Assembly: GCA_947501635.1 (NCBI GenBank)
Contig: CANMWT010000003.1
Span: 310,001-374,000, forward strand
Direction of reading: 5' to 3'
Length of the DNA stretch: 64,000 nucleotides
Source: an uncultured Roseobacter sp.
GTDB lineage: Bacteria; Pseudomonadota; Alphaproteobacteria; Rhodobacterales; Rhodobacteraceae
Made by a program: the position numbers and the translations under genes. The first letter of the stretch is position 1. Each line of letters opens with the position of its first letter. Shown here piece by piece: positions 1-64,000 of this stretch. The notes under the pieces were generated by a model. That model was not told the origin of the DNA. It ran no database searches and was given only the letters and a program-made list of their open reading frames with translations.

Positions 1-1
1 G

Positions 2-526
2 TTCGGGTTGGATTTCGAAAGCTCGCTCGATCTGGGGCAACCAGACGAGTACTGGAAACGCTACCTCTATTTTAATGCCGGTTTCTTCTATTACCGCTGC
101 CCGCAAACTTTCGGCGCCTTGTTCGAGGAATATGCCCTTGCCATTCGCGACGACCCACCTGTCGCGCTGTGTGCCCAGGAATTTTACCCATGGCTTGATC
201 AGATCGCCCTGCCGCTGGTCATCCACGCTTTGGGCGGCGGCCGTGATGCCTTGCCCAGCGGCCACATCGATGGCGAAGTCAGCTGTCACTACCGGATGTT
301 CCCGATGCTCTACGCCCGCGAAAGCGACGCGGTCATCGCCACGCTGGAAGAGGTTGCCGCCCCCAACAAGATCAAAAAAGTTTTGAAAGCCTATGCGCCG
401 ATCAAGCGCAATGTGTATCAGGGGCGCGGCGCCAAGGTCCGTGCGTTGTTCGACCAGAACAACCTGCCGCGTCGAGAGGCACAGATCCGTAACCGGATCA
501 AATCCAACGGCTTCTGGATGCGCTGA
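2..526 (+). CDS. C-terminal part of a sugar-transferase-like protein (5' end outside window)
   Basis: The reading frame is open to the left edge, so only the last ~175 residues are visible and the true start is outside the window. The segment 'YFNAGFFYY' followed by a Trp-Asp-Gln-(x)4-Pro stretch resembles the part of GT-A fold glycosyltransferases (GT8-like) where an Asn-Ala-Gly motif precedes the DQ motif. The C-terminal tail is basic (RNRIKSNGFWMR). No membrane segment is visible. The family guess is inference from short motifs; 'hypothetical protein' would be the safe label. It ends 75 nt before metY and could be co-transcribed with it. Confidence 0.5.
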   Translation, partial: FGLDFESSLDLGQPDEYWKRYLYFNAGFFYYRCPQTFGALFEEYALAIRDDPPVALCAQEFYPWLDQIALPLVIHALGGGRDALPSGHIDGEVSCHYRMFPMLYARESDAVIATLEEVAAPNKIKKVLKAYAPIKRNVYQGRGAKVRALFDQNNLPRREAQIRNRIKSNGFWMR

Positions 527-601
527 GTGCGACGGCACGCTCTTGTACCTGTCTGGTCCTTGGCCTAACCATGACGCAAACAAATCCGCAGGAGAAACCG
601 C

Positions 602-1900
602 ATGACAGATCCACAAGGCCCAGACTACGGCTTTGACACGCTGCAAATTCACGCAGGTGCACGCCCCGACCCCGCAACGGGTGCACGACAGACGCCGATC
701 TACCAAACAACGGCTTACGTCTTCAGAGACGCGGACCATGCAGCGGCGCTGTTTAACCTGCAAGAGGTAGGTTTCATCTACTCGCGCCTGACGAACCCGA
801 CGGTTGCCGTTCTGCAGGAACGCATCGCAACGCTCGAGGGTGGCGTCGGTGCGGTATGCTGCTCTTCGGGGCACGCGGCGCAGATCATGGCACTCTTCCC
901 ACTGATGTCGCCGGGCAAAAACATTGTCGCTTCGACACGGCTTTACGGTGGCACGGTCACCCAGTTCAGCCACACCATCAAACGCTTCGGCTGGGAATGC
1001 ACCTTTGTTGATTTTGACGATCTGGACGCCGTGAAGGCCGCCATCAACGACGACACACGCGCGGTTTTCTGTGAGGCAATCGCAAACCCGGGTGGGTATA
1101 TCACCGATCTGGACGCAATTTCCAAGATTTCTGACGCAGCCGGCGTGCCGCTGATTGTCGACAACACGTCAGCGACACCATATTTGTGCCGCCCTATTGA
1201 GCATGGGGCCACGCTGGTCGTGCACTCGACCACCAAATACCTCACCGGCAACGGGACCGTAACCGGTGGATGCGTTGTGGATTCCGGTAAATTCGACTGG
1301 TCCGCAAACGATAAATTCCCGTCGCTGAGCGAGCCTGAGCCGGCGTATCACGGGCTCAAGTTTCACGAGACCTTCGGCCCGCTCGCCTTTACCTTTCACG
1401 GCATCGCTATCGGCCTGCGCGATCTGGGCATGACGATGAACCCGCAAGCGGCACACTACACCCTGATGGGCACAGAAACCCTGTCGTTGCGGATGGAGCG
1501 GCACGTTGAAAATGCTGAGACCGTCGCCCAATGGCTGGAGAAAGACCCGCGCGTCGACTATGTTACCTATGCGGGGCTAAAGTCTTCGCCCTACAACAAG
1601 AGGGTCAAGAAAATCTGCCCTAAGGGCGCGGGCGGCCTGTTCACTTTCGCGATCAAAGGCGGCTACGAAGCTTGCGTGAAGTTTGTGAACGCCCTCGAGA
1701 TTTTCAGCCACGTGGCGAACCTTGGGGATACACGATCTCTGGTGATCCATTCCGCTTCGACGACACACCGGCAGTTGTCAGCAGAACAGCAAGAGGCTGC
1801 GGGTGCAGGGCCGGGCGTTGTGCGCATCTCAATCGGAACCGAGAATGCCGACGATCTGATCGCCGATCTGGATCAAGCCCTGTCAAAGGCGGCCAGTTGA
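602..1900 (+). CDS. metY: O-acetylhomoserine sulfhydrylase (aminocarboxypropyltransferase)
   Basis: A cytosolic PLP enzyme of the Cys/Met metabolism family that makes homocysteine from O-acetylhomoserine and sulfide (or methionine from methanethiol). The 432-residue length fits the MetY subgroup. Visible motifs are the N-terminal 'DTLQIHAG', the PLP-phosphate region 'YSRLTNPT', and the Schiff-base lysine in 'HSTTKYLTG' (about Lys212). The start ATG follows a good ribosome binding site (GCAGGAG). The gene ends in a strong terminator. I looked for a SAM riboswitch in the 75-nt leader and saw none. Separation from cystathionine gamma-synthase rests on length and N-terminal motifs. Confidence 0.93.
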   Translation: MTDPQGPDYGFDTLQIHAGARPDPATGARQTPIYQTTAYVFRDADHAAALFNLQEVGFIYSRLTNPTVAVLQERIATLEGGVGAVCCSSGHAAQIMALFPLMSPGKNIVASTRLYGGTVTQFSHTIKRFGWECTFVDFDDLDAVKAAINDDTRAVFCEAIANPGGYITDLDAISKISDAAGVPLIVDNTSATPYLCRPIEHGATLVVHSTTKYLTGNGTVTGGCVVDSGKFDWSANDKFPSLSEPEPAYHGLKFHETFGPLAFTFHGIAIGLRDLGMTMNPQAAHYTLMGTETLSLRMERHVENAETVAQWLEKDPRVDYVTYAGLKSSPYNKRVKKICPKGAGGLFTFAIKGGYEACVKFVNALEIFSHVANLGDTRSLVIHSASTTHRQLSAEQQEAAGAGPGVVRISIGTENADDLIADLDQALSKAAS

Positions 1901-1922
1901 CCATTTATGTTGCATAACCAGT

Positions 1923-1948
1923 GGGGCGGCTTCGGCCGCCCCTTTTTT
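1923..1948 (+). terminator. Rho-independent terminator after metY
   Basis: Perfect 8-bp stem GGGGCGGC/GCCGCCCC with a TTCG tetraloop, followed by six T. It lies between convergent metY and the SIMPL gene. The T-run is only on the plus strand, so it should act mainly on metY. Confidence 0.93.
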
Positions 1949-1952
1949 GTCT

Positions 1953-2648
1953 TCAGTTGTCCGCAATCGCAAAAACAATTGACACCTGCGCCGAGAGACT
2001 AACCTCCCCCTGAGCGACTGGTACGGCATCCGCCATGCGCGCTGATGCCATTTCCATCATCACAGGCTGTGGTCGGCCTCCGCTTTCCGAGATGGACTGG
2101 ATCTCGCCCAGCGACACACCTGCCGCTTCGGCAAGTTGCCCCGCTTTGGCAACAGCATCCCGCACCGCATCCGCACGCGCGGCCGCAAAGGCCGCATCAG
2201 GATCGGCAACTGAAAACTGCAGCCCGTTGAATGTATTGGCGCCATCTTCGACAACGGTGTTGAGGATATCGCCCAACACGGCCAGATCACGAACCCGCAG
2301 GCTGAGCGTGTTGCGCGCAATGAAACCGATGATCTGTGGGGCGGCATCGCCATTTGAAGCAGGACGGGACCATTTCGGCTGCAAGGACAAGCCCTGGGTC
2401 TGCATGTCGCGCGCATCTATACCGTCGGTCTGCAGACGCCTGATGATGTCCTGCATGGCTTGCGACGTCGCGTCCAAGGCATCGCCCGCGATCCGGGCTT
2501 CCCGCGTGACACCGACAGACATAGTCGCCAGGTCTGGAACTGTCTCTACCACACCGTGGCCGGTCACATTTATGACCCTGTCCGCCTCGGCCCAAACCGG
2601 TGACGACACACCCAGCAGAATCACTACAGCTCCCAATATATTTCTCAT
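1953..2648 (-). CDS. SIMPL-domain (DUF541) periplasmic protein
   Basis: A 231-residue exported protein. The N-terminus 'MRNILGAVVILLGVSSPVWA' is a Sec signal peptide with cleavage expected after A-E-A. The mature part begins 'DRVINVTGHGVVETVPDLA', the typical opening of SIMPL/YggE-like proteins, and alternating beta strands and helices follow. Members are linked to oxidative stress protection in bacteria, but the biochemical role is unknown. It is divergent from the large gene starting at 2809, with 160 bp between them. Confidence 0.85.
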   Translation of the reverse strand: MRNILGAVVILLGVSSPVWAEADRVINVTGHGVVETVPDLATMSVGVTREARIAGDALDATSQAMQDIIRRLQTDGIDARDMQTQGLSLQPKWSRPASNGDAAPQIIGFIARNTLSLRVRDLAVLGDILNTVVEDGANTFNGLQFSVADPDAAFAAARADAVRDAVAKAGQLAEAAGVSLGEIQSISESGGRPQPVMMEMASARMADAVPVAQGEVSLSAQVSIVFAIADN

Positions 2649-2808
2649 CCGCTCATTCTCCTCGCGACTACAAAAAAATCATGGTTATTTCTCAACGAGA
2701 AGACAAGATGTCCCACCCTTTTCCTTTCCCTCGGCAAAGACCTGCTTTATCCTGCGGCGCAGCACTGATGTTCTGTTGAACGCAACCAATTGCGGGTACA
2801 CACGGTAT

Positions 2809-4890
2809 ATGGAACCACATTTTGCGCTCACCCTCTCGTCCGACGGGATCGACCTGCTGCACCGCGGGACGTCCGGATGGGCTGTTGTGGGGGCCGCGGA
2901 CCCGTCCTCACCGCAGTTGAACGACCAGATGAACGCGCTGGTCGAGACAGCCTGCGCGCTGGCTGGCGACGACTTGCGCTGCAAGATCATACTGCCGGAC
3001 GATCAGGTGAAGTACCTCTCGGTTCCGACACCGGGACTCGATGCACAAGCGCGCGCCAAAGCAGCACTGCAAGCGTTGGAGGTTGCAACACCCTACAGCG
3101 GCGATGAGCTTGTGTTCGACCTGCATGAAGAGGGTGAAGAGACCCAGGTCGCAGCTGTGGCAAAGGTCACGTTAGAGGAGGCCGCAGGTTTTATCGCGGA
3201 CTACGGGTTTGAACCTGCCTGCTATGTAGCACAGCCAGCAGACGGCAACGCTTTTGCCATCGAACCGGTGTTTGCTCTGACAGAGACAGGGTTGGCGGCG
3301 ACCGCCGAACCTGAGCTGCCGGCCGCGTCCTCCACCGACATACGGGAACAGGAACCGGAATTGGCCGGCGGCAGACGCGTTCCCACGTTCCGCACAGTGC
3401 CTGAGGCACCTGCCCTGCATGCTGGCTTTGCCGAACCTGCTCAGCCCTTCAGTACCACGTCAGCACCACGCACCAAACCGCCTGCAGACAAAGCGGCGGC
3501 AGGCACGGCCCGCGCGCGCAATGAAAAAGAGCGTATGACCGTCTTTGGCACGCGCGCCGGCACGGGCCTTGCACGTGGCATGGGCCCGCTGGGCGTGACA
3601 GCCGTTGTTGCGGGCACTTTTTTTCTGGGCTTTCTAGCCTTTGCAGGCACTGCGTTGGGAACGAATGTCACTTCCTTCTTCGCCCTGCTGAACGCACCTA
3701 AACCGACCGCGCAATTCACCGCGCCGCAGCAGCCAACCACCCCCGGCGACTTGTCGACGCCGCAGGCCCCCGAGGCACAGGTCGAACTCGCCGCTCTGAA
3801 CCGCACGCTGACGGATGAAGACAATGCTGTTCTGGATGCGCTGAAGGCACCTGTTCTTGGTGATCCGACGCCGCGATCTGACAGGACCAGTGACGAAATG
3901 CGCGCGGCCTATGCGGTAACCGGTATTTGGCCCGTCGCGCCGGATGTGCCGTCCCCGCCGTCGATCATCGAACTCGACAACCTGTATGAAACCAGCATTG
4001 ATCCGGTATCTTTAAATTTTGATGCTGTCGCTCTGCCCGCTCCCTACTCTCAGGGCGCAGACAGCCTCCTCTTGGCGCCCACCTCGCCCGCGCCAGCCGG
4101 AACGAAATTTGTGCTAGACGCGCGCGGTTTCGTCGTGCCCAGTCGCGAAGGTGCCCTGAACCCGGACGGAATACCCGTGTTTACCGGTCCCCCGCCTGTG
4201 CGACAGCCCCGCAATCTGTTACGGATCGATGAGCCCGGTGAGGACCTTGCCGAACTTCTCAGACTGTCTACGTTCCGCCCCAAGGCGCGACCGGACGATC
4301 TGATCGAAACCAGCGAACGGGCAAGCTTTGGGGGCCTGACCCGCACCGAACTGGGAGAATTCCGCCCGCGTCTGCGCCCCTCTTCCGCGCAGGAAACCGC
4401 CTTGGCCGCGGCGAGCCTTGTGCCATTGGACAACAGCGCAGGCCGCCCTCTGGTCGAAGAACCTCAAGACCCGCTGGCCTCTGCAACAGCGCGTGCGGTA
4501 CCGGTCTCCTTGCGGCCGGACACGCGCCCATTGAATTTTGCGGCAGTTGTGGCGCGATCCCAGAACTTTGAAACCGCATCGCCGACGCCCACGCTGGTCG
4601 CCGCCGCCAGTGTTGCACCACGCGCGGTCACACCCACGATACCATCTAGCGCCTCGGCCGCGCGTCAGGCGACGGTGAAGAACGCTATCAACCTGCGCAA
4701 GGTCAATCTGATCGGTGTTTACGGCAAACCCTCCAGCCGTCGCGCCCTTGTACGCCTCGGCAACGGCCGCTACCGCAAAGTAGAGGTGGGTGACCGCATT
4801 GACGGCGGGCGCGTCTCCGCGATTGGTGATGCCGAACTGCGCTACCAGAAAAGCGGGCGCGCCATAGTCTTGAAGATGCCGAAAGGCTAG
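2809..4890 (+). CDS. Large single-pass protein with PilM-like N-terminus and PilP-like C-terminus
   Basis: A 693-residue protein; function not established. The frame is open much further upstream, but that part lies antisense to the SIMPL gene, so the ATG at 2809 is chosen. The first ~150 residues read like an ASKHA/PilM-type domain with a Roseobacter flavour ('LPDDQVKYLSVP', then 'KVTLEEAAGFIADYGF'). One membrane segment lies at about residues 260-283. A long Pro/Ala/Thr-rich periplasmic linker follows, and the last ~65 residues ('LIGVYGKPSSRRALVRLGNG', 'VGDRIDGG') match the pattern of the PilP/GspC homology region. This suggests one polypeptide bridging an inner-membrane assembly platform to the envelope. 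No clear ribosome binding site precedes the ATG. No pilus genes adjoin it. Confidence 0.65.
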   Translation: MEPHFALTLSSDGIDLLHRGTSGWAVVGAADPSSPQLNDQMNALVETACALAGDDLRCKIILPDDQVKYLSVPTPGLDAQARAKAALQALEVATPYSGDELVFDLHEEGEETQVAAVAKVTLEEAAGFIADYGFEPACYVAQPADGNAFAIEPVFALTETGLAATAEPELPAASSTDIREQEPELAGGRRVPTFRTVPEAPALHAGFAEPAQPFSTTSAPRTKPPADKAAAGTARARNEKERMTVFGTRAGTGLARGMGPLGVTAVVAGTFFLGFLAFAGTALGTNVTSFFALLNAPKPTAQFTAPQQPTTPGDLSTPQAPEAQVELAALNRTLTDEDNAVLDALKAPVLGDPTPRSDRTSDEMRAAYAVTGIWPVAPDVPSPPSIIELDNLYETSIDPVSLNFDAVALPAPYSQGADSLLLAPTSPAPAGTKFVLDARGFVVPSREGALNPDGIPVFTGPPPVRQPRNLLRIDEPGEDLAELLRLSTFRPKARPDDLIETSERASFGGLTRTELGEFRPRLRPSSAQETALAAASLVPLDNSAGRPLVEEPQDPLASATARAVPVSLRPDTRPLNFAAVVARSQNFETASPTPTLVAAASVAPRAVTPTIPSSASAARQATVKNAINLRKVNLIGVYGKPSSRRALVRLGNGRYRKVEVGDRIDGGRVSAIGDAELRYQKSGRAIVLKMPKG

Positions 4891-4894
4891 CAGC

Positions 4895-5989
4895 TTATTC
4901 TGCGGCGATCTCGCCGGTATCGATCTGCTCCTGTTCGATGCTTTCAAAGAGCGCTTTGAAGTTGCCCTCGCCAAATCCATCATCGCCTTTGCGCTGGATG
5001 AATTCGAAGAAAATCGGGCCGATCACTGTTCTGGAAAAGACCTGAAGCAGGATTTTTGTCTCGGCGCCATCCACAACACCTTCGCCATCAATCAGGATAC
5101 CATGCGCTTTCATGCGCTCAATCGGCTCATCGTGGCCCTGCACACGGGTGTGGCTTAGATCATAATAGGTATCGGGTGGGCCCGGCATGAACTTGACGCC
5201 GCGCGCTGCAATCTCGTCAGTACTATCGTAGATGTCATGCGACCCCACGGCAATGTGCTGAATACCCTCGCCGTTGTATTTCTTGAGGTAAGACACGATC
5301 TGCCCGGTCTCCCCACGGTCTTCGTTAATCGGGATACGAATTCGCCCACAGGGTGACGTCAGCGCCCGGCTCAGCAGGCCAGTGTATTTGCCCTCGATAT
5401 CAAAGAACCGTATCTCGCGGAAGTTGAACAGATCGCCGTAGAAGCGGAACCATTTGTCCATATTCCCGCGATGCACGTTGTGCGTCAGGTGATCGAGATA
5501 GTAAAACCCCACGCCAGCAGGTTTCGACTGCGCGATCCACTCGTATTCGTCATTGTAGGGGCTGGTGTCGTAGTATTGGTCGACAAAATACAAAAGCGAC
5601 CCGCCAATCCCCATGATCGCCGGCACATCCAGCACTTTACCCTCTCCCTCATAGGGTTGCGCGCCCTTTGCGACCGCCTGCTCAAAGGCGTGCTTTGCAT
5701 CCACAACACGCCACCCCATAGAGGGCGCACAGGGGCCGTGTTCTTGCACGAAACGCGCGGCAAAGCTGTGAGGGTCAGCGTTCAGAACATAGGTGATATC
5801 ACCCTGCTGCCAAAGCTCTACATGTTTGGTTTTGTGATTGGCAACATGGGTATATCCCATGCGCGAAAAAAGATCGCGCAACGCATCCGGGTCCGGATGG
5901 GCGAACTCAACAAACTCGAATCCATCCGTGCCGGCCGGGTTTTCATCAGAAATTCGTGATTTCGGTGCATCATGTGGAAATGGGCCCAT
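4895..5989 (-). CDS. hppD: 4-hydroxyphenylpyruvate dioxygenase
   Basis: A non-heme Fe(II) enzyme of tyrosine catabolism that converts 4-hydroxyphenylpyruvate to homogentisate. Its 364 residues are normal for bacterial HPPD. The vicinal oxygen chelate repeats are visible. The metal ligands are expected in 'YLDHLTHNV' (first His), 'IQHIAVGS' (second His) and 'GPIFFEFIQRKG' (Glu), and the C-terminal 'GFGEGNFKALFESIE' is the family signature that gates the active site. The start has AAGGAAC a few bases upstream. It is convergent with the preceding gene (4 nt apart) and divergent from an Lrp-type regulator, its likely controller. homogentisate dioxygenase is not in the window. Confidence 0.95.
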   Translation of the reverse strand: MGPFPHDAPKSRISDENPAGTDGFEFVEFAHPDPDALRDLFSRMGYTHVANHKTKHVELWQQGDITYVLNADPHSFAARFVQEHGPCAPSMGWRVVDAKHAFEQAVAKGAQPYEGEGKVLDVPAIMGIGGSLLYFVDQYYDTSPYNDEYEWIAQSKPAGVGFYYLDHLTHNVHRGNMDKWFRFYGDLFNFREIRFFDIEGKYTGLLSRALTSPCGRIRIPINEDRGETGQIVSYLKKYNGEGIQHIAVGSHDIYDSTDEIAARGVKFMPGPPDTYYDLSHTRVQGHDEPIERMKAHGILIDGEGVVDGAETKILLQVFSRTVIGPIFFEFIQRKGDDGFGEGNFKALFESIEQEQIDTGEIAAE

Positions 5990-6008
5990 CGTGCGTGTTC
6001 CTTTTCAG

Positions 6009-6108
6009 CTTTTGTGCAGTTTTTGCCTAATTTGGAAGCGTGGTATCATGTAGGAAATGTGAATTCTGCGCAAAACACATCGCTTCTATGGATATATTTG
6101 CGCAAAAC
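6009..6108. promoter_or_regulatory. Putative Lrp-type operator: phased repeats between hppD and its regulator
   Basis: The 157-bp divergent spacer has two identical direct copies of TGCGCAAAAC, at 6067-6076 and 6099-6108, whose starts are 32 bp apart (three helical turns). The second lies within the palindrome TTTGCGCAAA. A related copy in inverted orientation (CTTTTGTGCA) is at 6009-6018, near hppD. Helically phased imperfect repeats are typical of Lrp/AsnC octamer binding. Assignment to the adjacent regulator is inference. Confidence 0.5.
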
Positions 6109-6146
6109 GCGCATAAATTTACACATTCAGGAAAGGAATCCGCATC

Positions 6147-6602
6147 TTGCTGGATGAAACAGATAAACGGCTGCTTGCGGCGTTGCAAAAAAACGCCCAG
6201 CTTACGTCAACGCAACTGGCCGAAACACTTAACATGTCCGCCAGTCAGGCAGGCCGTCGCCGCCAACGACTTGAAGCGGACGGCATCATCAAAGCGCAGG
6301 TCGCACGGTTGGATGCGGTGGCTCTGGGGCTGACGGTGCAGGGATTTGTGCAAGTCCATCTGGTGACCCACAGCGCAGAGCAGTCGCGTAGTTTCAGACG
6401 AATGGTCGAAACGACGCCCCAGATCACCGATGCGTGGACAATGACAGGCGATGCAGACTATCTATTGCGCGTGTACTGCAGCGACTTGCCTGACCTGAAC
6501 CGCCTGATCCAGGAGGTCCTGTTGGTGCATCCATCGGTTGCACGGGTGCATAGCCAGATCGTGATGGACCAACTCAAGACAGACGGCCCGCTGCCCACCT
6601 AA
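6147..6602 (+). CDS. Lrp/AsnC family transcriptional regulator, probably controlling hppD
   Basis: A 151-residue DNA-binding regulator. Residues 1-60 form the AsnC-type winged helix-turn-helix ('LDETDKRLLAALQKNAQLTS', then 'SASQAGRRRQRLEADGII'). The rest is the RAM effector-binding domain ('DAWTMTGDADYLLRVYCSDL'). The start is taken as TTG at 6147 because AGGAAAGGA lies about 10 nt upstream and residue 2 onwards matches the family start LDE-D. Divergence from hppD and the operator-like repeats between them suggest a local aromatic amino acid sensor. The ligand is not predictable from sequence. It ends 21 nt before the antiporter gene, so the two may be co-transcribed. Confidence 0.88.
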   Translation: MLDETDKRLLAALQKNAQLTSTQLAETLNMSASQAGRRRQRLEADGIIKAQVARLDAVALGLTVQGFVQVHLVTHSAEQSRSFRRMVETTPQITDAWTMTGDADYLLRVYCSDLPDLNRLIQEVLLVHPSVARVHSQIVMDQLKTDGPLPT

Positions 6603-6623
6603 ACACACGGAGTATCAGACCTT

Positions 6624-8507
6624 ATGGAAGGTTTCCTCTACCAAGCTTCGATATACCTCGCCGCCGCTGTCATCGCGGTGCCGATTGCCGCGCGCTTGGG
6701 CCTTGGGTCGGTGCTGGGGTATCTGGCTGCCGGTATCATCATCGGACCACTCTTGGGCCTTGTCGGATCAGAAACGCAGGACCTGCAGCACTTCGCCGAA
6801 TTCGGCGTGGTCGTCATGCTTTTCCTCATCGGGTTGGAGCTTGAACCCCGCGCACTTTGGGACATGCGCCACAGGCTGCTGGGGCTGGGCGGGCTGCAAA
6901 TTGGGCTGAGTACTCTTGCCTTGATGGGCATCGCTCTGGCTTACAATCAGCCTTTGGGGGTAGCGATCGCAATCGGTCTGAGCCTGTCGCTAAGTTCGAC
7001 GGCCATCGTACTGCAAACACTGTCTGAAAAGGGGTTGATGCAGACCAACGGCGGGCGGAACATCTTTTCGGTGCTACTGACGCAGGACATCGCGGTCATC
7101 CCGATCCTTGCCGTCCTGCCCTTGCTGGTCGTCACCCTGCCCACGCGCATAGCCGAAGATGGTTCGATCCAATTGGGCGACAAGGTCGCGCATGACGACT
7201 ATGGGCACCATTCGCTTTCATTGGTGGAAGGGCTACCCGCCTGGGGGGTTACGCTGGTCACTGTGGGTGCGATCGCAGCCGTGGTGATCGCGGGTGTGTA
7301 TTTCACAAGACCAGTGTTTCGCTACATCCACGCCGCACGGCTGCGCGAGATGTACACGGCCCTTGCCCTGCTGATCGTGGTCGGGATTTCGTTTCTGATG
7401 ATGCTTGTCGGCTTGTCGCCCGCCCTTGGCGCCTTTTTGGCGGGCGTGGTTCTGGCGAACTCGGAGTTCCGGCACGAGCTTGAGACGGACCTTGAACCCT
7501 TCAAAGGCCTCTTGCTGGGGCTCTTTTTCATCACGGTCGGCGCTGGTATCAACTTTGCGCTGCTGTTCGAGAATATGCCGGCGATCCTCTCGATGGCGCT
7601 GCTGGTTATCGTGGTCAAGGGTCTGATCCTTTACCTGCTCGCCGTGGCGTTCAAGATTAAGGGCCGTGACCGCTGGCTCTTTGCGCTTGGGCTGGCGCAG
7701 GCAGGCGAATTCGGCTTTGTGCTCACATCCTTTTCGGTGCAGCAGAATGTGATCCCGCTGGAAGTGGCTGAAACGCTTTTGCTGGTGATCGCCTTGTCGA
7801 TGCTCATCACACCGCTGCTCTTCATCCTCTATGATGTGATGTCGCGCAGGATGGAAGAAACGGTCGAACAGGCCCCCGACGACGAGATCGACGAAGAAGG
7901 CCCAGTCATCATCGCCGGTATCGGGCGCTTTGGTCAGATCGTCAACCGGCTGGTTCAGGCCAACGGGTTCAAGACGGTTGTTCTGGACCACGACATGGAA
8001 ACCATCGCAGTTATGCGGCGCTTTGGGTACAAAGGATTTCTGGGCGACCCGACCAGACCGGATATCCTGCGGGCTGCTGGCATCGACAAGGCCAAAGTGC
8101 TTTGCGTGGCGCTGGACGACCCAGAAGCAGCGATCAAGTTGGTGAAATATGCGCGTGGCCTGCGCCCTGACCTGCACATCATCGCCCGCGCCCGCGACCG
8201 AACTTATGTGTACCGGCTGTTTCAGGCGGGCGCCAACGACATCGTGCGCGAAATGTTCGACAGCTCTTTGCGGGCGGGCCGTTATGTTCTCGAGAATATC
8301 GGGCTAAGCGAATATGAAGCCGCGGAGGCAGAACGGGTGTTCTATCAGCACGACCGCGAAACCATCCGCCAGCTGGCCGAGCTATGGGACCCTGCGCGCC
8401 CTGTCAGCCAAAACCCTGAATACATCGCCCGCGCGCGTGAGCTGCAAAAAGAGCTGGAAACAGCGATCCTCAGCCGCCCAAGCGACGGCGAAAGCGAAAA
8501 AGCCTAG
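6624..8507 (+). CDS. CPA2 monovalent cation:proton antiporter with RCK domain (KefB/KefC type)
   Basis: An inner-membrane K+/H+ antiporter of 627 residues. About twelve hydrophobic segments occupy residues 1-400, including the conserved 'FLIGLELEP' and 'SLSSTAIVLQTL' motifs of the Na/H exchanger fold. The cytoplasmic part begins near residue 425 with a Rossmann RCK/TrkA-N domain ('IIAGIGRFGQIV', GxGxxG), as in glutathione-gated Kef systems. The C-terminal 'DREFVYQHD'-like stretch is replaced here by 'VFYQHDRETIRQLAELWDP'. No KefF/KefG ancillary flavoprotein gene is adjacent. It is convergent with cobT. Confidence 0.92.
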   Translation: MEGFLYQASIYLAAAVIAVPIAARLGLGSVLGYLAAGIIIGPLLGLVGSETQDLQHFAEFGVVVMLFLIGLELEPRALWDMRHRLLGLGGLQIGLSTLALMGIALAYNQPLGVAIAIGLSLSLSSTAIVLQTLSEKGLMQTNGGRNIFSVLLTQDIAVIPILAVLPLLVVTLPTRIAEDGSIQLGDKVAHDDYGHHSLSLVEGLPAWGVTLVTVGAIAAVVIAGVYFTRPVFRYIHAARLREMYTALALLIVVGISFLMMLVGLSPALGAFLAGVVLANSEFRHELETDLEPFKGLLLGLFFITVGAGINFALLFENMPAILSMALLVIVVKGLILYLLAVAFKIKGRDRWLFALGLAQAGEFGFVLTSFSVQQNVIPLEVAETLLLVIALSMLITPLLFILYDVMSRRMEETVEQAPDDEIDEEGPVIIAGIGRFGQIVNRLVQANGFKTVVLDHDMETIAVMRRFGYKGFLGDPTRPDILRAAGIDKAKVLCVALDDPEAAIKLVKYARGLRPDLHIIARARDRTYVYRLFQAGANDIVREMFDSSLRAGRYVLENIGLSEYEAAEAERVFYQHDRETIRQLAELWDPARPVSQNPEYIARARELQKELETAILSRPSDGESEKA

Positions 8508-8551
8508 GCCAGTCGCCGTCGCTGAGAGCCGGGAAGCAATGCGCCGCAGGG

Positions 8552-9577
8552 TTAACCTTCGGCGACCCCGGCCTCGGCAAAGGTGGCCATCCCACTCAGG
8601 CAGGCCACAGCCCCTTTGAGCACGCCTAGGGCCAAGGTCCCGCCCGACGCCTCGCCAAGTCGCAACCCAAGTGACAAAAGCGGCTCTTTGCCCAGACAGT
8701 CCAGCAACGCCGCATGGGCCGCTTCCGAGCTTTGATGCCCGGCAACACAGTGATCGAGCGCGCCGGCATCCACCTTGAACAAACATGCTGCGGCGGCACA
8801 ACAGATGAATCCGTCCAGTATCACCGGAATACGCAAACTGCGTGCGCGCGCAATCGCACCAACCATGGCCGCAAGCTCGCGCCCACCCAAACACCGTAAA
8901 GCTTCCAGAGAGTCCTCTCCGGGTGCATGGCGCGCCAGTCCTTGCTCGACCACACGGTTTTTGATGGCAAGGCCCGCGTCATCGACACCGGTGCCGCGCC
9001 CAACCCAATCCTCAGCCTGCCCTCCGAAACAGGCCATGGCCAGAGCGGCGGCAGAGGTCGTGTTACCGATCCCCATCTCGCCAACGACAAGCACATCCGC
9101 GGCGGGATCAACTGAATCCCACCCTTTTTGCAAAGCCGCGACGACCTCCGCCTCGGTCATCGCGGGCGCTGTCGTGAAATCTTCGGTAGGCTCGTCAAGC
9201 GCCAGCGCATGCACATCCAGTTTGGCGCCAAAAGCCTGCGACATCTGGTTGATCGCCGCACCGCCATGTTCAAAATTGATAACCATCTGCGCAGTCACTT
9301 CGGCAGGAAACGCAGAAACGCCCTGCGCGGCAATACCGTGATTGCCGGCAAAAACAATGACCTGAGGCGCTTTCACCTGTGGCCTTTCCGTACCGCGCCA
9401 GCCTGCATACCAGATCGCAAGGTCTTCCAAACGGCCCAGAGCACCCGGCGGTTTGGTCAACTGACTGTTGCGCGCCGAAGCCGCTTCTGCAGCCGACGTA
9501 TCGTGTCCCGGTTGTGCGGCAATCACCGCACGAAAGTCGTTCAAAGATGAAAATGCGGCCGCCATCGAAATCCTCAT
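8552..9577 (-). CDS. cobT: Nicotinate-nucleotide--dimethylbenzimidazole phosphoribosyltransferase
   Basis: Makes alpha-ribazole phosphate from nicotinate mononucleotide and dimethylbenzimidazole, the lower-ligand branch of cobalamin synthesis. Its 341 residues are the usual length. Visible motifs are '[12 protein letters not shown]', '[16 protein letters not shown]', '[14 protein letters not shown]' (phosphate-binding loop), and the catalytic glutamate in 'LRLGEASGG' (Glu309, equivalent to Salmonella Glu317). It is divergent from cobS across 49 bp, so both share a compact promoter region. No cobalamin riboswitch was recognised there. Confidence 0.96.
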
Positions 9578-9626
9578 TGCATGATCGTGACGTCCTCTTT
9601 ACCCCAAAGAGACCTGCCAGCAAGGC

Positions 9627-10406
9627 GTGAAGAGACCCGAACGGATGATTTCTGCAAGCATATCAACGCTACTGCGCGACCTTGCGTCGTGCTTCGTTCT
9701 GTTGACCCGCTTGCCCATGCCAAAACTGCCCGACGCAGCCTTTGCGCGCGGGGCGCAAGCCGTCTGGGGATACGGTATTGTCGGGGCGGTACTCGGCATG
9801 GGGGCGACGCTGTTGGCGGTCTTGTCGCTGGCCGCTGGTTTGCCTGAAGTGATCGTGGCAGGCCTTGTGCTTGGCGTCTTCATGCTGACTACCGGCGCGA
9901 TGCATGAGGACGGGCTGGCCGATACCGCAGACGGTTTCTGGGGCGGTCAGACAGCCGAAAAGCGCTTATCCATAATGAAAGACAGCCACATAGGTTCTTT
10001 CGGCACACTCGCTTTGATTGTCGTAACTGGTATCCGCTGGGCTGCGGTCTCTGCCCTTCTTGGTACGGCACCGGCCGCTTTGATTGCCTGCGCTGCGCTG
10101 TCGCGCGCGTGCATGCCTGTGGTGATGCACGTTCTGCCACCAGCCCGCAAGGAAGGGCTGGCACAAGGTGTCGGCCGGCCGTCTTTGGCAACCGCGCTGT
10201 TAACGCTCGGACTGTCCGTCGTTTTAGCCTTCGCCGCTATCGGAGGTGAAACCTTGCCCGCGCTGGCGGCATGCCTCACGGCGACCAGCCTTGTGATCTG
10301 GATGGCAAAGCGCAAAATCCACGGTCAAACCGGCGACGTTTTGGGCAGCACGCAGCAGATATGCGAGGCAGCAGCCCTGTGCACCCTTGTGGCGCTTACC
10401 AGTTGA
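9627..10406 (+). CDS. cobS: Adenosylcobinamide-GDP ribazoletransferase (cobalamin synthase)
   Basis: An integral membrane enzyme that joins adenosylcobinamide-GDP and alpha-ribazole in the last steps of cobalamin assembly, using the product of cobT next door. It has 259 residues and several hydrophobic segments. The signature 'MHEDGLADTADGFWGG' followed by 'MKDSHIGSFG' carries the acidic metal-binding residues. The start is GTG at 9627; an in-frame ATG at 9645 (six residues shorter) is an alternative. The gene runs into a hairpin shared with carD. Confidence 0.94.
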   Translation: MKRPERMISASISTLLRDLASCFVLLTRLPMPKLPDAAFARGAQAVWGYGIVGAVLGMGATLLAVLSLAAGLPEVIVAGLVLGVFMLTTGAMHEDGLADTADGFWGGQTAEKRLSIMKDSHIGSFGTLALIVVTGIRWAAVSALLGTAPAALIACAALSRACMPVVMHVLPPARKEGLAQGVGRPSLATALLTLGLSVVLAFAAIGGETLPALAACLTATSLVIWMAKRKIHGQTGDVLGSTQQICEAAALCTLVALTS

Positions 10407-10413
10407 ACGGACG

Positions 10414-10446
10414 AAAAAACGCGCCCTGAGCTGTCAGGACGCGCTT
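10414..10446 (-). terminator. Terminator of carD, possibly bidirectional
   Basis: Imperfect hairpin: inner 5-bp stem CCTGA/TCAGG plus an outer CGCG-type stem separated by one mismatch. Read on the minus strand it is followed by six T. Since cobS converges from the other side, it may also stop cobS transcripts, but the plus-strand tail is only TTAAAA. Confidence 0.7.
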
Positions 10447-10469
10447 AAAATAAAAGAAGAAGGCTGATC

Positions 10470-10982
10470 TCAGGCCGCCACGCGGCTTTCCAGCACGTCG
10501 CCCACTTGCTTTGCCGCAGCCAATTCGTCACCACCGCTGACGGCGGCCACTTCCCGTGTCAGACGCTCAAGCGCCGCCTCATACAGCTGACGCTCGGAAT
10601 AGCTTTGCTCGCGCTGATCGTCAGTCCGGTGTAAATCGCGCACAACCTCAGCAATCGCGATAAGATCACCCGAATTGATCTTTTGTTCATATTCCTGCGC
10701 CCGACGCGACCACATGGCACGCTTGACTTTGGCCTTGCCTTTGAGCGTCTTCATCGCATGCGAAATAACGTCCGGGCTGCTAAGCGCCCGCATTCCGATC
10801 TCCGTAGCCTTGTGCGTTGGCACACGAAGCGTCATCTTGTCCTTTTCGAAGGAGATCACGAACAGCTCCAGTGAGATGCCGGCGACTTCCTGCTCTTCGA
10901 TCGAAAGGATCTGGCCCACACCATGCGCTGGGTAGACAACGAATTCGTTCGGCCGGAAATCAAGTTTCTTCGATTTTGTCAT
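10470..10982 (-). CDS. carD: CarD family transcriptional regulator
   Basis: A 170-residue RNA polymerase-binding protein. The N-terminal ~65 residues ('FVVYPAHGVGQILSIEEQEV', later 'KDKMTLRVPTHKATEIGMR') form the RNAP-interaction domain shared with Mfd/TRCF. The helical C-terminus contains a conserved Trp in 'RAMWSRRAQEYEQKINSGD'. CarD proteins stabilise open complexes at rRNA and other promoters. The preceding 290 bp up to fdxA is free of genes and should hold its own promoter. The position next to fdxA and the S4/helicase genes is the usual alphaproteobacterial arrangement. Confidence 0.93.
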   Translation of the reverse strand: MTKSKKLDFRPNEFVVYPAHGVGQILSIEEQEVAGISLELFVISFEKDKMTLRVPTHKATEIGMRALSSPDVISHAMKTLKGKAKVKRAMWSRRAQEYEQKINSGDLIAIAEVVRDLHRTDDQREQSYSERQLYEAALERLTREVAAVSGGDELAAAKQVGDVLESRVAA

Positions 10983-11273
10983 TCAGTGTTCCTCGTCTGA
11001 CGGGCTCTTTTCCAACTTTCGACAGTCAAAAGCACACAAGCTCGAAGCACATTTGCCATTCGATCCAGTGTGTTTATTGCCGATATGAAGCGCAAATCCG
11101 GAGGATGAATTTGCCGCGAAAATCTTCCGTCGTTAATTGATGCACTGAACATAGCACAAAAAACGGGTTTTAGAAAGCTGACCCGGCGTCAATTTCTGAA
11201 AATGCGTTTTATTATAGCAATTTACAGGAAAAACCCGCACTTCATAAAGCGATTCGATACCGTGCCGGCAGGA

Positions 11274-11612
11274 TTATCCGCCCTCGCCCGGCGCTTCTGA
11301 GAAGTATTTTTCGAGCTTTCCAGTCTCACCATCGCGCGATTCGGCATCCGGCAACGGGTCTTTTTTGGTGATAATGACTGGCCACATCTCGGAGTATTTG
11401 CGATTGAATTCCACCCATTTTTCCATGTCCGGTTCGGTGTCCGGGCGGATCGCATCCGCCGGGCATTCAGGCTCGCAGACGCCACAGTCGATACATTCGT
11501 CAGGATGAATCACAAGCATGTTCTCACCCTCGTAAAAACAATCCACCGGGCACACTTCAACGCAGTCAGTGTATTTACACGCGATGCAACTGTCGTTCAC
11601 GATGTATGTCAT
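11274..11612 (-). CDS. fdxA: 7Fe ferredoxin (FdxA)
   Basis: A 112-residue soluble electron carrier. The cysteine pattern C9, C12, C17, C21, C25, C40, C43, C46, C50 matches Azotobacter ferredoxin I shifted by one residue, which binds one [3Fe-4S] and one [4Fe-4S] cluster. The acidic C-terminal half ('[20 protein letters not shown]') is also typical of this group. The redox partner is unknown. It lies 51 nt after the S4 protein gene and could belong to the same transcript. Confidence 0.94.
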
Positions 11613-11663
11613 TGGCCTCTTTCCACTTTCCCGGTCAATCGCTAGCTAATTGAGAGATTAGCA

Positions 11664-12041
11664 TCATTCAAGAGAGCGCGCGCGAGAAAGATCAAGGGTG
11701 CGACGATCTCGCTTAGTTGGACGACCTTTTCCCTCAAAGCGTGGATTTTCCGGAGCCGTTTCCCGTTGCCTTGGGGCAGGCGGTGACAGATCGGTATATA
11801 GGCCTTGCGCTTCGGGCGCGGGCCCGCGCCGCGTACCCAGATTTTCAACGCGGATGACACGCACCGCATCACCTTGCGGAAAGGTCAGAACGTCGCCCAC
11901 CATCACAAGCGTGCTGCGTTTTTGTACGCGGTCGGAATTGACCCGCACGGCCCCGGTTTCAACAACCCTGGCAGCCATCGAGCGCGTCTTGAAGAACCGC
12001 CCGTGCCAGAGCCATTTATCGAGGCGCAGCTTGTCAGACAC
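11664..12041 (-). CDS. S4-domain RNA-binding protein (Hsp15/HslR-like)
   Basis: A 125-residue basic protein. Residues 1-60 ('LRLDKWLWHGRFFKTRSMAA', then 'GAVRVNSDRVQKRSTLV') are an S4 RNA-binding fold as in Hsp15, which recycles nascent-chain-blocked 50S subunits. The tail is rich in Arg/Lys/Pro. The GTG start directly abuts the TAG stop of the upstream helicase with no spacer, so translation is probably coupled. Heat-shock function is known only for E. coli HslR and is inference here. Confidence 0.85.
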   Translation of the reverse strand: MSDKLRLDKWLWHGRFFKTRSMAARVVETGAVRVNSDRVQKRSTLVMVGDVLTFPQGDAVRVIRVENLGTRRGPAPEAQGLYTDLSPPAPRQRETAPENPRFEGKGRPTKRDRRTLDLSRARSLE

Positions 12042-14864
12042 CTATTTATTATCCTTCAGCCCCATCAAAGCGGCGGCGAATGGATTGTCGGGGTCGATCT
12101 TTTTCTCTGGCTTGCTCGGCTTGGCCGAGAACTTCTGCGCGCCGCGAGGTTTGTCTCCTTTAGGCTTGCCGCGCTTACCCTTTTGATTGGGTCGGCCCTT
12201 GCCCTGCGGTCGTTCGCCACTGCGCCGTCCCTGCCCGGCCCCTCCACGGGACGTACGGCCCCATGTGAACGTGTAGTACACTTCGGTTTCGGGCTCGACT
12301 GGCGCTTCTTCTGTCTGCGGCACTTCAAGCGCGGGCTCCTGGCCTGGGTCGGCTGGAGAAACGCTCTCCGCAGCTTCCGCATCCCCTGCCTGTTCTGCAG
12401 CGTCCGCATCCTTGCCTGCATCCTTGGCTGTTTCTGCCGCCGCCTCCGCCTCGGGCTCGGCACTTTGGGTCTGCGCATCTGCTGGTTTGACCTTGGGGCG
12501 CTCGCCCTTTTCTGCATTGTATCCCAGACCTTGCATGAGGTCTGCAAACTGCTCCAGCGTCATGCCCGTGATTGACAGCATATCGGCTTTGGCCTCAAAA
12601 CCCGCGCGGGTATTCTCGGCCCGCAACATGTCGGCCAAACGTTCAAGCATATCAATGCGAATGGCACGTTGACCTGCAATCCGGTAACCTGACATGGTGT
12701 CTGCCCCTTGTGGCGCACCGTCTTCCAGCGGGATGGTGACCAGCCCGGGTGGCGGCGCTTCGGGAAAGACATCCAACCCCTGCGTCAGAGACCACAAAAC
12801 CAGACGCAACCGCGTGGGTGCCGGCTTTAGCAGCAGCGGCAGAAAAATCGTGAACTGGCCAAAGCGAATACCGTGCTTGCGCAATGCCGCGCGCGCATCC
12901 TGATCCAGCGCCTTGACCTCTTCGGCGACCTGCCCTCTGGGAAGCACACCCAGCGCCTCGACCATCTGAAAGGCAAATCCGCGTGCAAGACCCGTCAACG
13001 ACTCGTCACGGCTCAGGTTCAGCAAAGGCTCAAAAAGTGCTGCGATTTTGCGGTCGATGAAATGCTGCAGGCGGCGTTGCACCTTCTGTGCAACCTCCGG
13101 GCCTGCCACATCATCTACAAACACCTCGACCTGCGGCTTGAGCGGGTCTGCCCCGGCGACCAGTTTGCCGACCGCGTCTTTGCCCCACATCAAGCCACCC
13201 TGTTCGGTGAAATCAATCTCTGTATCGGGCGCGTTGTAAAACCGGTCGGCGCGCAAATGGAACTGAGGCGCGAGCGCCTGCAAGGCAGCTGACTTGATCG
13301 TCTTCGCTTCGGCACCACCGGCACCCTTGTCCTGACTGAAGCGGAACCCCTCCAGCTTGCCTACAAATTCGCCTTCGACGGTCACTTCGCCGGTATTGGA
13401 TACTTCTGCCACCATGGCTTCCTTCTGGCCGAGCCGGCGCAAAAGCACGGATGTGCGCCGATCTACAAATCTCTGGGTCAGACGCTCGTGCAGCGCATCC
13501 GACAATCTGTCTTCTACAGAACGCGCTTGCTCGCGCCAATGGCTTTCATCATCCGTCCAGCCTTTGCGTTGCGCAACGTAGGTCCAGGTGCGGATAAAGG
13601 CTAACCGCTTGGACAGTGCATCAATATCGCCATCGGTCCTGTCGATCCGCCTGATCTGCCGGGACATCCAGTCTGCGGGAATTTTCCCATGTTCGTGCAG
13701 GTAGTTGAAAATCTGCTCCAAAAGGGCAGCATGCTCTGCATGGCTAATGCCGCGAAAATCGGGAATGCGACATACTTCCCACAACAGCTTTACCGAAGGG
13801 CCGTCCGTACAACGCGCGGCGACTTCGGCAACCTGCCCCAAAGCTTTGAGCGCGCCAAGATCATCCGCCTCGCGCGCCCGGACGAGGATCTCTTCGGTCG
13901 GTGCGGCCTCGAGCGACTGGATCAGGCGGTCGATGGAGCCGTATTGCAATGCATGGTTGCGCCAGTTGAGACGCCTGAGAGGCGTAAACCGGTGTTCGGT
14001 GATCGCCTGTGCCACTCCCTCGTCCAGCGCAGGCGCCTCGCCCGTTACGCCGAAGGTGCCGTTTTTCATACCCCTGCCCGCACGACCTGCGATCTGCGCC
14101 AATTCATTCGGGGCAAGCGGGCGCATCCGCCGCCCGTCAAACTTGGTCAATGAGGAAAAGGCCACATGATCCACATCAAGGTTCAGCCCCATGCCAATCG
14201 CATCCGTGGCCACCAGATAGTCGACCTCGCCATTTTGATACATGTCGACCTGCGCGTTGCGCGTGCGCGGGCTCAGCGCCCCCATAACGACCGCAGCCCC
14301 GCCTTTCTGGCGCCTGATGAGCTCGGCGATGGCATATACATTCTCAACAGAAAAGCAGACAATTGCGCTTCTTGGCTTCATCCTGCTTATCTTTTTCGGA
14401 CCAGTATAGGATAAAGTTGACATTCTTTCGCGCTGAACAAACTGCGCATGCGGGACCAGATCACGGATCGGGCCGCGCATCGTGTCTGCTCCTAGAAAAA
14501 GCGTCTCATGCAGCCCACGTGCCCGAAGCAGACGGTCGGTAAAAACATGCCCACGTTCAGGATCAGCGCAGAGCTGGATTTCATCGACGGCGAGAAAATC
14601 GCACCCCATCCCCTCGGGCATCGCCTCGACCGTGCAAACCCAATACTGGGTGCGCGGAGGCACAATCCGCTCTTCTCCGGTAACCAGCGCAACCACCGAC
14701 GGGCCGCGCGCCGCAACAATCCGGTCGTACACCTCACGCGCCAAAAGACGCAGCGGCAGACCGATAACGCCGGTACGGTGACCAAGCATCCGCTCTATTG
14801 CATATGTCGTTTTGCCCGTATTGGTCGGGCCTAAAACGGCCACAACCCTTTTCTCAGCCGCCAC
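12042..14864 (-). CDS. Suv3-like DEAD/DEAH-box RNA helicase with basic tail
   Basis: A 940-residue protein. The Walker A motif 'GPTNTGKTT' is at residues 12-20, the DExx box appears as 'AVDEIQLC', and motif VI is 'AQIAGRAGRG', all as in the mitochondrial Suv3 helicase family. The C-terminal 200 residues are low-complexity: an Ala/Glu/Asp stretch, then an Arg/Gly/Lys-rich tail, probably RNA binding. I place the start at GTG 14864, with AAGGA 6-8 nt upstream; the longer frame would run into the preceding TPR gene and encodes atypical residues. Suv3 works with a 3'-5' exonuclease in the mitochondrial degradosome; the bacterial partner is not visible here. Confidence 0.88.
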   Translation of the reverse strand: MAAEKRVVAVLGPTNTGKTTYAIERMLGHRTGVIGLPLRLLAREVYDRIVAARGPSVVALVTGEERIVPPRTQYWVCTVEAMPEGMGCDFLAVDEIQLCADPERGHVFTDRLLRARGLHETLFLGADTMRGPIRDLVPHAQFVQRERMSTLSYTGPKKISRMKPRSAIVCFSVENVYAIAELIRRQKGGAAVVMGALSPRTRNAQVDMYQNGEVDYLVATDAIGMGLNLDVDHVAFSSLTKFDGRRMRPLAPNELAQIAGRAGRGMKNGTFGVTGEAPALDEGVAQAITEHRFTPLRRLNWRNHALQYGSIDRLIQSLEAAPTEEILVRAREADDLGALKALGQVAEVAARCTDGPSVKLLWEVCRIPDFRGISHAEHAALLEQIFNYLHEHGKIPADWMSRQIRRIDRTDGDIDALSKRLAFIRTWTYVAQRKGWTDDESHWREQARSVEDRLSDALHERLTQRFVDRRTSVLLRRLGQKEAMVAEVSNTGEVTVEGEFVGKLEGFRFSQDKGAGGAEAKTIKSAALQALAPQFHLRADRFYNAPDTEIDFTEQGGLMWGKDAVGKLVAGADPLKPQVEVFVDDVAGPEVAQKVQRRLQHFIDRKIAALFEPLLNLSRDESLTGLARGFAFQMVEALGVLPRGQVAEEVKALDQDARAALRKHGIRFGQFTIFLPLLLKPAPTRLRLVLWSLTQGLDVFPEAPPPGLVTIPLEDGAPQGADTMSGYRIAGQRAIRIDMLERLADMLRAENTRAGFEAKADMLSITGMTLEQFADLMQGLGYNAEKGERPKVKPADAQTQSAEPEAEAAAETAKDAGKDADAAEQAGDAEAAESVSPADPGQEPALEVPQTEEAPVEPETEVYYTFTWGRTSRGGAGQGRRSGERPQGKGRPNQKGKRGKPKGDKPRGAQKFSAKPSKPEKKIDPDNPFAAALMGLKDNK

Positions 14865-14886
14865 GGCGTTTTCCTTGCTTGGCCCC

Positions 14887-15438
14887 TCAGAGCGTTTGGT
14901 CGATCCCCTGACCAGCCAGTCTTTTCTTGGCCTCTTTGGCCTGTTCGTGGTGCGGGTGCAAGTCCAACACAAGGTCATAGGCCTGTGCCGCGCGTTGGAG
15001 ATCTCCGATCTCCTGCATCATTACAGCCAGACCGAAAATGGCATTGAAGTTGTTCGGGTTGAGTGCAAGCGCCCGCTGCAGATCATCCAACGCCGGGCCA
15101 TACATTCCCGCGCGGAAAAACGCGGTTGCGCGCGCATGCCAGCCTTCGGCGAAATCAGGCGCATGGTCGGTGAGGGCCGATAAATGTTCGATCGCGCGTG
15201 CATTATCTTCCGCCTCAAGCGCCTCGCGACCCCGCTTGAGCAGCAAATCCATTGCGGCAGATCCAGAGTTTCCCCAGATCAGATTCAGTTCTCTCTCAAG
15301 TCGGCTGGCCTCTGATTCGGGCGCTTCTTTCAGTTGTGCCAGCAAATCCTGTTCACTGGTCTGCGCCGTCGCCGGCGCTACAACGAAAGAAACGACGAAA
15401 AGTGCCGTAACGAATAAATTGAGAATCTTGAGTTTCAT
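14887..15438 (-). CDS. Exported tetratricopeptide repeat protein
   Basis: A 183-residue protein when begun at 'MKLKILNLFVTALFVVSFVV', which is a clear Sec signal peptide (cleavage near ATA-Q). An ATG two codons earlier (15444) is equally possible. The mature part has about three TPR motifs ('NARAIEHLSALTDHAPDFAE', 'PALDDLQRALALNPNNFNAI', and a third ending 'LVLDLHPHHEQAKEAKKRL'). It is probably a periplasmic scaffold; no partner is obvious. It ends 22 nt before the helicase start. Confidence 0.85.
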   Translation of the reverse strand: MKLKILNLFVTALFVVSFVVAPATAQTSEQDLLAQLKEAPESEASRLERELNLIWGNSGSAAMDLLLKRGREALEAEDNARAIEHLSALTDHAPDFAEGWHARATAFFRAGMYGPALDDLQRALALNPNNFNAIFGLAVMMQEIGDLQRAAQAYDLVLDLHPHHEQAKEAKKRLAGQGIDQTL

Positions 15439-15518
15439 GCCCATAACGCGATTGAATGTAACAGTCCCGCAGACCAATTCCAGAGCTTGCGGGCACAACA
15501 AGGCAAAAGGGTCTGAAA

Positions 15519-15809
15519 ATGAGTGATATTGTGAACGGCGCTGTAGAAAAACTAAACGAGAAAATGGCCGGTTCCGATTTTGTGGGTACTGCAAAGTTCG
15601 ACATCGTCGGTGAGGGAAGTGTCTTTGTCGATTCGGATGGTGCACGTGCAGGCGATGACGACGCCGAAGTCACGATGAGCGCGGACGCCGATACTTTTGT
15701 CTCCATCCTTGCGGGCGAAACCGACCCGACCAGCGCTTTCATGACCGGCAAACTTACCGTCGATGGCGATATGGGCATGGCCATGCAACTCGCACAGGCC
15801 CTCTCTTAA
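15519..15809 (+). CDS. SCP2 sterol-binding domain protein
   Basis: A 96-residue cytosolic protein made of one SCP2 fold: 'GTAKFDIVGEGSVFVDSDGA' strands followed by 'DADTFVSILAGETDPTSAFM' and 'GKLTVDGDMGMAMQLAQAL'. The fold holds hydrophobic ligands such as fatty acids. The stop overlaps the next start as TAATG, so it is translationally coupled to the lysophospholipase-like gene, which fits a role in lipid handling (inference). Confidence 0.9.
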   Translation: MSDIVNGAVEKLNEKMAGSDFVGTAKFDIVGEGSVFVDSDGARAGDDDAEVTMSADADTFVSILAGETDPTSAFMTGKLTVDGDMGMAMQLAQALS

Positions 15810-16756
15810 TGGCGCTCAGCCCCGCCCCGTTCTTCAGCGATATCGCTTACGGTCCGGCGGGCGGGGCTGCGCATTGGACACAGACATCCGACAGCCTGCG
15901 CATACGCGTGGGGCACTGGCCACTGAGCGGGGCAAGGGGCACGGTGCTGGTTTTTCCTGGCAGAACGGAATTCATCGAAAAATACGGTCAGGTCGCCAAG
16001 GCCTTTGCCGCGCGCGGGTTTGCCGCTGCGGCTGTGGACTGGCGCGGCCAGGGGTTGTCGGACAGGTTGCTGGACAATCCGATTGTGGGCCATGTGGCGC
16101 ATTTCTCAGACTACCAGAAAGACGTGGCCGCCATGATGCGCGTGGCGCGCACGCTTGACCTGCCGCGCCCATACTATCTGCTTGCGCATTCCATGGGCGG
16201 CGCGATCGGACTGCGCGCCGTGATGGAGGGCATGGCGGTGCGCGCCGTTGCCTTCAGTGCGCCGATGTGGGGGCTGCAAATGGCGCCCCACTTGCGCCCA
16301 TTGGCATGGGCGCTCAGCCACAGTATGCCCAAGGTCGGTCAGGGTCACCGTCTGCCACCAGGCACGAAAATGGATCATCACGTCCTGACAGACGGGTTTG
16401 AAGGCAATCTTCTAACGCGCGATCCGGACCAGTTCGAGATTATGCGCGAGCAGCTGATGGCACACCCCGAAATGGCCTTGGGCGGCCCGAGCTACGTCTG
16501 GCTGCGCGAAGCGCTGCTGGAGATGCGCCATTTGGCCAGCCGCGCCTCTCCCAGCCTGCCGGCTCTTGCGCTGTTGGGAACAAACGAACGCATCGTCGAC
16601 ATGGACGCTATTCAGATGCGTATGCACGACTGGAAAAGCGGCGATCTTGAACTGGTCCCCGACGGAGAACATGAGGTTCTGATGGAAGGACCTCTGGCAA
16701 CCGCGCCGCTCTTTGACCGCATGACGGCCCTCTTTTTGCAAGTGAACAAGGGCTAG
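15809..16756 (+). CDS. Alpha/beta hydrolase, lysophospholipase L2 (PldB) type
   Basis: A 315-residue serine hydrolase. The sequence shows the oxyanion loop 'VLVFPGRTEFIEKYG', the 'DWRGQGLSDR' strand-turn typical of monoglyceride lipase/PldB, and the nucleophile elbow 'LAHSMGGAIGL' with Ser in the GxSxG-like 'AHSMGG'. The C-terminal His is expected in 'PDGEHEVLMEG'. No signal peptide, so probably cytosolic or membrane-associated. It overlaps the SCP2 gene by one base, suggesting joint action on lysophospholipids. Confidence 0.88.
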   Translation: MALSPAPFFSDIAYGPAGGAAHWTQTSDSLRIRVGHWPLSGARGTVLVFPGRTEFIEKYGQVAKAFAARGFAAAAVDWRGQGLSDRLLDNPIVGHVAHFSDYQKDVAAMMRVARTLDLPRPYYLLAHSMGGAIGLRAVMEGMAVRAVAFSAPMWGLQMAPHLRPLAWALSHSMPKVGQGHRLPPGTKMDHHVLTDGFEGNLLTRDPDQFEIMREQLMAHPEMALGGPSYVWLREALLEMRHLASRASPSLPALALLGTNERIVDMDAIQMRMHDWKSGDLELVPDGEHEVLMEGPLATAPLFDRMTALFLQVNKG

Positions 16757-16795
16757 CCTCTGGGCATTCTCGGCGGGATTGCTAGGGTGTGCACC

Positions 16796-17806
16796 ATGAC
16801 GGAGGCACCGGTTCTCAGCTTTACCGAGCGCGGCATCTACTGCGCAGCGGGGGATTTCTACATCGATCCCTGGCGCCCTGTGGACCGGGCGCTTATCACG
16901 CATGGCCACGCCGATCACGCGCGCGCGGGGCATGCGCGCTACATGGCCACCAGCGCCGTCCTGCCGGTGATGCGTCATAGGTTGGGCGACATCAACGCGC
17001 AGCCCGTACAATATGGCGAGGTGATCCGGATCGGCGATGCAGAGGTGTCGTTTCATCCCGCAGGCCATGTGCCGGGATCGGCCCAGATCAAAGTCAGCGT
17101 TGCAGGCGAAATCTGGGTCGCGTCAGGAGACTACAAAATCGAAAACGATGGCCTGTCTGAAGCCTTCGAGCCACAGCGCTGCCATCACTTCATTACCGAA
17201 AGCACCTTTGGCCTGCCGGTGTTCCGCTGGCAGCCTCAGCATTTAGTTGCCGCCGAGATAAACGCCTGGTGGCGGGGCTGTGCCGAGGCAGGCAAGACGG
17301 CTTTTCTTGGCGCTTATGCGCTGGGAAAAGCGCAGCGACTTTTACAAATGCTTGAACCGGCAAACGGCCCGATCCTGACCCACGGCGCGGTCGAAGCGAC
17401 CAATGCGGTAATGCGCAAGCAGGGCATCAACCTGCTGCCGACCACACAGCTGACCAAAGACACCGACCCCAAGGCACATGAGGGGGCCATCGTCATCGCG
17501 CCGCCTTCTGCTTTGGGCAGCACTTGGGCCAAACGTTTCGGCCCCTCTGAAAGCGCTTTTGCAAGCGGGTGGATGCAATTGCGTGGCATCAGACGCCGGC
17601 GGTCGGGCGACCGCGGATTTGTAATCTCAGATCACGCAGACTGGCCCGGCCTTTTGGCCGCCGTGAAAGCAACCGAAGCGGAAAACATCTATGTCACACA
17701 TGGCTATACAGACATATTTGCACGATACCTCGGCGAACTGGGTCTGAATGCGCAGGTGGTGCCGACGGAATTCGGCGGCGAAGAAGAAGGCGAAGACGCC
17801 GCATGA
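16796..17806 (+). CDS. Ligase-associated DNA exonuclease (metallo-beta-lactamase/beta-CASP fold)
   Basis: A 336-residue MBL-fold nuclease. The metal-binding motif is 'THGHADHARAGH' (HxHxDH), with further His in 'PAGHVPGSAQIKV' and the beta-CASP His in 'ISDHADWPGLLAA'. The family (YhcS/SNM1-like, 'ligase-associated DNA exonuclease') is named for its link to an ATP-dependent DNA ligase, which indeed follows with an ATGA overlap. A GTG at 16787 would add three residues. The cluster in other alphaproteobacteria also carries a DEXH helicase and a phosphoesterase; neither is here. Confidence 0.92.
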   Translation: MTEAPVLSFTERGIYCAAGDFYIDPWRPVDRALITHGHADHARAGHARYMATSAVLPVMRHRLGDINAQPVQYGEVIRIGDAEVSFHPAGHVPGSAQIKVSVAGEIWVASGDYKIENDGLSEAFEPQRCHHFITESTFGLPVFRWQPQHLVAAEINAWWRGCAEAGKTAFLGAYALGKAQRLLQMLEPANGPILTHGAVEATNAVMRKQGINLLPTTQLTKDTDPKAHEGAIVIAPPSALGSTWAKRFGPSESAFASGWMQLRGIRRRRSGDRGFVISDHADWPGLLAAVKATEAENIYVTHGYTDIFARYLGELGLNAQVVPTEFGGEEEGEDAA

Positions 17807-19401
17807 AAGAGTTTGCCCACCTCTTCAACGCCATCGACCAAAGCACCAGGACCACGGTGAAAACCAATGCGCTGGCCGAATACTTTTCAACGGCCCCCGA
17901 AGCGGACAGGCTCTGGACCATCGCTCTTTTCTCGGGGCGTCGCCCGAAACGGGCGGTGACAACGACCAAGCTGCGCGAATGGGCTGCGGAAATGGCAGGT
18001 ATCCCGCTTTGGTTGTTTGAAGAAAGCTACCCGGTCGTGGGCGATCTGGCCGAAACCATTGCACTGGTCCTGCCCGAGACCGCGTCCGACACCGATAAAG
18101 GATTGACCTACTGGGTCGAGGCATTGCGTGCCCTTTCACAGAAAACGGAAGAGGAACGGCGCGCATTTGTGGAAGATGCGTGGCGCGGTCTGGGCGGCAC
18201 CGAGCGCTTCGTTTTCAACAAGCTTATTACCGGCGGATTTCGCATGGGGGTCAGTCAGAAACTGATGACGCGCGCGCTCTCCAAGGCAACCGGACATCCC
18301 GAAACCGAGCTTGCCCACCGCCTGATGGGAAACTGGACGCCGGAGGATACGAGCTGGCATCGCCTGATCGAAGCCGATGACCCCACCGCCGATGCATCGC
18401 GCCCCTATCCTTTTTACCTGTCATACGGTCTTGAAGGTGATGTCGCTGCCCTCGGCGCGCCATCAGAGTGGCGGGCGGAATGGAAGTGGGACGGCATTCG
18501 CGGGCAGTTGGTCCTGCGGGAGGGACAGTATTTTGTCTGGTCGCGCGGCGAGGAACTGATGACCGACCGGTTCCCTGAGCTTGCGCGCACACTTGATTAT
18601 GTCCCGTCCGGCACAGTCTTTGACGGCGAACTTCTGGTCTGGCATCCGCTGACGGACAGCCCTGCGAATTTTAACACGCTGCAAAAGAGGATTGGCCGCA
18701 AAACGGTGCCAAAGAAGCTTTTGACGGAAGCGCCGGTCGTTCTGAACGCCTATGATCTTTTGGAGTGGCAGGGCAAAGACATGCGCGACACGCCCTTTGC
18801 ACAGCGGCGCGAAATACTCGAACGACTTTGCCACGATTTGCCCGACGCTGCACCTGTGCGCCTGTCTCCCCAGCTTGAATTTGACACATGGGAGGCGTTG
18901 GCCGATCTGCGGCAAGTGGCCCGCGACGAAAACGCGGAAGGTGTCATGCTGAAACGCGCCCAAAGCCCTTATCTGATGGGCCGCAAAAAGGGGGACTGGT
19001 GGAAGTGGAAGCTGGACCCGCTTACCATTGATGCCGTAATGATTTACGCTCAGGCAGGCCACGGGCGTCGGGCCAATCTGTTTACAGACTTTACCTTTGC
19101 GGTCTGGAACGGCAATGATCTGGTCCCGTTTACAAAGGCTTATTCCGGCCTTACCGACGCGGAGTTCCGCGAGATCACCGCGTGGGTACGCAAGAACACC
19201 CTGCAACGCTTTGGTCCAGTGCGGCAAGTGACGCCGCATCATGTGTTCGAAATCGCTTTTGAGGGCATTCAGGCCAGCCCGCGGCACAAGTCAGGTGTGG
19301 CGCTGCGCTTTCCGCGCATGTCACGCTGGCGGCAGGACAAGCCCCTGCAAGAGGCCAACACACTGGACGACTTGAACGAAATGCTGAGGATTTATGGCTG
19401 A
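17803..19401 (+). CDS. ATP-dependent DNA ligase (cisplatin-damage-response type)
   Basis: A 532-residue ligase. The N-terminal helical DNA-binding domain is followed by the adenylation domain; the nucleotidyl lysine is in 'EWKWDGIRGQLV' (KxDG). Other visible motifs are 'VFDGELLVW', 'EGVMLKRAQSPYLMGRKKGDWWKWK' split over motifs IV-V, and the OB-fold C-terminus. The ATG at 17803 overlaps the exonuclease stop; the frame upstream of it is antisense-like and rejected. It acts in DNA repair separately from replicative LigA, likely with the exonuclease. Confidence 0.94.
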   Translation: MKEFAHLFNAIDQSTRTTVKTNALAEYFSTAPEADRLWTIALFSGRRPKRAVTTTKLREWAAEMAGIPLWLFEESYPVVGDLAETIALVLPETASDTDKGLTYWVEALRALSQKTEEERRAFVEDAWRGLGGTERFVFNKLITGGFRMGVSQKLMTRALSKATGHPETELAHRLMGNWTPEDTSWHRLIEADDPTADASRPYPFYLSYGLEGDVAALGAPSEWRAEWKWDGIRGQLVLREGQYFVWSRGEELMTDRFPELARTLDYVPSGTVFDGELLVWHPLTDSPANFNTLQKRIGRKTVPKKLLTEAPVVLNAYDLLEWQGKDMRDTPFAQRREILERLCHDLPDAAPVRLSPQLEFDTWEALADLRQVARDENAEGVMLKRAQSPYLMGRKKGDWWKWKLDPLTIDAVMIYAQAGHGRRANLFTDFTFAVWNGNDLVPFTKAYSGLTDAEFREITAWVRKNTLQRFGPVRQVTPHHVFEIAFEGIQASPRHKSGVALRFPRMSRWRQDKPLQEANTLDDLNEMLRIYG

Positions 19402-20278
19402 CCGAGAGATACCCAACGCCCAGATGCCGCCCGCATCCCGCGCGCCCCTGCTACGCGCACCGCAAGGCGCTTGTGATGCGCATGTGCATCTTGTGGCCTG
19501 TGCGGGAGAATTTCCGCTTTGGGACGGGCGTGTGGAAAACCCCGCCCCCGGCCCAACGCTGGACCGCTGGCTGGACCTCTATCGCACACATCTCGACACA
19601 TTGGGCTTTTCAAAAGGGGTGATCGTCCATTCCATCCTTTACGGCACGGACAACAGCGTGACCGTAGAAGCGGTCAAGCGCATGGGCGCGGGCTTTAGGG
19701 GTGTGGGGCTCTTGCCCGACGGTGCCAGCGAAGACCAGATCGACGCCTTCGCAAGCTGGAATATGGCCGCGGTCCGCCTTAACTATGTGCACGGAGGCGT
19801 CCTGAGCTGGGACGGTGCCAAAGCCATGGCGCCTGCCCTTGCAGATCGCGGCCTGCACATTCAGATGCTGGCGCATGCGGATCGACACGTCGAAGCCCTG
19901 TCCGAAGATATCCGCGCGCTGCCAGTCGATGTGGTGTTTGACCACGTTGGATGGCCCGCTGACGGCCTCAACACACAAAGCCAGGGTTTCAAGGCCTTGT
20001 GCGCGTTGCTGAGTGAAGGGCGCGTCTGGGTCAAACTGTCAGCGCTCTACCGCATGTGCAATGCCCCCTACGATCGGGTTGACCAACTTGTTGAGGCGCT
20101 GATCGCCGCGAATCCCGAGCGCTGCCTGTGGGGGTCGGACTGGCCACATCTGATGCTTGCCGACGCCAAGATGCCACATGCCGCGGAACTTCTCGATGCG
20201 TTTGACCGCATCGTGCCCGATGCGACGACCCGCCACCGCATTCTGGTCGACAATCCGGCACGTTTGTTCGGAATTTAA
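19394..20278 (+). CDS. Amidohydrolase family protein (dicarboxylate lactonase-like)
   Basis: A 294-residue TIM-barrel metal hydrolase of the amidohydrolase 2 group. Metal ligands are visible in 'CDAHVHLV' (HxH), 'IQMLAHADRH', 'VVFDHVGWP' and 'LWGSDWPHLM' (Asp). This pattern is shared with 2-pyrone-4,6-dicarboxylate lactonase and related sugar-lactone hydrolases; the substrate cannot be named. It overlaps the ligase end by 8 nt, so it is co-transcribed with DNA repair genes without an obvious functional link. Confidence 0.82.
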   Translation: MADREIPNAQMPPASRAPLLRAPQGACDAHVHLVACAGEFPLWDGRVENPAPGPTLDRWLDLYRTHLDTLGFSKGVIVHSILYGTDNSVTVEAVKRMGAGFRGVGLLPDGASEDQIDAFASWNMAAVRLNYVHGGVLSWDGAKAMAPALADRGLHIQMLAHADRHVEALSEDIRALPVDVVFDHVGWPADGLNTQSQGFKALCALLSEGRVWVKLSALYRMCNAPYDRVDQLVEALIAANPERCLWGSDWPHLMLADAKMPHAAELLDAFDRIVPDATTRHRILVDNPARLFGI

Positions 20279-20357
20279 GCGCGGTATCGGCCTTTCGTTC
20301 CTTGTACCCCGCGAATACGCGGCCTACCTATGCAGGACAAAAGCAGCGAGGATACAC

Positions 20358-22178
20358 ATGTTTCACCTTCCCTTTCCGGTACGCGACGCGAATGCCTCTG
20401 GCTCAGGCAACCCACTGGGCGATCTGCCCGAGTGGAACCTTGATGATCTTTACACAGCAGAGGACGCGCCCGAACTGAAACGGGATCTTGACTGGCTCGA
20501 GCAGGCCTGTGCCAGCTTTGCGGCGGATTTTGAGGGGAAGCTCGCCGATCTCGACGCTCCCGCTTTCCTCGACTGTGTCTTGCGTAACGAGAAGATCAAC
20601 CAGGTGGCCGGGCGGATCATGTCTTTTGCCGGGCTACGCTACTACCAGCTGACAACCGATGCCGGGCGGGCGAAATTCATGGCCGACCTGCAGGAAAAGA
20701 TCACCAATTTCACCACACCGCTGGTTTTCTTCACCCTGGAAATCAACCGGCTGCCGGACAATCACCTCGACACGCTCTATGCACAGAATGCCGATCTGGC
20801 ACGCTATAAACCGGTGTTTGACCGCGTGCGGGCCATGCAACCCTACCAGCTCAGCGACGAGCTTGAGAAATTCCTGCATGATCTGGGCGTGGTCGGCGAC
20901 GCGTGGGAAAGACTGTTCGACGAAACCATCGCAGGTCTCGAATTCGAGGTTGAAGGTGAAACCCTGAACATTGAGGGCACGCTCAATCTGCTGACCGACC
21001 CTGACCGCGCCAAACGCGAAGCAGCCGCACACACTCTGGCCGACGTCTTTGCCGCCAATATCAAAACCTTCGCACGCGTGCACAACACGCAAGCCAAGGA
21101 GAAAGAGATCATTGACCGATGGCGCGGCATGCAAAGCCCGCAACTCGGCCGGCATCTGAGCAATCAGGTCGAACCCGAAGTGGTGGAAGCGCTCCGCAAC
21201 GCGGTCGTAGATGCCTATCCCAAGCTTAGCCACCGCTATTACGAGTTGAAACGCAAGTGGTTGGGGTTGGACAAAATGCAGGTGTGGGACCGCAACGCGC
21301 CACTACCGATGGAAGACAACCGTATTGTCGGCTGGGATCAGGCCGAAAAGATGGTAATGGATGCCTACAACGCCTTTGACCCGCGGATGGGCCAGATCGC
21401 CGAGCCCTTCTTTCGCAAAGGCTGGATTGACGCGGGCGTGAAACCGGGCAAAGCCCCCGGCGCCTTCGCCCACCCGACGGTCACAAACGTGCATCCATAT
21501 GTGATGCTCAACTATCTGGGTAAGCCGCGCGACGTCATGACACTGGCCCACGAACTGGGCCATGGCGTGCATCAGGTTTTGGCCGCTGAACAGGGCGAAA
21601 TGCTTTCCTCCACCCCGCTGACACTTGCCGAAACGGCCAGCGTTTTCGGGGAAATGCTGACCTTCCAGAAGATGCTGGAGGGGGCCGGAAACGATGCCGA
21701 ACGCAAGGTGCTGCTGGCCGGCAAGGTCGAGGATATGATCAACACCGTAGTGCGCCAGATCGCCTTTTACGACTTTGAGTGCAAACTGCACGATGCCCGC
21801 CGGGCAGGGGAGTTGACGCCCGATGATATCAATGCGCTGTGGATGTCAGTTCAGGCCGAAAGCCTTGGGCCTGCGTTCGAATTCATGGACGGATACGAAA
21901 CCTTTTGGTCCTATATCCCACATTTCGTACACTCGCCATTTTATGTCTACGCCTATGCTTTCGGTGACGGTCTGGTGAACGCGCTTTACGCGGTTTACGC
22001 TGAAGGCGATGCAGGCTTCGAAGACAAATATTTCGACATGCTGAAAGCCGGTGGATCCAAGCACCACAAAGAGCTGCTGGCCCCTTTTGGACTTGATGCA
22101 TCGGACCCGGCTTTCTGGGACAAGGGGCTCAGCATGATTTCGGGCTTTATCGACCAGCTGGAAGCGATGGAAACCTAA
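20358..22178 (+). CDS. pepF: Oligoendopeptidase F (M3 family)
   Basis: A 606-residue cytosolic zinc metallopeptidase that cleaves short peptides. The zinc motif 'LAHELGHGVHQ' (HExxH) is present near residue 400, followed by 'SSTPLTLAETASVFGEML' carrying the third ligand Glu. The ATG at 20358 follows GCGAGGA; the longer frame overlaps the amidohydrolase and is rejected. Convergent with the Gfo/Idh/MocA gene, the stop codons overlapping by 4 nt. Confidence 0.95.
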   Translation: MFHLPFPVRDANASGSGNPLGDLPEWNLDDLYTAEDAPELKRDLDWLEQACASFAADFEGKLADLDAPAFLDCVLRNEKINQVAGRIMSFAGLRYYQLTTDAGRAKFMADLQEKITNFTTPLVFFTLEINRLPDNHLDTLYAQNADLARYKPVFDRVRAMQPYQLSDELEKFLHDLGVVGDAWERLFDETIAGLEFEVEGETLNIEGTLNLLTDPDRAKREAAAHTLADVFAANIKTFARVHNTQAKEKEIIDRWRGMQSPQLGRHLSNQVEPEVVEALRNAVVDAYPKLSHRYYELKRKWLGLDKMQVWDRNAPLPMEDNRIVGWDQAEKMVMDAYNAFDPRMGQIAEPFFRKGWIDAGVKPGKAPGAFAHPTVTNVHPYVMLNYLGKPRDVMTLAHELGHGVHQVLAAEQGEMLSSTPLTLAETASVFGEMLTFQKMLEGAGNDAERKVLLAGKVEDMINTVVRQIAFYDFECKLHDARRAGELTPDDINALWMSVQAESLGPAFEFMDGYETFWSYIPHFVHSPFYVYAYAFGDGLVNALYAVYAEGDAGFEDKYFDMLKAGGSKHHKELLAPFGLDASDPAFWDKGLSMISGFIDQLEAMET

Positions 22179-23146
22179 CGCCGCCCGGCGTCGAAGGTCA
22201 TGTCGATCATCTTTTGCGTGCCTTTGCTGAATTCCAGCGGGCACGCATAAGGCGCACCATTCCGAACCGTCGCGCCAAAAGCTTCGACTTGCAGAACATA
22301 TTGATCAACGCCGGGAAAGCGGTCCACCCGTACAGTCTTGCCTTCGGTCTCCAGATGGAGTTCCGCCTGATCGTGTACGTCTGAATTGAAAGGACATGAC
22401 AACCGCAACACCCCTTTTTCCCCATGACACACGACCTCCTGCCGCGGAAAAGCCCGCATGGACACGACAGCAGAATAGGTGAAATCCGGAAACGTTGCCG
22501 CCATCTGAACAAATGTATCAACATCTTCTTCAAAATCGATATGAGCAAAAGGAACCTGCAGAGGTTCCTGTCCCGTGATAAAGCGAGCCGCCCCAAAGGT
22601 ATACACCCCGATGTCCGGCAACCCGCCCCCGCCTGCGGCAGCTTGATTGCGGATGTTTGCCGGATCATCGTTGAAATAGGTAAAGGTCGCATCCACGTGC
22701 TTCAGTTTGCCGACAGCACCTGATCGCAGCAGATCGCGCGCCCGGTGAAACTGTGGATGATGCACGATCATATAGGCTTCGGCCACCAACAGGCCCGAGG
22801 CATCGCGCGCAGCAATCAACTGGTCAAACGCATCCGCCCGCAGCGTCATGGGCTTTTCGCACAGTACGTGTTTTCCTGCCGCAATTGCCTTGAGGCTCCA
22901 TTCCAAATGCAAATGGTTGGGCAAAGGAATGTACACCGCATCAATCTCCGGCGCGGCGAGCAGCGCCTCATAGCTGTCGAAAACCGCGCAATCGGGCGCA
23001 AAGGCCGTGAACCGTGCTGCCTTTTGGGCACTGGATGTGGCCAGACCGGCAAGCCGTGCGCCCTTGGCCGCATGGATGGCGGGCCCCATCAGATTGGCTG
23101 CAAAATTCGATCCGCCCAGAATGCCCCAATTCAGATGGTCAGCCAT
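22175..23146 (-). CDS. Gfo/Idh/MocA family oxidoreductase
   Basis: A 323-residue NAD(P)-dependent dehydrogenase. The N-terminal Rossmann motif is 'WGILGGSNFAANL', the conserved 'VLCEKPMTL' (catalytic Lys of the EKP motif) follows near residue 95, and 'IGVYTFGAARFITGQEP' belongs to the C-terminal alpha/beta domain. Members act on sugars, inositols or glucose-fructose; the substrate is not evident. It stands alone, with the rpoH terminator upstream. Confidence 0.9.
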   Translation of the reverse strand: MADHLNWGILGGSNFAANLMGPAIHAAKGARLAGLATSSAQKAARFTAFAPDCAVFDSYEALLAAPEIDAVYIPLPNHLHLEWSLKAIAAGKHVLCEKPMTLRADAFDQLIAARDASGLLVAEAYMIVHHPQFHRARDLLRSGAVGKLKHVDATFTYFNDDPANIRNQAAAGGGGLPDIGVYTFGAARFITGQEPLQVPFAHIDFEEDVDTFVQMAATFPDFTYSAVVSMRAFPRQEVVCHGEKGVLRLSCPFNSDVHDQAELHLETEGKTVRVDRFPGVDQYVLQVEAFGATVRNGAPYACPLEFSKGTQKMIDMTFDAGRR

Positions 23147-23213
23147 CTTGCCTCTCCCTGTCTTTCCGACAGGCTAAAACCCTTTGGCGCAAAGCTGCAA
23201 GCACGTCGGCCAT

Positions 23214-23246
23214 AAAAAAGGCCCACGCAGACTGACTGCGCAGGCC
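23214..23246 (-). terminator. Rho-independent terminator of rpoH
   Basis: On the minus strand an 11-bp stem (GGCCTGCGCAG / CTGCGTGGGCC, two G-U pairs) with a 5-nt loop is followed by six T. It starts 24 nt after the rpoH stop. Confidence 0.88.
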
Positions 23247-23269
23247 CTCCCGAGGGTCGTCTTGTCGGA

Positions 23270-24166
23270 TCAGGCCGTGGCCATCATCCCTTTTTCTTTT
23301 GCCAGATCCCGCATTTTCTTTTGCAGCTTCTCGAATGCACGCACTTCGATCTGACGGATACGCTCGCGGCTGACACCGTATTCTTCGCTCAAATCTTCAA
23401 GCGTCACGGTCTTTTCCGACAAGCGGCGTTGGGTCAGAATGTCTTTTTCACGGTCATTCAGCACGCTCATGGCTTCAGCAAGCAACTCGCGCCGGGCTTC
23501 AAGCTCATTACGCGCTTCATAGTCACTGGCCTGATCGGCATCTTCGTCTTCCAACCAATCCTGCCATTGCATCGTCCCCTCACCTTCGGAGCCTACCGTG
23601 GCATTCAGCGATGCGTCACCGCCCGACATACGCCGGTTCATGGAGATCACCTCGTCCTCGGTCACGCCGAGGTCGGTTGCGATTTTGGCAACATTGTCAG
23701 GGTGCAAATCGCCGTCTTCCAGCGCGCCGATCTTGTTTTTGGCCTTGCGCAGGTTGAAGAAAAGCTTCTTTTGGCCCGAGGTCGTGCCAAGCTTCACCAA
23801 AGACCATGATCTCAGGATATACTCCTGAATAGATGCCCGGATCCACCACATCGCATAGGTCGCAAGGCGAAAGCCTTTTTCGGGATCAAACCGTTTAACG
23901 GCTTGCATAAGGCCCACGTTCGCTTCCGAGATCACCTCAGCCTGAGGCAGACCATAGCCGCGATACCCCATGGCAATCTTAGCCGCCAGACGCAGGTGCG
24001 AGGTCACCATTTTATGCGCCGCTTCGGTGTCTTGCTCTTCGACCCAGCGCTTGGCCAGCATATATTCTTCTTCAGGCTCCAAAAGCGGGAACTTTCGGAT
24101 TTCCTGCATATAGCGGTTCAGCCCGCCCTCAGGGGTTGGCGCAGGCAGATTTGCATAATTGGCCAT
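23270..24166 (-). CDS. rpoH: RNA polymerase heat-shock sigma factor (sigma-32)
   Basis: A 298-residue group 3 sigma factor. Region 2 is visible in 'YMLAKRWVEEQDTEAAHKMV', 'ANVGLMQAVKRFDPEKGFRL' and 'TYAMWWIRASIQEYILRSWS' (the RpoH hallmark ILRSWS). The RpoH box follows ('TSGQKKLFFNLRKAKNKIG'), and region 4 ends in '[19 protein letters not shown]'. It directs transcription of chaperones and proteases. Alphaproteobacteria often have two rpoH copies; only one is in the window. A candidate sigma-32-type promoter lies upstream. Confidence 0.96.
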   Translation of the reverse strand: MANYANLPAPTPEGGLNRYMQEIRKFPLLEPEEEYMLAKRWVEEQDTEAAHKMVTSHLRLAAKIAMGYRGYGLPQAEVISEANVGLMQAVKRFDPEKGFRLATYAMWWIRASIQEYILRSWSLVKLGTTSGQKKLFFNLRKAKNKIGALEDGDLHPDNVAKIATDLGVTEDEVISMNRRMSGGDASLNATVGSEGEGTMQWQDWLEDEDADQASDYEARNELEARRELLAEAMSVLNDREKDILTQRRLSEKTVTLEDLSEEYGVSRERIRQIEVRAFEKLQKKMRDLAKEKGMMATA

Positions 24167-24200
24167 GTCTTAGCCTCCCGATGTATAAACAGTTAACATC

Positions 24201-24229
24201 TATATGGTGTCTAAACTGATCGGTTCAAG
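24201..24229 (-). promoter_or_regulatory. Candidate promoter of rpoH, sigma-32-like
   Basis: On the minus strand CTTGAA (24229-24224), a 16-nt spacer and CCATATA (24207-24201) resemble the sigma-32 consensus CTTGAA...CCATnT. It lies 35 nt upstream of the rpoH start. The same bases could be read as a housekeeping promoter. Confidence 0.4.
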
Positions 24230-24343
24230 TAGCCGATCTGAGAAATGTTAACGGAAACACTACAGCCTCCGCGTTAATGAAATATTGCCCTACAGCGCCG
24301 GGATTAACATCTGTTAAACGCTGTTTTCACGCGGGTTTGCGAA

Positions 24344-25378
24344 TTATGACAAACTACCGTGCAAAATGGCGAGCAATTCCGTCATATCCTTGGGTAAAGG
24401 GGCCTCAAATCGCATGTTTTCGCCCGAAACTGGATGAACAAAACCCAAAACAGCTGCATGCAATGCCTGCCGTTTGAAACATTTGACCGCCGCCGCCGCG
24501 GCGTCCGACAGCGCATTGGCCGGTAATTTGCGTTTTCCACCGTAGACCGGATCACCCACCAGACCATGGCCCGCATGGGCAAGATGCACCCTGATCTGAT
24601 GCGTACGGCCTGTCTCAAGCCAGCACTCCATCAAGGCGAGCACCTCAGGATCTCCGAAACGTTCAACGGTGCGTGCCCGTGTCACCGCATGCCGCCCGCC
24701 CTGAAACAGCACGGCCTGTCTCTGGCGGTCTGTTCGGTGGCGAGCCAGTTGTGTGGTGATCTTTAGGATATTACCTGGCTCAAAGCGCGCGCCCTTGATG
24801 CCGCGCAGGCGTGGGTCATTGGCATCCGGCACACCGTAGACCAGACAGTTGTAGTACCGCTCGACACTATGCGCTTCGAACTGTGCGGCAAGCCCATGGT
24901 GCGCTGCGTCCGACTTGGCGACCACCAGCAACCCACTGGTGTCCTTGTCAATGCGATGCACGATCCCGGGCCGCTTGACCCCACCCACACCGGATAAAGC
25001 GCCGCCGCAATGCGCCAAAAGCGCGTTCACCAATGTGCCCGACGGTGTGCCCGGCGCCGGATGCACCACCATGCCCGCGGGTTTGTTCACGACAATCAGA
25101 TCATCGTCTTCAAACACCACATCCAGCGCGATCGGCTCCGGCAGGATATGACTGTCTTGCGCCTCTTCAACTTCAACAACCACTTCCGCACCCGCTGCGA
25201 CACGCGCCTTCGCATCGCGGACAACAGCGCCATCAACGGTCACACCGCCTTCTTCGATCAGGCGCGCCAAGCGCGTTCGCGAAAGTGACGCATCCACTGG
25301 AACATCCCGCGCCAGCGCCTTATCAAGGCGCGGCGGCGGTGCCGCGTCGATTTGAAACCGGATATGACGAACAGACAT
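24344..25378 (-). CDS. RluA-family 23S rRNA pseudouridine synthase (RluD-like)
   Basis: A 344-residue enzyme. An N-terminal S4 domain ('RLDKALARDVPVDASLSRTR', 'LIEEGGVTVDG') precedes the catalytic domain, with the RluA motif 'VHRIDKDTSGLLVVAKSD' holding the catalytic Asp. 'TGRTHQIRVHLAHAGHGLVGD' is the second signature. This architecture fits RluD, which modifies helix 69 of 23S rRNA. The start at 25378 lies inside the same CATG as the divergent DUF6476 start. An in-frame extension would overlap that gene antisense and is rejected. Confidence 0.93.
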   Translation of the reverse strand: MSVRHIRFQIDAAPPPRLDKALARDVPVDASLSRTRLARLIEEGGVTVDGAVVRDAKARVAAGAEVVVEVEEAQDSHILPEPIALDVVFEDDDLIVVNKPAGMVVHPAPGTPSGTLVNALLAHCGGALSGVGGVKRPGIVHRIDKDTSGLLVVAKSDAAHHGLAAQFEAHSVERYYNCLVYGVPDANDPRLRGIKGARFEPGNILKITTQLARHRTDRQRQAVLFQGGRHAVTRARTVERFGDPEVLALMECWLETGRTHQIRVHLAHAGHGLVGDPVYGGKRKLPANALSDAAAAAVKCFKRQALHAAVLGFVHPVSGENMRFEAPLPKDMTELLAILHGSLS

Positions 25379-25688
25379 GGACAATCCCGAACTGACCCCC
25401 GGCCCCGACGCGGAAGAGCCCGCAAACCTGAAGTTTTTAAGACGTTTGGTCACGGTCCTGACCGCGACGATGATAGGCGGCGTTCTACTCATCATCGGAC
25501 TGATTGTCATCCGCTTCTATGATGTGCCCCCCCCTTTGCCCGAGACACTGCAACTACCCGACGGTGCGACCGCCTTGTCTTTTACCCAAGGCACCGACTG
25601 GTACGCTGTGGTTACAACCGACGATATGATCCTGATTTATGACCGCGTGACCGGCGCTTTGACACAAACGGTAAAGATCACCAGATAA
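25377..25688 (+). CDS. DUF6476 family membrane protein
   Basis: A 103-residue protein of unknown function, found next to the RluA/RpoH genes in Rhodobacteraceae. There is one membrane segment ('LVTVLTATMIGGVLLIIGLI', residues about 25-46), then a periplasmic domain ('PPPLPETLQLPDGATALSFT', 'GTDWYAVVTTDDMILIYDRV') that resembles a short beta-propeller-like strand repeat. Its ATG overlaps the divergent rluA-family ATG by two bases. Confidence 0.88.
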   Translation: MDNPELTPGPDAEEPANLKFLRRLVTVLTATMIGGVLLIIGLIVIRFYDVPPPLPETLQLPDGATALSFTQGTDWYAVVTTDDMILIYDRVTGALTQTVKITR

Positions 25689-26100
25689 CCCTCATGTGCC
25701 GGCCTGATCCTTAGGTCGGCTTAGTAAAGGCACGACAGGTATCACCTACTACGATCATCGGTTGGTCGATTCGAATCAAACACCGCTAAAATTCGTCGAT
25801 GCAGGCCGCCAAACCGTCGAAACGCGGTGAACCATGTGTTTCGACTTACGCGCAAAAATCCTTCAAACCGGGATGGGGCCAGCCGACTGCTCGCGGTCAC
25901 TCAACTCTTAACCAGAAAATTTTAGTCAATCACGCCAGCACACATGCCATTGTTCATGATTTCTCAACAGCGCGTAAAAATACGTGAAAATGCGCTTAAA
26001 ATATGGCTATAGTTGCGTCGAAGGCCGTCGCCACGGGTATTGGCGGAAACGCGGGCTTCGTTGTTTTTACCAGGGTGGGGGACACTCTGGAGTATGTTAA
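25689..26100. other. 412-bp stretch with no recognised gene
   Basis: It contains a weak hairpin right after the DUF6476 stop (GCCGGCCT/AGGTCGGC, about 25700-25722, no T-run). The rest is lower in GC than its surroundings and has no convincing coding frame. It must hold the promoter of the lipoprotein gene at 26101; GGTGGGGG is present 25-30 nt before that start but no clear ribosome binding site. Confidence 0.5.
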
Positions 26101-26715
26101 ATGGTGTTTCAAAATCGTCTCGTCGCAGTAGCGCTTCTTTCATCCGCAGGCTTTTTGTCTGCCTGTGCAATTCCGTCTGATGGCGTCATAACGCGCGCTT
26201 CACAGGTTGATGCGGCATTGAGCAATCAGGATGGTGAATGCCACTATAGCGCTATCTCAAACACTCTGGCCGAGCAGCTGGAAGAGCGCGATGACGCGGA
26301 CCGCGTCATGCGAGATCTGAACGACCTGTGCCCTGACCTCGAAGTAGCCTTTTTGAGGGACATCAATCGCACAGCCGCCCGTGCGGGCACCGCAACCCTG
26401 GCCGGCGGCAGCTTTTCCGATCCTGAAGGCACGGAAGGCGCTCCCAGCTCTGGCGGCGGAACCAGTTCAACCGGCGGGGACAGCCCTGGTGGCGACTCTG
26501 GTGGAAGCGATTCCAGCGGCGGCGACTCGGGTGGCGGTGACTCCGGTGGCGGTGACTCCAGCGGTGGCGACTCGGGCGGCGGTGACTCCGGTGGCGGCGA
26601 CTCCAGCGGTGGAGACTCAGGCGGCGGCAAGGGCTCCAAAGGTAACAACGGTGGCGGGAACGGCAGTGAAGGGTCCAGCCCTGGCCGTGGCAGAGGCGCC
26701 AACCAAGACGAGTAA
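26101..26715 (+). CDS. Lipoprotein with Gly/Asp/Ser repeat tail
   Basis: A 204-residue predicted lipoprotein; family not recognised. The signal peptide ends in the lipobox 'FLSAC' (Cys22). Residues 23-100 form a small helical domain with two further Cys ('GECHYSAISNTLAEQLEERD', 'LNDLCPDLEVAF'). From about residue 115 the tail is almost only Gly, Asp and Ser in pentapeptides D-S-(S/G)-G-G, arranged as 15-residue units (45 nt) in about 2.6 copies, then a short Lys/Asn/Gly/Arg end. Such tails can be flexible, surface-exposed or metal-binding linkers; which applies here is not known. Base composition of the repeat is GC-rich compared with flanks. Confidence 0.78.
   Translation: MVFQNRLVAVALLSSAGFLSACAIPSDGVITRASQVDAALSNQDGECHYSAISNTLAEQLEERDDADRVMRDLNDLCPDLEVAFLRDINRTAARAGTATLAGGSFSDPEGTEGAPSSGGGTSSTGGDSPGGDSGGSDSSGGDSGGGDSGGGDSSGGDSGGGDSGGGDSSGGDSGGGKGSKGNNGGGNGSEGSSPGRGRGANQDE
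26505..26631 (+). repeat. 45-bp tandem repeat coding for (DSSGG)(DSGGG)(DSGGG)
   Basis: In-frame near-identical 45-bp units within the lipoprotein gene, each built from three 15-bp sub-units. Unit differences are mostly third-position changes (GGT/GGC, GAC with TCC/TCG). Changes in copy number would keep the reading frame and only alter tail length. Confidence 0.8.
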
Positions 26716-26736
26716 GCCAGAACCCAACAAATTACC

Positions 26737-26776
26737 CCAGAGGCCCCGTGCTGCAGTCTCGCAGCCGGGGTTCTGG
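26737..26776 (+). terminator. Hairpin after the lipoprotein gene
   Basis: Long stem with small bulges: CCAGA, CCCCG and GCTGC pair with GCAGC, CGGGG and TCTGG around a 6-nt loop. It starts 22 nt after the stop. There is no clean T-run, so termination is plausible but unproven. A second short stem (CGTGCC/GGCACG) lies at 26827-26843. Confidence 0.5.
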
Positions 26777-26902
26777 TGGTTGATTGGGATGTACTCCAGC
26801 GTGTCGTAAGCATCAGGCAGCGACGGCGTGCCGCATTGGCACGTCAAAGTTGTATGGTGAAAGCCCAGCAATGAAACAATATGGCCCTCGCCAAAGTGAC
26901 GA

Positions 26903-26935
26903 TGTGTTTACACAGTTTTCAACCAAGCGTATTAA
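26903..26935 (+). promoter_or_regulatory. Promoter and palindromic operator of the Doc toxin operon
   Basis: -35 TTTACA (26907-26912), 17-nt spacer and -10 TATTAA (26930-26935). The predicted transcription start falls about 3 nt before the ATG at 26945, so the mRNA would be nearly leaderless. The -35 box lies in the palindrome TGTGT-TT-ACACA (26903-26914), a natural place for autorepression by the toxin-antitoxin complex. Confidence 0.45.
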
Positions 26936-26944
26936 GAAGCGGTA

Positions 26945-27115
26945 ATGTCCAAGAAGGCGAAATATAACATTCGAAAGAGCGGCAAGGGTTACACCGTCTC
27001 GACCGCAAGCGGCAAAGTCATTGCGTGTACTAATGTGACTCCGAAGTCTTCCAGCACGGCCGCGATTGTCGGCAAGACCCACGCTGACGCGTTGAAACGA
27101 CTCGCGAAACGCTAA
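26945..27115 (+). CDS. 56-residue basic protein, putative antitoxin of the Doc toxin
   Basis: A small gene whose TAA stop overlaps the Doc start as TAATG. The product has 10 Lys and 3 Arg but one Asp, so it is strongly basic. It opens with beta-like residues ('KYNIRKSGKGYTVSTASGKV') and ends in a likely helix ('THADALKRLAKR'). Phd, the classic Doc antitoxin, is ~73 residues with an N-terminal DNA-binding domain and an acidic C-terminal neutralising segment; neither is visible. The antitoxin role is inferred from position and coupling only. It might bind DNA or nucleic acid through its charge. No family recognised. Confidence 0.65.
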   Translation: MSKKAKYNIRKSGKGYTVSTASGKVIACTNVTPKSSSTAAIVGKTHADALKRLAKR

Positions 27116-27489
27116 TGCGTCATTATCGGGTCACATTGGCCGATGCGCTGGAAGCCCACGCGGTCGCCTTACACTACGGCGGCGGTCTGGACGGTATGAG
27201 CAGCATCGACGCCCTAGAGGGCGCGCTAGGGCGTCCGTATCATGGCTATCACCACCGCATCTGGCATAAGGCCGCTGCACTCTTGCACGGGCTGGCGTCC
27301 GCGCATGGCTTTGCGGATGCGAACAAGCGAACCGCATGGATCGTGACGATCTTAATGATCAACCGCAGTGGATATGATCTCAGTTTGAGAAATAGCGACC
27401 AGATTGATGATGTGGCCGTCGATGTCGTCACCGGCGCAATGTCCGAGTCCGAACTGGTCGATTGGTTTCGCCAGCGCATAAGCAAATAA
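27115..27489 (+). CDS. doc: Doc (death-on-curing) family toxin, Fic fold
   Basis: A 124-residue protein. The Fic/Doc active-site loop is 'HGFADANKRTAW' at residues 64-75, keeping His64, Phe66, Asp68, Asn70, Lys71 and Arg72. In phage P1, Doc phosphorylates elongation factor Tu and stops translation. The N-terminus 'HYGGGLDGMSSIDALEGALGR' matches the family ('YGGxxGxRD...L..A...P'). It is translationally coupled to the basic small gene upstream and followed by a hairpin. All key catalytic residues are intact, so it is probably active. Confidence 0.9.
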   Translation: MRHYRVTLADALEAHAVALHYGGGLDGMSSIDALEGALGRPYHGYHHRIWHKAAALLHGLASAHGFADANKRTAWIVTILMINRSGYDLSLRNSDQIDDVAVDVVTGAMSESELVDWFRQRISK

Positions 27490-27490
27490 A

Positions 27491-27518
27491 AAGGCCCACG
27501 TCACTAACCGTGGGCCTT
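27491..27518 (+). terminator. Terminator-like hairpin after doc
   Basis: Perfect 10-bp stem AAGGCCCACG/CGTGGGCCTT with an 8-nt loop, one nt after the doc stop; it is followed by GTCCTCTT, a weak T-run. Confidence 0.75.
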
Positions 27519-27660
27519 GTCCTCTTCGCACACCGCATTAGCGTGACGGCTAAGGCTGGCGAGACGCTGTTGATCCAACCGAGCCTTTACTACGCGCAGG
27601 GAAAGACACCACACGCCCTGTCGCAGGAGATTGTGGACGCCGACGCAGAGCGCCTGTCCC
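27519..27660 (+). other. Possible remnant of a coding sequence
   Basis: One plus-strand frame reads with protein-like composition ('HRISVTAKAGETLLIQPSLYYA', here cut short, then a stretch ending 'EIVDADAERL'), but there is no start signal and it runs straight into the hexanucleotide repeat. It could be the decayed tail of a phage or island gene; it is not annotated as a gene. Confidence 0.25.
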
Positions 27661-27699
<39 letters not shown>

Positions 27700-27832
27700 G
27701 GCTGACGATCTAGGTGCTGCAGTTTGGAACGCAACAGGCTCTCCAGGCGCTCAGGTGATATTGGCTGATTTCCACAAGTTTACAGCCTGAAAAAAATAGC
27801 ACGAGTTCACTAGAAGTTCGCTAGGTGACGTT

Positions 27833-27853
27833 TTGGCCCACACCGTGGGCCAA
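27833..27853. repeat. 9-bp inverted repeat downstream of tRNA-His
   Basis: TTGGCCCAC-ACC-GTGGGCCAA is a perfect hairpin 32 nt beyond the tRNA 3' end. It shares the arm GGCCCAC/GTGGGCC with the hairpin after doc. Lacking a T-run, it may be an RNA 3' processing or termination structure for the tRNA transcript. Confidence 0.5.
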
Positions 27854-27884
27854 TTCCGATTCCATTAAATCATTGATTTTACGG

Positions 27885-27961
27885 TGGTACCACCTCCTGG
27901 GCTCGAACCAGGGACCTCCTGATCCACAATCAGGCGCTCTAACCAACTGAGCTAAGGCGGC
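27885..27961 (-). tRNA. tRNA-His (GTG anticodon)
   Basis: A 77-nt cloverleaf with encoded CCA: acceptor stem GCCGCCT/AGGTGGT (with G1-U72 and one further G-U), D-arm TTAGCTCAGTTGGTTAGAGC, anticodon loop TTGTGGA and T-arm CCTGGTTCGAGCCCAGG. The anticodon is GTG. The base before G1 is T, so the extra G(-1) found in most tRNA-His is not encoded, and the discriminator is A73. This is the known state in a large clade of alphaproteobacteria, whose histidyl-tRNA synthetase is adapted to it. Confidence 0.97.
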
Positions 27962-28005
27962 ACTGCCGTGGGATTTAGCGGCCAACGGTACCAATTGCAA
28001 GAGCG

Positions 28006-28488
28006 TTAAAACCGATAAACATAAGTCTCGATCACCTCTTGCTGGCCAAAAGAGAGTGCGGGTTTCGATTCAATACAGTGCCACCCAAAACGACGATACA
28101 ACCTGCAGGCTGCGGTATGGCTCTGATGCGTCCAGAGGCGCATTTGCGGATAACCGCGTGACATCGCAAAATCCATGCACGTCTGTAGCATCCTCTTTGC
28201 CGCCCCGGTGCCCCGCGCCTTTTCGACAAGAAAAAACAGTCGCAATTGTGCTGTGTCTTCCGAGAGCTGCGTGCAAAAAATAGACCCTAGGGGCGTGCCG
28301 TCCAACTCGGCAATCCAACCCGCTTCTGTGGCAGGGTCAAAGTTGGCAAAGAAGTCCTCAACAATCTGACCTACCAAAACACCAAAACTGTCGTCAAACC
28401 CGTACTCCCCGCTGTAAAGCGCAATGTGTTCCGCAACCAGCCAAGGAGCATCTTCAGGACGAACAGGGCGCAAATTCAAATCGCTCAT
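28006..28488 (-). CDS. GNAT family N-acetyltransferase
   Basis: A 160-residue protein with the start at 'MSDLNLRPVRPEDAPWLVAE', the usual GNAT opening. Motif A appears as 'LFFLVEKARGTGAAKRMLQT' (acetyl-CoA pyrophosphate loop, with G-T-G-A replacing the common R-G-x-G-x-A/G) and is followed by 'MRLWTHQSHTAACRLYRRFG', a typical C-terminal motif. The substrate is unknown. Divergent from the DUF6324 gene. Confidence 0.85.
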   Translation of the reverse strand: MSDLNLRPVRPEDAPWLVAEHIALYSGEYGFDDSFGVLVGQIVEDFFANFDPATEAGWIAELDGTPLGSIFCTQLSEDTAQLRLFFLVEKARGTGAAKRMLQTCMDFAMSRGYPQMRLWTHQSHTAACRLYRRFGWHCIESKPALSFGQQEVIETYVYRF

Positions 28489-28569
28489 AGCATCAGCTAA
28501 GCACCTGCGATCTTGCAATTCAAGCACACGCCGCGTAGCTAGGTCAGCACCGCCACAAAGAGTAGACCA

Positions 28570-28767
28570 ATGGGTATCGACACAGAACGCGACATCGAAG
28601 CCAATTTGCAAATCGGGCCAACAGACAAAGGTATGGTTCGCATTTATGTCGAAGCGGAAGGCATTGAAATTCCGATGGATTTCTCTCCTGATGACGCGGA
28701 GGAGATCGCGGAGGAGATTACTGCGGCAGCAACCCGCGCACGTGGCGCCAAAGGCGGCAAGCGTTAG
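28570..28767 (+). CDS. DUF6324 family protein
   Basis: A 65-residue acidic protein of unknown function, recognisable by 'GMVRIYVEAEGIEIPMDFSP' and the following Asp/Glu-rich helix. It is a small conserved Rhodobacterales protein. The stop overlaps that of the convergent mmcB-like gene by 4 nt. Confidence 0.85.
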   Translation: MGIDTERDIEANLQIGPTDKGMVRIYVEAEGIEIPMDFSPDDAEEIAEEITAAATRARGAKGGKR

Positions 28768-29222
28768 TCCGATGTTCCGGACATTGCTGGATCACGCAAA
28801 GCATGCAGCCGTCTAGCGGCGGTACTGGCAAATTTATGCATCAGCGCCTTTCGACGCGCCGGCGCCAGTCTGATTTCCTCAGGCATTCGCATGATTTCCC
28901 CGCCATAGCCGTCTGCCACAATCAAACCGCTGTCATCTGGCAACAGGTCGGTCGGGAATTCGGAATCCACAGCCCAGAAAAACCGGTCGCACCAGTCCAG
29001 ATACCCTTGCCACTTGGTGTCGGTCACGAAATCAGAGCGGCTTGACTTGCACTCGACAATCCAGATTTCGCCTTTGGGGCCCAAAGCCATGACATCCACC
29101 CTCAGCCCGCGTTGGGGGACGAACTCTTCGATCCCCGAAAACCCATGACTGGCCATCAAACGCGAGACCCCACGCGCCAACAACTGGCCGGGTTGCATAG
29201 CTATGGGCAATTCGTTGAGCAT
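28764..29222 (-). CDS. mmcB: MmcB family DNA repair protein
   Basis: A 152-residue nuclease-like protein. The core reads 'GLRVDVMALGPKGEIWIVEC', then 'KSSRSDFVTDTKWQGYLDWC': the D...ExK arrangement (Asp, Glu-Cys-Lys) is that of PD-(D/E)xK nucleases. In Caulobacter MmcB is tied to mitomycin C damage response and imuB-dependent mutagenesis. The gene stands alone; no SOS box was identified by eye upstream. Confidence 0.85.
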   Translation of the reverse strand: MLNELPIAMQPGQLLARGVSRLMASHGFSGIEEFVPQRGLRVDVMALGPKGEIWIVECKSSRSDFVTDTKWQGYLDWCDRFFWAVDSEFPTDLLPDDSGLIVADGYGGEIMRMPEEIRLAPARRKALMHKFASTAARRLHALRDPAMSGTSD

Positions 29223-29288
29223 GTTCCAAATATGAACAATACGTGAACATTAATCAACAATATATCGAGTGAAGTGCGGCTTTGCCCT

Positions 29289-29316
29289 TGTCGGGCCCTC
29301 GGCGGCGGCATACATC
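29289..29316 (+). promoter_or_regulatory. Candidate promoter of the structured RNA
   Basis: TTGTCG (29289-29294), 16-nt spacer, TACATC (29311-29316). The expected start is around 29321-29324, exactly where the closing stem of the RNA begins. Confidence 0.4.
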
Positions 29317-29320
29317 TGAA

Positions 29321-29485
29321 GTGTGACGGGTGCTGCTTTTCTCGTGAACGGTTACGTTCCGGTGGCCTTAAGCAAATCCGAGGGAGCTGGCTCTGTCCTG
29401 GTCCTGGCCTGGTTACCTGGCGCCCACCTGTATTAACAGGTCCTCGGGAACAAAGAACCAAACGGTTACTGCGGGCCCGTCACAC
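29321..29485 (+). ncRNA. Candidate structured RNA, possibly 6S RNA-like
   Basis: GTGTGACGGG (29321-29330) is perfectly complementary to CCCGTCACAC (29476-29485), closing a 165-nt region. Inside are local hairpins GAACG-GTTA-CGTTC, ACCTGT-ATTA-ACAGGT and AACC-AAAC-GGTT, and complementary blocks GTTCC/GGAAC and GGTGG/CCACC. A long closed rod with a hairpin on the 3' side of an open middle is how 6S RNA is built, and GAACCAA...GGTTAC...TGCGG also resembles the 3' part of E. coli 6S RNA. No protein frame is convincing. The identity as 6S is inference; another regulatory RNA is possible. Confidence 0.4.
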
Positions 29486-29771
29486 CCAGCATCCGAATAG
29501 CCATTATGATTGAACGTGACTGTGTGCTGCGCTGTCAGCGGCGGTGAAACGGCGGGCGCTTCTGCTCCACCGGGACACGGATCAACAGTTTTTCTTGTTG
29601 CTGCTCAGCGAACAGTGACCGGAAAAAAGATACAACTGCTTCAAACATCTCTGCTCTCCTTTGTATTTAAGATGGCATTTCCTCGCAAAATGTCCAGTCC
29701 CTTTGACCACAATCGGGTCAATTGTTCACTTTACTGCCACTTTATTAATAATTTATTCACGCAGATGAAGA
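29486..29771. other. Gene-free stretch downstream of the structured RNA
   Basis: The frames here lack ribosome binding sites and have no family features. An AT-rich part at 29730-29760 (TTTATTAATAATTTATTC) lies before the small membrane protein's stop. With the RNA region it makes the 549-bp gap between mmcB and the gene ending at 29772. Confidence 0.5.
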
Positions 29772-30026
29772 CTAAGCCTCGTCACTGTCAGATATGGCGT
29801 TTTCGGCGCGGATTTGCTGGTTGAGTGCCCATGCAAATTGTACACCGGAAAACACAATTCCATTCAATACCCAAAACGCAACCGTTGCCATCACACCTAT
29901 GTCGGATGTCCCGATCAGATGGCGCAGGTTGGCCACATTGAACACGATGATAAGGGCGACAAAGGCAAGCGATATGCCGAAGCCGTTCAACGCGCTTATC
30001 ACATAAAGTCTTACGATACGCGGCAT
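29772..30026 (-). CDS. Small two-segment membrane protein, unknown family
   Basis: An 84-residue protein with two hydrophobic segments ('ALNGFGISLAFVALIIVFNV', then 'GVMATVAFWVLNGIVFSGVQ') and a charged C-terminus ('QQIRAENAISDSDEA'). No motif recognised. It sits 53 nt after the nusB stop in the same direction and may be the last gene of the rib-nusB operon. Confidence 0.7.
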   Translation of the reverse strand: MPRIVRLYVISALNGFGISLAFVALIIVFNVANLRHLIGTSDIGVMATVAFWVLNGIVFSGVQFAWALNQQIRAENAISDSDEA

Positions 30027-30079
30027 GAGCCTATCCTTTCACTGCTCTCGATCTAGCGTATAGGCTGCGCCGAGCAAGT

Positions 30080-30562
30080 TCAAAACGCGTCGGGGCGCGC
30101 CTCGCGGGCCATATGATCCAGTACCGCATTAACGAATTTAGGTTCCTTGCCCTCTTCGAAAAAGGCGCGCGCTACGTCCACATATTCGGTGATAACCACC
30201 TTTGGCGGTGTTGACTGCACAGCAAATTCTGCTCCGGCGGCGCGAAAAAGAGCCCGCAACGTCGGATCGATGCGGCCCAAGGGCCATTTCGCGACCAGAG
30301 CACGGTCTGTCATCTGATCGATCGGTGCCTGATAGTTGACCGCACGCTCCAGCACATCGGCAAAAAGATCGACATCGCCGTCGAGCATCTCCGCGCCGTC
30401 ATAGCTGGCACCGAACCGGTGGTCGAGAAACTCTCGTTTCACCGCCTCAACGGTCTGGCTGGACTGTTCCATCTGGAAAAGCGCCTGTACCGCATAGAGA
30501 CGCGCAGCCGATTTCATCTTGCGGCGCTGGTTACCCGAAAGATTGCCGTGTTGTGTGCTCAT
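30080..30562 (-). CDS. nusB: Transcription antitermination factor NusB
   Basis: A 160-residue all-helical protein that binds boxA of rRNA leaders with S10. Conserved features are 'KSAARLYAVQALFQMEQS' at the N-terminus, 'ADVLERAVNYQAPIDQMTDR', and 'VVITEYVDVARAFFEEGKEP'-'KFVNAVLDHMARE' at the C-terminus. The ATG at 30562 overlaps the ribH stop (ATGA), the usual coupling in the ribH-nusB operon; the longer frame into ribH is rejected. Confidence 0.95.
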   Translation of the reverse strand: MSTQHGNLSGNQRRKMKSAARLYAVQALFQMEQSSQTVEAVKREFLDHRFGASYDGAEMLDGDVDLFADVLERAVNYQAPIDQMTDRALVAKWPLGRIDPTLRALFRAAGAEFAVQSTPPKVVITEYVDVARAFFEEGKEPKFVNAVLDHMAREARPDAF

Positions 30563-31110
30563 GCGGTTTTGGACCCGTCTGTAGTGCCGGCCATCACGGT
30601 ATCCTGCCCTGCGGGTTTGAACCCGATGTCCTTGCGTTCGGATGCCCACTTACGAGCGAGCGCGATGAGATGCAAGGCCGCGGCGGCAGCGCCTCCGCCT
30701 TTGTTCTGTCCTGACACATCAGCGCGCACCTTGGCCTGAGCCGGGTTCTCTACCGTTAGGATACCATTGCCGATGCACAACCCCTGCAGCCCAAGCAGTT
30801 GCAACGCACGGCTGCTGTCGTTGCACACTGTTTCGTAATGGGTCGTTTCACCGCGGATCACGCAGCCCAAAGCGACATAGCCGTCAAAGTTGCTGCATCT
30901 TTCCGCAATGCCAATGGCTGTGGGCACCTCCAGCGCGCCGGGCACCTCCACCAGCTCCCACGTGCCCCCTGCTGCCTCAATTTCGGCTTGCGCACCAGCG
31001 ATAAGGTCATCCGCGATGGCTTTGTAATAGGGCGCCACGACAATCAAAATTTTGACCGGCTTGGCGAACTCAGGACGGGGCAGAATGTGATGTTCTTCGT
31101 TGGCTGCCAT
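30559..31110 (-). CDS. ribH: 6,7-dimethyl-8-ribityllumazine synthase
   Basis: The penultimate enzyme of riboflavin synthesis: condenses the pyrimidine intermediate with dihydroxybutanone phosphate. It has 183 residues. Visible family motifs are 'PGALEVPTAIGIAERCSNFD', 'YVALGCVIRGETTHYETVCN' (the catalytic His in the family's GxTxHxE/Y segment) and 'GNGILTVENPAQAKVRADVS'. It starts 3 nt after the ribBA stop and is coupled to nusB. Confidence 0.96.
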   Translation of the reverse strand: MAANEEHHILPRPEFAKPVKILIVVAPYYKAIADDLIAGAQAEIEAAGGTWELVEVPGALEVPTAIGIAERCSNFDGYVALGCVIRGETTHYETVCNDSSRALQLLGLQGLCIGNGILTVENPAQAKVRADVSGQNKGGGAAAAALHLIALARKWASERKDIGFKPAGQDTVMAGTTDGSKTA

Positions 31111-31113
31111 GGT

Positions 31114-32256
31114 CTATTCCTTTGTGATCGGGCGGGTGCCTACAATGGACAGGTTATAAGCCTCGAGACCCAAATATTTGGTTTGCGGGCTGTCGGTCAG
31201 CAAAATCAGATCGCGTAGCCCCATGGTGGACATGATCTGCGCACCGACACCTGTGCGTTTGATCGTGCGCGGGCCATCGTCGTCGTCACCCTCCAGCCGC
31301 AGCTTGGGATTGGGTTCGCGGAACAGCAGCACCGCGCCACGTCCTTCGTCGGCGATAATCTGCATGGCGCGGGGTAGCTCATCCACCGGACTCGGCCCCA
31401 AGCCAAGGACATCTTCCAAAGCATTGAGCGCATGGGTACGCACCAGCACCGGTTCAGGCGTCGTAATATCGCCTTTGGACAACATGACATGGTCAGTTCC
31501 GGTGATCTGATCCGCAAAAATGCGCATCGTCCATGTGCCACCGTATTCAGAGGTCACAACCCGTTCATCGCGTTGGCGCAGCAGGTTGTCGTGTTTGTGA
31601 CGATACGCAATAAGATCGCTGATCGTCCCGATCTTAAGGCCATGTTCCGCACCGAAAGCTACAAGGTCGGGCAAGCGGGCCATTTCCCCGTCGGGCTTCA
31701 TGATTTCACAGATCACGCCGGACGGATGCAACCCGGCCAAGCGGCTGATGTCTACTGCGGCTTCGGTATGACCTGCGCGGATCAACACACCACCGTTACG
31801 CGCGCGCAGCGGGAACACATGGCCGGGGGTCGCAATGTCGGCCTGCCCCTTGCTTTCGTCGATGGCGACAGCAACAGTCAAGGCGCGGTCCGCCGCGGAA
31901 ATGCCCGTGCTCACGCCCTCACGCGCTTCGATAGAAACCGTAAAGGCGGTTTCGTGCCGCGAAGAATTATTCACCGCCATCATCGGCAGCCCTAGGGTGT
32001 CAATCCGATCTGTCGTCAGCGGCATGCAGATCAACCCGCGCCCATGCGTCGCCATAAAGTTGATCGCCGCGGCATCCGCAAATTGCGCCGGAATGACCAG
32101 ATCACCTTCGTTCTCGCGGTCCTCATGATCGACAAGGATAAACATACGCCCCTGCCGCGCTTCCTCGATGATATCTTCAATCGGCGATATGCTGTCGCGC
32201 AGATCGGTTTCAATCGGTCCGGGAGTTTCAAAGCTCATGGCCACCACGCCTTTCAT
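31114..32256 (-). CDS. ribB: 3,4-dihydroxy-2-butanone 4-phosphate synthase with degenerate GTP cyclohydrolase II domain
   Basis: A 380-residue RibBA-like protein. The N-terminal domain (to about residue 220) keeps the RibB motifs 'DHEDRENEGDLVIPAQ', 'RHETAFTVSIEA' and 'STGISAADRALTVAVA', so it should make dihydroxybutanone phosphate from ribulose 5-phosphate. The C-terminal half aligns in outline with GTP cyclohydrolase II ('VLVRTHALNALEDVLGLG', 'DEGRGAVLLFREPNPKLRL'), but the three zinc-binding cysteines (C...C-D-C region) and the RQEGRN segment are missing. This domain is likely catalytically dead. The start follows a GTG/ATG cluster; the ATG at 32256 and an inner one (MSFETP, residue 7) are both possible. 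Confidence 0.9.
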   Translation of the reverse strand: MKGVVAMSFETPGPIETDLRDSISPIEDIIEEARQGRMFILVDHEDRENEGDLVIPAQFADAAAINFMATHGRGLICMPLTTDRIDTLGLPMMAVNNSSRHETAFTVSIEAREGVSTGISAADRALTVAVAIDESKGQADIATPGHVFPLRARNGGVLIRAGHTEAAVDISRLAGLHPSGVICEIMKPDGEMARLPDLVAFGAEHGLKIGTISDLIAYRHKHDNLLRQRDERVVTSEYGGTWTMRIFADQITGTDHVMLSKGDITTPEPVLVRTHALNALEDVLGLGPSPVDELPRAMQIIADEGRGAVLLFREPNPKLRLEGDDDDGPRTIKRTGVGAQIMSTMGLRDLILLTDSPQTKYLGLEAYNLSIVGTRPITKE

Positions 32257-32311
32257 TGCTGTCGGTGGCTGATACCGCAGCCGGCACAGCTTGGCCAGTC
32301 ACCTCGGACGC

Positions 32312-32905
32312 TCAGCTGCTGTGTGTTTCCGCAAGGCGCGCAACGTAACGCGCCAGCGTATCAATCTCAAGGTTCACCCGGTCACCCACGGCAACATCGC
32401 CCCATGTGGTCACTTGCTTTGTATGCGGAATGAAATTGATGCCGAAATCCGTGCCGTCCACTTCGTTCACCGTCAGCGAAGTCCCGTTCAACGCAACAGA
32501 GCCCTTGGGGGCGATGAAGCGCGCCAGATCGTCCGGGGCGCGCAATGTCACGCGGGTACTGTCGCCCTCATCGGCCACCGCAATAACCTCGGCCACGCCG
32601 TCCACATGGCCAGACACGATATGACCACCCAATTCATCACCCACACGCAACGCGCGTTCCAGATTGACGCGTTTGCCAAGCTGCCAGCCGTCCAGATTGG
32701 TCTTGCTGACGGTCTCGGCGCTGATTTGCACCTCGTACCAATCCTCCCCCAGATCAACGACCGTCAGACATACGCCGTCCGACGCAATGGACGCCCCCAT
32801 ATCAATCGAAGAAGTATCGTAATTCGTCTGCACGCGCGCGCGCAGATCGCCTGCCTGTTCAAGCTTTGTCAGTGTCCCGATGTCGGTGATGATACCCGTA
32901 AACAT
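32312..32905 (-). CDS. ribE: Riboflavin synthase alpha subunit
   Basis: A 197-residue enzyme that dismutates two lumazines into riboflavin. It is a tandem lumazine-binding fold: the first copy opens with 'MFTGIITDIGTLTKLEQAGD', the second with 'NLERALRVGDELGGHIVSGHV'. The catalytic N-terminal MFTG is intact, which fixes the start at 32905 (GGCGGG just upstream). It is 55 nt before ribBA in the same operon. It is divergent from the capsule genes. Confidence 0.95.
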   Translation of the reverse strand: MFTGIITDIGTLTKLEQAGDLRARVQTNYDTSSIDMGASIASDGVCLTVVDLGEDWYEVQISAETVSKTNLDGWQLGKRVNLERALRVGDELGGHIVSGHVDGVAEVIAVADEGDSTRVTLRAPDDLARFIAPKGSVALNGTSLTVNEVDGTDFGINFIPHTKQVTTWGDVAVGDRVNLEIDTLARYVARLAETHSS

Positions 32906-33011
32906 ATGCGTCCCGCCTTGCCGTAGAGCCTTTGACCTAGCGATGGCACGGCAGACTGGCAAGCCCCGGCCATATTTATGACGGCTTTAAGTGGTCTATT
33001 CACGGAATTGC

Positions 33012-34325
33012 ATGATAGAGCCTGACCAGATGACCAAGCCGGATTCACACAAGGATCGCAGATTTCTGTTTCTGCAAGGGCCACACGGGCCCTTCTTCCA
33101 GCAGCTTGCGACGCAGTTGCGCGCAGCGGGTGCCGCAACTTGGCGGGTTGGTTTCAATGCAGGCGATCATGCCTTCTGGCGGCATAAAGACAGCTACCTG
33201 CCTTTTCACGGCTCGGAACAGGAATGGGCGGCCGCGTTGACGGACATTCTGAAAAGTCGCCGCATCACCGACATTGTTCTGTACGGAGACACGCGGCCTG
33301 TTCATGCGCAAGCCGTGGCCATTGCCCGAACGCGCGGGCTGACAATCCATGTGTTCGAAGAAGGCTACCTGCGACCCTACTGGATCACCTATGAGCGCGG
33401 CGGCTCAAACGGCAACTCCCGTCTGATGGAGATGTCCATTGATGACATCCGCAGAATGTGCGCCGCCCATGACTACGACCCGCCCATGCCCCCCGGACAC
33501 TGGGGTGATTTGCGCCAGCATGTTTTCTACGGCGCGGTTTATCACTGGTTTGTGCTGGCACGGAACAAAGCCTATCCCAACTTTCGCCCGCACCGCAGTC
33601 TCAACGTGGCGGCAGAGTTCCGGCTTCACCTCAAACGCTTGCTCCTGATGCCGATACACGCGGCCGAAAGACAGATCGCAACTCTTTGGATTAAGTGGGG
33701 AACATTTCCATACCACCTCGCTTTGCTGCAGCTTGAGCACGACAGTTCGTTTCAGATGCACGGCCCGTTTGAAAACCAGACGGCCTTTGTGGAGAGGGTC
33801 ATGGAGGGTTTTGCACGCGGCGCGCCCGCGCATCATCATCTGGTGTTCAAGGCTCATCCACTCGAAGACGGCCGCACCCCGCTCAAATCCGAAATCAAGC
33901 GCTTGGCGCGCAAGCACAAGGTCGCGCGACGAGTTCATTTCGTGCGCGGTGGCAAGCTCGCCCGGCTCCTTGATCCTGCGCGCAGCGCTACGACCGTGAA
34001 TTCGACCGCCGCGCAACAGGCGTTATGGCGCGCGATACCGCTGCTGGCATTCGGCCGCGCGGTCTATAGCAAGCCTGAGCTTGTATCCGATCAGCCGCTG
34101 GACGCGTTTTTCGCCAATCCCAAGCGACCCGATCATCAGGCATACCGGCAATTTCGCGATTTTTTGCTGGCGACCAGCCAGATGCCCGGCAGCTTTTATG
34201 CCAGCAAAGGGCGCCGCCAACTCTTGCGCAAAATCCCCGACATGATGCTCGATTCACAGGACCCATACGCCATGTCGTCCCCGCAAAGCGAAGCACTTCG
34301 GCAACAGTTGCGGCTAGTCGAGTAG
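33012..34325 (+). CDS. Capsule polysaccharide export/biosynthesis protein, KpsS-like
   Basis: A 437-residue protein. The pattern 'FLFLQGPHGPFFQQLATQLR', 'IVLYGDTRPVHAQAVAIART', 'VFEEGYLRPYWITYERGGSN' and 'HHHLVFKAHPLEDGRTPL' is that of KpsS, a beta-Kdo glycosyltransferase (GT107-type) that starts the Kdo linker on lyso-PG for group 2 capsules. The start at 33012 has GGAA 8 nt upstream; starts at 32991 and 33030 are alternatives. It opens a three-gene plus-strand capsule block inserted between ribE and ribD. Confidence 0.85.
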   Translation: MIEPDQMTKPDSHKDRRFLFLQGPHGPFFQQLATQLRAAGAATWRVGFNAGDHAFWRHKDSYLPFHGSEQEWAAALTDILKSRRITDIVLYGDTRPVHAQAVAIARTRGLTIHVFEEGYLRPYWITYERGGSNGNSRLMEMSIDDIRRMCAAHDYDPPMPPGHWGDLRQHVFYGAVYHWFVLARNKAYPNFRPHRSLNVAAEFRLHLKRLLLMPIHAAERQIATLWIKWGTFPYHLALLQLEHDSSFQMHGPFENQTAFVERVMEGFARGAPAHHHLVFKAHPLEDGRTPLKSEIKRLARKHKVARRVHFVRGGKLARLLDPARSATTVNSTAAQQALWRAIPLLAFGRAVYSKPELVSDQPLDAFFANPKRPDHQAYRQFRDFLLATSQMPGSFYASKGRRQLLRKIPDMMLDSQDPYAMSSPQSEALRQQLRLVE

Positions 34326-34438
34326 CCGAAACTTCTGGAAAAGCTGGATTTTTGCGATTCCACCGGTATGCTTATCTCCAACAGGACGGGAAAACCGTTC
34401 GATCGAGGCAGAATAAAACGGGTCGAGGAGACCAAGCA

Positions 34439-35572
34439 GTGACACCTTTCAAATCAAGGTGGGCGCGTCCCATTGCACTTTTGGCCGTTCTTGCGGTGGT
34501 CGCTTCATGCGGTCTGCCCAAGGTCGGCCCGAACAAAAGCCAGATTTACAGTGGTTCAGTCCAAAAAGACGGCGACGCCTTTGTGGTAGAGGTCAATGAC
34601 CGCGTCACAGCCGCGACAGCATTCGTGCCGGCGCTGGGATTCGCTGACTCTTTCAATTCCGCAGCAACCCTGGGTTCTGATACGATCCAACCCGGCGACG
34701 TGCTCGGCCTGACAATCTGGGAAAACGTCGACGACGGCCTGCTGGCGGGTGAAGCGCAAAACGCCACCTTCCTTGAAAGCGTGCAGGTTGACGGCTCGGG
34801 CTTCATCTTTGTGCCTTATGCCGGTCGCATCAAAGCGTCGGGCAACTCACCAGAGGCGATCCGCCGGATCATTACCGAACGTCTGGAAGAGCAGACGCCT
34901 GATCCACAGGTTGAAGTGCGCCGCGAGGCCGGAGACGGCTCGACTGTGTCGCTGGTCGGCTCGGTCGGCGCACAGGGTGTCTATCCGATCGAGCGACCTA
35001 CGCGTACCCTGTCGACCATGCTTGCCCGCGCAGGCGGCATCACGATCGAACCGGAAATCGCCCAGATCACCGTCCTGCGGGGCGGCTCACAAGGAACGAT
35101 CTGGTTCAATGATCTCTACACCAACCCCCGTTCCGATATTGCGCTGCGCGGCGGCGACCGCATTCTGGTAGAAGAAGACACACGGTCGTTTACCAGCCTT
35201 GGCGCGACCGGCTCGCAGGCACGCGTCCGCTTTGAAAAACAGGACCTTTCCGCATTGGAAGCCATCGCGCAGGTGGGTGGCCTCGTCTCCTCCAGCTCTG
35301 ACGCGACAGGCGTTTTCGTGTTTCGCAACGAACCTGCAGAAATCGCAAATCAGGTCCTGGGTCGCAGTGATCTCGTCGGAGATCAACGGATGATTTACCT
35401 TCTCGACCTCACGGCACCCAACGGCATGTTCAAGGCACGCGACTTTGTGATCCGCGACGGCGACACCATCTACGTCACCGAAGCGCCGCTGGCGCAATGG
35501 AACAAAACCGTTTCTGCCGTCTTCGGGTCACTAATCGGGCCGCTGGCAAACATTGACCAACTGGCAAACTAA
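34439..35572 (+). CDS. Outer-membrane polysaccharide export lipoprotein, Wza/KpsD-like
   Basis: A 377-residue lipoprotein with GTG start (GAGGAG 8 nt upstream). The signal peptide ends in lipobox 'VVASC' (Cys24). A polysaccharide export (PES) domain ('IQPGDVLGLTIWENVDDGLL', then 'VDGSGFIFVPYAGRIKASGN') is followed by SLBB-type domains ('GSVGAQGVYPIERPTRTLST', 'RGGDRILVEEDTR', 'RDGDTIYVTEAPLAQW'). It forms the exit channel for capsule polymer across the outer membrane. No ABC transporter (KpsM/T) gene is adjacent. Confidence 0.9.
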   Translation: MTPFKSRWARPIALLAVLAVVASCGLPKVGPNKSQIYSGSVQKDGDAFVVEVNDRVTAATAFVPALGFADSFNSAATLGSDTIQPGDVLGLTIWENVDDGLLAGEAQNATFLESVQVDGSGFIFVPYAGRIKASGNSPEAIRRIITERLEEQTPDPQVEVRREAGDGSTVSLVGSVGAQGVYPIERPTRTLSTMLARAGGITIEPEIAQITVLRGGSQGTIWFNDLYTNPRSDIALRGGDRILVEEDTRSFTSLGATGSQARVRFEKQDLSALEAIAQVGGLVSSSSDATGVFVFRNEPAEIANQVLGRSDLVGDQRMIYLLDLTAPNGMFKARDFVIRDGDTIYVTEAPLAQWNKTVSAVFGSLIGPLANIDQLAN

Positions 35573-35578
35573 AGCCTG

Positions 35579-37603
35579 ATGCAGCCCCCTCGCACCAATA
35601 GGGCCGCCGATCCCCCGACGGATCGGCGGCTCTTTGTCTATAATGGCGGATTTCTCACCCAAAAACGCATCAAGCGCATTCTCGCGCTGAGCGGCTACAG
35701 CATCCATCTGGGCGCTCCTTCCGAGAACGATCTCGTCGGGGTCTGGGGAAACAGCCCCACGTCACACCGGGGGGAAAAGGTCTCGGCCCACCGCGGCGCG
35801 GGGCTGGTGCGGGTAGAAGATGCATGGCTGCGCTCCTTGTTTCCCGGACGTGACGGGGCACCGCCCTGCGGTCTGGCCATAGACAGCAGCGGTGTGCACT
35901 ACGATCCGGCCAAGGCTTCCGATCTTGAGACGTTGCTGGCCACCCACCCGCTGGACGACACCGCATTGCTGGACCGCGCGCGCGGGGCGATCGAGCGGCT
36001 GAAAGACGTGCATCTCACCAAATACGCCGCTGTCGACCCCACCTGCAAAATGCCCTCCCCGGGCTATGTGCTTGTGATCGACCAGACCGAGGGCGACGCC
36101 TCTGTCAAAGCCTGCGGGGCAGACCGCAACAGATTTCTTGAGATGCTGTTTATCGCGCAGGAAGAAAATCCGGGCGCGCCAGTCTACATCAAATCGCACC
36201 CTGAAACAGCGGCAGGCCACCGCAAGGGACATTTCACACAGCAAGACCTCGCACCACACATCAAAATGCTGGAAGACCCGTACTTGAGCCCATGGTCTTT
36301 GCTGGAAGGCGCGATTGCTGTCTATACCGTTTCATCACAACTGGGCTATGAGGCGATCTTTGCCGGGCACAAACCACGCGTTTTCGGTGCACCCTTCTAT
36401 GCTGGCTGGGGGCTGACACTGGATGAGTTCCCCGTGCAAAGACGACAGCGCACCCTGACCAGAGCACAGCTTTTTGCGGCAGCATCGCTGCTTTATCCGA
36501 AATGGTACGACCCTTTCACAGACAGCCTTTGCTCCTTTGAGACCGCCGCGGAGAACCTCGCCGCCGAAGCCCGTGCATGGCGCGAAGACCGGATTGGCTG
36601 GGTGGCTTCGGGCATGCGGCTTTGGAAACGCGAGCCATTGCAACGGGTGTTCGGCAGTCAGCGACCCATCATTTTTGAGGATGATCCGGCAAAAGCTAGA
36701 GCCACCGCACGGCCATGGATGGTGTGGGCCAGCAAAGCCACCGTCGGGCAGGCAGATGCCGCGCGCGTCGAGGACGGTTTCTTGCGGTCGCGTGGTCTTG
36801 GCGCGCAACTGGTGCCTCCCTTGTCACTGGTCGTGGACACGGCGGGCATCTACTATGACGCATCAGGGCCCAGCCGGCTGGAGACACTGATCGCCGACCG
36901 CGCCATACTGCGCCCCGACCAGCAACAACGCATTGACGCGCTGCTTCAAAAGATCACCGCGCACGGCATCAACAAGTACAACCTGGGCGGCGGCCTGCCG
37001 GAGTTACCGACAGGGCACCGCATTCTCGTTGTTGGGCAGGTCGAAGATGACGCTTCCCTCACATTGGGCGGCGGGGACATCACAACAAATGCGGACCTGC
37101 TTGCGGAAGCACGGCGCCAGAACCCCGAAGCGATCTTGATCTACAAACCCCACCCGGATGTTGAAGCGGGGCTCCGCGACAGCGCTCCGCTGGACGAGGA
37201 TCTTGCGGATGTGATCGCCCGCCATGCCGACGCGCATGGATTACTGTCAGCGGTGGACGAGGTCTGGACAATGACGTCTCTGCTTGGATTTGAGGCGTTG
37301 CTGCGCGGGGTGCCCGTTACCACGCTGGGTGTGCCATTCTATGCCGGGTGGGGGCTGACCCGCGATCTGGCCCGCGTGCCACCCCGCAGACGCGCCGAAC
37401 CGGGGCTTTCAGGTTTGGCGCATGCCGCGCTCATCGATTATCCGCGCTACATCCACCCCGAGACCGGTGCCCCCTGCCCCGTCGAAGCTGCGGTCGACTG
37501 GCTCATCGCCCACGAAGGCCAGCATATGCCCCGCCGCTGGCACAATCGCGTGATGTCCAAGCTTCAGGGTCTGTTCGCCAGCAAGGCGCATCTGTGGCGG
37601 TAG
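35579..37603 (+). CDS. Capsule linker beta-Kdo transferase, KpsC-like (two-domain)
   Basis: A 674-residue protein with internal duplication. Each half carries the KpsC signature: 'GAPFYAGWGLTLDEFP' near residue 272 and 'GVPFYAGWGLTRDLARVP' near residue 587, and 'VLVIDQTEGDASVK' is matched by 'ILVVGQVEDDASLT'. The halves are distinct Kdo transferases that extend the poly-Kdo linker. The ATG is 7 nt after the upstream stop. It is convergent with ribD (10 nt between stops). Confidence 0.9.
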   Translation: MQPPRTNRAADPPTDRRLFVYNGGFLTQKRIKRILALSGYSIHLGAPSENDLVGVWGNSPTSHRGEKVSAHRGAGLVRVEDAWLRSLFPGRDGAPPCGLAIDSSGVHYDPAKASDLETLLATHPLDDTALLDRARGAIERLKDVHLTKYAAVDPTCKMPSPGYVLVIDQTEGDASVKACGADRNRFLEMLFIAQEENPGAPVYIKSHPETAAGHRKGHFTQQDLAPHIKMLEDPYLSPWSLLEGAIAVYTVSSQLGYEAIFAGHKPRVFGAPFYAGWGLTLDEFPVQRRQRTLTRAQLFAAASLLYPKWYDPFTDSLCSFETAAENLAAEARAWREDRIGWVASGMRLWKREPLQRVFGSQRPIIFEDDPAKARATARPWMVWASKATVGQADAARVEDGFLRSRGLGAQLVPPLSLVVDTAGIYYDASGPSRLETLIADRAILRPDQQQRIDALLQKITAHGINKYNLGGGLPELPTGHRILVVGQVEDDASLTLGGGDITTNADLLAEARRQNPEAILIYKPHPDVEAGLRDSAPLDEDLADVIARHADAHGLLSAVDEVWTMTSLLGFEALLRGVPVTTLGVPFYAGWGLTRDLARVPPRRRAEPGLSGLAHAALIDYPRYIHPETGAPCPVEAAVDWLIAHEGQHMPRRWHNRVMSKLQGLFASKAHLWR

Positions 37604-37612
37604 ATCGTCACG

Positions 37613-38710
37613 CTAGCCGTTGCCACGTCGCCAGACATGCAGGACATCACCGCCAAGCGGTCGCGTCTCTGCCAGCGCGTAGCGCGGAGCTTCGGCCAGC
37701 GCACCCAACCCCAATGCGCCAATCGACGGCAACCCTTCCGCCCCGATCGCCAAACCCGCAGTAAAACCGACCAATTCGTCCACAAGATCAGCCTCGAGCA
37801 GCGAGGCCGCCAAAGCGCTGCCACCTTCACAAAAAACACGTGTCAGCCCATGCCCGCCCAACTGGCGCAGCACATCCGCCGGGTCAAGCTGCCCGCCGCG
37901 CTGCGCACAGGCAAGCAAGGTCGCCCCAAGATCCTGCCATGTGCGCACGAGCGTCGCATCCGCGTCATGCCCGTGACACAGAATCACAGGCACCTCAGCC
38001 GCGCTGCGCGCCAATTTCCCCAACAAAGGCACATCCAGCCGGCGACTGACCACAACGCGTGTTGGCTGGCGCGCGATACCAAGATCGCGCACGGTCAGGG
38101 AAGGGTCATCTTTGCGCGCGGTGCCGCCGCCCACCATCACCGCATCGTGGCGCGCGCGCATCGCATGAACGACCCGCCGTGCCGCTGGCCCCGTGATCCA
38201 CTTGCTTTCGCCCGTGCCGGTGGCAATCCGCCCGTCAAAACTGCTGGCCAGTTTCAACGTCAAAAACGGCGTATCACGCGCCACACGACGCAAGAACCCG
38301 GCGTTGTCGTAAAGCGCCTGCGCCTCCAGCAGGCCGGTCTGCACCGTAATACCCGCAGCGCGCAGCATGTCTACTCCAGCACCGCTAACGCGCGGATCAG
38401 GATCCATGGCTGCAACGTAGACGCGCGCAACACGCGCATCGATCAAGGCCTGCGCGCAGGGCGGCGTCTGACCGTGATGCGCGCAAGGCTCAAGCGTGAC
38501 AAAGACATCCGCGCCACGCGCCCTGGACATGGCCTGAGCCAGCGCCTGTGTTTCGGCATGAGGACGGCCACCGGGTTGGGTCCACCCGCGGCCCACGATC
38601 TGCCCGTCCCGGACGATAACGCATCCCACAGCCGGATTGGGCCATACCTGACCCTGCCCGCGCCGTCCCAGCGACAGCGCAAGCGCCATGAAACGCTCGG
38701 TCCGGGTCAC
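37613..38710 (-). CDS. ribD: Bifunctional riboflavin biosynthesis deaminase/reductase
   Basis: 365 residues. The N-terminal deaminase domain has the zinc motifs 'PHAETQAL' (HAE) and '[11 protein letters not shown]' (PCxxxxxxPxC). The C-terminal reductase domain begins near residue 145 ('[20 protein letters not shown]'). It performs steps two and three of riboflavin synthesis. It overlaps the end of nrdR by 4 nt (ATGA). Its usual partner ribE is 4.7 kb away across the capsule genes. Confidence 0.95.
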
Positions 38711-39174
38711 TCGTCCGGCGGCACGTCGGGCCGCAACTCACTGACAAATTTGTCAAAGTCGTCCGCCGCCTGGAAGTTTTTGTAAACACTGGCAAACCGC
38801 ACATAAGCCACCGTGTCGATCCGCGCCAGAGCCTCCATGACAATCTCGCCGATCTGCTTGGACCCGATGTCGGTCTCGCCCATGCTTTCCAGCCTGCGTA
38901 CAATGCCCGAGATCATCTGGTCGATGCGTTCGGGATCAATGGGGCGTTTCTGCATTGAAATGCGGATAGAACGCTCGAGCTTGTCGCGGTCGAAGTCCTC
39001 GCGCTTGCCTGTCGATTTGATAACAACGAGATCGCGCAACTGAACGCGTTCATAGGTCGTGAACCGTCCGCCACAGGCCGGACAAAAGCGGCGCCGCCTG
39101 ATAGAGACGTGATCCTCCGCAGGGCGGCTGTCTTTTACTTGAGTGTCTATGTTTCCGCAAAACGGGCAGCGCAT
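38707..39174 (-). CDS. nrdR: Transcriptional repressor NrdR
   Basis: A 155-residue repressor of ribonucleotide reductase genes. The zinc ribbon uses Cys3, Cys6, Cys31 and Cys34, and the ATP-cone follows ('[20 protein letters not shown]', '[14 protein letters not shown]'). It is translationally coupled to ribD, the common order in proteobacteria. A perfect DnaA box lies 52 nt upstream. Confidence 0.97.
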
Positions 39175-39226
39175 TGCCGTCCCCCTTATTTTGTCTCTGC
39201 CTCTTGTTGTGGGGTCAATGCCCTAC

Positions 39227-39235
39227 TTATCCACA
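39227..39235 (+). promoter_or_regulatory. DnaA box upstream of nrdR
   Basis: TTATCCACA, the exact high-affinity consensus, in the 133-bp spacer between nrdR and the YjbQ gene. Single 9-mers occur by chance, but the intergenic placement in front of a dNTP-synthesis regulator is suggestive. Confidence 0.4.
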
Positions 39236-39307
39236 CTTATAGGCGACCGCCTAGGTTTTGGGTAGAGTAGAATTGTGCTCCCACATGTTGTGGGCAAAAA
39301 CCGTGAC

Positions 39308-39727
39308 TTATCCGCCAACACTGAACTGTGCAGCCACGCGGCGGCGGTGCGGGCGGTCGCGGTGTTCAAAGAGATAGATGCCCTGCCATGTGCCCAGCAT
39401 CGGCCGCCCGTCACGCACCGGAATGCTCAGCGAGACAGGCAAAACACTGGCCTTTATATGAGCGGGCATATCATCGGCACCTTCTGCCGTATGCCGCAGG
39501 TACCCCATGGAAGGATCGGTTGCTCTGGGCACAAAACGCTCGAAAAATGCGCGCAGGTCCACCTGCACGTCCGGATCGGCGTTTTCCTGGATAAGCAGCG
39601 ACGCAGACGTATGCTGTACCATCAAACAGGCCACCCCGTTCCCGCGGCCGGAAAGCCAGTCGCACAGTTGATCGGTGAACTCGTAAAGTCCCGGCCCGCC
39701 TGTCTCAATCTCGAACACCACAGGCAT
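39308..39727 (-). CDS. YjbQ/UPF0047 family protein
   Basis: A 139-residue cytosolic protein. Signature: 'VACLMVQHTSASLLIQENAD' and the C-terminal 'GTWQGIYLFEHRDRPHRRRV' (His/Arg-rich end, probably metal/phosphate binding). Members can act as secondary thiamine-phosphate synthase, but the native role is unclear. GTG (39730) and ATG (39727) are adjacent start choices. A CCCACA/TGTGGG hairpin follows at 39279-39293. Confidence 0.88.
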   Translation of the reverse strand: MPVVFEIETGGPGLYEFTDQLCDWLSGRGNGVACLMVQHTSASLLIQENADPDVQVDLRAFFERFVPRATDPSMGYLRHTAEGADDMPAHIKASVLPVSLSIPVRDGRPMLGTWQGIYLFEHRDRPHRRRVAAQFSVGG

Positions 39728-39742
39728 CACGCAGTCGCCATC

Positions 39743-40159
39743 TCAGAACCGGTCAAATCGCTCTTCCAGCAGGCTGACACAGAAGTTGTAGGCATGACCC
39801 ACCCCCAGGTTTTCGCCACGGCGATTGACAGATACGGAGTAGGACGACGGCGTATTCGCCATCTCTTCATCCGGATTGGTGGTGAACATGACTGCTTTGA
39901 CATTTGGCTGTGTCTTTGAGGGGCCGCGCGGCTCTACGATGTAAATCCGTTTACGAACGCCATCGAGCCCCGCCGCGCGCACGTAATCCGCAGCAGCGCA
40001 CCAGATCGCCCGCGCACTCTCTCCTCGGTCGTCAATCACTTCGAAGGTATCCGCAGAGACCGGCACGACGTAAAGCCAGTTCACCGCACGATACGCCGGC
40101 GCCGCCAGAACCGGTGCGGCCAAAGCCATGCAAATGACAAAGGTAAACGACAAACGCAT
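39743..40159 (-). CDS. Exported protein of unknown function
   Basis: 138 residues with a Sec signal peptide ('MRLSFTFVICMALAAPVLAA', cleaved near A-P-A). The mature part has a Cys in 'SARAIWCAAADYVRAAG' and another in 'AYNFCVSLLEERFDRF', possibly a disulfide. No family recognised beyond similarity in style to small Roseobacter periplasmic proteins. It precedes the YjbQ gene by 15 nt in the same direction. Confidence 0.75.
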   Translation of the reverse strand: MRLSFTFVICMALAAPVLAAPAYRAVNWLYVVPVSADTFEVIDDRGESARAIWCAAADYVRAAGLDGVRKRIYIVEPRGPSKTQPNVKAVMFTTNPDEEMANTPSSYSVSVNRRGENLGVGHAYNFCVSLLEERFDRF

Positions 40160-40214
40160 TAGAGGCTTCCTTCCTGCTGCCCCCTTCTCACTAGCCTAAA
40201 CCGCGCCGTTCCAA

Positions 40215-40250
40215 AATAAAAAACGGCAGCTCTGTACAAAGCTGCCGTCA
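40215..40250 (-). terminator. Rho-independent terminator of rpoD
   Basis: On the minus strand a perfect 9-bp stem ACGGCAGCT/AGCTGCCGT with an 8-nt loop followed by TTTTTATTTT. It begins 25 nt after the rpoD stop. Confidence 0.92.
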
Positions 40251-40274
40251 AAACAATCAAACCCGCTCAAAAGC

Positions 40275-42257
40275 TTATTGGTCCAGAAAGCTCCGCAACT
40301 TGCGGCTGCGACTGGGGTGCTTGAGCTTGCGCAGCGCCTTCGCCTCGATCTGGCGGATACGCTCACGCGTAACACTGAACTGCTGTCCCACTTCTTCCAG
40401 CGTGTGGTCGGTGTTCATCCCAATACCGAACCGCATGCGCAGCACCCGTTCTTCGCGGGGTGTCAGGCTGGCCAGCACGCGCGTGGTGGTTTCCTTGAGG
40501 TTTTCCTGAATGGCAGAGTCCAACGGCAGGACCGCGTTCTTGTCTTCGATGAAATCGCCAAGCTGGCTGTCCTCCTCGTCGCCAATGGGGGTCTCGAGGC
40601 TGATCGGCTCTTTGGCGATCTTCATCACCTTGCGCACCTTCTCCAGCGGCATCTGCAGCTTCTCTGCCAGTTCCTCCGGCGTCGGTTCACGGCCGATCTC
40701 GTGCAGCATCTGGCGGCCTGTACGCACCAGCTTGTTGATCGTTTCGATCATATGCACCGGAATACGAATGGTACGGGCCTGATCCGCGATTGACCGCGTG
40801 ATCGCCTGCCTGATCCACCACGTGGCATAGGTCGAGAATTTATAGCCGCGCCGGTACTCGAACTTATCCACAGCCTTCATCAGCCCGATGTTGCCTTCCT
40901 GAATAAGATCAAGGAATTGCAGGCCGCGGTTCGTGTATTTTTTGGCAATGGAGATTACCAGACGCAGGTTCGCCTCGACCATTTCCTTCTTGGCCTGACG
41001 GGCTTCTTTCTCGCCTTTTTGCACCTGCTGAACGATGCGGCGGAATTCCGAGATATCCAGACCGACATACTGACCGACCTGCGCCATGTCCGCGCGCAGC
41101 TCTTCGACCTTGTCGGTAGAGCGTTCGATAAACATCTGCCAACCACGGCCGGATTTCTCGGCCATCCGCTCCAGCCAGTTGGGGTCCAACTCGTAACCAC
41201 GGTATTCATCGACAAATTCGCGGCGGTTGATACGGGCCTGATCTGCCAGCTTCACCATGGCGCTGTCGATCTGCATGATGCGGCGGTTGATCCCGTATAG
41301 CTGGTCAATCAGCGCTTCGATCCGATTGTTATGCAGGTGCAAATCATTCACCAACAGCACAATCTCGGCGCGCAGTTTCTGATACAGTTCCTCATCCGCG
41401 TCACTGAAGCTGCCGTCTTCGTTCAGGGTCGCGGAAATCCGGCTGTCCTGCATCTCGCTCAGCTTGGCGTAGTCGTCCGCGATAATATCCAGCGCCTCAA
41501 GAACCTGCGGCTTCAGCGCAGCCTCCATCGCGGCGAGGCTCATATTGGCCTGATCGTCTTCGTCATCATCATCGTCCGACGCAATAGGGTTCCCGTCTGC
41601 GTCAAGCTCGGGGCCGGCGTCTTCCTTCTTGGTTTCGGTACCTTCCGCCGCCACAACAGGTTCGTCCACCGCCCCGTCTTCGTCGAGCTGGTTGCCAAAG
41701 GTCGCCTCAAGGTCGATCACGTCGCGCAGCAGAATGTCTTCGGACAACAGCTCGTCGCGCCAGATGGTGATCGCCTGAAAGGTCAACGGGCTTTCGCAAA
41801 GCCCGAGGATCATGGTGTTGCGCCCCGCTTCGATGCGCTTTGCAATGGCAATCTCGCCTTCGCGGCTCAGCAGTTCCACTGACCCCATCTCGCGCAGATA
41901 CATCCTCACAGGGTCGTCCGTACGGTCCAGCTTTTCGGTCGTGCCGGAGCCGAGCGCAACTTCGCGGGTGCCTTCCGTGGTCGTCAGTTCGGTCGAGCCT
42001 TTCGCCTCTTCCTCTTCGGCGTCTTCGTCTTCAATAATGTTGATGCCCATCTCCGAGAGCATCGACATCACGTCTTCGATTTGTTCGGAACTTACCTGAT
42101 CGGGCGGCAACACCGTGTTCAGCTGATCGTAAGTGATATAGCCTTTTTCGCGCGCCTCCGCGATCATCTTCTTGACCGCGGCCTGGCTCATATCCAGCGA
42201 ATGGCCGGCATCCTGATCTTCGGGTTTCGCGTCTTCGTTGGTGTCTTTCGCGGCCAT
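40275..42257 (-). CDS. rpoD: Primary sigma factor (sigma-70)
   Basis: 660 residues. Region 1.1 is at the N-terminus ('[20 protein letters not shown]'), then a large acidic non-conserved region, region 2.4 '[20 protein letters not shown]', region 3 '[20 protein letters not shown]', and region 4.2 '[20 protein letters not shown]'. It recognises housekeeping promoters. It lies 123 nt after dnaG in the same direction, the conserved macromolecular synthesis order. Confidence 0.98.
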
Positions 42258-42379
42258 GCGCTGCTCCTTACCAATCTCGGCGATTCGCTTACCCGAATCG
42301 CTATGGAATCATCTCGTGTTTTGGGTGATTCGGCCACCCGTTAAGCATCATTTTCTCAACGTTTACAGTTCAAATTGTG

Positions 42380-44335
42380 TTAACCATGCGGTTTTTGAGT
42401 TTTGATGGACGCCAAAAGAGCGTCCAGGGCATTTTTTTCATCACGGCTGATTCGTGCCCCATTCTTTCCAATCTCATATTCAGCGCGGTCTTCGTGACCG
42501 CTGCGCAAGGCGTTTTGCGCGGCTTTGGATGCCTCCGACAGACGCCATGTAATTCCCTCATCCGCCAAACCATCGATATCTTCGGTGGCCTCAGCGATTT
42601 CGGCATCAAGCCCGCGCGCTGCCTGCAGCTTCGCCAACTCTTCCGCAACAGTCATCCTGACCTTGGTTCCGTCGTGCGGCGAACGGATGCACGGCACTAT
42701 CGCGACATGGTTTTGTGAGGTGAGGTTTTCAAGGGCATCGGCCCCCAATTCCGTCGCGATATGTGCGTGTAGCGCCTCGACTGTTGCTGACATGTAACGC
42801 AACAGCAGATCGCGCAAACGACCATGCTCGGAATCGCTGCAGCGCATCCGCTCGAGTTCAGCCTCGAAACCCTCGATCTCTGCAGGGCACAACGCGAGCG
42901 CGGCAAGGATCACCGCCTCGCGCATATGCTCTGTGACAGCAGAACTCTGCGCCGTCACCAAGGCCGAGGCCTTCGTGGACGCCGATGCCGACTGCGGCGC
43001 GCCCGACCAACGCCCAGCCCCGGTTCTGATACCACCACCGCTCTGGCGCTGGGGCCGAAAAAGCTGCCACCGCAGGTCTTTGATCGCCTGACCATAGTGG
43101 CTGCGAATGGACGGGTCCTTGATAAGCATGATTTTGTCGCGCAGCGCTTTGTCCAGCGCGGCCTTGCGCTCGGGGCTGTCAAAGACACGCCCTTCCGTTT
43201 CGCGCTGCCACAACAACTGCACCATCGGGATCGCAGTATCGAGCAATTTTTGCACCGCGCCCGCCCCCTGCTCGCGCAGCAAGTCATCCGGATCCTTGCC
43301 CGCCGGCATGATAGCAAACCGCAGCGACTGACCTGATTCAAGTAAAGGCAAGGCCAGATCAATCAAGCGCAACGCCGCGCGTACTCCTGCCTGATCACCA
43401 TCCAGCGCGATCACAGGCTCCGGTGCGATGCGCCACAGCATCTGCAACTGACTTTCCGTGACAGCCGTTCCCAGCGGTGCGACAGATGCCTCAAACCCGG
43501 CCGAGGCAAGCGCGATCACATCCATGTACCCTTCGGCCACGATCAAAGGCTGCCCCTTGCCTGCCGCCGTGCGTGCGGGGCCCTGATTGTATAGCGTCCG
43601 CCCCTTGTCAAACAGCTCGGTTTCCGGCGAGTTCAGATATTTGGCGTTGTCATTCGGGTCCATCGCCCGCCCGCCAAAGGCAACCGCGCGTCCGCGCGCG
43701 TCCCGAATGGGGTACATGATGCGGCCGCGAAAGGTATCATAGGGCTTGCCGCCTTTCGACGAAGGCTTCGCCAGCCCCGCCGCAAGGATCAGATCATCGG
43801 TGATGTCTTTTGATTTCAGGTGATCCCAGAGGCCCTGCCACTGATCCGGCGCATAGCCGATCTCCCACCGGTCCAGTACCTCCGCCCCCAGACCGCGGCG
43901 CTCAAGATAGCTGCGCGCCTCCGCTGCGGCCCCCGTGTTAAGCTGCAGGCGAAAGAACTTGACCGCCTGCTCCATCACCTCGGCAAGCTGGGTGCGTCTG
44001 TCTGCCTTTTGCTGCGCCTGCGGATCACGCGCGGGCATCGGCATTCCGGCTTCGCGCGCCAGAATTTCGACCGCTTCCATAAAGCCGACATTCTCCGTCT
44101 CGCGCACGAAGGATATGGCATCCCCCTTGGCGTGACACCCGAAGCAATAGTAAAAGCCCTTTCGGTCATCGACGTGAAACGATGCGGATTTTTCCTGATG
44201 AAACGGGCATGGTGCCCACATGTCGCCCTTACCCTGATTGGACTTGCGCGCATCCCACATGACTTTTCGCCCGACCACCTGTGTCAGGCTCGAGCGTGAA
44301 CGCAACTCATCCAAAAATCCGGGCGGTAAGCTCAT
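42380..44335 (-). CDS. dnaG: DNA primase
   Basis: 651 residues. The zinc-binding CHC2 motif is Cys43, His46, Cys64, Cys67 ('CPFHQEKSASFHVDDRKGFY', 'CFGCHAKGD'). The TOPRIM core includes 'LIVAEGYMDVIALASAGFEA' and 'VIALDGDQAGVRAALR'. The C-terminal DnaB-interacting part is helical and variable. The start MSLPPGF is chosen because it is one nt after the stop of the upstream gene and everything before it belongs to that gene in another frame. Confidence 0.97.
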   Translation of the reverse strand: MSLPPGFLDELRSRSSLTQVVGRKVMWDARKSNQGKGDMWAPCPFHQEKSASFHVDDRKGFYYCFGCHAKGDAISFVRETENVGFMEAVEILAREAGMPMPARDPQAQQKADRRTQLAEVMEQAVKFFRLQLNTGAAAEARSYLERRGLGAEVLDRWEIGYAPDQWQGLWDHLKSKDITDDLILAAGLAKPSSKGGKPYDTFRGRIMYPIRDARGRAVAFGGRAMDPNDNAKYLNSPETELFDKGRTLYNQGPARTAAGKGQPLIVAEGYMDVIALASAGFEASVAPLGTAVTESQLQMLWRIAPEPVIALDGDQAGVRAALRLIDLALPLLESGQSLRFAIMPAGKDPDDLLREQGAGAVQKLLDTAIPMVQLLWQRETEGRVFDSPERKAALDKALRDKIMLIKDPSIRSHYGQAIKDLRWQLFRPQRQSGGGIRTGAGRWSGAPQSASASTKASALVTAQSSAVTEHMREAVILAALALCPAEIEGFEAELERMRCSDSEHGRLRDLLLRYMSATVEALHAHIATELGADALENLTSQNHVAIVPCIRSPHDGTKVRMTVAEELAKLQAARGLDAEIAEATEDIDGLADEGITWRLSEASKAAQNALRSGHEDRAEYEIGKNGARISRDEKNALDALLASIKTQKPHG

Positions 44336-44336
44336 C

Positions 44337-44681
44337 TTAACCGGATTGTTTGCCAAGCATCTGCTGTATGGCGTCCCAATTGGCCACACACTGCTCTGTC
44401 CAGATCGCGCCAAGGTCATTTTCGGCCAGTTGCGATTTGTCGATCTGATACACCCAGGAGGCAATCGTCGAGATCGCGTTGTTGTAATTTGCAGGCCAAG
44501 CCGGCGTGCCCGAGAGGACCTTTCGCTCCACCCGCTTCTCGCGCACCCCGTCCAGACGCGCATCCTGTACCGCCGCCGCAATGGCTCCCTGATAGGTGCA
44601 GGTCTCTTCCTTGTTCTCTTCAGCAAAAGCCGGCGCAGCCGCGCAGGCGACAGCGACGCAAATGGCGAAACGTACCATCAC
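44337..44681 (-). CDS. Small exported protein of unknown function upstream of dnaG
   Basis: 114 residues with signal peptide 'MMVRFAICVAVACAAAPAFA'. The mature part has two Cys ('ETCTYQGAIAAAVQDAR', 'TEQCVANWDAIQQM'), probably a disulfide. No family recognised. Only one base separates its stop from the dnaG start, so primase translation may depend on ribosomes finishing here. Confidence 0.75.
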   Translation of the reverse strand: MMVRFAICVAVACAAAPAFAEENKEETCTYQGAIAAAVQDARLDGVREKRVERKVLSGTPAWPANYNNAISTIASWVYQIDKSQLAENDLGAIWTEQCVANWDAIQQMLGKQSG

Positions 44682-44829
44682 TACCCTCCAGTATCATTGG
44701 CTGTCCGCCATGTTACCCGCGTGCGGCGGCGGCTGCCATAGCTTAAATCACCTCTGGTCTGGCTGCGGCACGGGAGGGACAGGTGGTGGCGACCCTAACC
44801 GCAGCCCGCGCCTTGCTGTGCGGCCTTCT

Positions 44830-45381
44830 TCAGCGCGTTTTGCGGGCCGTGACGGCTTCCATCGCCTCCCGCACTTCATGCACCAGCGTTTCAGTCATTG
44901 AGCGAAAGACAAGAATGATAAACCGGTCTGGCCCATCCGCTGTGATCGAAACGCTCATATGGCCCAACAGCGTGCGCGCGGTCGCGCCCACCGGCATGGC
45001 GGCGGGGCGCATGTCCACCGGCACCAACCGCGCCAGCACATCCACACTGCCTACACCTTGCAATACAACACCCGCCCACGCGTCGCTCTGGTCCGTCAGC
45101 GCAGCAATCGACGCAAGCGCCGGATCGGGTGCGATACCGCACAGCAACGCCATATCACGGCCAAACCAGATGATGCGGGTGTCATCAGCGCGCACTGCCT
45201 GGTTTGGCGCGGGATATGCCAGCCCGCAAGCTGACTGCAACGCATCGGATACCGGCTTTTGCTTGTCCCTGAATGGTGCCACGGACGTCATTATGCCAAG
45301 ATCGACTTCTTCAAGCCTCAAAGCTCCGACAGATACCGGCAACAGCCCATGAGCCGGCGTCAGGGCGGTCAGTTCATCCAC
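44830..45381 (-). CDS. soxG: Sarcosine oxidase gamma subunit
   Basis: 183 residues, part of the heterotetrameric sarcosine oxidase. It contributes the fold related to the aminomethyltransferase barrel ('VLQGVGSVDVLARLVPVDMR', 'GHMSVSITADGPDRFIILVF'). I choose GTG at 45381: AGGGAGGA lies 8-9 nt upstream and the start overlaps the soxA stop. An ATG at 45405 would add eight residues without a ribosome binding site. Confidence 0.85.
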   Translation of the reverse strand: MDELTALTPAHGLLPVSVGALRLEEVDLGIMTSVAPFRDKQKPVSDALQSACGLAYPAPNQAVRADDTRIIWFGRDMALLCGIAPDPALASIAALTDQSDAWAGVVLQGVGSVDVLARLVPVDMRPAAMPVGATARTLLGHMSVSITADGPDRFIILVFRSMTETLVHEVREAMEAVTARKTR

Positions 45382-48301
45382 GTACGCGTCCTCCCTCCGG
45401 GTCATAAAAGACAGGCGCGCAGACCGTGGCGAGCAATTCGCTGCCCCGCACCGCATCCACAACCCTCACCGTTTCGCCGTGACGGGCAGGACCCCGCGCC
45501 AGAAACCCCAGGCCGATGCTATGCCCCAGCGTCGGGGAATGCGCGACAGAGGTCACATAGCCCTGATCGTTGACGCGGCGCGCGGCGGCACCCCGCTCGA
45601 AGATATGCGCCCCTGCCGTGAGCATACCCGTCGCATCGACCGGTTTAAGGCCGACCAGCTGCTGGCGGGTCTCGTCCATCAAACCCGGCCGGGCCGCCAT
45701 CGTCTTGCCCACACAGTCTTTCTTGGCGCTGACCATCCGCGCAAAGCCGACATCGAAGGCAGTGGTTGCACTGTGAATTTCTGCATGAGTGATGTGGCCC
45801 TTTTCGATGCGAAGCACATTCAACGCCTCCATACCGTAGGCCCCGCCACCCATTTGCTCTGCACGGGCGACCAGCACCGCAAAAAGGCTCGCGCCATAGC
45901 GCGCAGGTACGGCAACCTCATAGGCATGTTCACCGGAAAACGATATCCGGAAAAGCCGCCCGGCGACCCCTGCAACCTGTACCGGGCCACATGCCATAAA
46001 GGGCCAGTCGGCATCTGTCAGAGGCTGGTCCAACAGACCGTTCAGCAAATCACGCGACTTGGGCCCTGCAACCGCAAACTGCGCCCATTGCTCGGTGACT
46101 GACGTGAACCGCACATCCCAGTCAGGCCTGAGCCCTTGGTGCACGAACTCCAGATGCCGCATCACCGCACCGGCGGCAGCTGTTGTTGTGGTCATGACAA
46201 AATGCGTATCTCCCAGACGCGCGGTCGTGCCATCGTCCATGACATGCCCGTCTTCGCGCAACATCAGACCATAACGCACCCTGCCCGGCTTGAGCGTTGA
46301 AAAAGTGTTGGTGTAGACGAAATCAAGAAAGGCAGCGGCATCCGGACCCTGAATGTCGATCTTGCCCAGCGTGGATACATCACAAATGCCGACAGCTGAT
46401 CGTACCATGGTGACCTCGCGGTTGCAGGCTTCAAGCCATGTGCTCTCGCCCGGGGCGGGGAAATAGCTGGGCCGGTACCACAGCCCCGCCTCGATCATCG
46501 GCGCGCCACGGGCGACAGAGGCGGCATGTGACGTGGTCAGCCGCCGCGGAGCAAAACCCATGCCCTGCGCCCCCGCCCCCATTGCCGCGATCGACACCGG
46601 CGTGAACGGTGGTCGGAAGGTGGTCGTACCGGTTTCAGGTATACCGCGCCCGGTAACATCGGCCAGCACAGCCAGCGCCGCGACGTTGGAGTTCTTTCCC
46701 TGGTCTGGTGCCATGCCCTGCGTGGTATAGCGTTTCATGTGCTCGACCGAGCGGAAGTTTTCGCGCGCCGCCAAGGCGATGTCCTTGACCGTCACGTCAT
46801 TTTGAAAGTCGAGCCACGCGCGGTCGTGACCCGGCACCGACCAGTAGGGCCGAATGCGGTAAGGGCTCTCTTCGGCATCGGGCACATCGGCCGCCTTTGG
46901 CTTCATGCCGATGTCTTTCAACACCGCTTGCGCTGCTTCAGCACCCGCTTTCAGACAGGCAAGAGTGCTGAAATCACCCGCGCAGGCCCCGGCTGCGATC
47001 AGCCCCGGCACAGCACCGTCCTGCGGCACAAAGCTTGCGATATCCTCGCGCCAGACCGGTTTACCGTTCATATGACAGGTCAGGTGCACCGTCGGGTTCC
47101 AGCCGCCCGATACCGCCAGACAATCTGCCTCAAGCCGCCGGATACGCCCCCCTGCGTTGACCATTACCTCTTTGAGACCGCGCCGGCCGCGTGTGTTTTC
47201 CACAACAGCCCCCGCAAATACCGGGAAATCACCCTGCGCGCGCGGCGCATCTTCCCGAGTATCAACGAGACCGACGACCTCAACCCCAGCCGCGTCAAGG
47301 TCCCGGGCAGTGCGATGGGCATCGTCATTATTGCCAAAGACTGCAACACGCGTGCCCGCGGCAACCCCGAAGCGGTGCAGATAGCTCCGCACGGCACTCG
47401 CCGTCATAATGCCAGGGCGATCGTTGTTGGCAAAGGCGATCTGGCGTTCCAAAGCGCCGGCAGCAAGAACACACCGCCGTGCGGCAATGCGCCAGAATGT
47501 CTCGCGCGGGGACCCTGCGTGCGGCGCCCCCGGCCAGCGCTCCAACGCGCCGAAGGTGCCCTGATCGTAAGCGCCCGTCACCGAGGTATGTGTCATGATC
47601 CGCACATTGGACATGCCCGCCAGCTCAGCCGCTGCGGCCATGGCCCAGTCGCTGCCGGACTGTGCGTCCACCTTGAAGTCTTCAGCGTGCAACCGGCCAC
47701 CCAAGACACTGTCCTGCTCGCACAGGATCACATCCGCGCCTGCGCGCCCTGCCGTCAGCGCTGCCATCAGCCCCGCAGGCCCCGCCCCCACCACCAGCAG
47801 ATCGCAAAAGGCATAGGCCTTCTCGTAGCGTTCTTCGACTGACTGGCCGCTAAGCGCCCCCAGCCCCGCCGCACGGCGTATCACCGGCTCGTAAAGCCTT
47901 TCCCAAAAGCTGCGCGGCCACATGAAAGTTTTGTAGTAAAAGCCGGCCCCCAGAAAAGGGGACGCGAAATCATTTACTTCCAACACATCAAAGCCCAGCG
48001 AAGGCCAGGCGTTCTGGCTGTGCACCTTCAACCCGTCGTAAATCTCCTGCACGGTGGCCCGTACATTCGGCTCTTGCGCGGCACCCTGCCCGATGGTCAC
48101 CAAGGCGTTGGGTTCTTCGCTACCGGCGGTCATGATCCCGCGCGGGCGATGGTACTTGAACGACCGGGCCACGATCCGCTGGCCCTTGGCCAGCAACGCC
48201 GACGCCACGGTGTCGCCCGCAAAGGCGTTATGCCCCACACCGTCAAACTGAAAGCGCAGTTTCCGCGTGCGGTCGACCAGCCCCTTGCCCTCGATCCTCA
48301 T
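45374..48301 (-). CDS. soxA: Sarcosine oxidase alpha subunit
   Basis: 975 residues. The first ~85 residues form a 2Fe-2S ferredoxin-like fold ('FDGVGHNAFAGDTVASALLA') without cluster Cys, then an NAD-binding domain ('DLLVVGAGPAGLMAALTAGR', GxGxxG) and a C-terminal aminomethyltransferase-like half ('GICDVSTLGKIDIQGPDAAA') that binds tetrahydrofolate. Electrons from sarcosine oxidation pass through FAD/FMN to O2, giving glycine and methylene-THF. It overlaps soxD and soxG. Confidence 0.96.
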   Translation of the reverse strand: MRIEGKGLVDRTRKLRFQFDGVGHNAFAGDTVASALLAKGQRIVARSFKYHRPRGIMTAGSEEPNALVTIGQGAAQEPNVRATVQEIYDGLKVHSQNAWPSLGFDVLEVNDFASPFLGAGFYYKTFMWPRSFWERLYEPVIRRAAGLGALSGQSVEERYEKAYAFCDLLVVGAGPAGLMAALTAGRAGADVILCEQDSVLGGRLHAEDFKVDAQSGSDWAMAAAAELAGMSNVRIMTHTSVTGAYDQGTFGALERWPGAPHAGSPRETFWRIAARRCVLAAGALERQIAFANNDRPGIMTASAVRSYLHRFGVAAGTRVAVFGNNDDAHRTARDLDAAGVEVVGLVDTREDAPRAQGDFPVFAGAVVENTRGRRGLKEVMVNAGGRIRRLEADCLAVSGGWNPTVHLTCHMNGKPVWREDIASFVPQDGAVPGLIAAGACAGDFSTLACLKAGAEAAQAVLKDIGMKPKAADVPDAEESPYRIRPYWSVPGHDRAWLDFQNDVTVKDIALAARENFRSVEHMKRYTTQGMAPDQGKNSNVAALAVLADVTGRGIPETGTTTFRPPFTPVSIAAMGAGAQGMGFAPRRLTTSHAASVARGAPMIEAGLWYRPSYFPAPGESTWLEACNREVTMVRSAVGICDVSTLGKIDIQGPDAAAFLDFVYTNTFSTLKPGRVRYGLMLREDGHVMDDGTTARLGDTHFVMTTTTAAAGAVMRHLEFVHQGLRPDWDVRFTSVTEQWAQFAVAGPKSRDLLNGLLDQPLTDADWPFMACGPVQVAGVAGRLFRISFSGEHAYEVAVPARYGASLFAVLVARAEQMGGGAYGMEALNVLRIEKGHITHAEIHSATTAFDVGFARMVSAKKDCVGKTMAARPGLMDETRQQLVGLKPVDATGMLTAGAHIFERGAAARRVNDQGYVTSVAHSPTLGHSIGLGFLARGPARHGETVRVVDAVRGSELLATVCAPVFYDPEGGRVRG

Positions 48302-48567
48302 GCGCCGGCCCTCTCGTCTTGCGCCATCACGACATCCAGCACCTCATGGGTCGAAGTGTTGCGCGTGACAACCAGCCACGCCCCGCACCCGGCCTCGTGG
48401 TGCCACAGGTCACGCCGCAGGCCAGCCGGGTTCTCGCGCAGGTGCAGATAAGCCTCCCACGCGTCTTCCCCGGCATCAGGCGCGGGGCGATGCAGCGCAA
48501 CGGCCTCCCCCTGATAATAAAACTCCCGGCGGTCCCGTTCACCGCAAAGCGGACACGTCAGCCTCAT
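48298..48567 (-). CDS. soxD: Sarcosine oxidase delta subunit
   Basis: 89 residues with a zinc site: Cys5 and Cys8 in 'MRLTCPLCGERDRREF' plus His/Cys in 'WHHEAGCGAWLVV'. The ATG at 48567 is preferred; the longer frame has no recognised content. It overlaps soxA (ATGA). It stabilises the alpha/beta core of the enzyme. Confidence 0.93.
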   Translation of the reverse strand: MRLTCPLCGERDRREFYYQGEAVALHRPAPDAGEDAWEAYLHLRENPAGLRRDLWHHEAGCGAWLVVTRNTSTHEVLDVVMAQDERAGA

Positions 48568-48625
48568 GTGTGATCCATTCCTGTACTGTGCATCTGCGTA
48601 TTTGCCATCGCGTCCAAGCCGCCCG

Positions 48626-49879
48626 TTAATGCAAGTTGTGCTGGGCGCCTGTGCCCTCTTCATCCATCAGCCCGCGCCCGTCGCGAAAGCGGTTCAGGCG
48701 AAACCCGCGCGCAGTCTCATGCGGCTCTCCTGTCGCCATAAGATGGGCAAGTGCATAACCAGACGCAGGCACCGCCTTGAACCCGCCGTAGCACCAGCCG
48801 CAATCCACAAACAAACCATCGGTGTCCGTCTTGTCGATAATGGGCGAGCCGTCCGGTGTCATATCCATGATCCCCCCCCACGACCGCAGCACCCTGGCCT
48901 TGCCGATCATGGGCATCAGCGTCATGCCAGCCTCCATCACATGCTCTGCCATCGGCAGATTGCCCCGCTGCGCGTAAGAGGCGTAAAAGTCGAGATCACC
49001 GCCGAACACCAGCCCGCCCTTGTCGGACTGGCTGATATAGAAGTGTCCCATCCCAAAGCTGATGACATGATCGATACAAGGCTTGAGCCCCTCGGTCACA
49101 AAGGCCTGCAGCACATGGCTCTCGATGGGCAACCGCATGCCCGCCAGCGCGGCCACCTGCCCCGAACGCCCCGCCGTCACAATCGCAACCTGTCGCGCCT
49201 TGATCGCACCGCGCGACGTCTGCACCCCTTTGACGACACCGCCTTCGATGTCGATGCCCGTTACTTCGCAATTCTGCACCAGATCGACGCCGCGCGCATC
49301 GGCGCCGCGCGCATAGCCCCAGGCAACCGCATCATGGCGCGCAGACCCCCCGCGCGGATGCAAAAGCCCGCCATAAATTGGAAACCGCGTGTTGTCGAAA
49401 TCAAGGTAGGGAAGATACGACCGCACTCCCTCCCGGTCCAGCAGCACCGCATCGTCCCCCTGCGCATGCATCGCATTGCCCCGCCGGACGAATGCATCGC
49501 GCTGACCATCTGAATGGAACAGATTGATAATGCCGCGTTGTGAGTGCATCACATTGTAATTCAGCTCGGCCTCCAACCCTTCCCAAAGCCTGAGGGAATG
49601 GCTGTAAAACTCTGAATTGCCCGGCAAATAGTAATTGGCGCGCACGATCGTGGTATTGCGTCCGATATTGCCGCTGCCGATATAGCCCTTCTCGAGCACC
49701 GCGACATTCGTAATCCCGTGATGCCGGGCCAGATAATATGCCGTGGACAGCCCGTGCCCGCCGCCGCCGATGATAATCACGTCATACTCGGCCTTGGGCT
49801 CGGGATCGCGCCACTGCGGCGTCCAGCCCTTGTTGCCCGAAAGTCCTTCCCGCAACACCCGCCAGCCTGAAAATCGCAT
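48626..49879 (-). CDS. soxB: Sarcosine oxidase beta subunit
   Basis: 417 residues, the flavoprotein that oxidises sarcosine. The FAD-binding motif is 'YDVIIIGGGGHGLSTAYYLA' (GxGxxG), and covalent FMN is expected at a His in the 'RANYYLPGNSEFYSHSLRLW' region. The C-terminal 'GWCYGGFKAVPASGYALAHL' is also family-typical. It heads the operon soxB-D-A-G; glyA and other folate genes often found nearby are absent. Confidence 0.96.
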   Translation of the reverse strand: MRFSGWRVLREGLSGNKGWTPQWRDPEPKAEYDVIIIGGGGHGLSTAYYLARHHGITNVAVLEKGYIGSGNIGRNTTIVRANYYLPGNSEFYSHSLRLWEGLEAELNYNVMHSQRGIINLFHSDGQRDAFVRRGNAMHAQGDDAVLLDREGVRSYLPYLDFDNTRFPIYGGLLHPRGGSARHDAVAWGYARGADARGVDLVQNCEVTGIDIEGGVVKGVQTSRGAIKARQVAIVTAGRSGQVAALAGMRLPIESHVLQAFVTEGLKPCIDHVISFGMGHFYISQSDKGGLVFGGDLDFYASYAQRGNLPMAEHVMEAGMTLMPMIGKARVLRSWGGIMDMTPDGSPIIDKTDTDGLFVDCGWCYGGFKAVPASGYALAHLMATGEPHETARGFRLNRFRDGRGLMDEEGTGAQHNLH

Positions 49880-50295
49880 GTGGTCTCCCCGAACTCAAAT
49901 CCAAGACATCAAACGCCGGTTCACGATATCAACCAACCCGCAGGTTAAACACACAAAAAGCGGCGCAAAGCGTCGTTTTTCGCAACCGGGGACAATCCCA
50001 GATGCATCAAGGCACCGTTGCTGAAAACCACGACAATTCGCAAAAATACCATCTCTGCGCCACATGATTGCCCCATTTCAGCCCCGAGCCCGCCCGCTTC
50101 TGGTGCAAATGCTGAAGAACTGCTCGGCGCAGGGGGCGCCTCATAGGCTTTCTGTGCTGTTGCAGGCAACAAAACCAAGCGGGACGTCTCAAAAATTGTC
50201 TTTTTGCGCACATCATAAAGCCACATTTGGCAAGCATTCGTCGGAATACGAATGTGTTTCTGTGTACGCAATAATTCAGGTTGAAGGCAGTTAAT
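49880..50295. other. Divergent regulatory spacer between soxB and tadE-like gene
   Basis: 416 bp without a supported gene. An imperfect hairpin flanked by A5 and T5 at 49955-49980 (AAAAAGCGGCG-C-AAA-GCGTCG-TTTTT, one bulge, one wobble) could be a terminator or attenuator for soxB-directed or plus-strand RNA. No operator was identified. Confidence 0.45.
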
Positions 50296-50739
50296 ATGAA
50301 CAAAGATCAAAAGATCACCAAGCCGCAGCGCACTCTTCGCGAGTTCTGGCGCAAGGAAGATGGCAGCTTCACTTTGGAGTTTGTTATCTGGATGCCGATC
50401 TTTGCGTTTCTTCTCGCAGTCGTAATGAACCTGTCGATGGTGTTCTATTACGAATCGCAAATGTTGCGGATCTCGCAGGATGCCACACGTGCATTCTCGC
50501 TCGGCCGCTTCATCGAAGAAACAAACGGACCAACCGCGGCAGATCAGGCAGAGCAGTACATCCGCGACAGGCTTTCCTTCATCGGGGCCAATTTCACAAT
50601 CGAAGTCGAGAATGTGGGATCAGTCGCTACAACGCGCGTCTATACAAATGCGGCAGAGCTAATGCCATTCAGCTTGGCGCGCGCGCCCTTCAACGGAGTT
50701 CAAGTAGGCGTAAACTCCCAGTACATAATCGAGTTCTGA
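50296..50739 (+). CDS. TadE-like pseudopilin/pilus assembly protein
   Basis: 147 residues. A short basic N-terminus ends in 'KEDGSFTLEFVIWMPIFAFL', the TadE signature with conserved Glu just inside the single membrane segment (about residues 19-43). The rest is periplasmic. The ATG at 50296 is preceded by GAAGGCAG. It is 1 nt before the tadG-like gene. The main tad operon is not in the window. Confidence 0.85.
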   Translation: MNKDQKITKPQRTLREFWRKEDGSFTLEFVIWMPIFAFLLAVVMNLSMVFYYESQMLRISQDATRAFSLGRFIEETNGPTAADQAEQYIRDRLSFIGANFTIEVENVGSVATTRVYTNAAELMPFSLARAPFNGVQVGVNSQYIIEF

Positions 50740-50740
50740 T

Positions 50741-52204
50741 ATGACCGACATGACACCTGACAGCCAGAAACAGCATTTCCTTGCAGATGAGGACGGGTCC
50801 GCGACGCCACTGGCGATCGCGTTCGTCTGTATTTTCTGCGTGATCGGCGGGCTTGCCGTTGACTTCAACAAAGCCGTCTCCGAACGCACACAGATGCAGC
50901 TTGCGACCGACACGGCCGCCCATGCTGCGCTGTACACATGGGAATTCGAGGATCAGCAGGCGTCGACAACCAAGGCTCTCGCCACCATCACCGACATGCT
51001 GCCTGACATTGCCTACCGCGACGCGCTTCTGGGCAGCGATATCGAATACGGTTTCTACGATCCCGATCTGGGCACCTTCACGGTGGACCCGACCTTTGTT
51101 GAGGATAAAGACAGCCCCCTGCGCAGCGCGGTACGCGCAACAGCGCAGCTTGAGCCTGAACGCAACAACGCATCGCGCAACATCTTCCTGCGGATCATCG
51201 ATCACGACACCTTCACGATCCGCACCAGCTCGATCTACGCGTCCTATTTCCCGCCCTGCTTTAACGAAGGGTTCGTGGCACAGGACGTTGTCGACCTGCA
51301 ATCAGGCAACAGTTACACCGATGGCTTCTGCATTCACTCCAACACCTATGTGAGCATGAACCAGAACAACTTCTTTGAGCCGGGCACAGTCGTGTCGATG
51401 CCCAGTCTCGCCGATCTGGACATTCCGTCTTCCGGATTTGAGAAAAACGAAGGCCTGCAAGCCGCCTTGCGCAGCGGCAGCTACCGTCTGCGCGTTTTGA
51501 ATAACTTGCCCCTGCGTTTCCAAAGCCTTCGGGACGGCGAAATAAAGTATACTGAAGAAGCTGGCGTAACCGAAGTGCTTCCAGTGCTTTGGCCTGCGGA
51601 CGTCTCCAGCGGCGGCGGCGGGAACGGCAACAATGGTCAAGACAATGAGAACGGCACAGGCGATACAAGCACAGACACGACCAACACAGGCGGTGTCGTC
51701 AAGCGGATGTCATCAACGGACACCGGCAAAAAGAATATGACACCCGCCCACTTCGACATTCCAAACCGCATCTACCAATTGGAATGCAGTGGCAACGGCG
51801 ACATTACCTTCTCGGCCGATACCTTCAAAGATTTTGCTCTGGTCACAACTTGCCCGATCAAGTTTTCGAACGGTACGATTCTTGAAAACGTCATCATCGC
51901 CACCGAGGGAGATGTTGACGCGTCACACGTGCAGATCGGAAAGGATGACAGCTGCGACGCCGGCGGCGGTGCTGCAATCTGGACGTATGGTGACGTAAAA
52001 ACCGCATCCGCGCTGTCGGGGTTCGGCGCTCAGATACTTGCGCTCGGGGACATCCAGTTCACCGCTAATGCTGACGGCATCCAGGGCGTATCCTTTATTG
52101 CCGGTGGCCGCATCGACGGCACCAGCAACTCCAACATGGGCTTCTGCAACAACGGCGGAACCGAAAACTTTCAGGAAGACCCATACTTCCGGATGGTGAA
52201 CTAG
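50741..52204 (+). CDS. TadG-like pilus assembly protein
   Basis: 487 residues. The N-terminus 'ADEDGSATPLAIAFVCIFCV' is a Tad-type hydrophobic anchor, followed by 'DFNKAVSERTQMQLATDTAA', the classic TadE/F/G segment, then a large beta-rich periplasmic domain with Asn/Gly/Thr-rich linker ('GGGGNGNNGQDNENGTGDTS'). Together with the gene before it, it probably forms minor structural components of Flp pili. Bidirectional terminator follows. Confidence 0.87.
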   Translation: MTDMTPDSQKQHFLADEDGSATPLAIAFVCIFCVIGGLAVDFNKAVSERTQMQLATDTAAHAALYTWEFEDQQASTTKALATITDMLPDIAYRDALLGSDIEYGFYDPDLGTFTVDPTFVEDKDSPLRSAVRATAQLEPERNNASRNIFLRIIDHDTFTIRTSSIYASYFPPCFNEGFVAQDVVDLQSGNSYTDGFCIHSNTYVSMNQNNFFEPGTVVSMPSLADLDIPSSGFEKNEGLQAALRSGSYRLRVLNNLPLRFQSLRDGEIKYTEEAGVTEVLPVLWPADVSSGGGGNGNNGQDNENGTGDTSTDTTNTGGVVKRMSSTDTGKKNMTPAHFDIPNRIYQLECSGNGDITFSADTFKDFALVTTCPIKFSNGTILENVIIATEGDVDASHVQIGKDDSCDAGGGAAIWTYGDVKTASALSGFGAQILALGDIQFTANADGIQGVSFIAGGRIDGTSNSNMGFCNNGGTENFQEDPYFRMVN

Positions 52205-52227
52205 CCCCTCGGAATACCATATTTTTT

Positions 52228-52258
52228 AAAAAGGGCGTGCCGCGAGCACGCCCTTTTT
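52228..52258. terminator. Bidirectional terminator between tadG-like and glutamate dehydrogenase genes
   Basis: Perfect stem AAAAAGGGCGTGC/GCACGCCCTTTTT with a 5-nt loop. The T-run on both strands serves both convergent genes. Confidence 0.95.
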
Positions 52259-52264
52259 GTCTGT

Positions 52265-53695
52265 CTAAAGCCCCTTGGCCTGATAGCTTGCCGCGACTTT
52301 CTCAATCGCCACCAGATAGGCCGCCGTGCGCAAATCCTGCACGTCGTCGCGCCCGTGCCAGACCCGCGCCATCGACTGATAGGCAATCCGCATCGTGTCA
52401 TCGAGACCTGAACGCACCAGTTCCAACTCATCCGCGCCACGCAGGTACTTCTCCTTGAAGTTCGGGCTCAGCTCCCAGTTCAATTCCTTGTCACGCGACA
52501 GCCGCTCCAATTCGTTGATAAGCAACTGGTGGCGCGATTCCTCCTGGCGACGCTGCATGCGCCCGAAACGGATGTGGCTAAGGTTTTTGACCCACTCGAA
52601 ATAACTGACCGTGACGCCCCCCGCGTTTGCATACATATCGGGAATGATAACCGTCCCCTTTTCGCGCAAGACCTCATCCGCGCCCGCAGTCACAGGGCCA
52701 TTCGCCGCCTCGATGATCAATGGCGCCTGAATGTTCTTGACGTTGGACAGGTTGATAACGCCCTCCAGTGCGGCGGGGATCAGAATATCGCAAGGCTCCT
52801 CCATGACGCGGACGCCATCCGCAACCTGATGGCGGTCCGAATACCCAGCAATGCCGCCATGCTTTGAGATCCACGCCCGCACCGCATCCACGTCCAGACC
52901 ATCAGGATTATAAAGCGCGCCATCATGCTCGATGATACCGACGATGACACAGCCGTCCTCCTCCATCAGGAACTTGGCGGCATGGTAACCCACATTGCCC
53001 AGCCCCTGCACGATGACCCGTTTGCCAACAAGCGTACCGGTCAACCCCGCCTTGGCCATACCTTCGGCATCGCGGAAAAACTCGCGCAGCGCATATTGCA
53101 CACCGCGCCCCGTCGCCTCGACACGCCCCGCAATGCCGCCCGCATTCGGCGGCTTGCCTGTCACACAGGCGTTGCCGTTGATGTCGGTGGTGTTCATTCG
53201 CTTGTACTGGTCGGCGATCCACGCCATTTCGCGCTCGCCCGTGCCCATGTCCGGCGCGGGGACGTTCTGACTGGGGTTGATAAGGTCACGCTTGATAAGC
53301 TCATAGGCGAAACGGCGCGTGACAAGCTCCATCTCCTGTGCACTGTATTCACGCGGGTCAATGCACAGCCCCCCTTTCGAGCCGCCAAAAGGCGCTTCGA
53401 CAAGCGCGCATTTATACGTCATCAACGCGGCCAGCGCTTCTACTTCGTCCTGATTGACGCCAATGGCAAAGCGAATCCCGCCCTTGACCGGCTCCATATG
53501 TTCGGAATGCACCGACCGGTAGCCGGTAAACGTCCTGATCTCGCCGCGCAGCCGCACCCCAAAGCGCACCGTGTAGGTCGCGTTGCAGACACGTATTTTT
53601 TCTTCCAGACCCGGCGACAAATCCATCAGCCCAACCGCACGGTTGAACATCTGATCCACACTCTCGCGGAAACTGGGCTCATTGAATGTTTGCAT
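52265..53695 (-). CDS. Glu/Leu/Phe/Val dehydrogenase (glutamate dehydrogenase)
   Basis: 476 residues. The substrate-binding Lys region 'APFGGSKGGLCIDPREYS' and 'PAPDMGTGEREMAWIADQYK' are diagnostic of the family; the coenzyme domain has 'VIVQGLGNVGYHAAKFLMEE'. Most likely interconverts glutamate and 2-oxoglutarate with NAD; related amino acids cannot be excluded. The ATG at 53695 follows GGGAGTG; the longer frame is rejected. Confidence 0.93.
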   Translation of the reverse strand: MQTFNEPSFRESVDQMFNRAVGLMDLSPGLEEKIRVCNATYTVRFGVRLRGEIRTFTGYRSVHSEHMEPVKGGIRFAIGVNQDEVEALAALMTYKCALVEAPFGGSKGGLCIDPREYSAQEMELVTRRFAYELIKRDLINPSQNVPAPDMGTGEREMAWIADQYKRMNTTDINGNACVTGKPPNAGGIAGRVEATGRGVQYALREFFRDAEGMAKAGLTGTLVGKRVIVQGLGNVGYHAAKFLMEEDGCVIVGIIEHDGALYNPDGLDVDAVRAWISKHGGIAGYSDRHQVADGVRVMEEPCDILIPAALEGVINLSNVKNIQAPLIIEAANGPVTAGADEVLREKGTVIIPDMYANAGGVTVSYFEWVKNLSHIRFGRMQRRQEESRHQLLINELERLSRDKELNWELSPNFKEKYLRGADELELVRSGLDDTMRIAYQSMARVWHGRDDVQDLRTAAYLVAIEKVAASYQAKGL

Positions 53696-53873
53696 GCGGA
53701 CACTCCCTGTGTGTTTTGCGCAAATGACGCGCTTTGTTTTTGGGGCGGCCACAGCAACAGACGGCCGACTTTTGGCGTTTCAAAAACACCCTAGGACCGC
53801 AATTCTCATTTTGCCAGTTTTTTAGGCAGTTTGTGAACGGGGCGCACAGCGCGCTGACCCGGTTCAACGCAGA

Positions 53874-54362
53874 TCAGGTGTTGTCGCGTTCCGCCAGCAT
53901 CACGGCAATCATCTCTGCCATGTACTTGGTTTCGCGCATCGGCGTCATGCCGCCAACGCCAATCCGCCGTGACGCCCGCCACCACAGGCCCGGGCGCCAT
54001 GCACGCGGATATGGCGTTTTGAGCCGCAGCAAAAACCCGTTGGACGGCTTGAACGCAAAAGCGCCACGGTCGATGGATGTGACATCCTCCAGTCGCACCA
54101 GTACCGTTCCTTCGTTGTCGCGCAGCTCTGTCCGGGTCAGCTCGAGTGTGTTCCGCGTGGTTGAGCGCATCACATTCGCCACCATCAGAGCGATCGTGCC
54201 CATGGCCATCAAAAACAGCTGCCAGCCAAGACTGGGCGGTGTTGCGACCGCAACATAAAGCACCATAAACGCAAGCACGACCAACATGCCGATACCGATC
54301 ACCCGCCGGCCCATAGACGCGCGCACGCGGGCAAGGACCTCATCCTCAGACTTGTTTGCCAT
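53874..54362 (-). CDS. Membrane protein of unknown function (two TM)
   Basis: 162 residues. Two hydrophobic segments near residues 20-60 ('VIGIGMLVVLAFMVLYVAVA', 'LGWQLFLMAMGTIALMVANV') are followed by a cytosolic or periplasmic domain ('TLELTRTELRDNEGTVLVRL', 'GFLLRLKTPYPRAWRPGLWW') that looks like a PH-like beta fold. No family firmly recognised. It faces away from the TspO-like gene. Confidence 0.78.
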   Translation of the reverse strand: MANKSEDEVLARVRASMGRRVIGIGMLVVLAFMVLYVAVATPPSLGWQLFLMAMGTIALMVANVMRSTTRNTLELTRTELRDNEGTVLVRLEDVTSIDRGAFAFKPSNGFLLRLKTPYPRAWRPGLWWRASRRIGVGGMTPMRETKYMAEMIAVMLAERDNT

Positions 54363-54632
54363 GGCCGCACCTCTTTGACGGAACTGGCGCTGTCCCTACC
54401 CCGCGCGCGCCCTCACCCACAAGCGCAAAGCGCGCCAGACGCATAAAAAGGCTTGATAAACCATGCTGCGGTGGCCAGCTGGCCAAGGCCAAACGCAGGC
54501 CACAACACGTCCGCCACCGGTTGCTTATACCCGTCAGCGCCCTAGACCTATGGACGAACGGAAAGCGCGGGGATAGACCGGCGCAGGCCGCGTCACGGAT
54601 GATTAGGGCAGCGGCGTAAAAAGGATAAATTT

Positions 54633-55352
54633 GTGAAACTCACCGCCATGCTTGCCGTGCTGCTGTGCCTGACCTTCGCCGGCTCCACCCTCTGGGTGCC
54701 GGATTTCGGCGGTTTCGAGCCCGATCAGTTTCCCGTCCCGCAGCAAGACCCCGCCATTCAGCCTGCCGGATATGCGTTTTCGATCTGGGGCGTGATTTAC
54801 CTCTGGCTGCTTCTGGGTATGGGCTACGGGCTGTGGAAACGCGCCCGGGACGCTCAATGGCACGCGATGCGCGTCCCGCTATGTGTCTCTCTTGCTGTAG
54901 GGTCGATCTGGCTGCCGGTAGCGCGCCAAAGCCCTGTCTGGGCCGCCGTGCTGATATGGGCCATGCTGATCCCCGCGTTGATCGCACTGTTCCGCGCGCC
55001 CAAAGCCGATACCGGATGGGCCCTGGCCCCGGTCGGGCTTTACGCAGGCTGGCTCAGCGCGGCAAGTTGCGTGGCACTGGGACTGGTCGCAGCAGGCTAT
55101 GACTACCTCGACGGGCAAACCGCCGCTCTGGCCTTTGTCTTTGCGGCGCTCGTGATTGCCTCGGCCGTGCAAAACCAGCTCCGCCGTGCGCCAAGTTACG
55201 GGGTCGCCGTCATCTGGGCACTTGTGGCGATTGTCGTACAAAATGTTTCAGATAACGTGACCGTGGCAGCCCTCGCCGCCGGCGGCGCCGCGGCGTTGCT
55301 CTTGCCGGTTTGGCGCGCATGGCGCGGCACGGCTGCACCGGATGGGGCCTGA
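54633..55352 (+). CDS. TspO/MBR-like tryptophan-rich membrane protein (distant)
   Basis: 239 residues with about six hydrophobic segments. 'QPAGYAFSIWGVIYLWLLLG' matches the conserved PAxYxFxxWxxIY core of the TspO/MBR-related group, whose members bind porphyrins or act as sensors. It is longer than typical TspO (~160), as in the subgroup often simply labelled tryptophan-rich protein. The 270 bp before it holds no supported gene. Confidence 0.75.
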   Translation: MKLTAMLAVLLCLTFAGSTLWVPDFGGFEPDQFPVPQQDPAIQPAGYAFSIWGVIYLWLLLGMGYGLWKRARDAQWHAMRVPLCVSLAVGSIWLPVARQSPVWAAVLIWAMLIPALIALFRAPKADTGWALAPVGLYAGWLSAASCVALGLVAAGYDYLDGQTAALAFVFAALVIASAVQNQLRRAPSYGVAVIWALVAIVVQNVSDNVTVAALAAGGAAALLLPVWRAWRGTAAPDGA

Positions 55353-55408
55353 AGCCCGGCCCCCCGGACGCAGAAAAAGGCCGTGCACATTCTGATCCAA
55401 GCGCTCAG

Positions 55409-56887
55409 CTAGTCTCTGCGACGACCATCCGTGTGTTTGCGCAACTTTGACGGCGCTGCCTTTTTGCGTCCCTTGTAGGGGTTCGCATCATTCTGCCCCC
55501 GCATCCAAAGACGAATGGGCGTGCCCGGCATATCAAAATCCAGCCGCAACCCGTTGACAAGATAACGGTTATAGCTGTCCGGCACCTTGTCAGGATGCGA
55601 GCACATCACCACGAATCCCGGTGGCCGCGTCTTGGCCTGCGTCATGTAGCGCAGCTTGATCCGTTTGCCCTGTGGCGCGGGCGGCGGATGTGCTTCAAGC
55701 ATGCCAGACAACCACCGGTTCAACTGAGCCGTGGTGACACGCGTGTTCCAGACCGTGTAGGCGCGCATAATCGCGGCATGCAGCCGGTCGAGCCCACGCC
55801 CCGTCCGCGCCGAAACGGTCACCAGAGGTGCGCCGCGCAACTGCGGCAGCAAACGTTCGAAACTCTCGCGCAGGTCCTTGAGCTTGGCCTGCTTGTTTTC
55901 TTCGATGTCCCATTTGTTGACCGCCACCACGACCGCACGTCCCTCGCGTTCGGCCAGATCGGCAATCCGCAAATCCTGCTGTTCAAAGGGAATGGCTGCA
56001 TCAAGGAGCACCACAACGACCTCGGCAAACTTGACCGCACGCAAACCGTCACCCACAGACAGTTTTTCCAGCTTTTCCTGAACCTTGGCCTTCTTGCGCA
56101 TGCCCGCCGTGTCAAAGATGCGCATGGGTACCGCAACACCGTCAGCCCCCGCCCATTCGGTCCGCAACGAGATCGCATCCCGCGTGATCCCTGCCTCGGG
56201 TCCGGTCAACAGGCGGTCTTCGCCCAAAATCTGGTTGATAAGCGTGGACTTTCCCGCGTTGGGCCGCCCGACAACGGCGACCTGCAAAGGCTTCTTGGCC
56301 GTTGGCATGGGGATTTCAGCCTCCATGTCCCCGTCGTCTTCATCCAGCGTCACATCCGTGTCCGGCGCGTCTTCCGCCGCGCGCTCGGCATAGGCATCCG
56401 CTAACGGCATCAACTGTGTGTATAGCTCGTTAAGCCCTTCACCATGCTCCGCCGACAGGCGCACCGGCTCTCCCAGACCAAGGCTGTAGGCTTCCAGCAC
56501 ACCCGCATCCGCCGCGGACCCCTCGGCCTTGTTGGCTGCAAGGATCACATGCGCCGCCCGCTTGCGCAGAATATCGGCAAACACCAGATCTGAGGGGGTG
56601 ATCCCAACGCGCGCATCCACCATGAAGAGGCATATGTCGGCCATATCCACCGCCCGCTCGGTTAAACGGCGCATGCGCCCCTGCAGGCTGTCGTCAGTCA
56701 CCTCTTCCAGACCAGCTGTGTCAATCACGGTAAAGCGCAGATCGGCAAGCCGTGCGGCCCCCTCGCGCAGATCACGCGTCACCCCCGGCTGGTCATCAAC
56801 CAGCGCAAGGCGTTTGCCCACAAGCCGGTTGAACAGCGTGGATTTCCCCACATTGGGGCGCCCAACAATGGCGAGCGTGAAAGACAT
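55409..56887 (-). CDS. der: Ribosome biogenesis GTPase Der (EngA)
   Basis: 492 residues with two tandem GTPase domains: P-loops 'GRPNVGKS' (residues 9-16) and 'GRPNAGKS' (second domain, about residue 208). Switch motifs 'DTAGLEE' and 'DTAGMRKK' and NKxD motifs 'NKAEGSAAD' (degenerate in the first) and 'NKWDIEENK' follow. A KH-like C-terminus ends in '[16 protein letters not shown]'. It acts in 50S assembly. It follows bamB in the conserved yfgM-bamB-der order. Confidence 0.97.
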
Positions 56888-56938
56888 GACAAAGGCTCCG
56901 GACGAACGTGTAAGCCCGCGCTTTACCCCAAACCGCGA

Positions 56939-58291
56939 TCAACGGAAAGCGTGCAATTGCCCTTTTGACGACACGACATAAAGCACACCACCGGCAACCA
57001 CTGGCTCTGTCGTCGCGCCGCCGGGGATTTCAACCGAATTCAACAACGCGCCACTGGTCGGGTCATAGCTGCGCAGGAAACCGTCATTTGAAGCCACATG
57101 CAACCGCCCTCCTGCCAGCACAGGTCCGTGATGCGACACGATCTCGGCGCGGCGCGTTGGCTTGTCCTTGACGAAACGCTGCATCGGTACACCCCAGATG
57201 CGGCTGCCATCCGTGGCGTCCAGACGCAAAAGCTCATTCAGATCCGAAATCGCAAAGACACTGCCGCCCACCGGCAGGATGTTCCCCTCCGCGCCCTCAG
57301 CCGCTGTCCAGACCCGCGACCCCGACCCAAGGTTCAGCGCCACCAAACGGCCCGACTGGTTACCGGCATAAACACGGTTGCCCGAGATGACCGGCGGCGC
57401 GGTCACATCGCCAATGCTGCCCAAGGCAGTGCCCGGTCGCTCGCCGCTCACCGACGCGTCCCAGCGCCGCAAACCGCCACGCCGGAACACGGCCTGAATT
57501 TCACCCGATCCAAAAGCAAAAATCGCAAGGTCACCCGACACGGCAGGCGCCGGTGCCCCAAGAACGTTTGTGACATCCGGTGACGCGGTCAGCGTCCAGC
57601 GCACACGGCCTTCATCCGCCGTCAATGCCCAGCCACGGTCGTCTCCTGCAGTCACATAGACCAGACCATCATAAGCGGTCGGCATGCCTGACGCTGTCCC
57701 GTTAAGTTGCTGGCGCCAGATCTCTCCGCCGGTTTGCGCATCAAGTGCCACGATCACGCCATAGCCCAGCGCCACGAAAAGGCGACCATCGCTATAGGCC
57801 AACCCGCCACCCGTACCCTGACCGCCACGGTCACGGTCCGGCCTGACATCCTGCTGCCACACCTGCTGACCCGACGTGGACGTCGCAGTCACCAGAGCTT
57901 CGGCGTCCAACGTGTAAACCAACCCATTGGCCACCACAGGTGCAGCAGTAATGCGCTGCCGCCTGCCATCGCCCGCACCAATCTTGGCCGACCAAAGCGG
58001 TGTTAACTGCGCGCCAAGCGCGGGATGATCGGTGCGTGTCGCCGGTGTGCCGATGGCCTGCGGCCAGTTGGCATTGGCCTGCACGGCCGGCAGGCGGATC
58101 GGACGCGCCTCGTTCTCCGCGCGCGCCGCGACCTCCCCCGATTGTCCCAACAGCACCGAACGGACCTCTTCGCGCTTGCCCGGCAGGATCGTATCGTCCT
58201 CGGCACAGGCCGTCAGCAATATCGCCGCTGCAACGATCGCCAGAACGCTGCGTGCCGCCCGAACACAGGCTATCGTGTGGTACTGTCTCAT
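56939..58291 (-). CDS. bamB: Outer-membrane assembly lipoprotein BamB-like (PQQ beta-propeller)
   Basis: 450 residues. The signal peptide ends in lipobox 'LLTAC' (Cys29). Repeated blade motifs ('APVVANGLVYTLDAEALVTA', 'AYSDGRLFVALGYGVIVALD', 'PVISGNRVYAGNQSGRLVAL', and a last 'VVAGGVLYVVSSKGQLHAFR') mark an eight-bladed PQQ-like propeller. BamB scaffolds beta-barrel insertion. Position between the YfgM-like gene and der supports BamB over other PQQ proteins. Confidence 0.92.
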   Translation of the reverse strand: MRQYHTIACVRAARSVLAIVAAAILLTACAEDDTILPGKREEVRSVLLGQSGEVAARAENEARPIRLPAVQANANWPQAIGTPATRTDHPALGAQLTPLWSAKIGAGDGRRQRITAAPVVANGLVYTLDAEALVTATSTSGQQVWQQDVRPDRDRGGQGTGGGLAYSDGRLFVALGYGVIVALDAQTGGEIWRQQLNGTASGMPTAYDGLVYVTAGDDRGWALTADEGRVRWTLTASPDVTNVLGAPAPAVSGDLAIFAFGSGEIQAVFRRGGLRRWDASVSGERPGTALGSIGDVTAPPVISGNRVYAGNQSGRLVALNLGSGSRVWTAAEGAEGNILPVGGSVFAISDLNELLRLDATDGSRIWGVPMQRFVKDKPTRRAEIVSHHGPVLAGGRLHVASNDGFLRSYDPTSGALLNSVEIPGGATTEPVVAGGVLYVVSSKGQLHAFR

Positions 58292-58353
58292 TCTGCCCCG
58301 CTCGACCGACGTATTATCCGTACACCGCTGTCAAAACCGCGATCCGGCGTCGA

Positions 58354-59031
58354 CTAGTTTTCCAGACCCGGAAGACCCGCCAGATCGGGCGTGCCTCCCA
58401 GCGCCACAATCACCTGTAAGGCGCGTTGTTGCAAGTCTGTGCTTACGTTCGCATCCGCAACGATGTTCTGCAACTTCGACAGCGCGGCCTCCGTCTCGCC
58501 CGCCTCGATGTCCATCAGCGCCAATTGCTCCTGCGCCAGAAGCGACAAAGGCGCACCCGGTGCGGCCAGCGCTTCAAGCTGCTGGCGGCGGCTGTCGCGG
58601 TCCATCTCTTCGGCCTGCAAAACCAACGCCTTGAAAGCCGCAATCTGGCGGTAGATTTCAGGCACCTCCCCGTCAACGGCCACCCGGTCCAACGCACCGA
58701 CAGCAGCCGCCGTGTCCCCGGCCTGCTGCGCCTCGGCCGCGGTCAGCATCGCCACCACAGCCGCAGCACCCGCCGTTCCGGCGTCAATGTTTTCCAGCAA
58801 AGTCTGCCGTTCGGCCGCCTCGGGTTCCGCCAAAGCCGCCAGAATGCTGTCTCCCAGCCCTTCCGCTTCGGCGCGCGCCTGCGCCTTGGTGTACTCAGAC
58901 CACGCGGCCCCGCCGACAATCAGCGCCACCACAACCCCGGCAACCCAGCCGTACCGACGCAAAAGGTAGTAAAACCGGTCCTTGCGAACCTCTTCCGTGA
59001 CCTCTTCGATGAAACTGTCGCTGTTGCTCAT
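58354..59031 (-). CDS. YfgM-like membrane-anchored TPR protein
   Basis: 225 residues. An N-terminal cytosolic stretch ('DSFIEEVTEEVRKDRFYYLL') leads to one membrane segment ('VAGVVVALIVGGAAWSEYT') and a periplasmic TPR-like helical domain rich in Ala/Glu. YfgM in E. coli is an ancillary SecYEG/chaperone factor and lies in yfgM-bamB-der. The start at 59031 is chosen because the family opens here; the longer frame runs into the regulatory spacer. Confidence 0.87.
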   Translation of the reverse strand: MSNSDSFIEEVTEEVRKDRFYYLLRRYGWVAGVVVALIVGGAAWSEYTKAQARAEAEGLGDSILAALAEPEAAERQTLLENIDAGTAGAAAVVAMLTAAEAQQAGDTAAAVGALDRVAVDGEVPEIYRQIAAFKALVLQAEEMDRDSRRQQLEALAAPGAPLSLLAQEQLALMDIEAGETEAALSKLQNIVADANVSTDLQQRALQVIVALGGTPDLAGLPGLEN

Positions 59032-59148
59032 AACACCCTGCCCTGACGCATTTGACGATCCTCTTACAGGGCGCGGACCGCCAAGCCAAGAGCCAGCGCC
59101 CGACGACAAGAACCCCCATTGCGCAAAAGCGCAAAAATCTTTAATCTG

Positions 59149-59160
59149 AACTGGTCAGTT
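59149..59160. promoter_or_regulatory. Putative TetR-type operator before the RND genes
   Basis: AACTG-GT-CAGTT, a palindrome with 5-bp arms and 2-nt centre, is 76 nt upstream of the adaptor start. Palindromes around ACTG..CAGT are common TetR/AcrR-type sites in front of RND pumps. No tetR gene is in view. Confidence 0.35.
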
Positions 59161-59235
59161 TAGCGTAAATATCTCGAAATCAGGCATAGCTGACCACCTC
59201 CGCGCGTTGCGCGGTACATTGATGAGGCAAGTTGA

Positions 59236-60474
59236 ATGCGTATTTTCTCCATCATTGCAGCGCTTGCAGTGGCGGCAATTGTTTATTTCGCAGTGGTGGA
59301 CCGCGATGCGGGCCGCGCACTGATCGGTGCCACGCCGCAATCTCAGGATACGCCCGATTCGCAACAGGTTGCGCAAACCAGCACTCCCACCGCTCCCAAC
59401 CTTGTCAAAGTCGTCGTGCAAACCTCTACGGCCCAAACGATTGACACGGCCGTCTCCCTGCGGGGCGAGACACGCGCCGCACGCGTCGTCGACGTCAAAT
59501 CCGAGACATCGGCAACGGTCATCTCCGAACCACTGCGCAAAGGTCAACAAGTCGTGGCAGGCGAAGTGCTCTGCCGCCTTGACGAGGGCGCGCGCGGCAC
59601 CGCGCTGGCACAGACCCGCGCCCAGCTTGACGAAGCGCGCGCACGCGTGCCCGAGGCACAGGCACGGCTCGAACAGTCACAGGCACAGCTCGCCGAAGCA
59701 CGCATAAACCAGAATGCCTCATCCAAACTCAGCGAAGGGGGCTTTGCCTCCACCACACGGGTTGCCAACGCCGAGGCGAATGTGGCCACGGCACTGGCTG
59801 GGGTCGAGTCCGCCCGCGCCGGCCTCAGAGGAGCGCAAGCAGGCATCGAAGCCGCTCAAGCCTCTGTCGATGCGGCCGAAAAAGAGATGGAACGCCTTAG
59901 CATTACGGCCCCCTTTGCAGGGCTGTTGGAAAGCGATACCGCCGAATTGGGTGCACTTTTGCAGCCCGGTGGGCTCTGCGCGACGGTGATCCAACTGGAC
60001 CCGATCAAACTAGTGGCCTTTGTCCCTGAAACGGAAGTTGAGCGCGTTGTCGTGGGCGCTCCAGCCACGGCCACATTGGTGACGGGCAAAGGCGATATCA
60101 CCGGCCGCGTCACCTTTTTGTCCCGCTCCGCGGACGAGACCACACGCACCTTTCGCGTCGAGATCGAAGTCGACAACAGCGACCAAAGCATTTCAGACGG
60201 CCAGACGGCGGAAATCCTGATCGCCGGCGAAGGTGCTACCGCCCACCTGCTGCCGCAGTCGGCGCTCACCCTGAATGACGACGGCGTGCTGGGTATCCGC
60301 GCGGTCGATGCCATGGACGTGGTCGCATTCTACCCTGTCCGGCTGCTGCGCGACACAGCCCAGGGCGTCTGGGTCGACGGCCTGCCCGAACAGCTCGACG
60401 TGATTGTGCTGGGGCAGGAATATGTCGTGGCCGGCGTCAAAGTGGCCCCGACCCAGAGAGACCTGAGCCAATGA
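59236..60474 (+). CDS. RND efflux periplasmic adaptor subunit (HlyD family)
   Basis: 412 residues with an N-terminal signal/anchor ('MRIFSIIAALAVAAIVYFAV'). The lipoyl-like barrel ('GQQVVAGEVLCRLDEGARGT') flanks a long coiled-coil hairpin ('LDEARARVPEAQARLEQSQA' through 'ASVDAAEKEMERLS'), and beta-barrel and membrane-proximal domains follow. It connects the inner-membrane pump to an outer-membrane channel (not in window). It overlaps the permease start (ATGA). Confidence 0.94.
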   Translation: MRIFSIIAALAVAAIVYFAVVDRDAGRALIGATPQSQDTPDSQQVAQTSTPTAPNLVKVVVQTSTAQTIDTAVSLRGETRAARVVDVKSETSATVISEPLRKGQQVVAGEVLCRLDEGARGTALAQTRAQLDEARARVPEAQARLEQSQAQLAEARINQNASSKLSEGGFASTTRVANAEANVATALAGVESARAGLRGAQAGIEAAQASVDAAEKEMERLSITAPFAGLLESDTAELGALLQPGGLCATVIQLDPIKLVAFVPETEVERVVVGAPATATLVTGKGDITGRVTFLSRSADETTRTFRVEIEVDNSDQSISDGQTAEILIAGEGATAHLLPQSALTLNDDGVLGIRAVDAMDVVAFYPVRLLRDTAQGVWVDGLPEQLDVIVLGQEYVVAGVKVAPTQRDLSQ

Positions 60475-63400
60475 CCGGCATCGTCGACTGGGCCGCAAGC
60501 CGGGCGCGCATGGTCATCGCCTTCATTGTGCTGAGCATTCTGGTCGGCGGCTATTCCTATTCGACCCTGCCCAAAGAGGGCGAGCCCGACATCGAAATCC
60601 CCGCGCTTTTCGTATCGGTGGTCTTTCCCGGTATCTCTGCGGCGGACAGTGAAACGCTGCTGGTCAAACCGATGGAGACAGAGCTGGCCGACCTTGACGG
60701 CCTGAAATCCATGAGTGGCACCGCCTCCGAGAATTACGCAGGCGTGGCGTTGGAATTCGAGTTTGGCTGGGACAAAACAAAAATCCTTGCCGATGTCCGC
60801 GACGCCATGGGCAAGGCCCAGACGGATTTTCCCGACGGGGCCGAGCAATACTCGATAAACGAGATCAACTTCTCTGAATTCCCGATCATCATTGTTAACC
60901 TCACCGGCCCTGTACCCGAACGGACAATGGTGCGTATTGCCAAAGACTTGCAAGACGAACTTGAAGCTGTAGACGCGGTGCTGGAGGCGGGCATCGGCGG
61001 ATCACGCGACGAGATGCTGGAGGTGCTGATCGACCCGCTCCGTCTCGAAGCCTACAACGTGACGGCCAGCGAACTCATCACCACGGTGCAAAACAACAAC
61101 CAGCTGATCGCTGCAGGCGAAGTGGAAACGGCGCAGGGCACCTTCGCGGTGAAAATTCCCTCCTCTTTCAACGACCCCCGCGATGTCTACAACCTCCCGG
61201 TCAAGACCAACGGGAACCGCGTGGTCACTCTGGGTGATCTGGCACAGATCAACCTCACCTTTGAAGACCGCGCAGGCACCGCCCGTTTCAATGGCGAAAA
61301 CACGGTCGCGCTACAGGTTGTCAAACGCAAGGGGTTCAACCTGATCGACACCGCCGGCATCGTCAAGGATCTGGTCGAACGCGAGAGCCAGAACTGGCCA
61401 CAAGGGCTGCGCGCCGCGGTCGAGGTCGGCACCTCTAACGACCAGTCCCGCATCGTCAACAGCATGGTCCAACAGCTGCTGGGCTCCGTCTTTACTGCAA
61501 TCGCGCTGGTGATGATCGTCTCGCTCGCGGCTCTGGGCATCCGGGCGGCGCTGCTGGTGGGCTTTGCCATTCCTACGTCGTTCCTGCTGTGTTTTGCCTT
61601 CCTAGCACTGATGGGTATTTCGATCTCCAACATCGTGATGTTCGGGCTGATCCTTGCCGTGGGCATGCTGGTGGATGGCGCGATCGTCGTTGTGGAATAT
61701 GCGGACAAACGCCAGCAAGAAGGCGTCGGCCCGATGCAATCCTATGTCGATGCGGCCAAACGCATGTTCTGGCCCATTATCTCATCCACTGCCACCACGC
61801 TCTGCGCCTTTTTGCCGATGCTCTTCTGGCCGGGCGTGCCGGGCGAGTTCATGGGCATGCTGCCGGTCACACTGATCTTCGTGCTGTCCGCATCACTGGT
61901 GGTCGCGCTGATCTACTTGCCGGTCATGGGCGGGGTGACAGGGCGGCTTGAACGATGGCTGGCCGACTACATGCGCGCCGTGGCAAACCTGCACTGGTAC
62001 CTGCACGCGGCACTCTTTCCCGTGGGCGCGCTGATGCTGGCCGTGTCAGGCCTGCTGGACCCGATCTTCGCGGCAATTGGCAACCGCTTTGCAGCCATGG
62101 ACAGCCTCGAAATGCTGGGCTCCGTGGTACCCACATTCCTTATGGTCTTCCTGCTGGTGCTGGCGGCCGTGGCGGTTTTCGCCGTGGCACTGGGGGGTTT
62201 TCTGGTCGTGCTTATCGCCAGCTTTGCCCTGCTGACACGCATGGGGCACGCAGGCCGCTGGATGGCATCGAAACTCTTCCGTGCCCAACCGGGGAAGATC
62301 ACCGGCAGCTACCAGCGCTCGGGCTTCGGCCATGTGATCGCCGCCATCACCGGTAACCCCGTGATGCCACTTGTCATGGCAGGCACCGTCTTTGTCTTTG
62401 TCGGCACGATCCTGATCTTCTTTGCCAACAACAACAACGGCGTAGAGTTCTTTGTTGAATCAGAACCCGAACAGGGCATCGTCTATGTGCTGGCCCGCGG
62501 CAACCTCTCGCTTGAGGAAAAAGACGAACTGGTGCGGCAGGCGGAACAGATCGTACTGGCCCATCCCGGCATCCAGAACGCCTTTTCCTTTGCCGGCGAA
62601 GGCGGGCTGAACACCGACTCATCCGGTGCCGCCACCCCCAAGGATATGATCGGGCAGGTCCAGTTCGAAACCATCCCCTGGGAAGATCGCGCAGACCGTC
62701 CCGATCTTGACGGCAATATCGTCATCGCCGAACTCTCCGAACAACTCGCCACCCTGCCCGGCATTAAAACCGAGATTACCGACGTCGCCCAAGGTCCCGC
62801 CTCGGGCAAACCAGTACACCTACGGCTCAAAGGCGACGACTTTGCCGCGCTGACACAGGCCGCAGCCACCGCGCGCGCACAATTCGAAGCAACCCCGGGC
62901 CTCACGCTGATCGAAGACACACGCCCGCTGCCCGGTATCGACTGGCAAATCGACGTGGACGTGGAAAAAGCCGGCCGCTACGGCGCGGACGTGCAAACCG
63001 TCGGGGCCATGGTCCAGCTGGTGACGCGCGGTCTATTGCTCGACACCATGCGCGTCCCCAGTTCCGACGAGGAAATCGACATCCGCGTGCGCCTGCCCGA
63101 AAAAGACCGCGTGCTGTCAACGCTAGACACCCTCAAAGTCCGCACCAGTGACGGGTTGGTGCCGCTCAGCAACTTCATCACCCGCACCCCCGTGCCGAAA
63201 CTGTCGGAGATCAACCGCATCGACCAGACCCGTTATTTCGATGTAAAAGCCGATGTATCCCCGGGCCTCGTCAAGGCTGTGGAAACCCAAACCGCAGACG
63301 ACGGCACCGAGCGCGATGTCACACTTGCGGTGTTGCGGCCCGCTGCGGCGGACGCCGAAATCACCGCACCGGATCAGACCGGCTACCGCCCGATCATGCG

Positions 63401-64000
63401 CACAGACCTCGAAGACAGCGCATTGCAAGCGGGCATCGATGACGGCCGCATGCGCCTTGTACCCGTCAACCCCAACGAGCGCATCGGCGTTCTGACTGAA
63501 TGGCTCAACAGCCAGCCCCTGCCCCCCGGCATCGACTGGGAATGGACCGGCGATCAGGAAGAGCAGGCGGAAAGCCAGGCATTCCTGCAAACCGCCTTCT
63601 CCGCTGCACTGGGGTTGATGTTCATCATCCTGCTGGCGCAGTTCAACAGCTTTTACAACGCTGTTCTGGTGCTGGTCGCGGTGGTGCTCTCGACCACGGG
63701 CGTACTGATCGGCATGCTTGTCATGGGTCAGACCTTTTCGATCATCATGACCGGCACAGGGATCGTCGCGCTGGCGGGCATCGTGGTGAACAACAACATC
63801 ATCCTGATCGACACCTATCAGGAATACAGCCAATACATGCCCCGCATCGAAGCCATCATCCGCACAGCACAGGCCCGTATCCGCCCCGTATTGCTGACCA
63901 CGATCACCACAATGGCAGGGCTTGCACCGATGATGTTCGGCCTCAGCATCAACTTTGCCGAAGGCGGCTACACCGTCGACAGCCCGACAGCGCTTTGGTG
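60471..64000 (+). CDS. RND family efflux permease, 3' end cut by window edge
   Basis: About 1176 residues are visible and the frame is open at the right edge. It has the RND layout: TM1 ('MVIAFIVLSILVGGYSYSTL'), a large periplasmic loop, TM2-6, a second loop and the start of TM7-12 ('FLQTAFSAALGLMFIILLAQ'). The TM4-type charged motif 'GMLVDGAIVVVEYADKRQQE' carries the proton-relay Asp residues. Unusual is a hydrophobic insert between TM6 and TM7, residues about 500-590 ('LHWYLHAALFPVGALMLAVS', 'PTFLMVFLLVLAAVAVFAVA'), giving additional membrane segments. Likely substrates are drugs, detergents or metabolites; not predictable. Confidence 0.93.
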   Translation, partial: MTGIVDWAASRARMVIAFIVLSILVGGYSYSTLPKEGEPDIEIPALFVSVVFPGISAADSETLLVKPMETELADLDGLKSMSGTASENYAGVALEFEFGWDKTKILADVRDAMGKAQTDFPDGAEQYSINEINFSEFPIIIVNLTGPVPERTMVRIAKDLQDELEAVDAVLEAGIGGSRDEMLEVLIDPLRLEAYNVTASELITTVQNNNQLIAAGEVETAQGTFAVKIPSSFNDPRDVYNLPVKTNGNRVVTLGDLAQINLTFEDRAGTARFNGENTVALQVVKRKGFNLIDTAGIVKDLVERESQNWPQGLRAAVEVGTSNDQSRIVNSMVQQLLGSVFTAIALVMIVSLAALGIRAALLVGFAIPTSFLLCFAFLALMGISISNIVMFGLILAVGMLVDGAIVVVEYADKRQQEGVGPMQSYVDAAKRMFWPIISSTATTLCAFLPMLFWPGVPGEFMGMLPVTLIFVLSASLVVALIYLPVMGGVTGRLERWLADYMRAVANLHWYLHAALFPVGALMLAVSGLLDPIFAAIGNRFAAMDSLEMLGSVVPTFLMVFLLVLAAVAVFAVALGGFLVVLIASFALLTRMGHAGRWMASKLFRAQPGKITGSYQRSGFGHVIAAITGNPVMPLVMAGTVFVFVGTILIFFANNNNGVEFFVESEPEQGIVYVLARGNLSLEEKDELVRQAEQIVLAHPGIQNAFSFAGEGGLNTDSSGAATPKDMIGQVQFETIPWEDRADRPDLDGNIVIAELSEQLATLPGIKTEITDVAQGPASGKPVHLRLKGDDFAALTQAAATARAQFEATPGLTLIEDTRPLPGIDWQIDVDVEKAGRYGADVQTVGAMVQLVTRGLLLDTMRVPSSDEEIDIRVRLPEKDRVLSTLDTLKVRTSDGLVPLSNFITRTPVPKLSEINRIDQTRYFDVKADVSPGLVKAVETQTADDGTERDVTLAVLRPAAADAEITAPDQTGYRPIMRTDLEDSALQAGIDDGRMRLVPVNPNERIGVLTEWLNSQPLPPGIDWEWTGDQEEQAESQAFLQTAFSAALGLMFIILLAQFNSFYNAVLVLVAVVLSTTGVLIGMLVMGQTFSIIMTGTGIVALAGIVVNNNIILIDTYQEYSQYMPRIEAIIRTAQARIRPVLLTTITTMAGLAPMMFGLSINFAEGGYTVDSPTALW

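Follow-up and report, generated by a model that had tools for sequence, protein, structure and literature searches.

A Doc toxin beside a small basic protein with a Phd-like tail, and relatives in which doc may start at ATC or ATA

How is a Doc toxin held in check when the gene coupled to it encodes a small basic protein that does not look like Phd? The question is raised by a gene pair in a 64,000-nucleotide stretch of DNA from an uncultured Roseobacter sp. (contig CANMWT010000003.1), referred to here as the window. On the forward strand, a putative antitoxin gene (26945..27115) encoding 56 amino acids from an ATG is followed by a doc toxin gene (27115..27489) encoding 124 amino acids, also from an ATG, and the two ORFs have one base in common where the stop of the first and the start of the second run together as TAATG (27113..27117). 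The first-pass annotation, whose start at 26903 lies 42 nt 5' of the antitoxin ORF start at 26945, had described a 56-residue partner coupled by TAATG with 13 basic and 1 acidic residues; the ORFs and a composition count (13 K/R, 1 D/E, net charge +12) confirm this. It had further suggested an unrecognised antitoxin class, or a neutralising mode different from that of Phd. The reading developed below, which is considered probable, is that the two genes (26945-27489) form a type II toxin-antitoxin module whose antitoxin combines a Phd-like tail with a basic N-terminal sheet and whose doc is reached by coupled restart, the restart being near-cognate in many relatives.

As the first-pass annotation had stated, the Fic/Doc loop is intact from His64 to Arg72: the sequence and alignment place HGFADANKR at Doc residues 64-72 (codons 27304..27330, forward strand), and H64, F66, D68, K71 and R72 are invariant in an alignment of 29 Docs. 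The loop fits HxFxDxNKR, including the Lys of P1 Doc, with which the window Doc shares the fuller form HxFxDANKR. In addition, the protein scores 36 bits against Pfam Fic (cut-off 24) and 45.8 bits against NCBIfam DOC_P1 (TIGR01550; cut-off 38.65), is matched by the PHROG 'Doc-like toxin', and has P1 Doc as its closest solved structures by sequence; its fold was assigned as that of Doc. Like P1 Doc, it would be expected to inactivate EF-Tu by phosphorylation.

Upstream of the antitoxin gene, no promoter-like site was found in a search; one 9-nt inverted repeat precedes the pair, and the Shine-Dalgarno sequences 5' of both genes are weak. A 24-codon frame (26871-26945) overlaps the start of the antitoxin gene through a terminal TAATG, which may be chance. 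Directly 3' of the doc stop, the hairpin search returned a 10-pair hairpin (27491..27518), terminator-like on the minus strand and not significant by itself (1 site against a mean of 1.0 in shuffles), and short tandem GCTCCT units lie further downstream of the pair (27661-27699). The module sits in a stretch of ~2.2 kb (25689-27884) between an ORF on the left (25377-25688) and a tRNA-His gene on the right (27885-27961, minus strand), together with an ORF encoding a lipoprotein-like protein with Ser/Gly/Asp repeats (26101-26715). In 4 of 11 fetched loci of the same genus the two neighbours lie only 27-39 nt apart (in the other 7, an ORF like 25377-25688 was not within the fetched stretch), and in three genomes of that genus (G220, G234 and G238) a close Doc lies on a different contig from the tRNA-side match; the ~2.2 kb stretch therefore has the appearance of a local insertion. 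A look for a duplicated tRNA was negative. Elsewhere, five Doc pairs (L032, L037, L039, L046 and L049) lie directly 3' of the end of an apparent sigma factor gene, as judged from translations, which we take to be of the rpoD type and which may be a second favoured site.

Relatives were found through the toxin. Used as a query, the 56-residue protein gave chance-level matches in plasmids (E 2 or more) and, apart from itself, nothing better than E 0.0036 in 390 genomes of the order. With Doc as the query, 97 of 394 genomes of the window's family yielded a Doc with an E value no worse than 1e-5, including 29 matches besides the window's own at 42-61% identity and E below 1e-24. Additional Doc searches covered 390 and 385 genomes, a scan of genome contigs (best 80 of 383) and plasmids, where Doc occurred in three records; among 72 pattern matches in viral contigs there was no relative, and phages gave none. 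The resulting close set comprises 58 loci, of which 56 are non-redundant loci, drawn in the case of the contig scan from the best 80 of 383, and two are Sinorhizobium plasmid loci. It leaves out same-locus duplicates (identical last 100 residues), the broken Docs L053 and L176/L185, a broken copy in G018, further copies for which the locus was not fetched (e.g., G431 and G333) and the short plasmid match L188. Two other broken Docs, L148 and L187, are inside the start counts given below and outside the tree and the codon-constraint test.

Inspecting the neighbours of Doc in other genomes, as the first-pass annotation had proposed, revealed that in 58 of 58 close loci the gene preceding doc encodes the same conserved C-terminus and has its stop beside or inside the doc start, with the proviso that the procedure for picking partners favours such tails. 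This conservation, together with an excess of third-position changes in the relatives' antitoxin codons (111 of 216 differences), makes it scarcely credible that the 56-codon ORF is spurious and Doc solitary, a reading to which the weak Shine-Dalgarno sequences before both window genes would otherwise lend something. The partners have a median length of 61.5 residues and a median net charge of +8.5, with +5 or more in 47 of 58, using start codons picked by hand, a few partners having longer open frames. A frequent form is 'VKGGWxxRDAxTGRFVxV...KSxxxVKEASxKRxxALKRLADR'. Three partners (L036, L041 and L048) are longer and have other N-terminal parts with the same kind of tail; L048 and a shortened form of L041 had no Pfam matches up to E 0.05.

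What kind of protein is this partner? The 56-residue protein matched nothing close to threshold in Pfam, NCBIfam, PHROGs or PADLOC, and in Pfam nothing appeared up to E=1, including the Phd/YefM (PF02604) N-terminal domain, which P1 Phd residues 1-51 do match in the same library. No ribbon-helix-helix (RHH) or MazE/AbrB domain was matched in Pfam up to E=1 either, in a comparison where three other Doc partners resembling these domains also stayed below cut-off. Searches with 17 family members returned nothing convincing, the best values being E 0.0062 and 0.011 for one member each. Structure prediction of the 56-residue protein gave a three-stranded sheet (residues 7-30) followed by a long helix (33-55), with a mean pLDDT of 73 and a pTM of 0.35, the last two blocks reaching 89 and 86 and the first four 61-71. 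This layout was compared with that of PC4-like single-stranded DNA-binding proteins, a sheet followed by a C-terminal helix, on the basis of the same low-pTM (0.35) model.

Class I Fic antitoxins such as FicA and VbhA carry the inhibitory motif [S/T]xxxE[G/N]. The motif is absent here, the 56-residue protein being without any Glu, and membership of FicA/VbhA was rejected. An antitoxin of the FicA/VbhA/YhfG type, blocking the active site with an inhibitory-helix motif, is very improbable. YhfG-Fic does comprise a small basic antitoxin beside a toxin of the Fic/Doc superfamily, as in the window; however, YhfG is described as enterobacterial and mostly helical, whereas the window pairs a Doc having Lys71 with an antitoxin predicted to contain a sheet (PMC2701414).

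A further clue lies at the C-terminal end of the protein. In Salmonella Phd, one study names Phe56 (position -18 from the C-terminus) and Leu70 (-4) as 'gatekeepers' of Doc inhibition and Leu67 (-7), His63 (-11) and Ile59 (-15) as hot spots (PMC9207808), and the tails of the present family align with these positions without gaps. The last 22 antitoxin residues of the window (codons 27047..27112, forward strand), delimited by register, profile and blind pattern, present L53 at -4, L50 at -7, H46 at -11 and V42 at -15; at -18, where Salmonella Phd has the Phe56 gatekeeper, they have A39 and no large hydrophobic residue. Across the 58 partner tails, Leu occupies -4 and Leu or Met -7 without exception; 52 have Ala at -8, 56 end with Arg (-1), and in 51 the residue at -18 is large and hydrophobic. 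A profile of these tails ranks those of P1 Phd and Salmonella Phd each above all but 1 of 2197 background C-termini. When the partner was instead chosen blind to the tail, as the longest upstream ORF, 51 of 56 close loci showed the tail pattern. Of the 85 other Doc loci, 83 have an ORF upstream, and 78 of these showed it too, against 27 of 2197 background C-termini; the pattern does not catch P1 Phd itself. The profile of the close clade places only 18 of 85 other Doc partners beyond a 1% background threshold, the background for which still contained partner ORFs and had 21 of 2245 sequences reaching the P1 score. Five distant Doc partners were tested for their N-termini: one had Phd/YefM above cut-off, and three were MazE-like or ribbon-helix-helix-like, below cut-off. 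Since the tail pattern extends across Docs whose partners differ in their N-termini, the tail appears, as far as sequence can indicate, to be the common Doc-binding part, with the N-terminus exchanged among partners.

The C-terminus of the 56-residue protein thus matches the Doc-binding tail of Phd in register, though with one of the two gatekeepers missing, and neutralisation is probably Phd-like, contrary to the mode first suggested. The alternative, that the small basic protein neutralises Doc unlike Phd, e.g., via its basic N-terminus or by binding mRNA, is in keeping with the missing Phd/YefM domain, the net charge of +12 and the Ala at the -18 gatekeeper position; yet conservation within the family is strongest in the tail and not in the basic part, and this alternative is judged to have only a slim chance. 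Ala at -18 is the main weakness of the Phd-like tail reading for the window member. The idea of an unrecognised antitoxin class is retained in part: by its N-terminal part, and for the databases searched, the small protein holds as an uncatalogued antitoxin type judged from its sequence, whereas its tail is Phd-like, and groups 4-9 or the orphan genes of PMC1626090 may include the family. In the preferred model, the 56-residue protein would be the antitoxin to Doc, its C-terminal helix lying in the Doc groove in the manner of the Phd tail, and the basic N-terminal sheet would probably stand in for the Phd DNA-binding domain and bind operator DNA.

Such an arrangement has partial parallels. As in the Phd-Doc systems of phage P1 and Salmonella, the antitoxin gene comes first and its tail has Leu at -4, and TAATG overlaps occur in both P1 phd/doc and the window; unlike the P1 and Salmonella Phds, the window antitoxin lacks the Phd/YefM domain, is charged at +12, has 56 rather than 73 residues and lacks a large hydrophobic side chain at -18. 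In the Enterococcus faecalis Phd-Doc, a C-terminal antitoxin helix is inserted in Doc, as is supposed here, and the N-terminal DNA-binding part is a beta-sheet unlike that of P1 Phd, a sheet being predicted here as well (PMC13034048). That likeness is one of description, and the same source differs from the window model in proposing Doc dimerisation as the blocking step. Pairing of Doc with several antitoxin types has already been published (PMC1626090; PMC2701414). TasA-TasB (a composite mazE-doc) and other Doc groups are described in the former as joining Doc to unrelated upstream antitoxins, with a conserved antitoxin end and a stop/start overlap, all as here; the difference lies in the antitoxin N-terminus (PMC1626090).

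The start-codon pattern in relatives is the more surprising part of the findings. The window doc itself starts at ATG, and ribosomes finishing the antitoxin would restart at this overlapping codon to make Doc; the anomaly rests on the relatives. In 37 of the 58 close loci, ATG, GTG and TTG are all missing from the doc frame between a point 30 nt 5' of the antitoxin stop and the conserved N-terminus, and in 36 of these 37 an ATC, ATA or ATT is present (as the last such codon in 30, 5 and 1, respectively). The remaining 21 loci have a canonical codon (ATG 5, GTG 7, TTG 9), and 4 of them additionally have ATC at -5. Under a uniform rule applied to both groups, a canonical start is missing in 30 of 56 close loci versus 1 of 85 other Doc loci. 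ATC or ATA is located five bases before the antitoxin stop in 33 loci, as ATCGCTAG (11), ATCGGTAA (9), ATCGGTAG (7) and variants. The 36 near-cognate loci span 27 genus codes, uncoded loci being counted as one, with 29 in the window's family, and the near-cognate label must have changed 11 times or more on a tree that is itself poorly resolved. Many relatives would therefore have their restart codon, ATC or ATA, within the last antitoxin codons.

At the penultimate antitoxin codon, just ahead of the final Arg, Asp and Asn predominate, and ATC or ATA at -5 requires this codon to end in T. Among the +1-frame Asp/Asn loci this holds in 37 of 39 (GAT 23, GAC 2, AAT 14, AAC 0), the exceptions, L173 and L060, having TTG or ATT elsewhere; in the same antitoxin genes outside this site the share is 31 of 83 for GAT and 15 of 55 for AAT (binomial 1.8e-8 and 1.3e-8, statistics that ignore kinship). 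Third-frame loci have T in 4 of 8 (Fisher p 0.005, weakening to 0.012 when two in-frame Asp loci, both with T, are added as controls). A subclade of four loci (L169, L171, L172 and L173) has no ATC or ATA at -5 and has TTG six bases further upstream. On sequence evidence uncorrected for kinship, the codon choice at the near-cognate site suggests selection. With 30 loci aligned without gaps, no conserved RNA fold was found at the junction (the consensus energy was 0, no different from the shuffles), and Shine-Dalgarno pairing before doc is weak, with medians of -3.55 in the 36 near-cognate and -2.3 in the 21 canonical loci.

Could Doc in these relatives begin at an internal TTG, GTG or ATG instead of ATC? 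RefSeq has it so in Sinorhizobium terangae, where Doc (L186:900-1620) starts at an internal TTG and no antitoxin is listed, the gene table being incomplete; in the S. chiapasense copy (L187:900-1620) the Doc frame is apparently broken, and it is absent from the RefSeq listing, again with an incomplete gene table. Counting after the anchor, TTG occurs at codon 6 in 7 of 32 loci and GTG or TTG at codon 4 in 5 of 32, and a slightly later start is possible in the 12 of 32 that have a canonical codon within these 4-6 codons. Against an internal start, the first canonical codon in 6 of 32 loci, three of them close kin, comes only at codon 54 (L158, L160 and L162) or at codons 77-86 (L054, L167 and L170), so late that the product would lack the N-terminal portion of Doc. 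Moreover, the stretch skipped in S. terangae covers the positions of the invariant D10 and the near-invariant H15, G23 and G24, and doc codons 2-19 are under protein constraint, with 242, 117 and 546 differences by codon position over 65 pairs. An internal start is thus unlikely.

A frameshift or stop read-through of the antitoxin, giving a fused protein, is a further alternative. The antitoxin and doc frames do abut, and in L038 (1071-1634) the two share a frame that is interrupted by nothing but a TAG, while all of the start codons listed above are absent, which may reflect a sequencing error, read-through or another start. The relation of doc to the antitoxin frame nevertheless varies (in frame in 3 loci, +1 in 42, third frame in 13), as do the stops (TAG 20, TAA 12, TGA 1) and Arg codons (CGG 16, CGC 14, AGG 3) in the 33 loci with ATC or ATA at -5, so that production of Doc by fusion is improbable.

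Restart at ATC or ATA, as favoured here, can be set beside known translational control. IF3 rejects start codons whose third base pairs only weakly (PMC10158994), and in Streptomyces the sigR gene is described as having an IF3-repressed GTC start that puts the antisigma factor in excess (PMC5472188). As in sigR-rsrA, a non-canonical start of the active protein would leave its inhibitor in excess; there, the inhibitor gene lies downstream and the pair is sigma/antisigma, whereas in the relatives the ATC or ATA of the toxin sits inside the antitoxin gene and control by IF3 is presumed. No earlier report of a toxin-antitoxin pair with ATC- or ATA-type starts was found in the part of the open-access literature covered. 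By this analogy, restart at ATC or ATA would be weak and repressed by IF3, so the antitoxin would be made in excess. The full proposal, for and against which the chances seem about even, is that a Doc clade, mostly in the window's family, starts at AUC or AUA nested in the last antitoxin sense codons; restart would be rare through rejection by IF3, keeping the toxin below the antitoxin dose, loss of fidelity or of IF3 would raise the toxin, and the pair would read the state of translation initiation.

For the annotation of such modules, this suggests that the antitoxin tail, rather than the N-terminal domain recorded in databases, identifies Doc antitoxins, so that basic partners missed by annotation become findable. 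If confirmed, the ATC and ATA starts would constitute a simple conserved means of keeping less toxin than antitoxin, and would account for the truncated annotation of such a toxin, of which there is one plasmid example.
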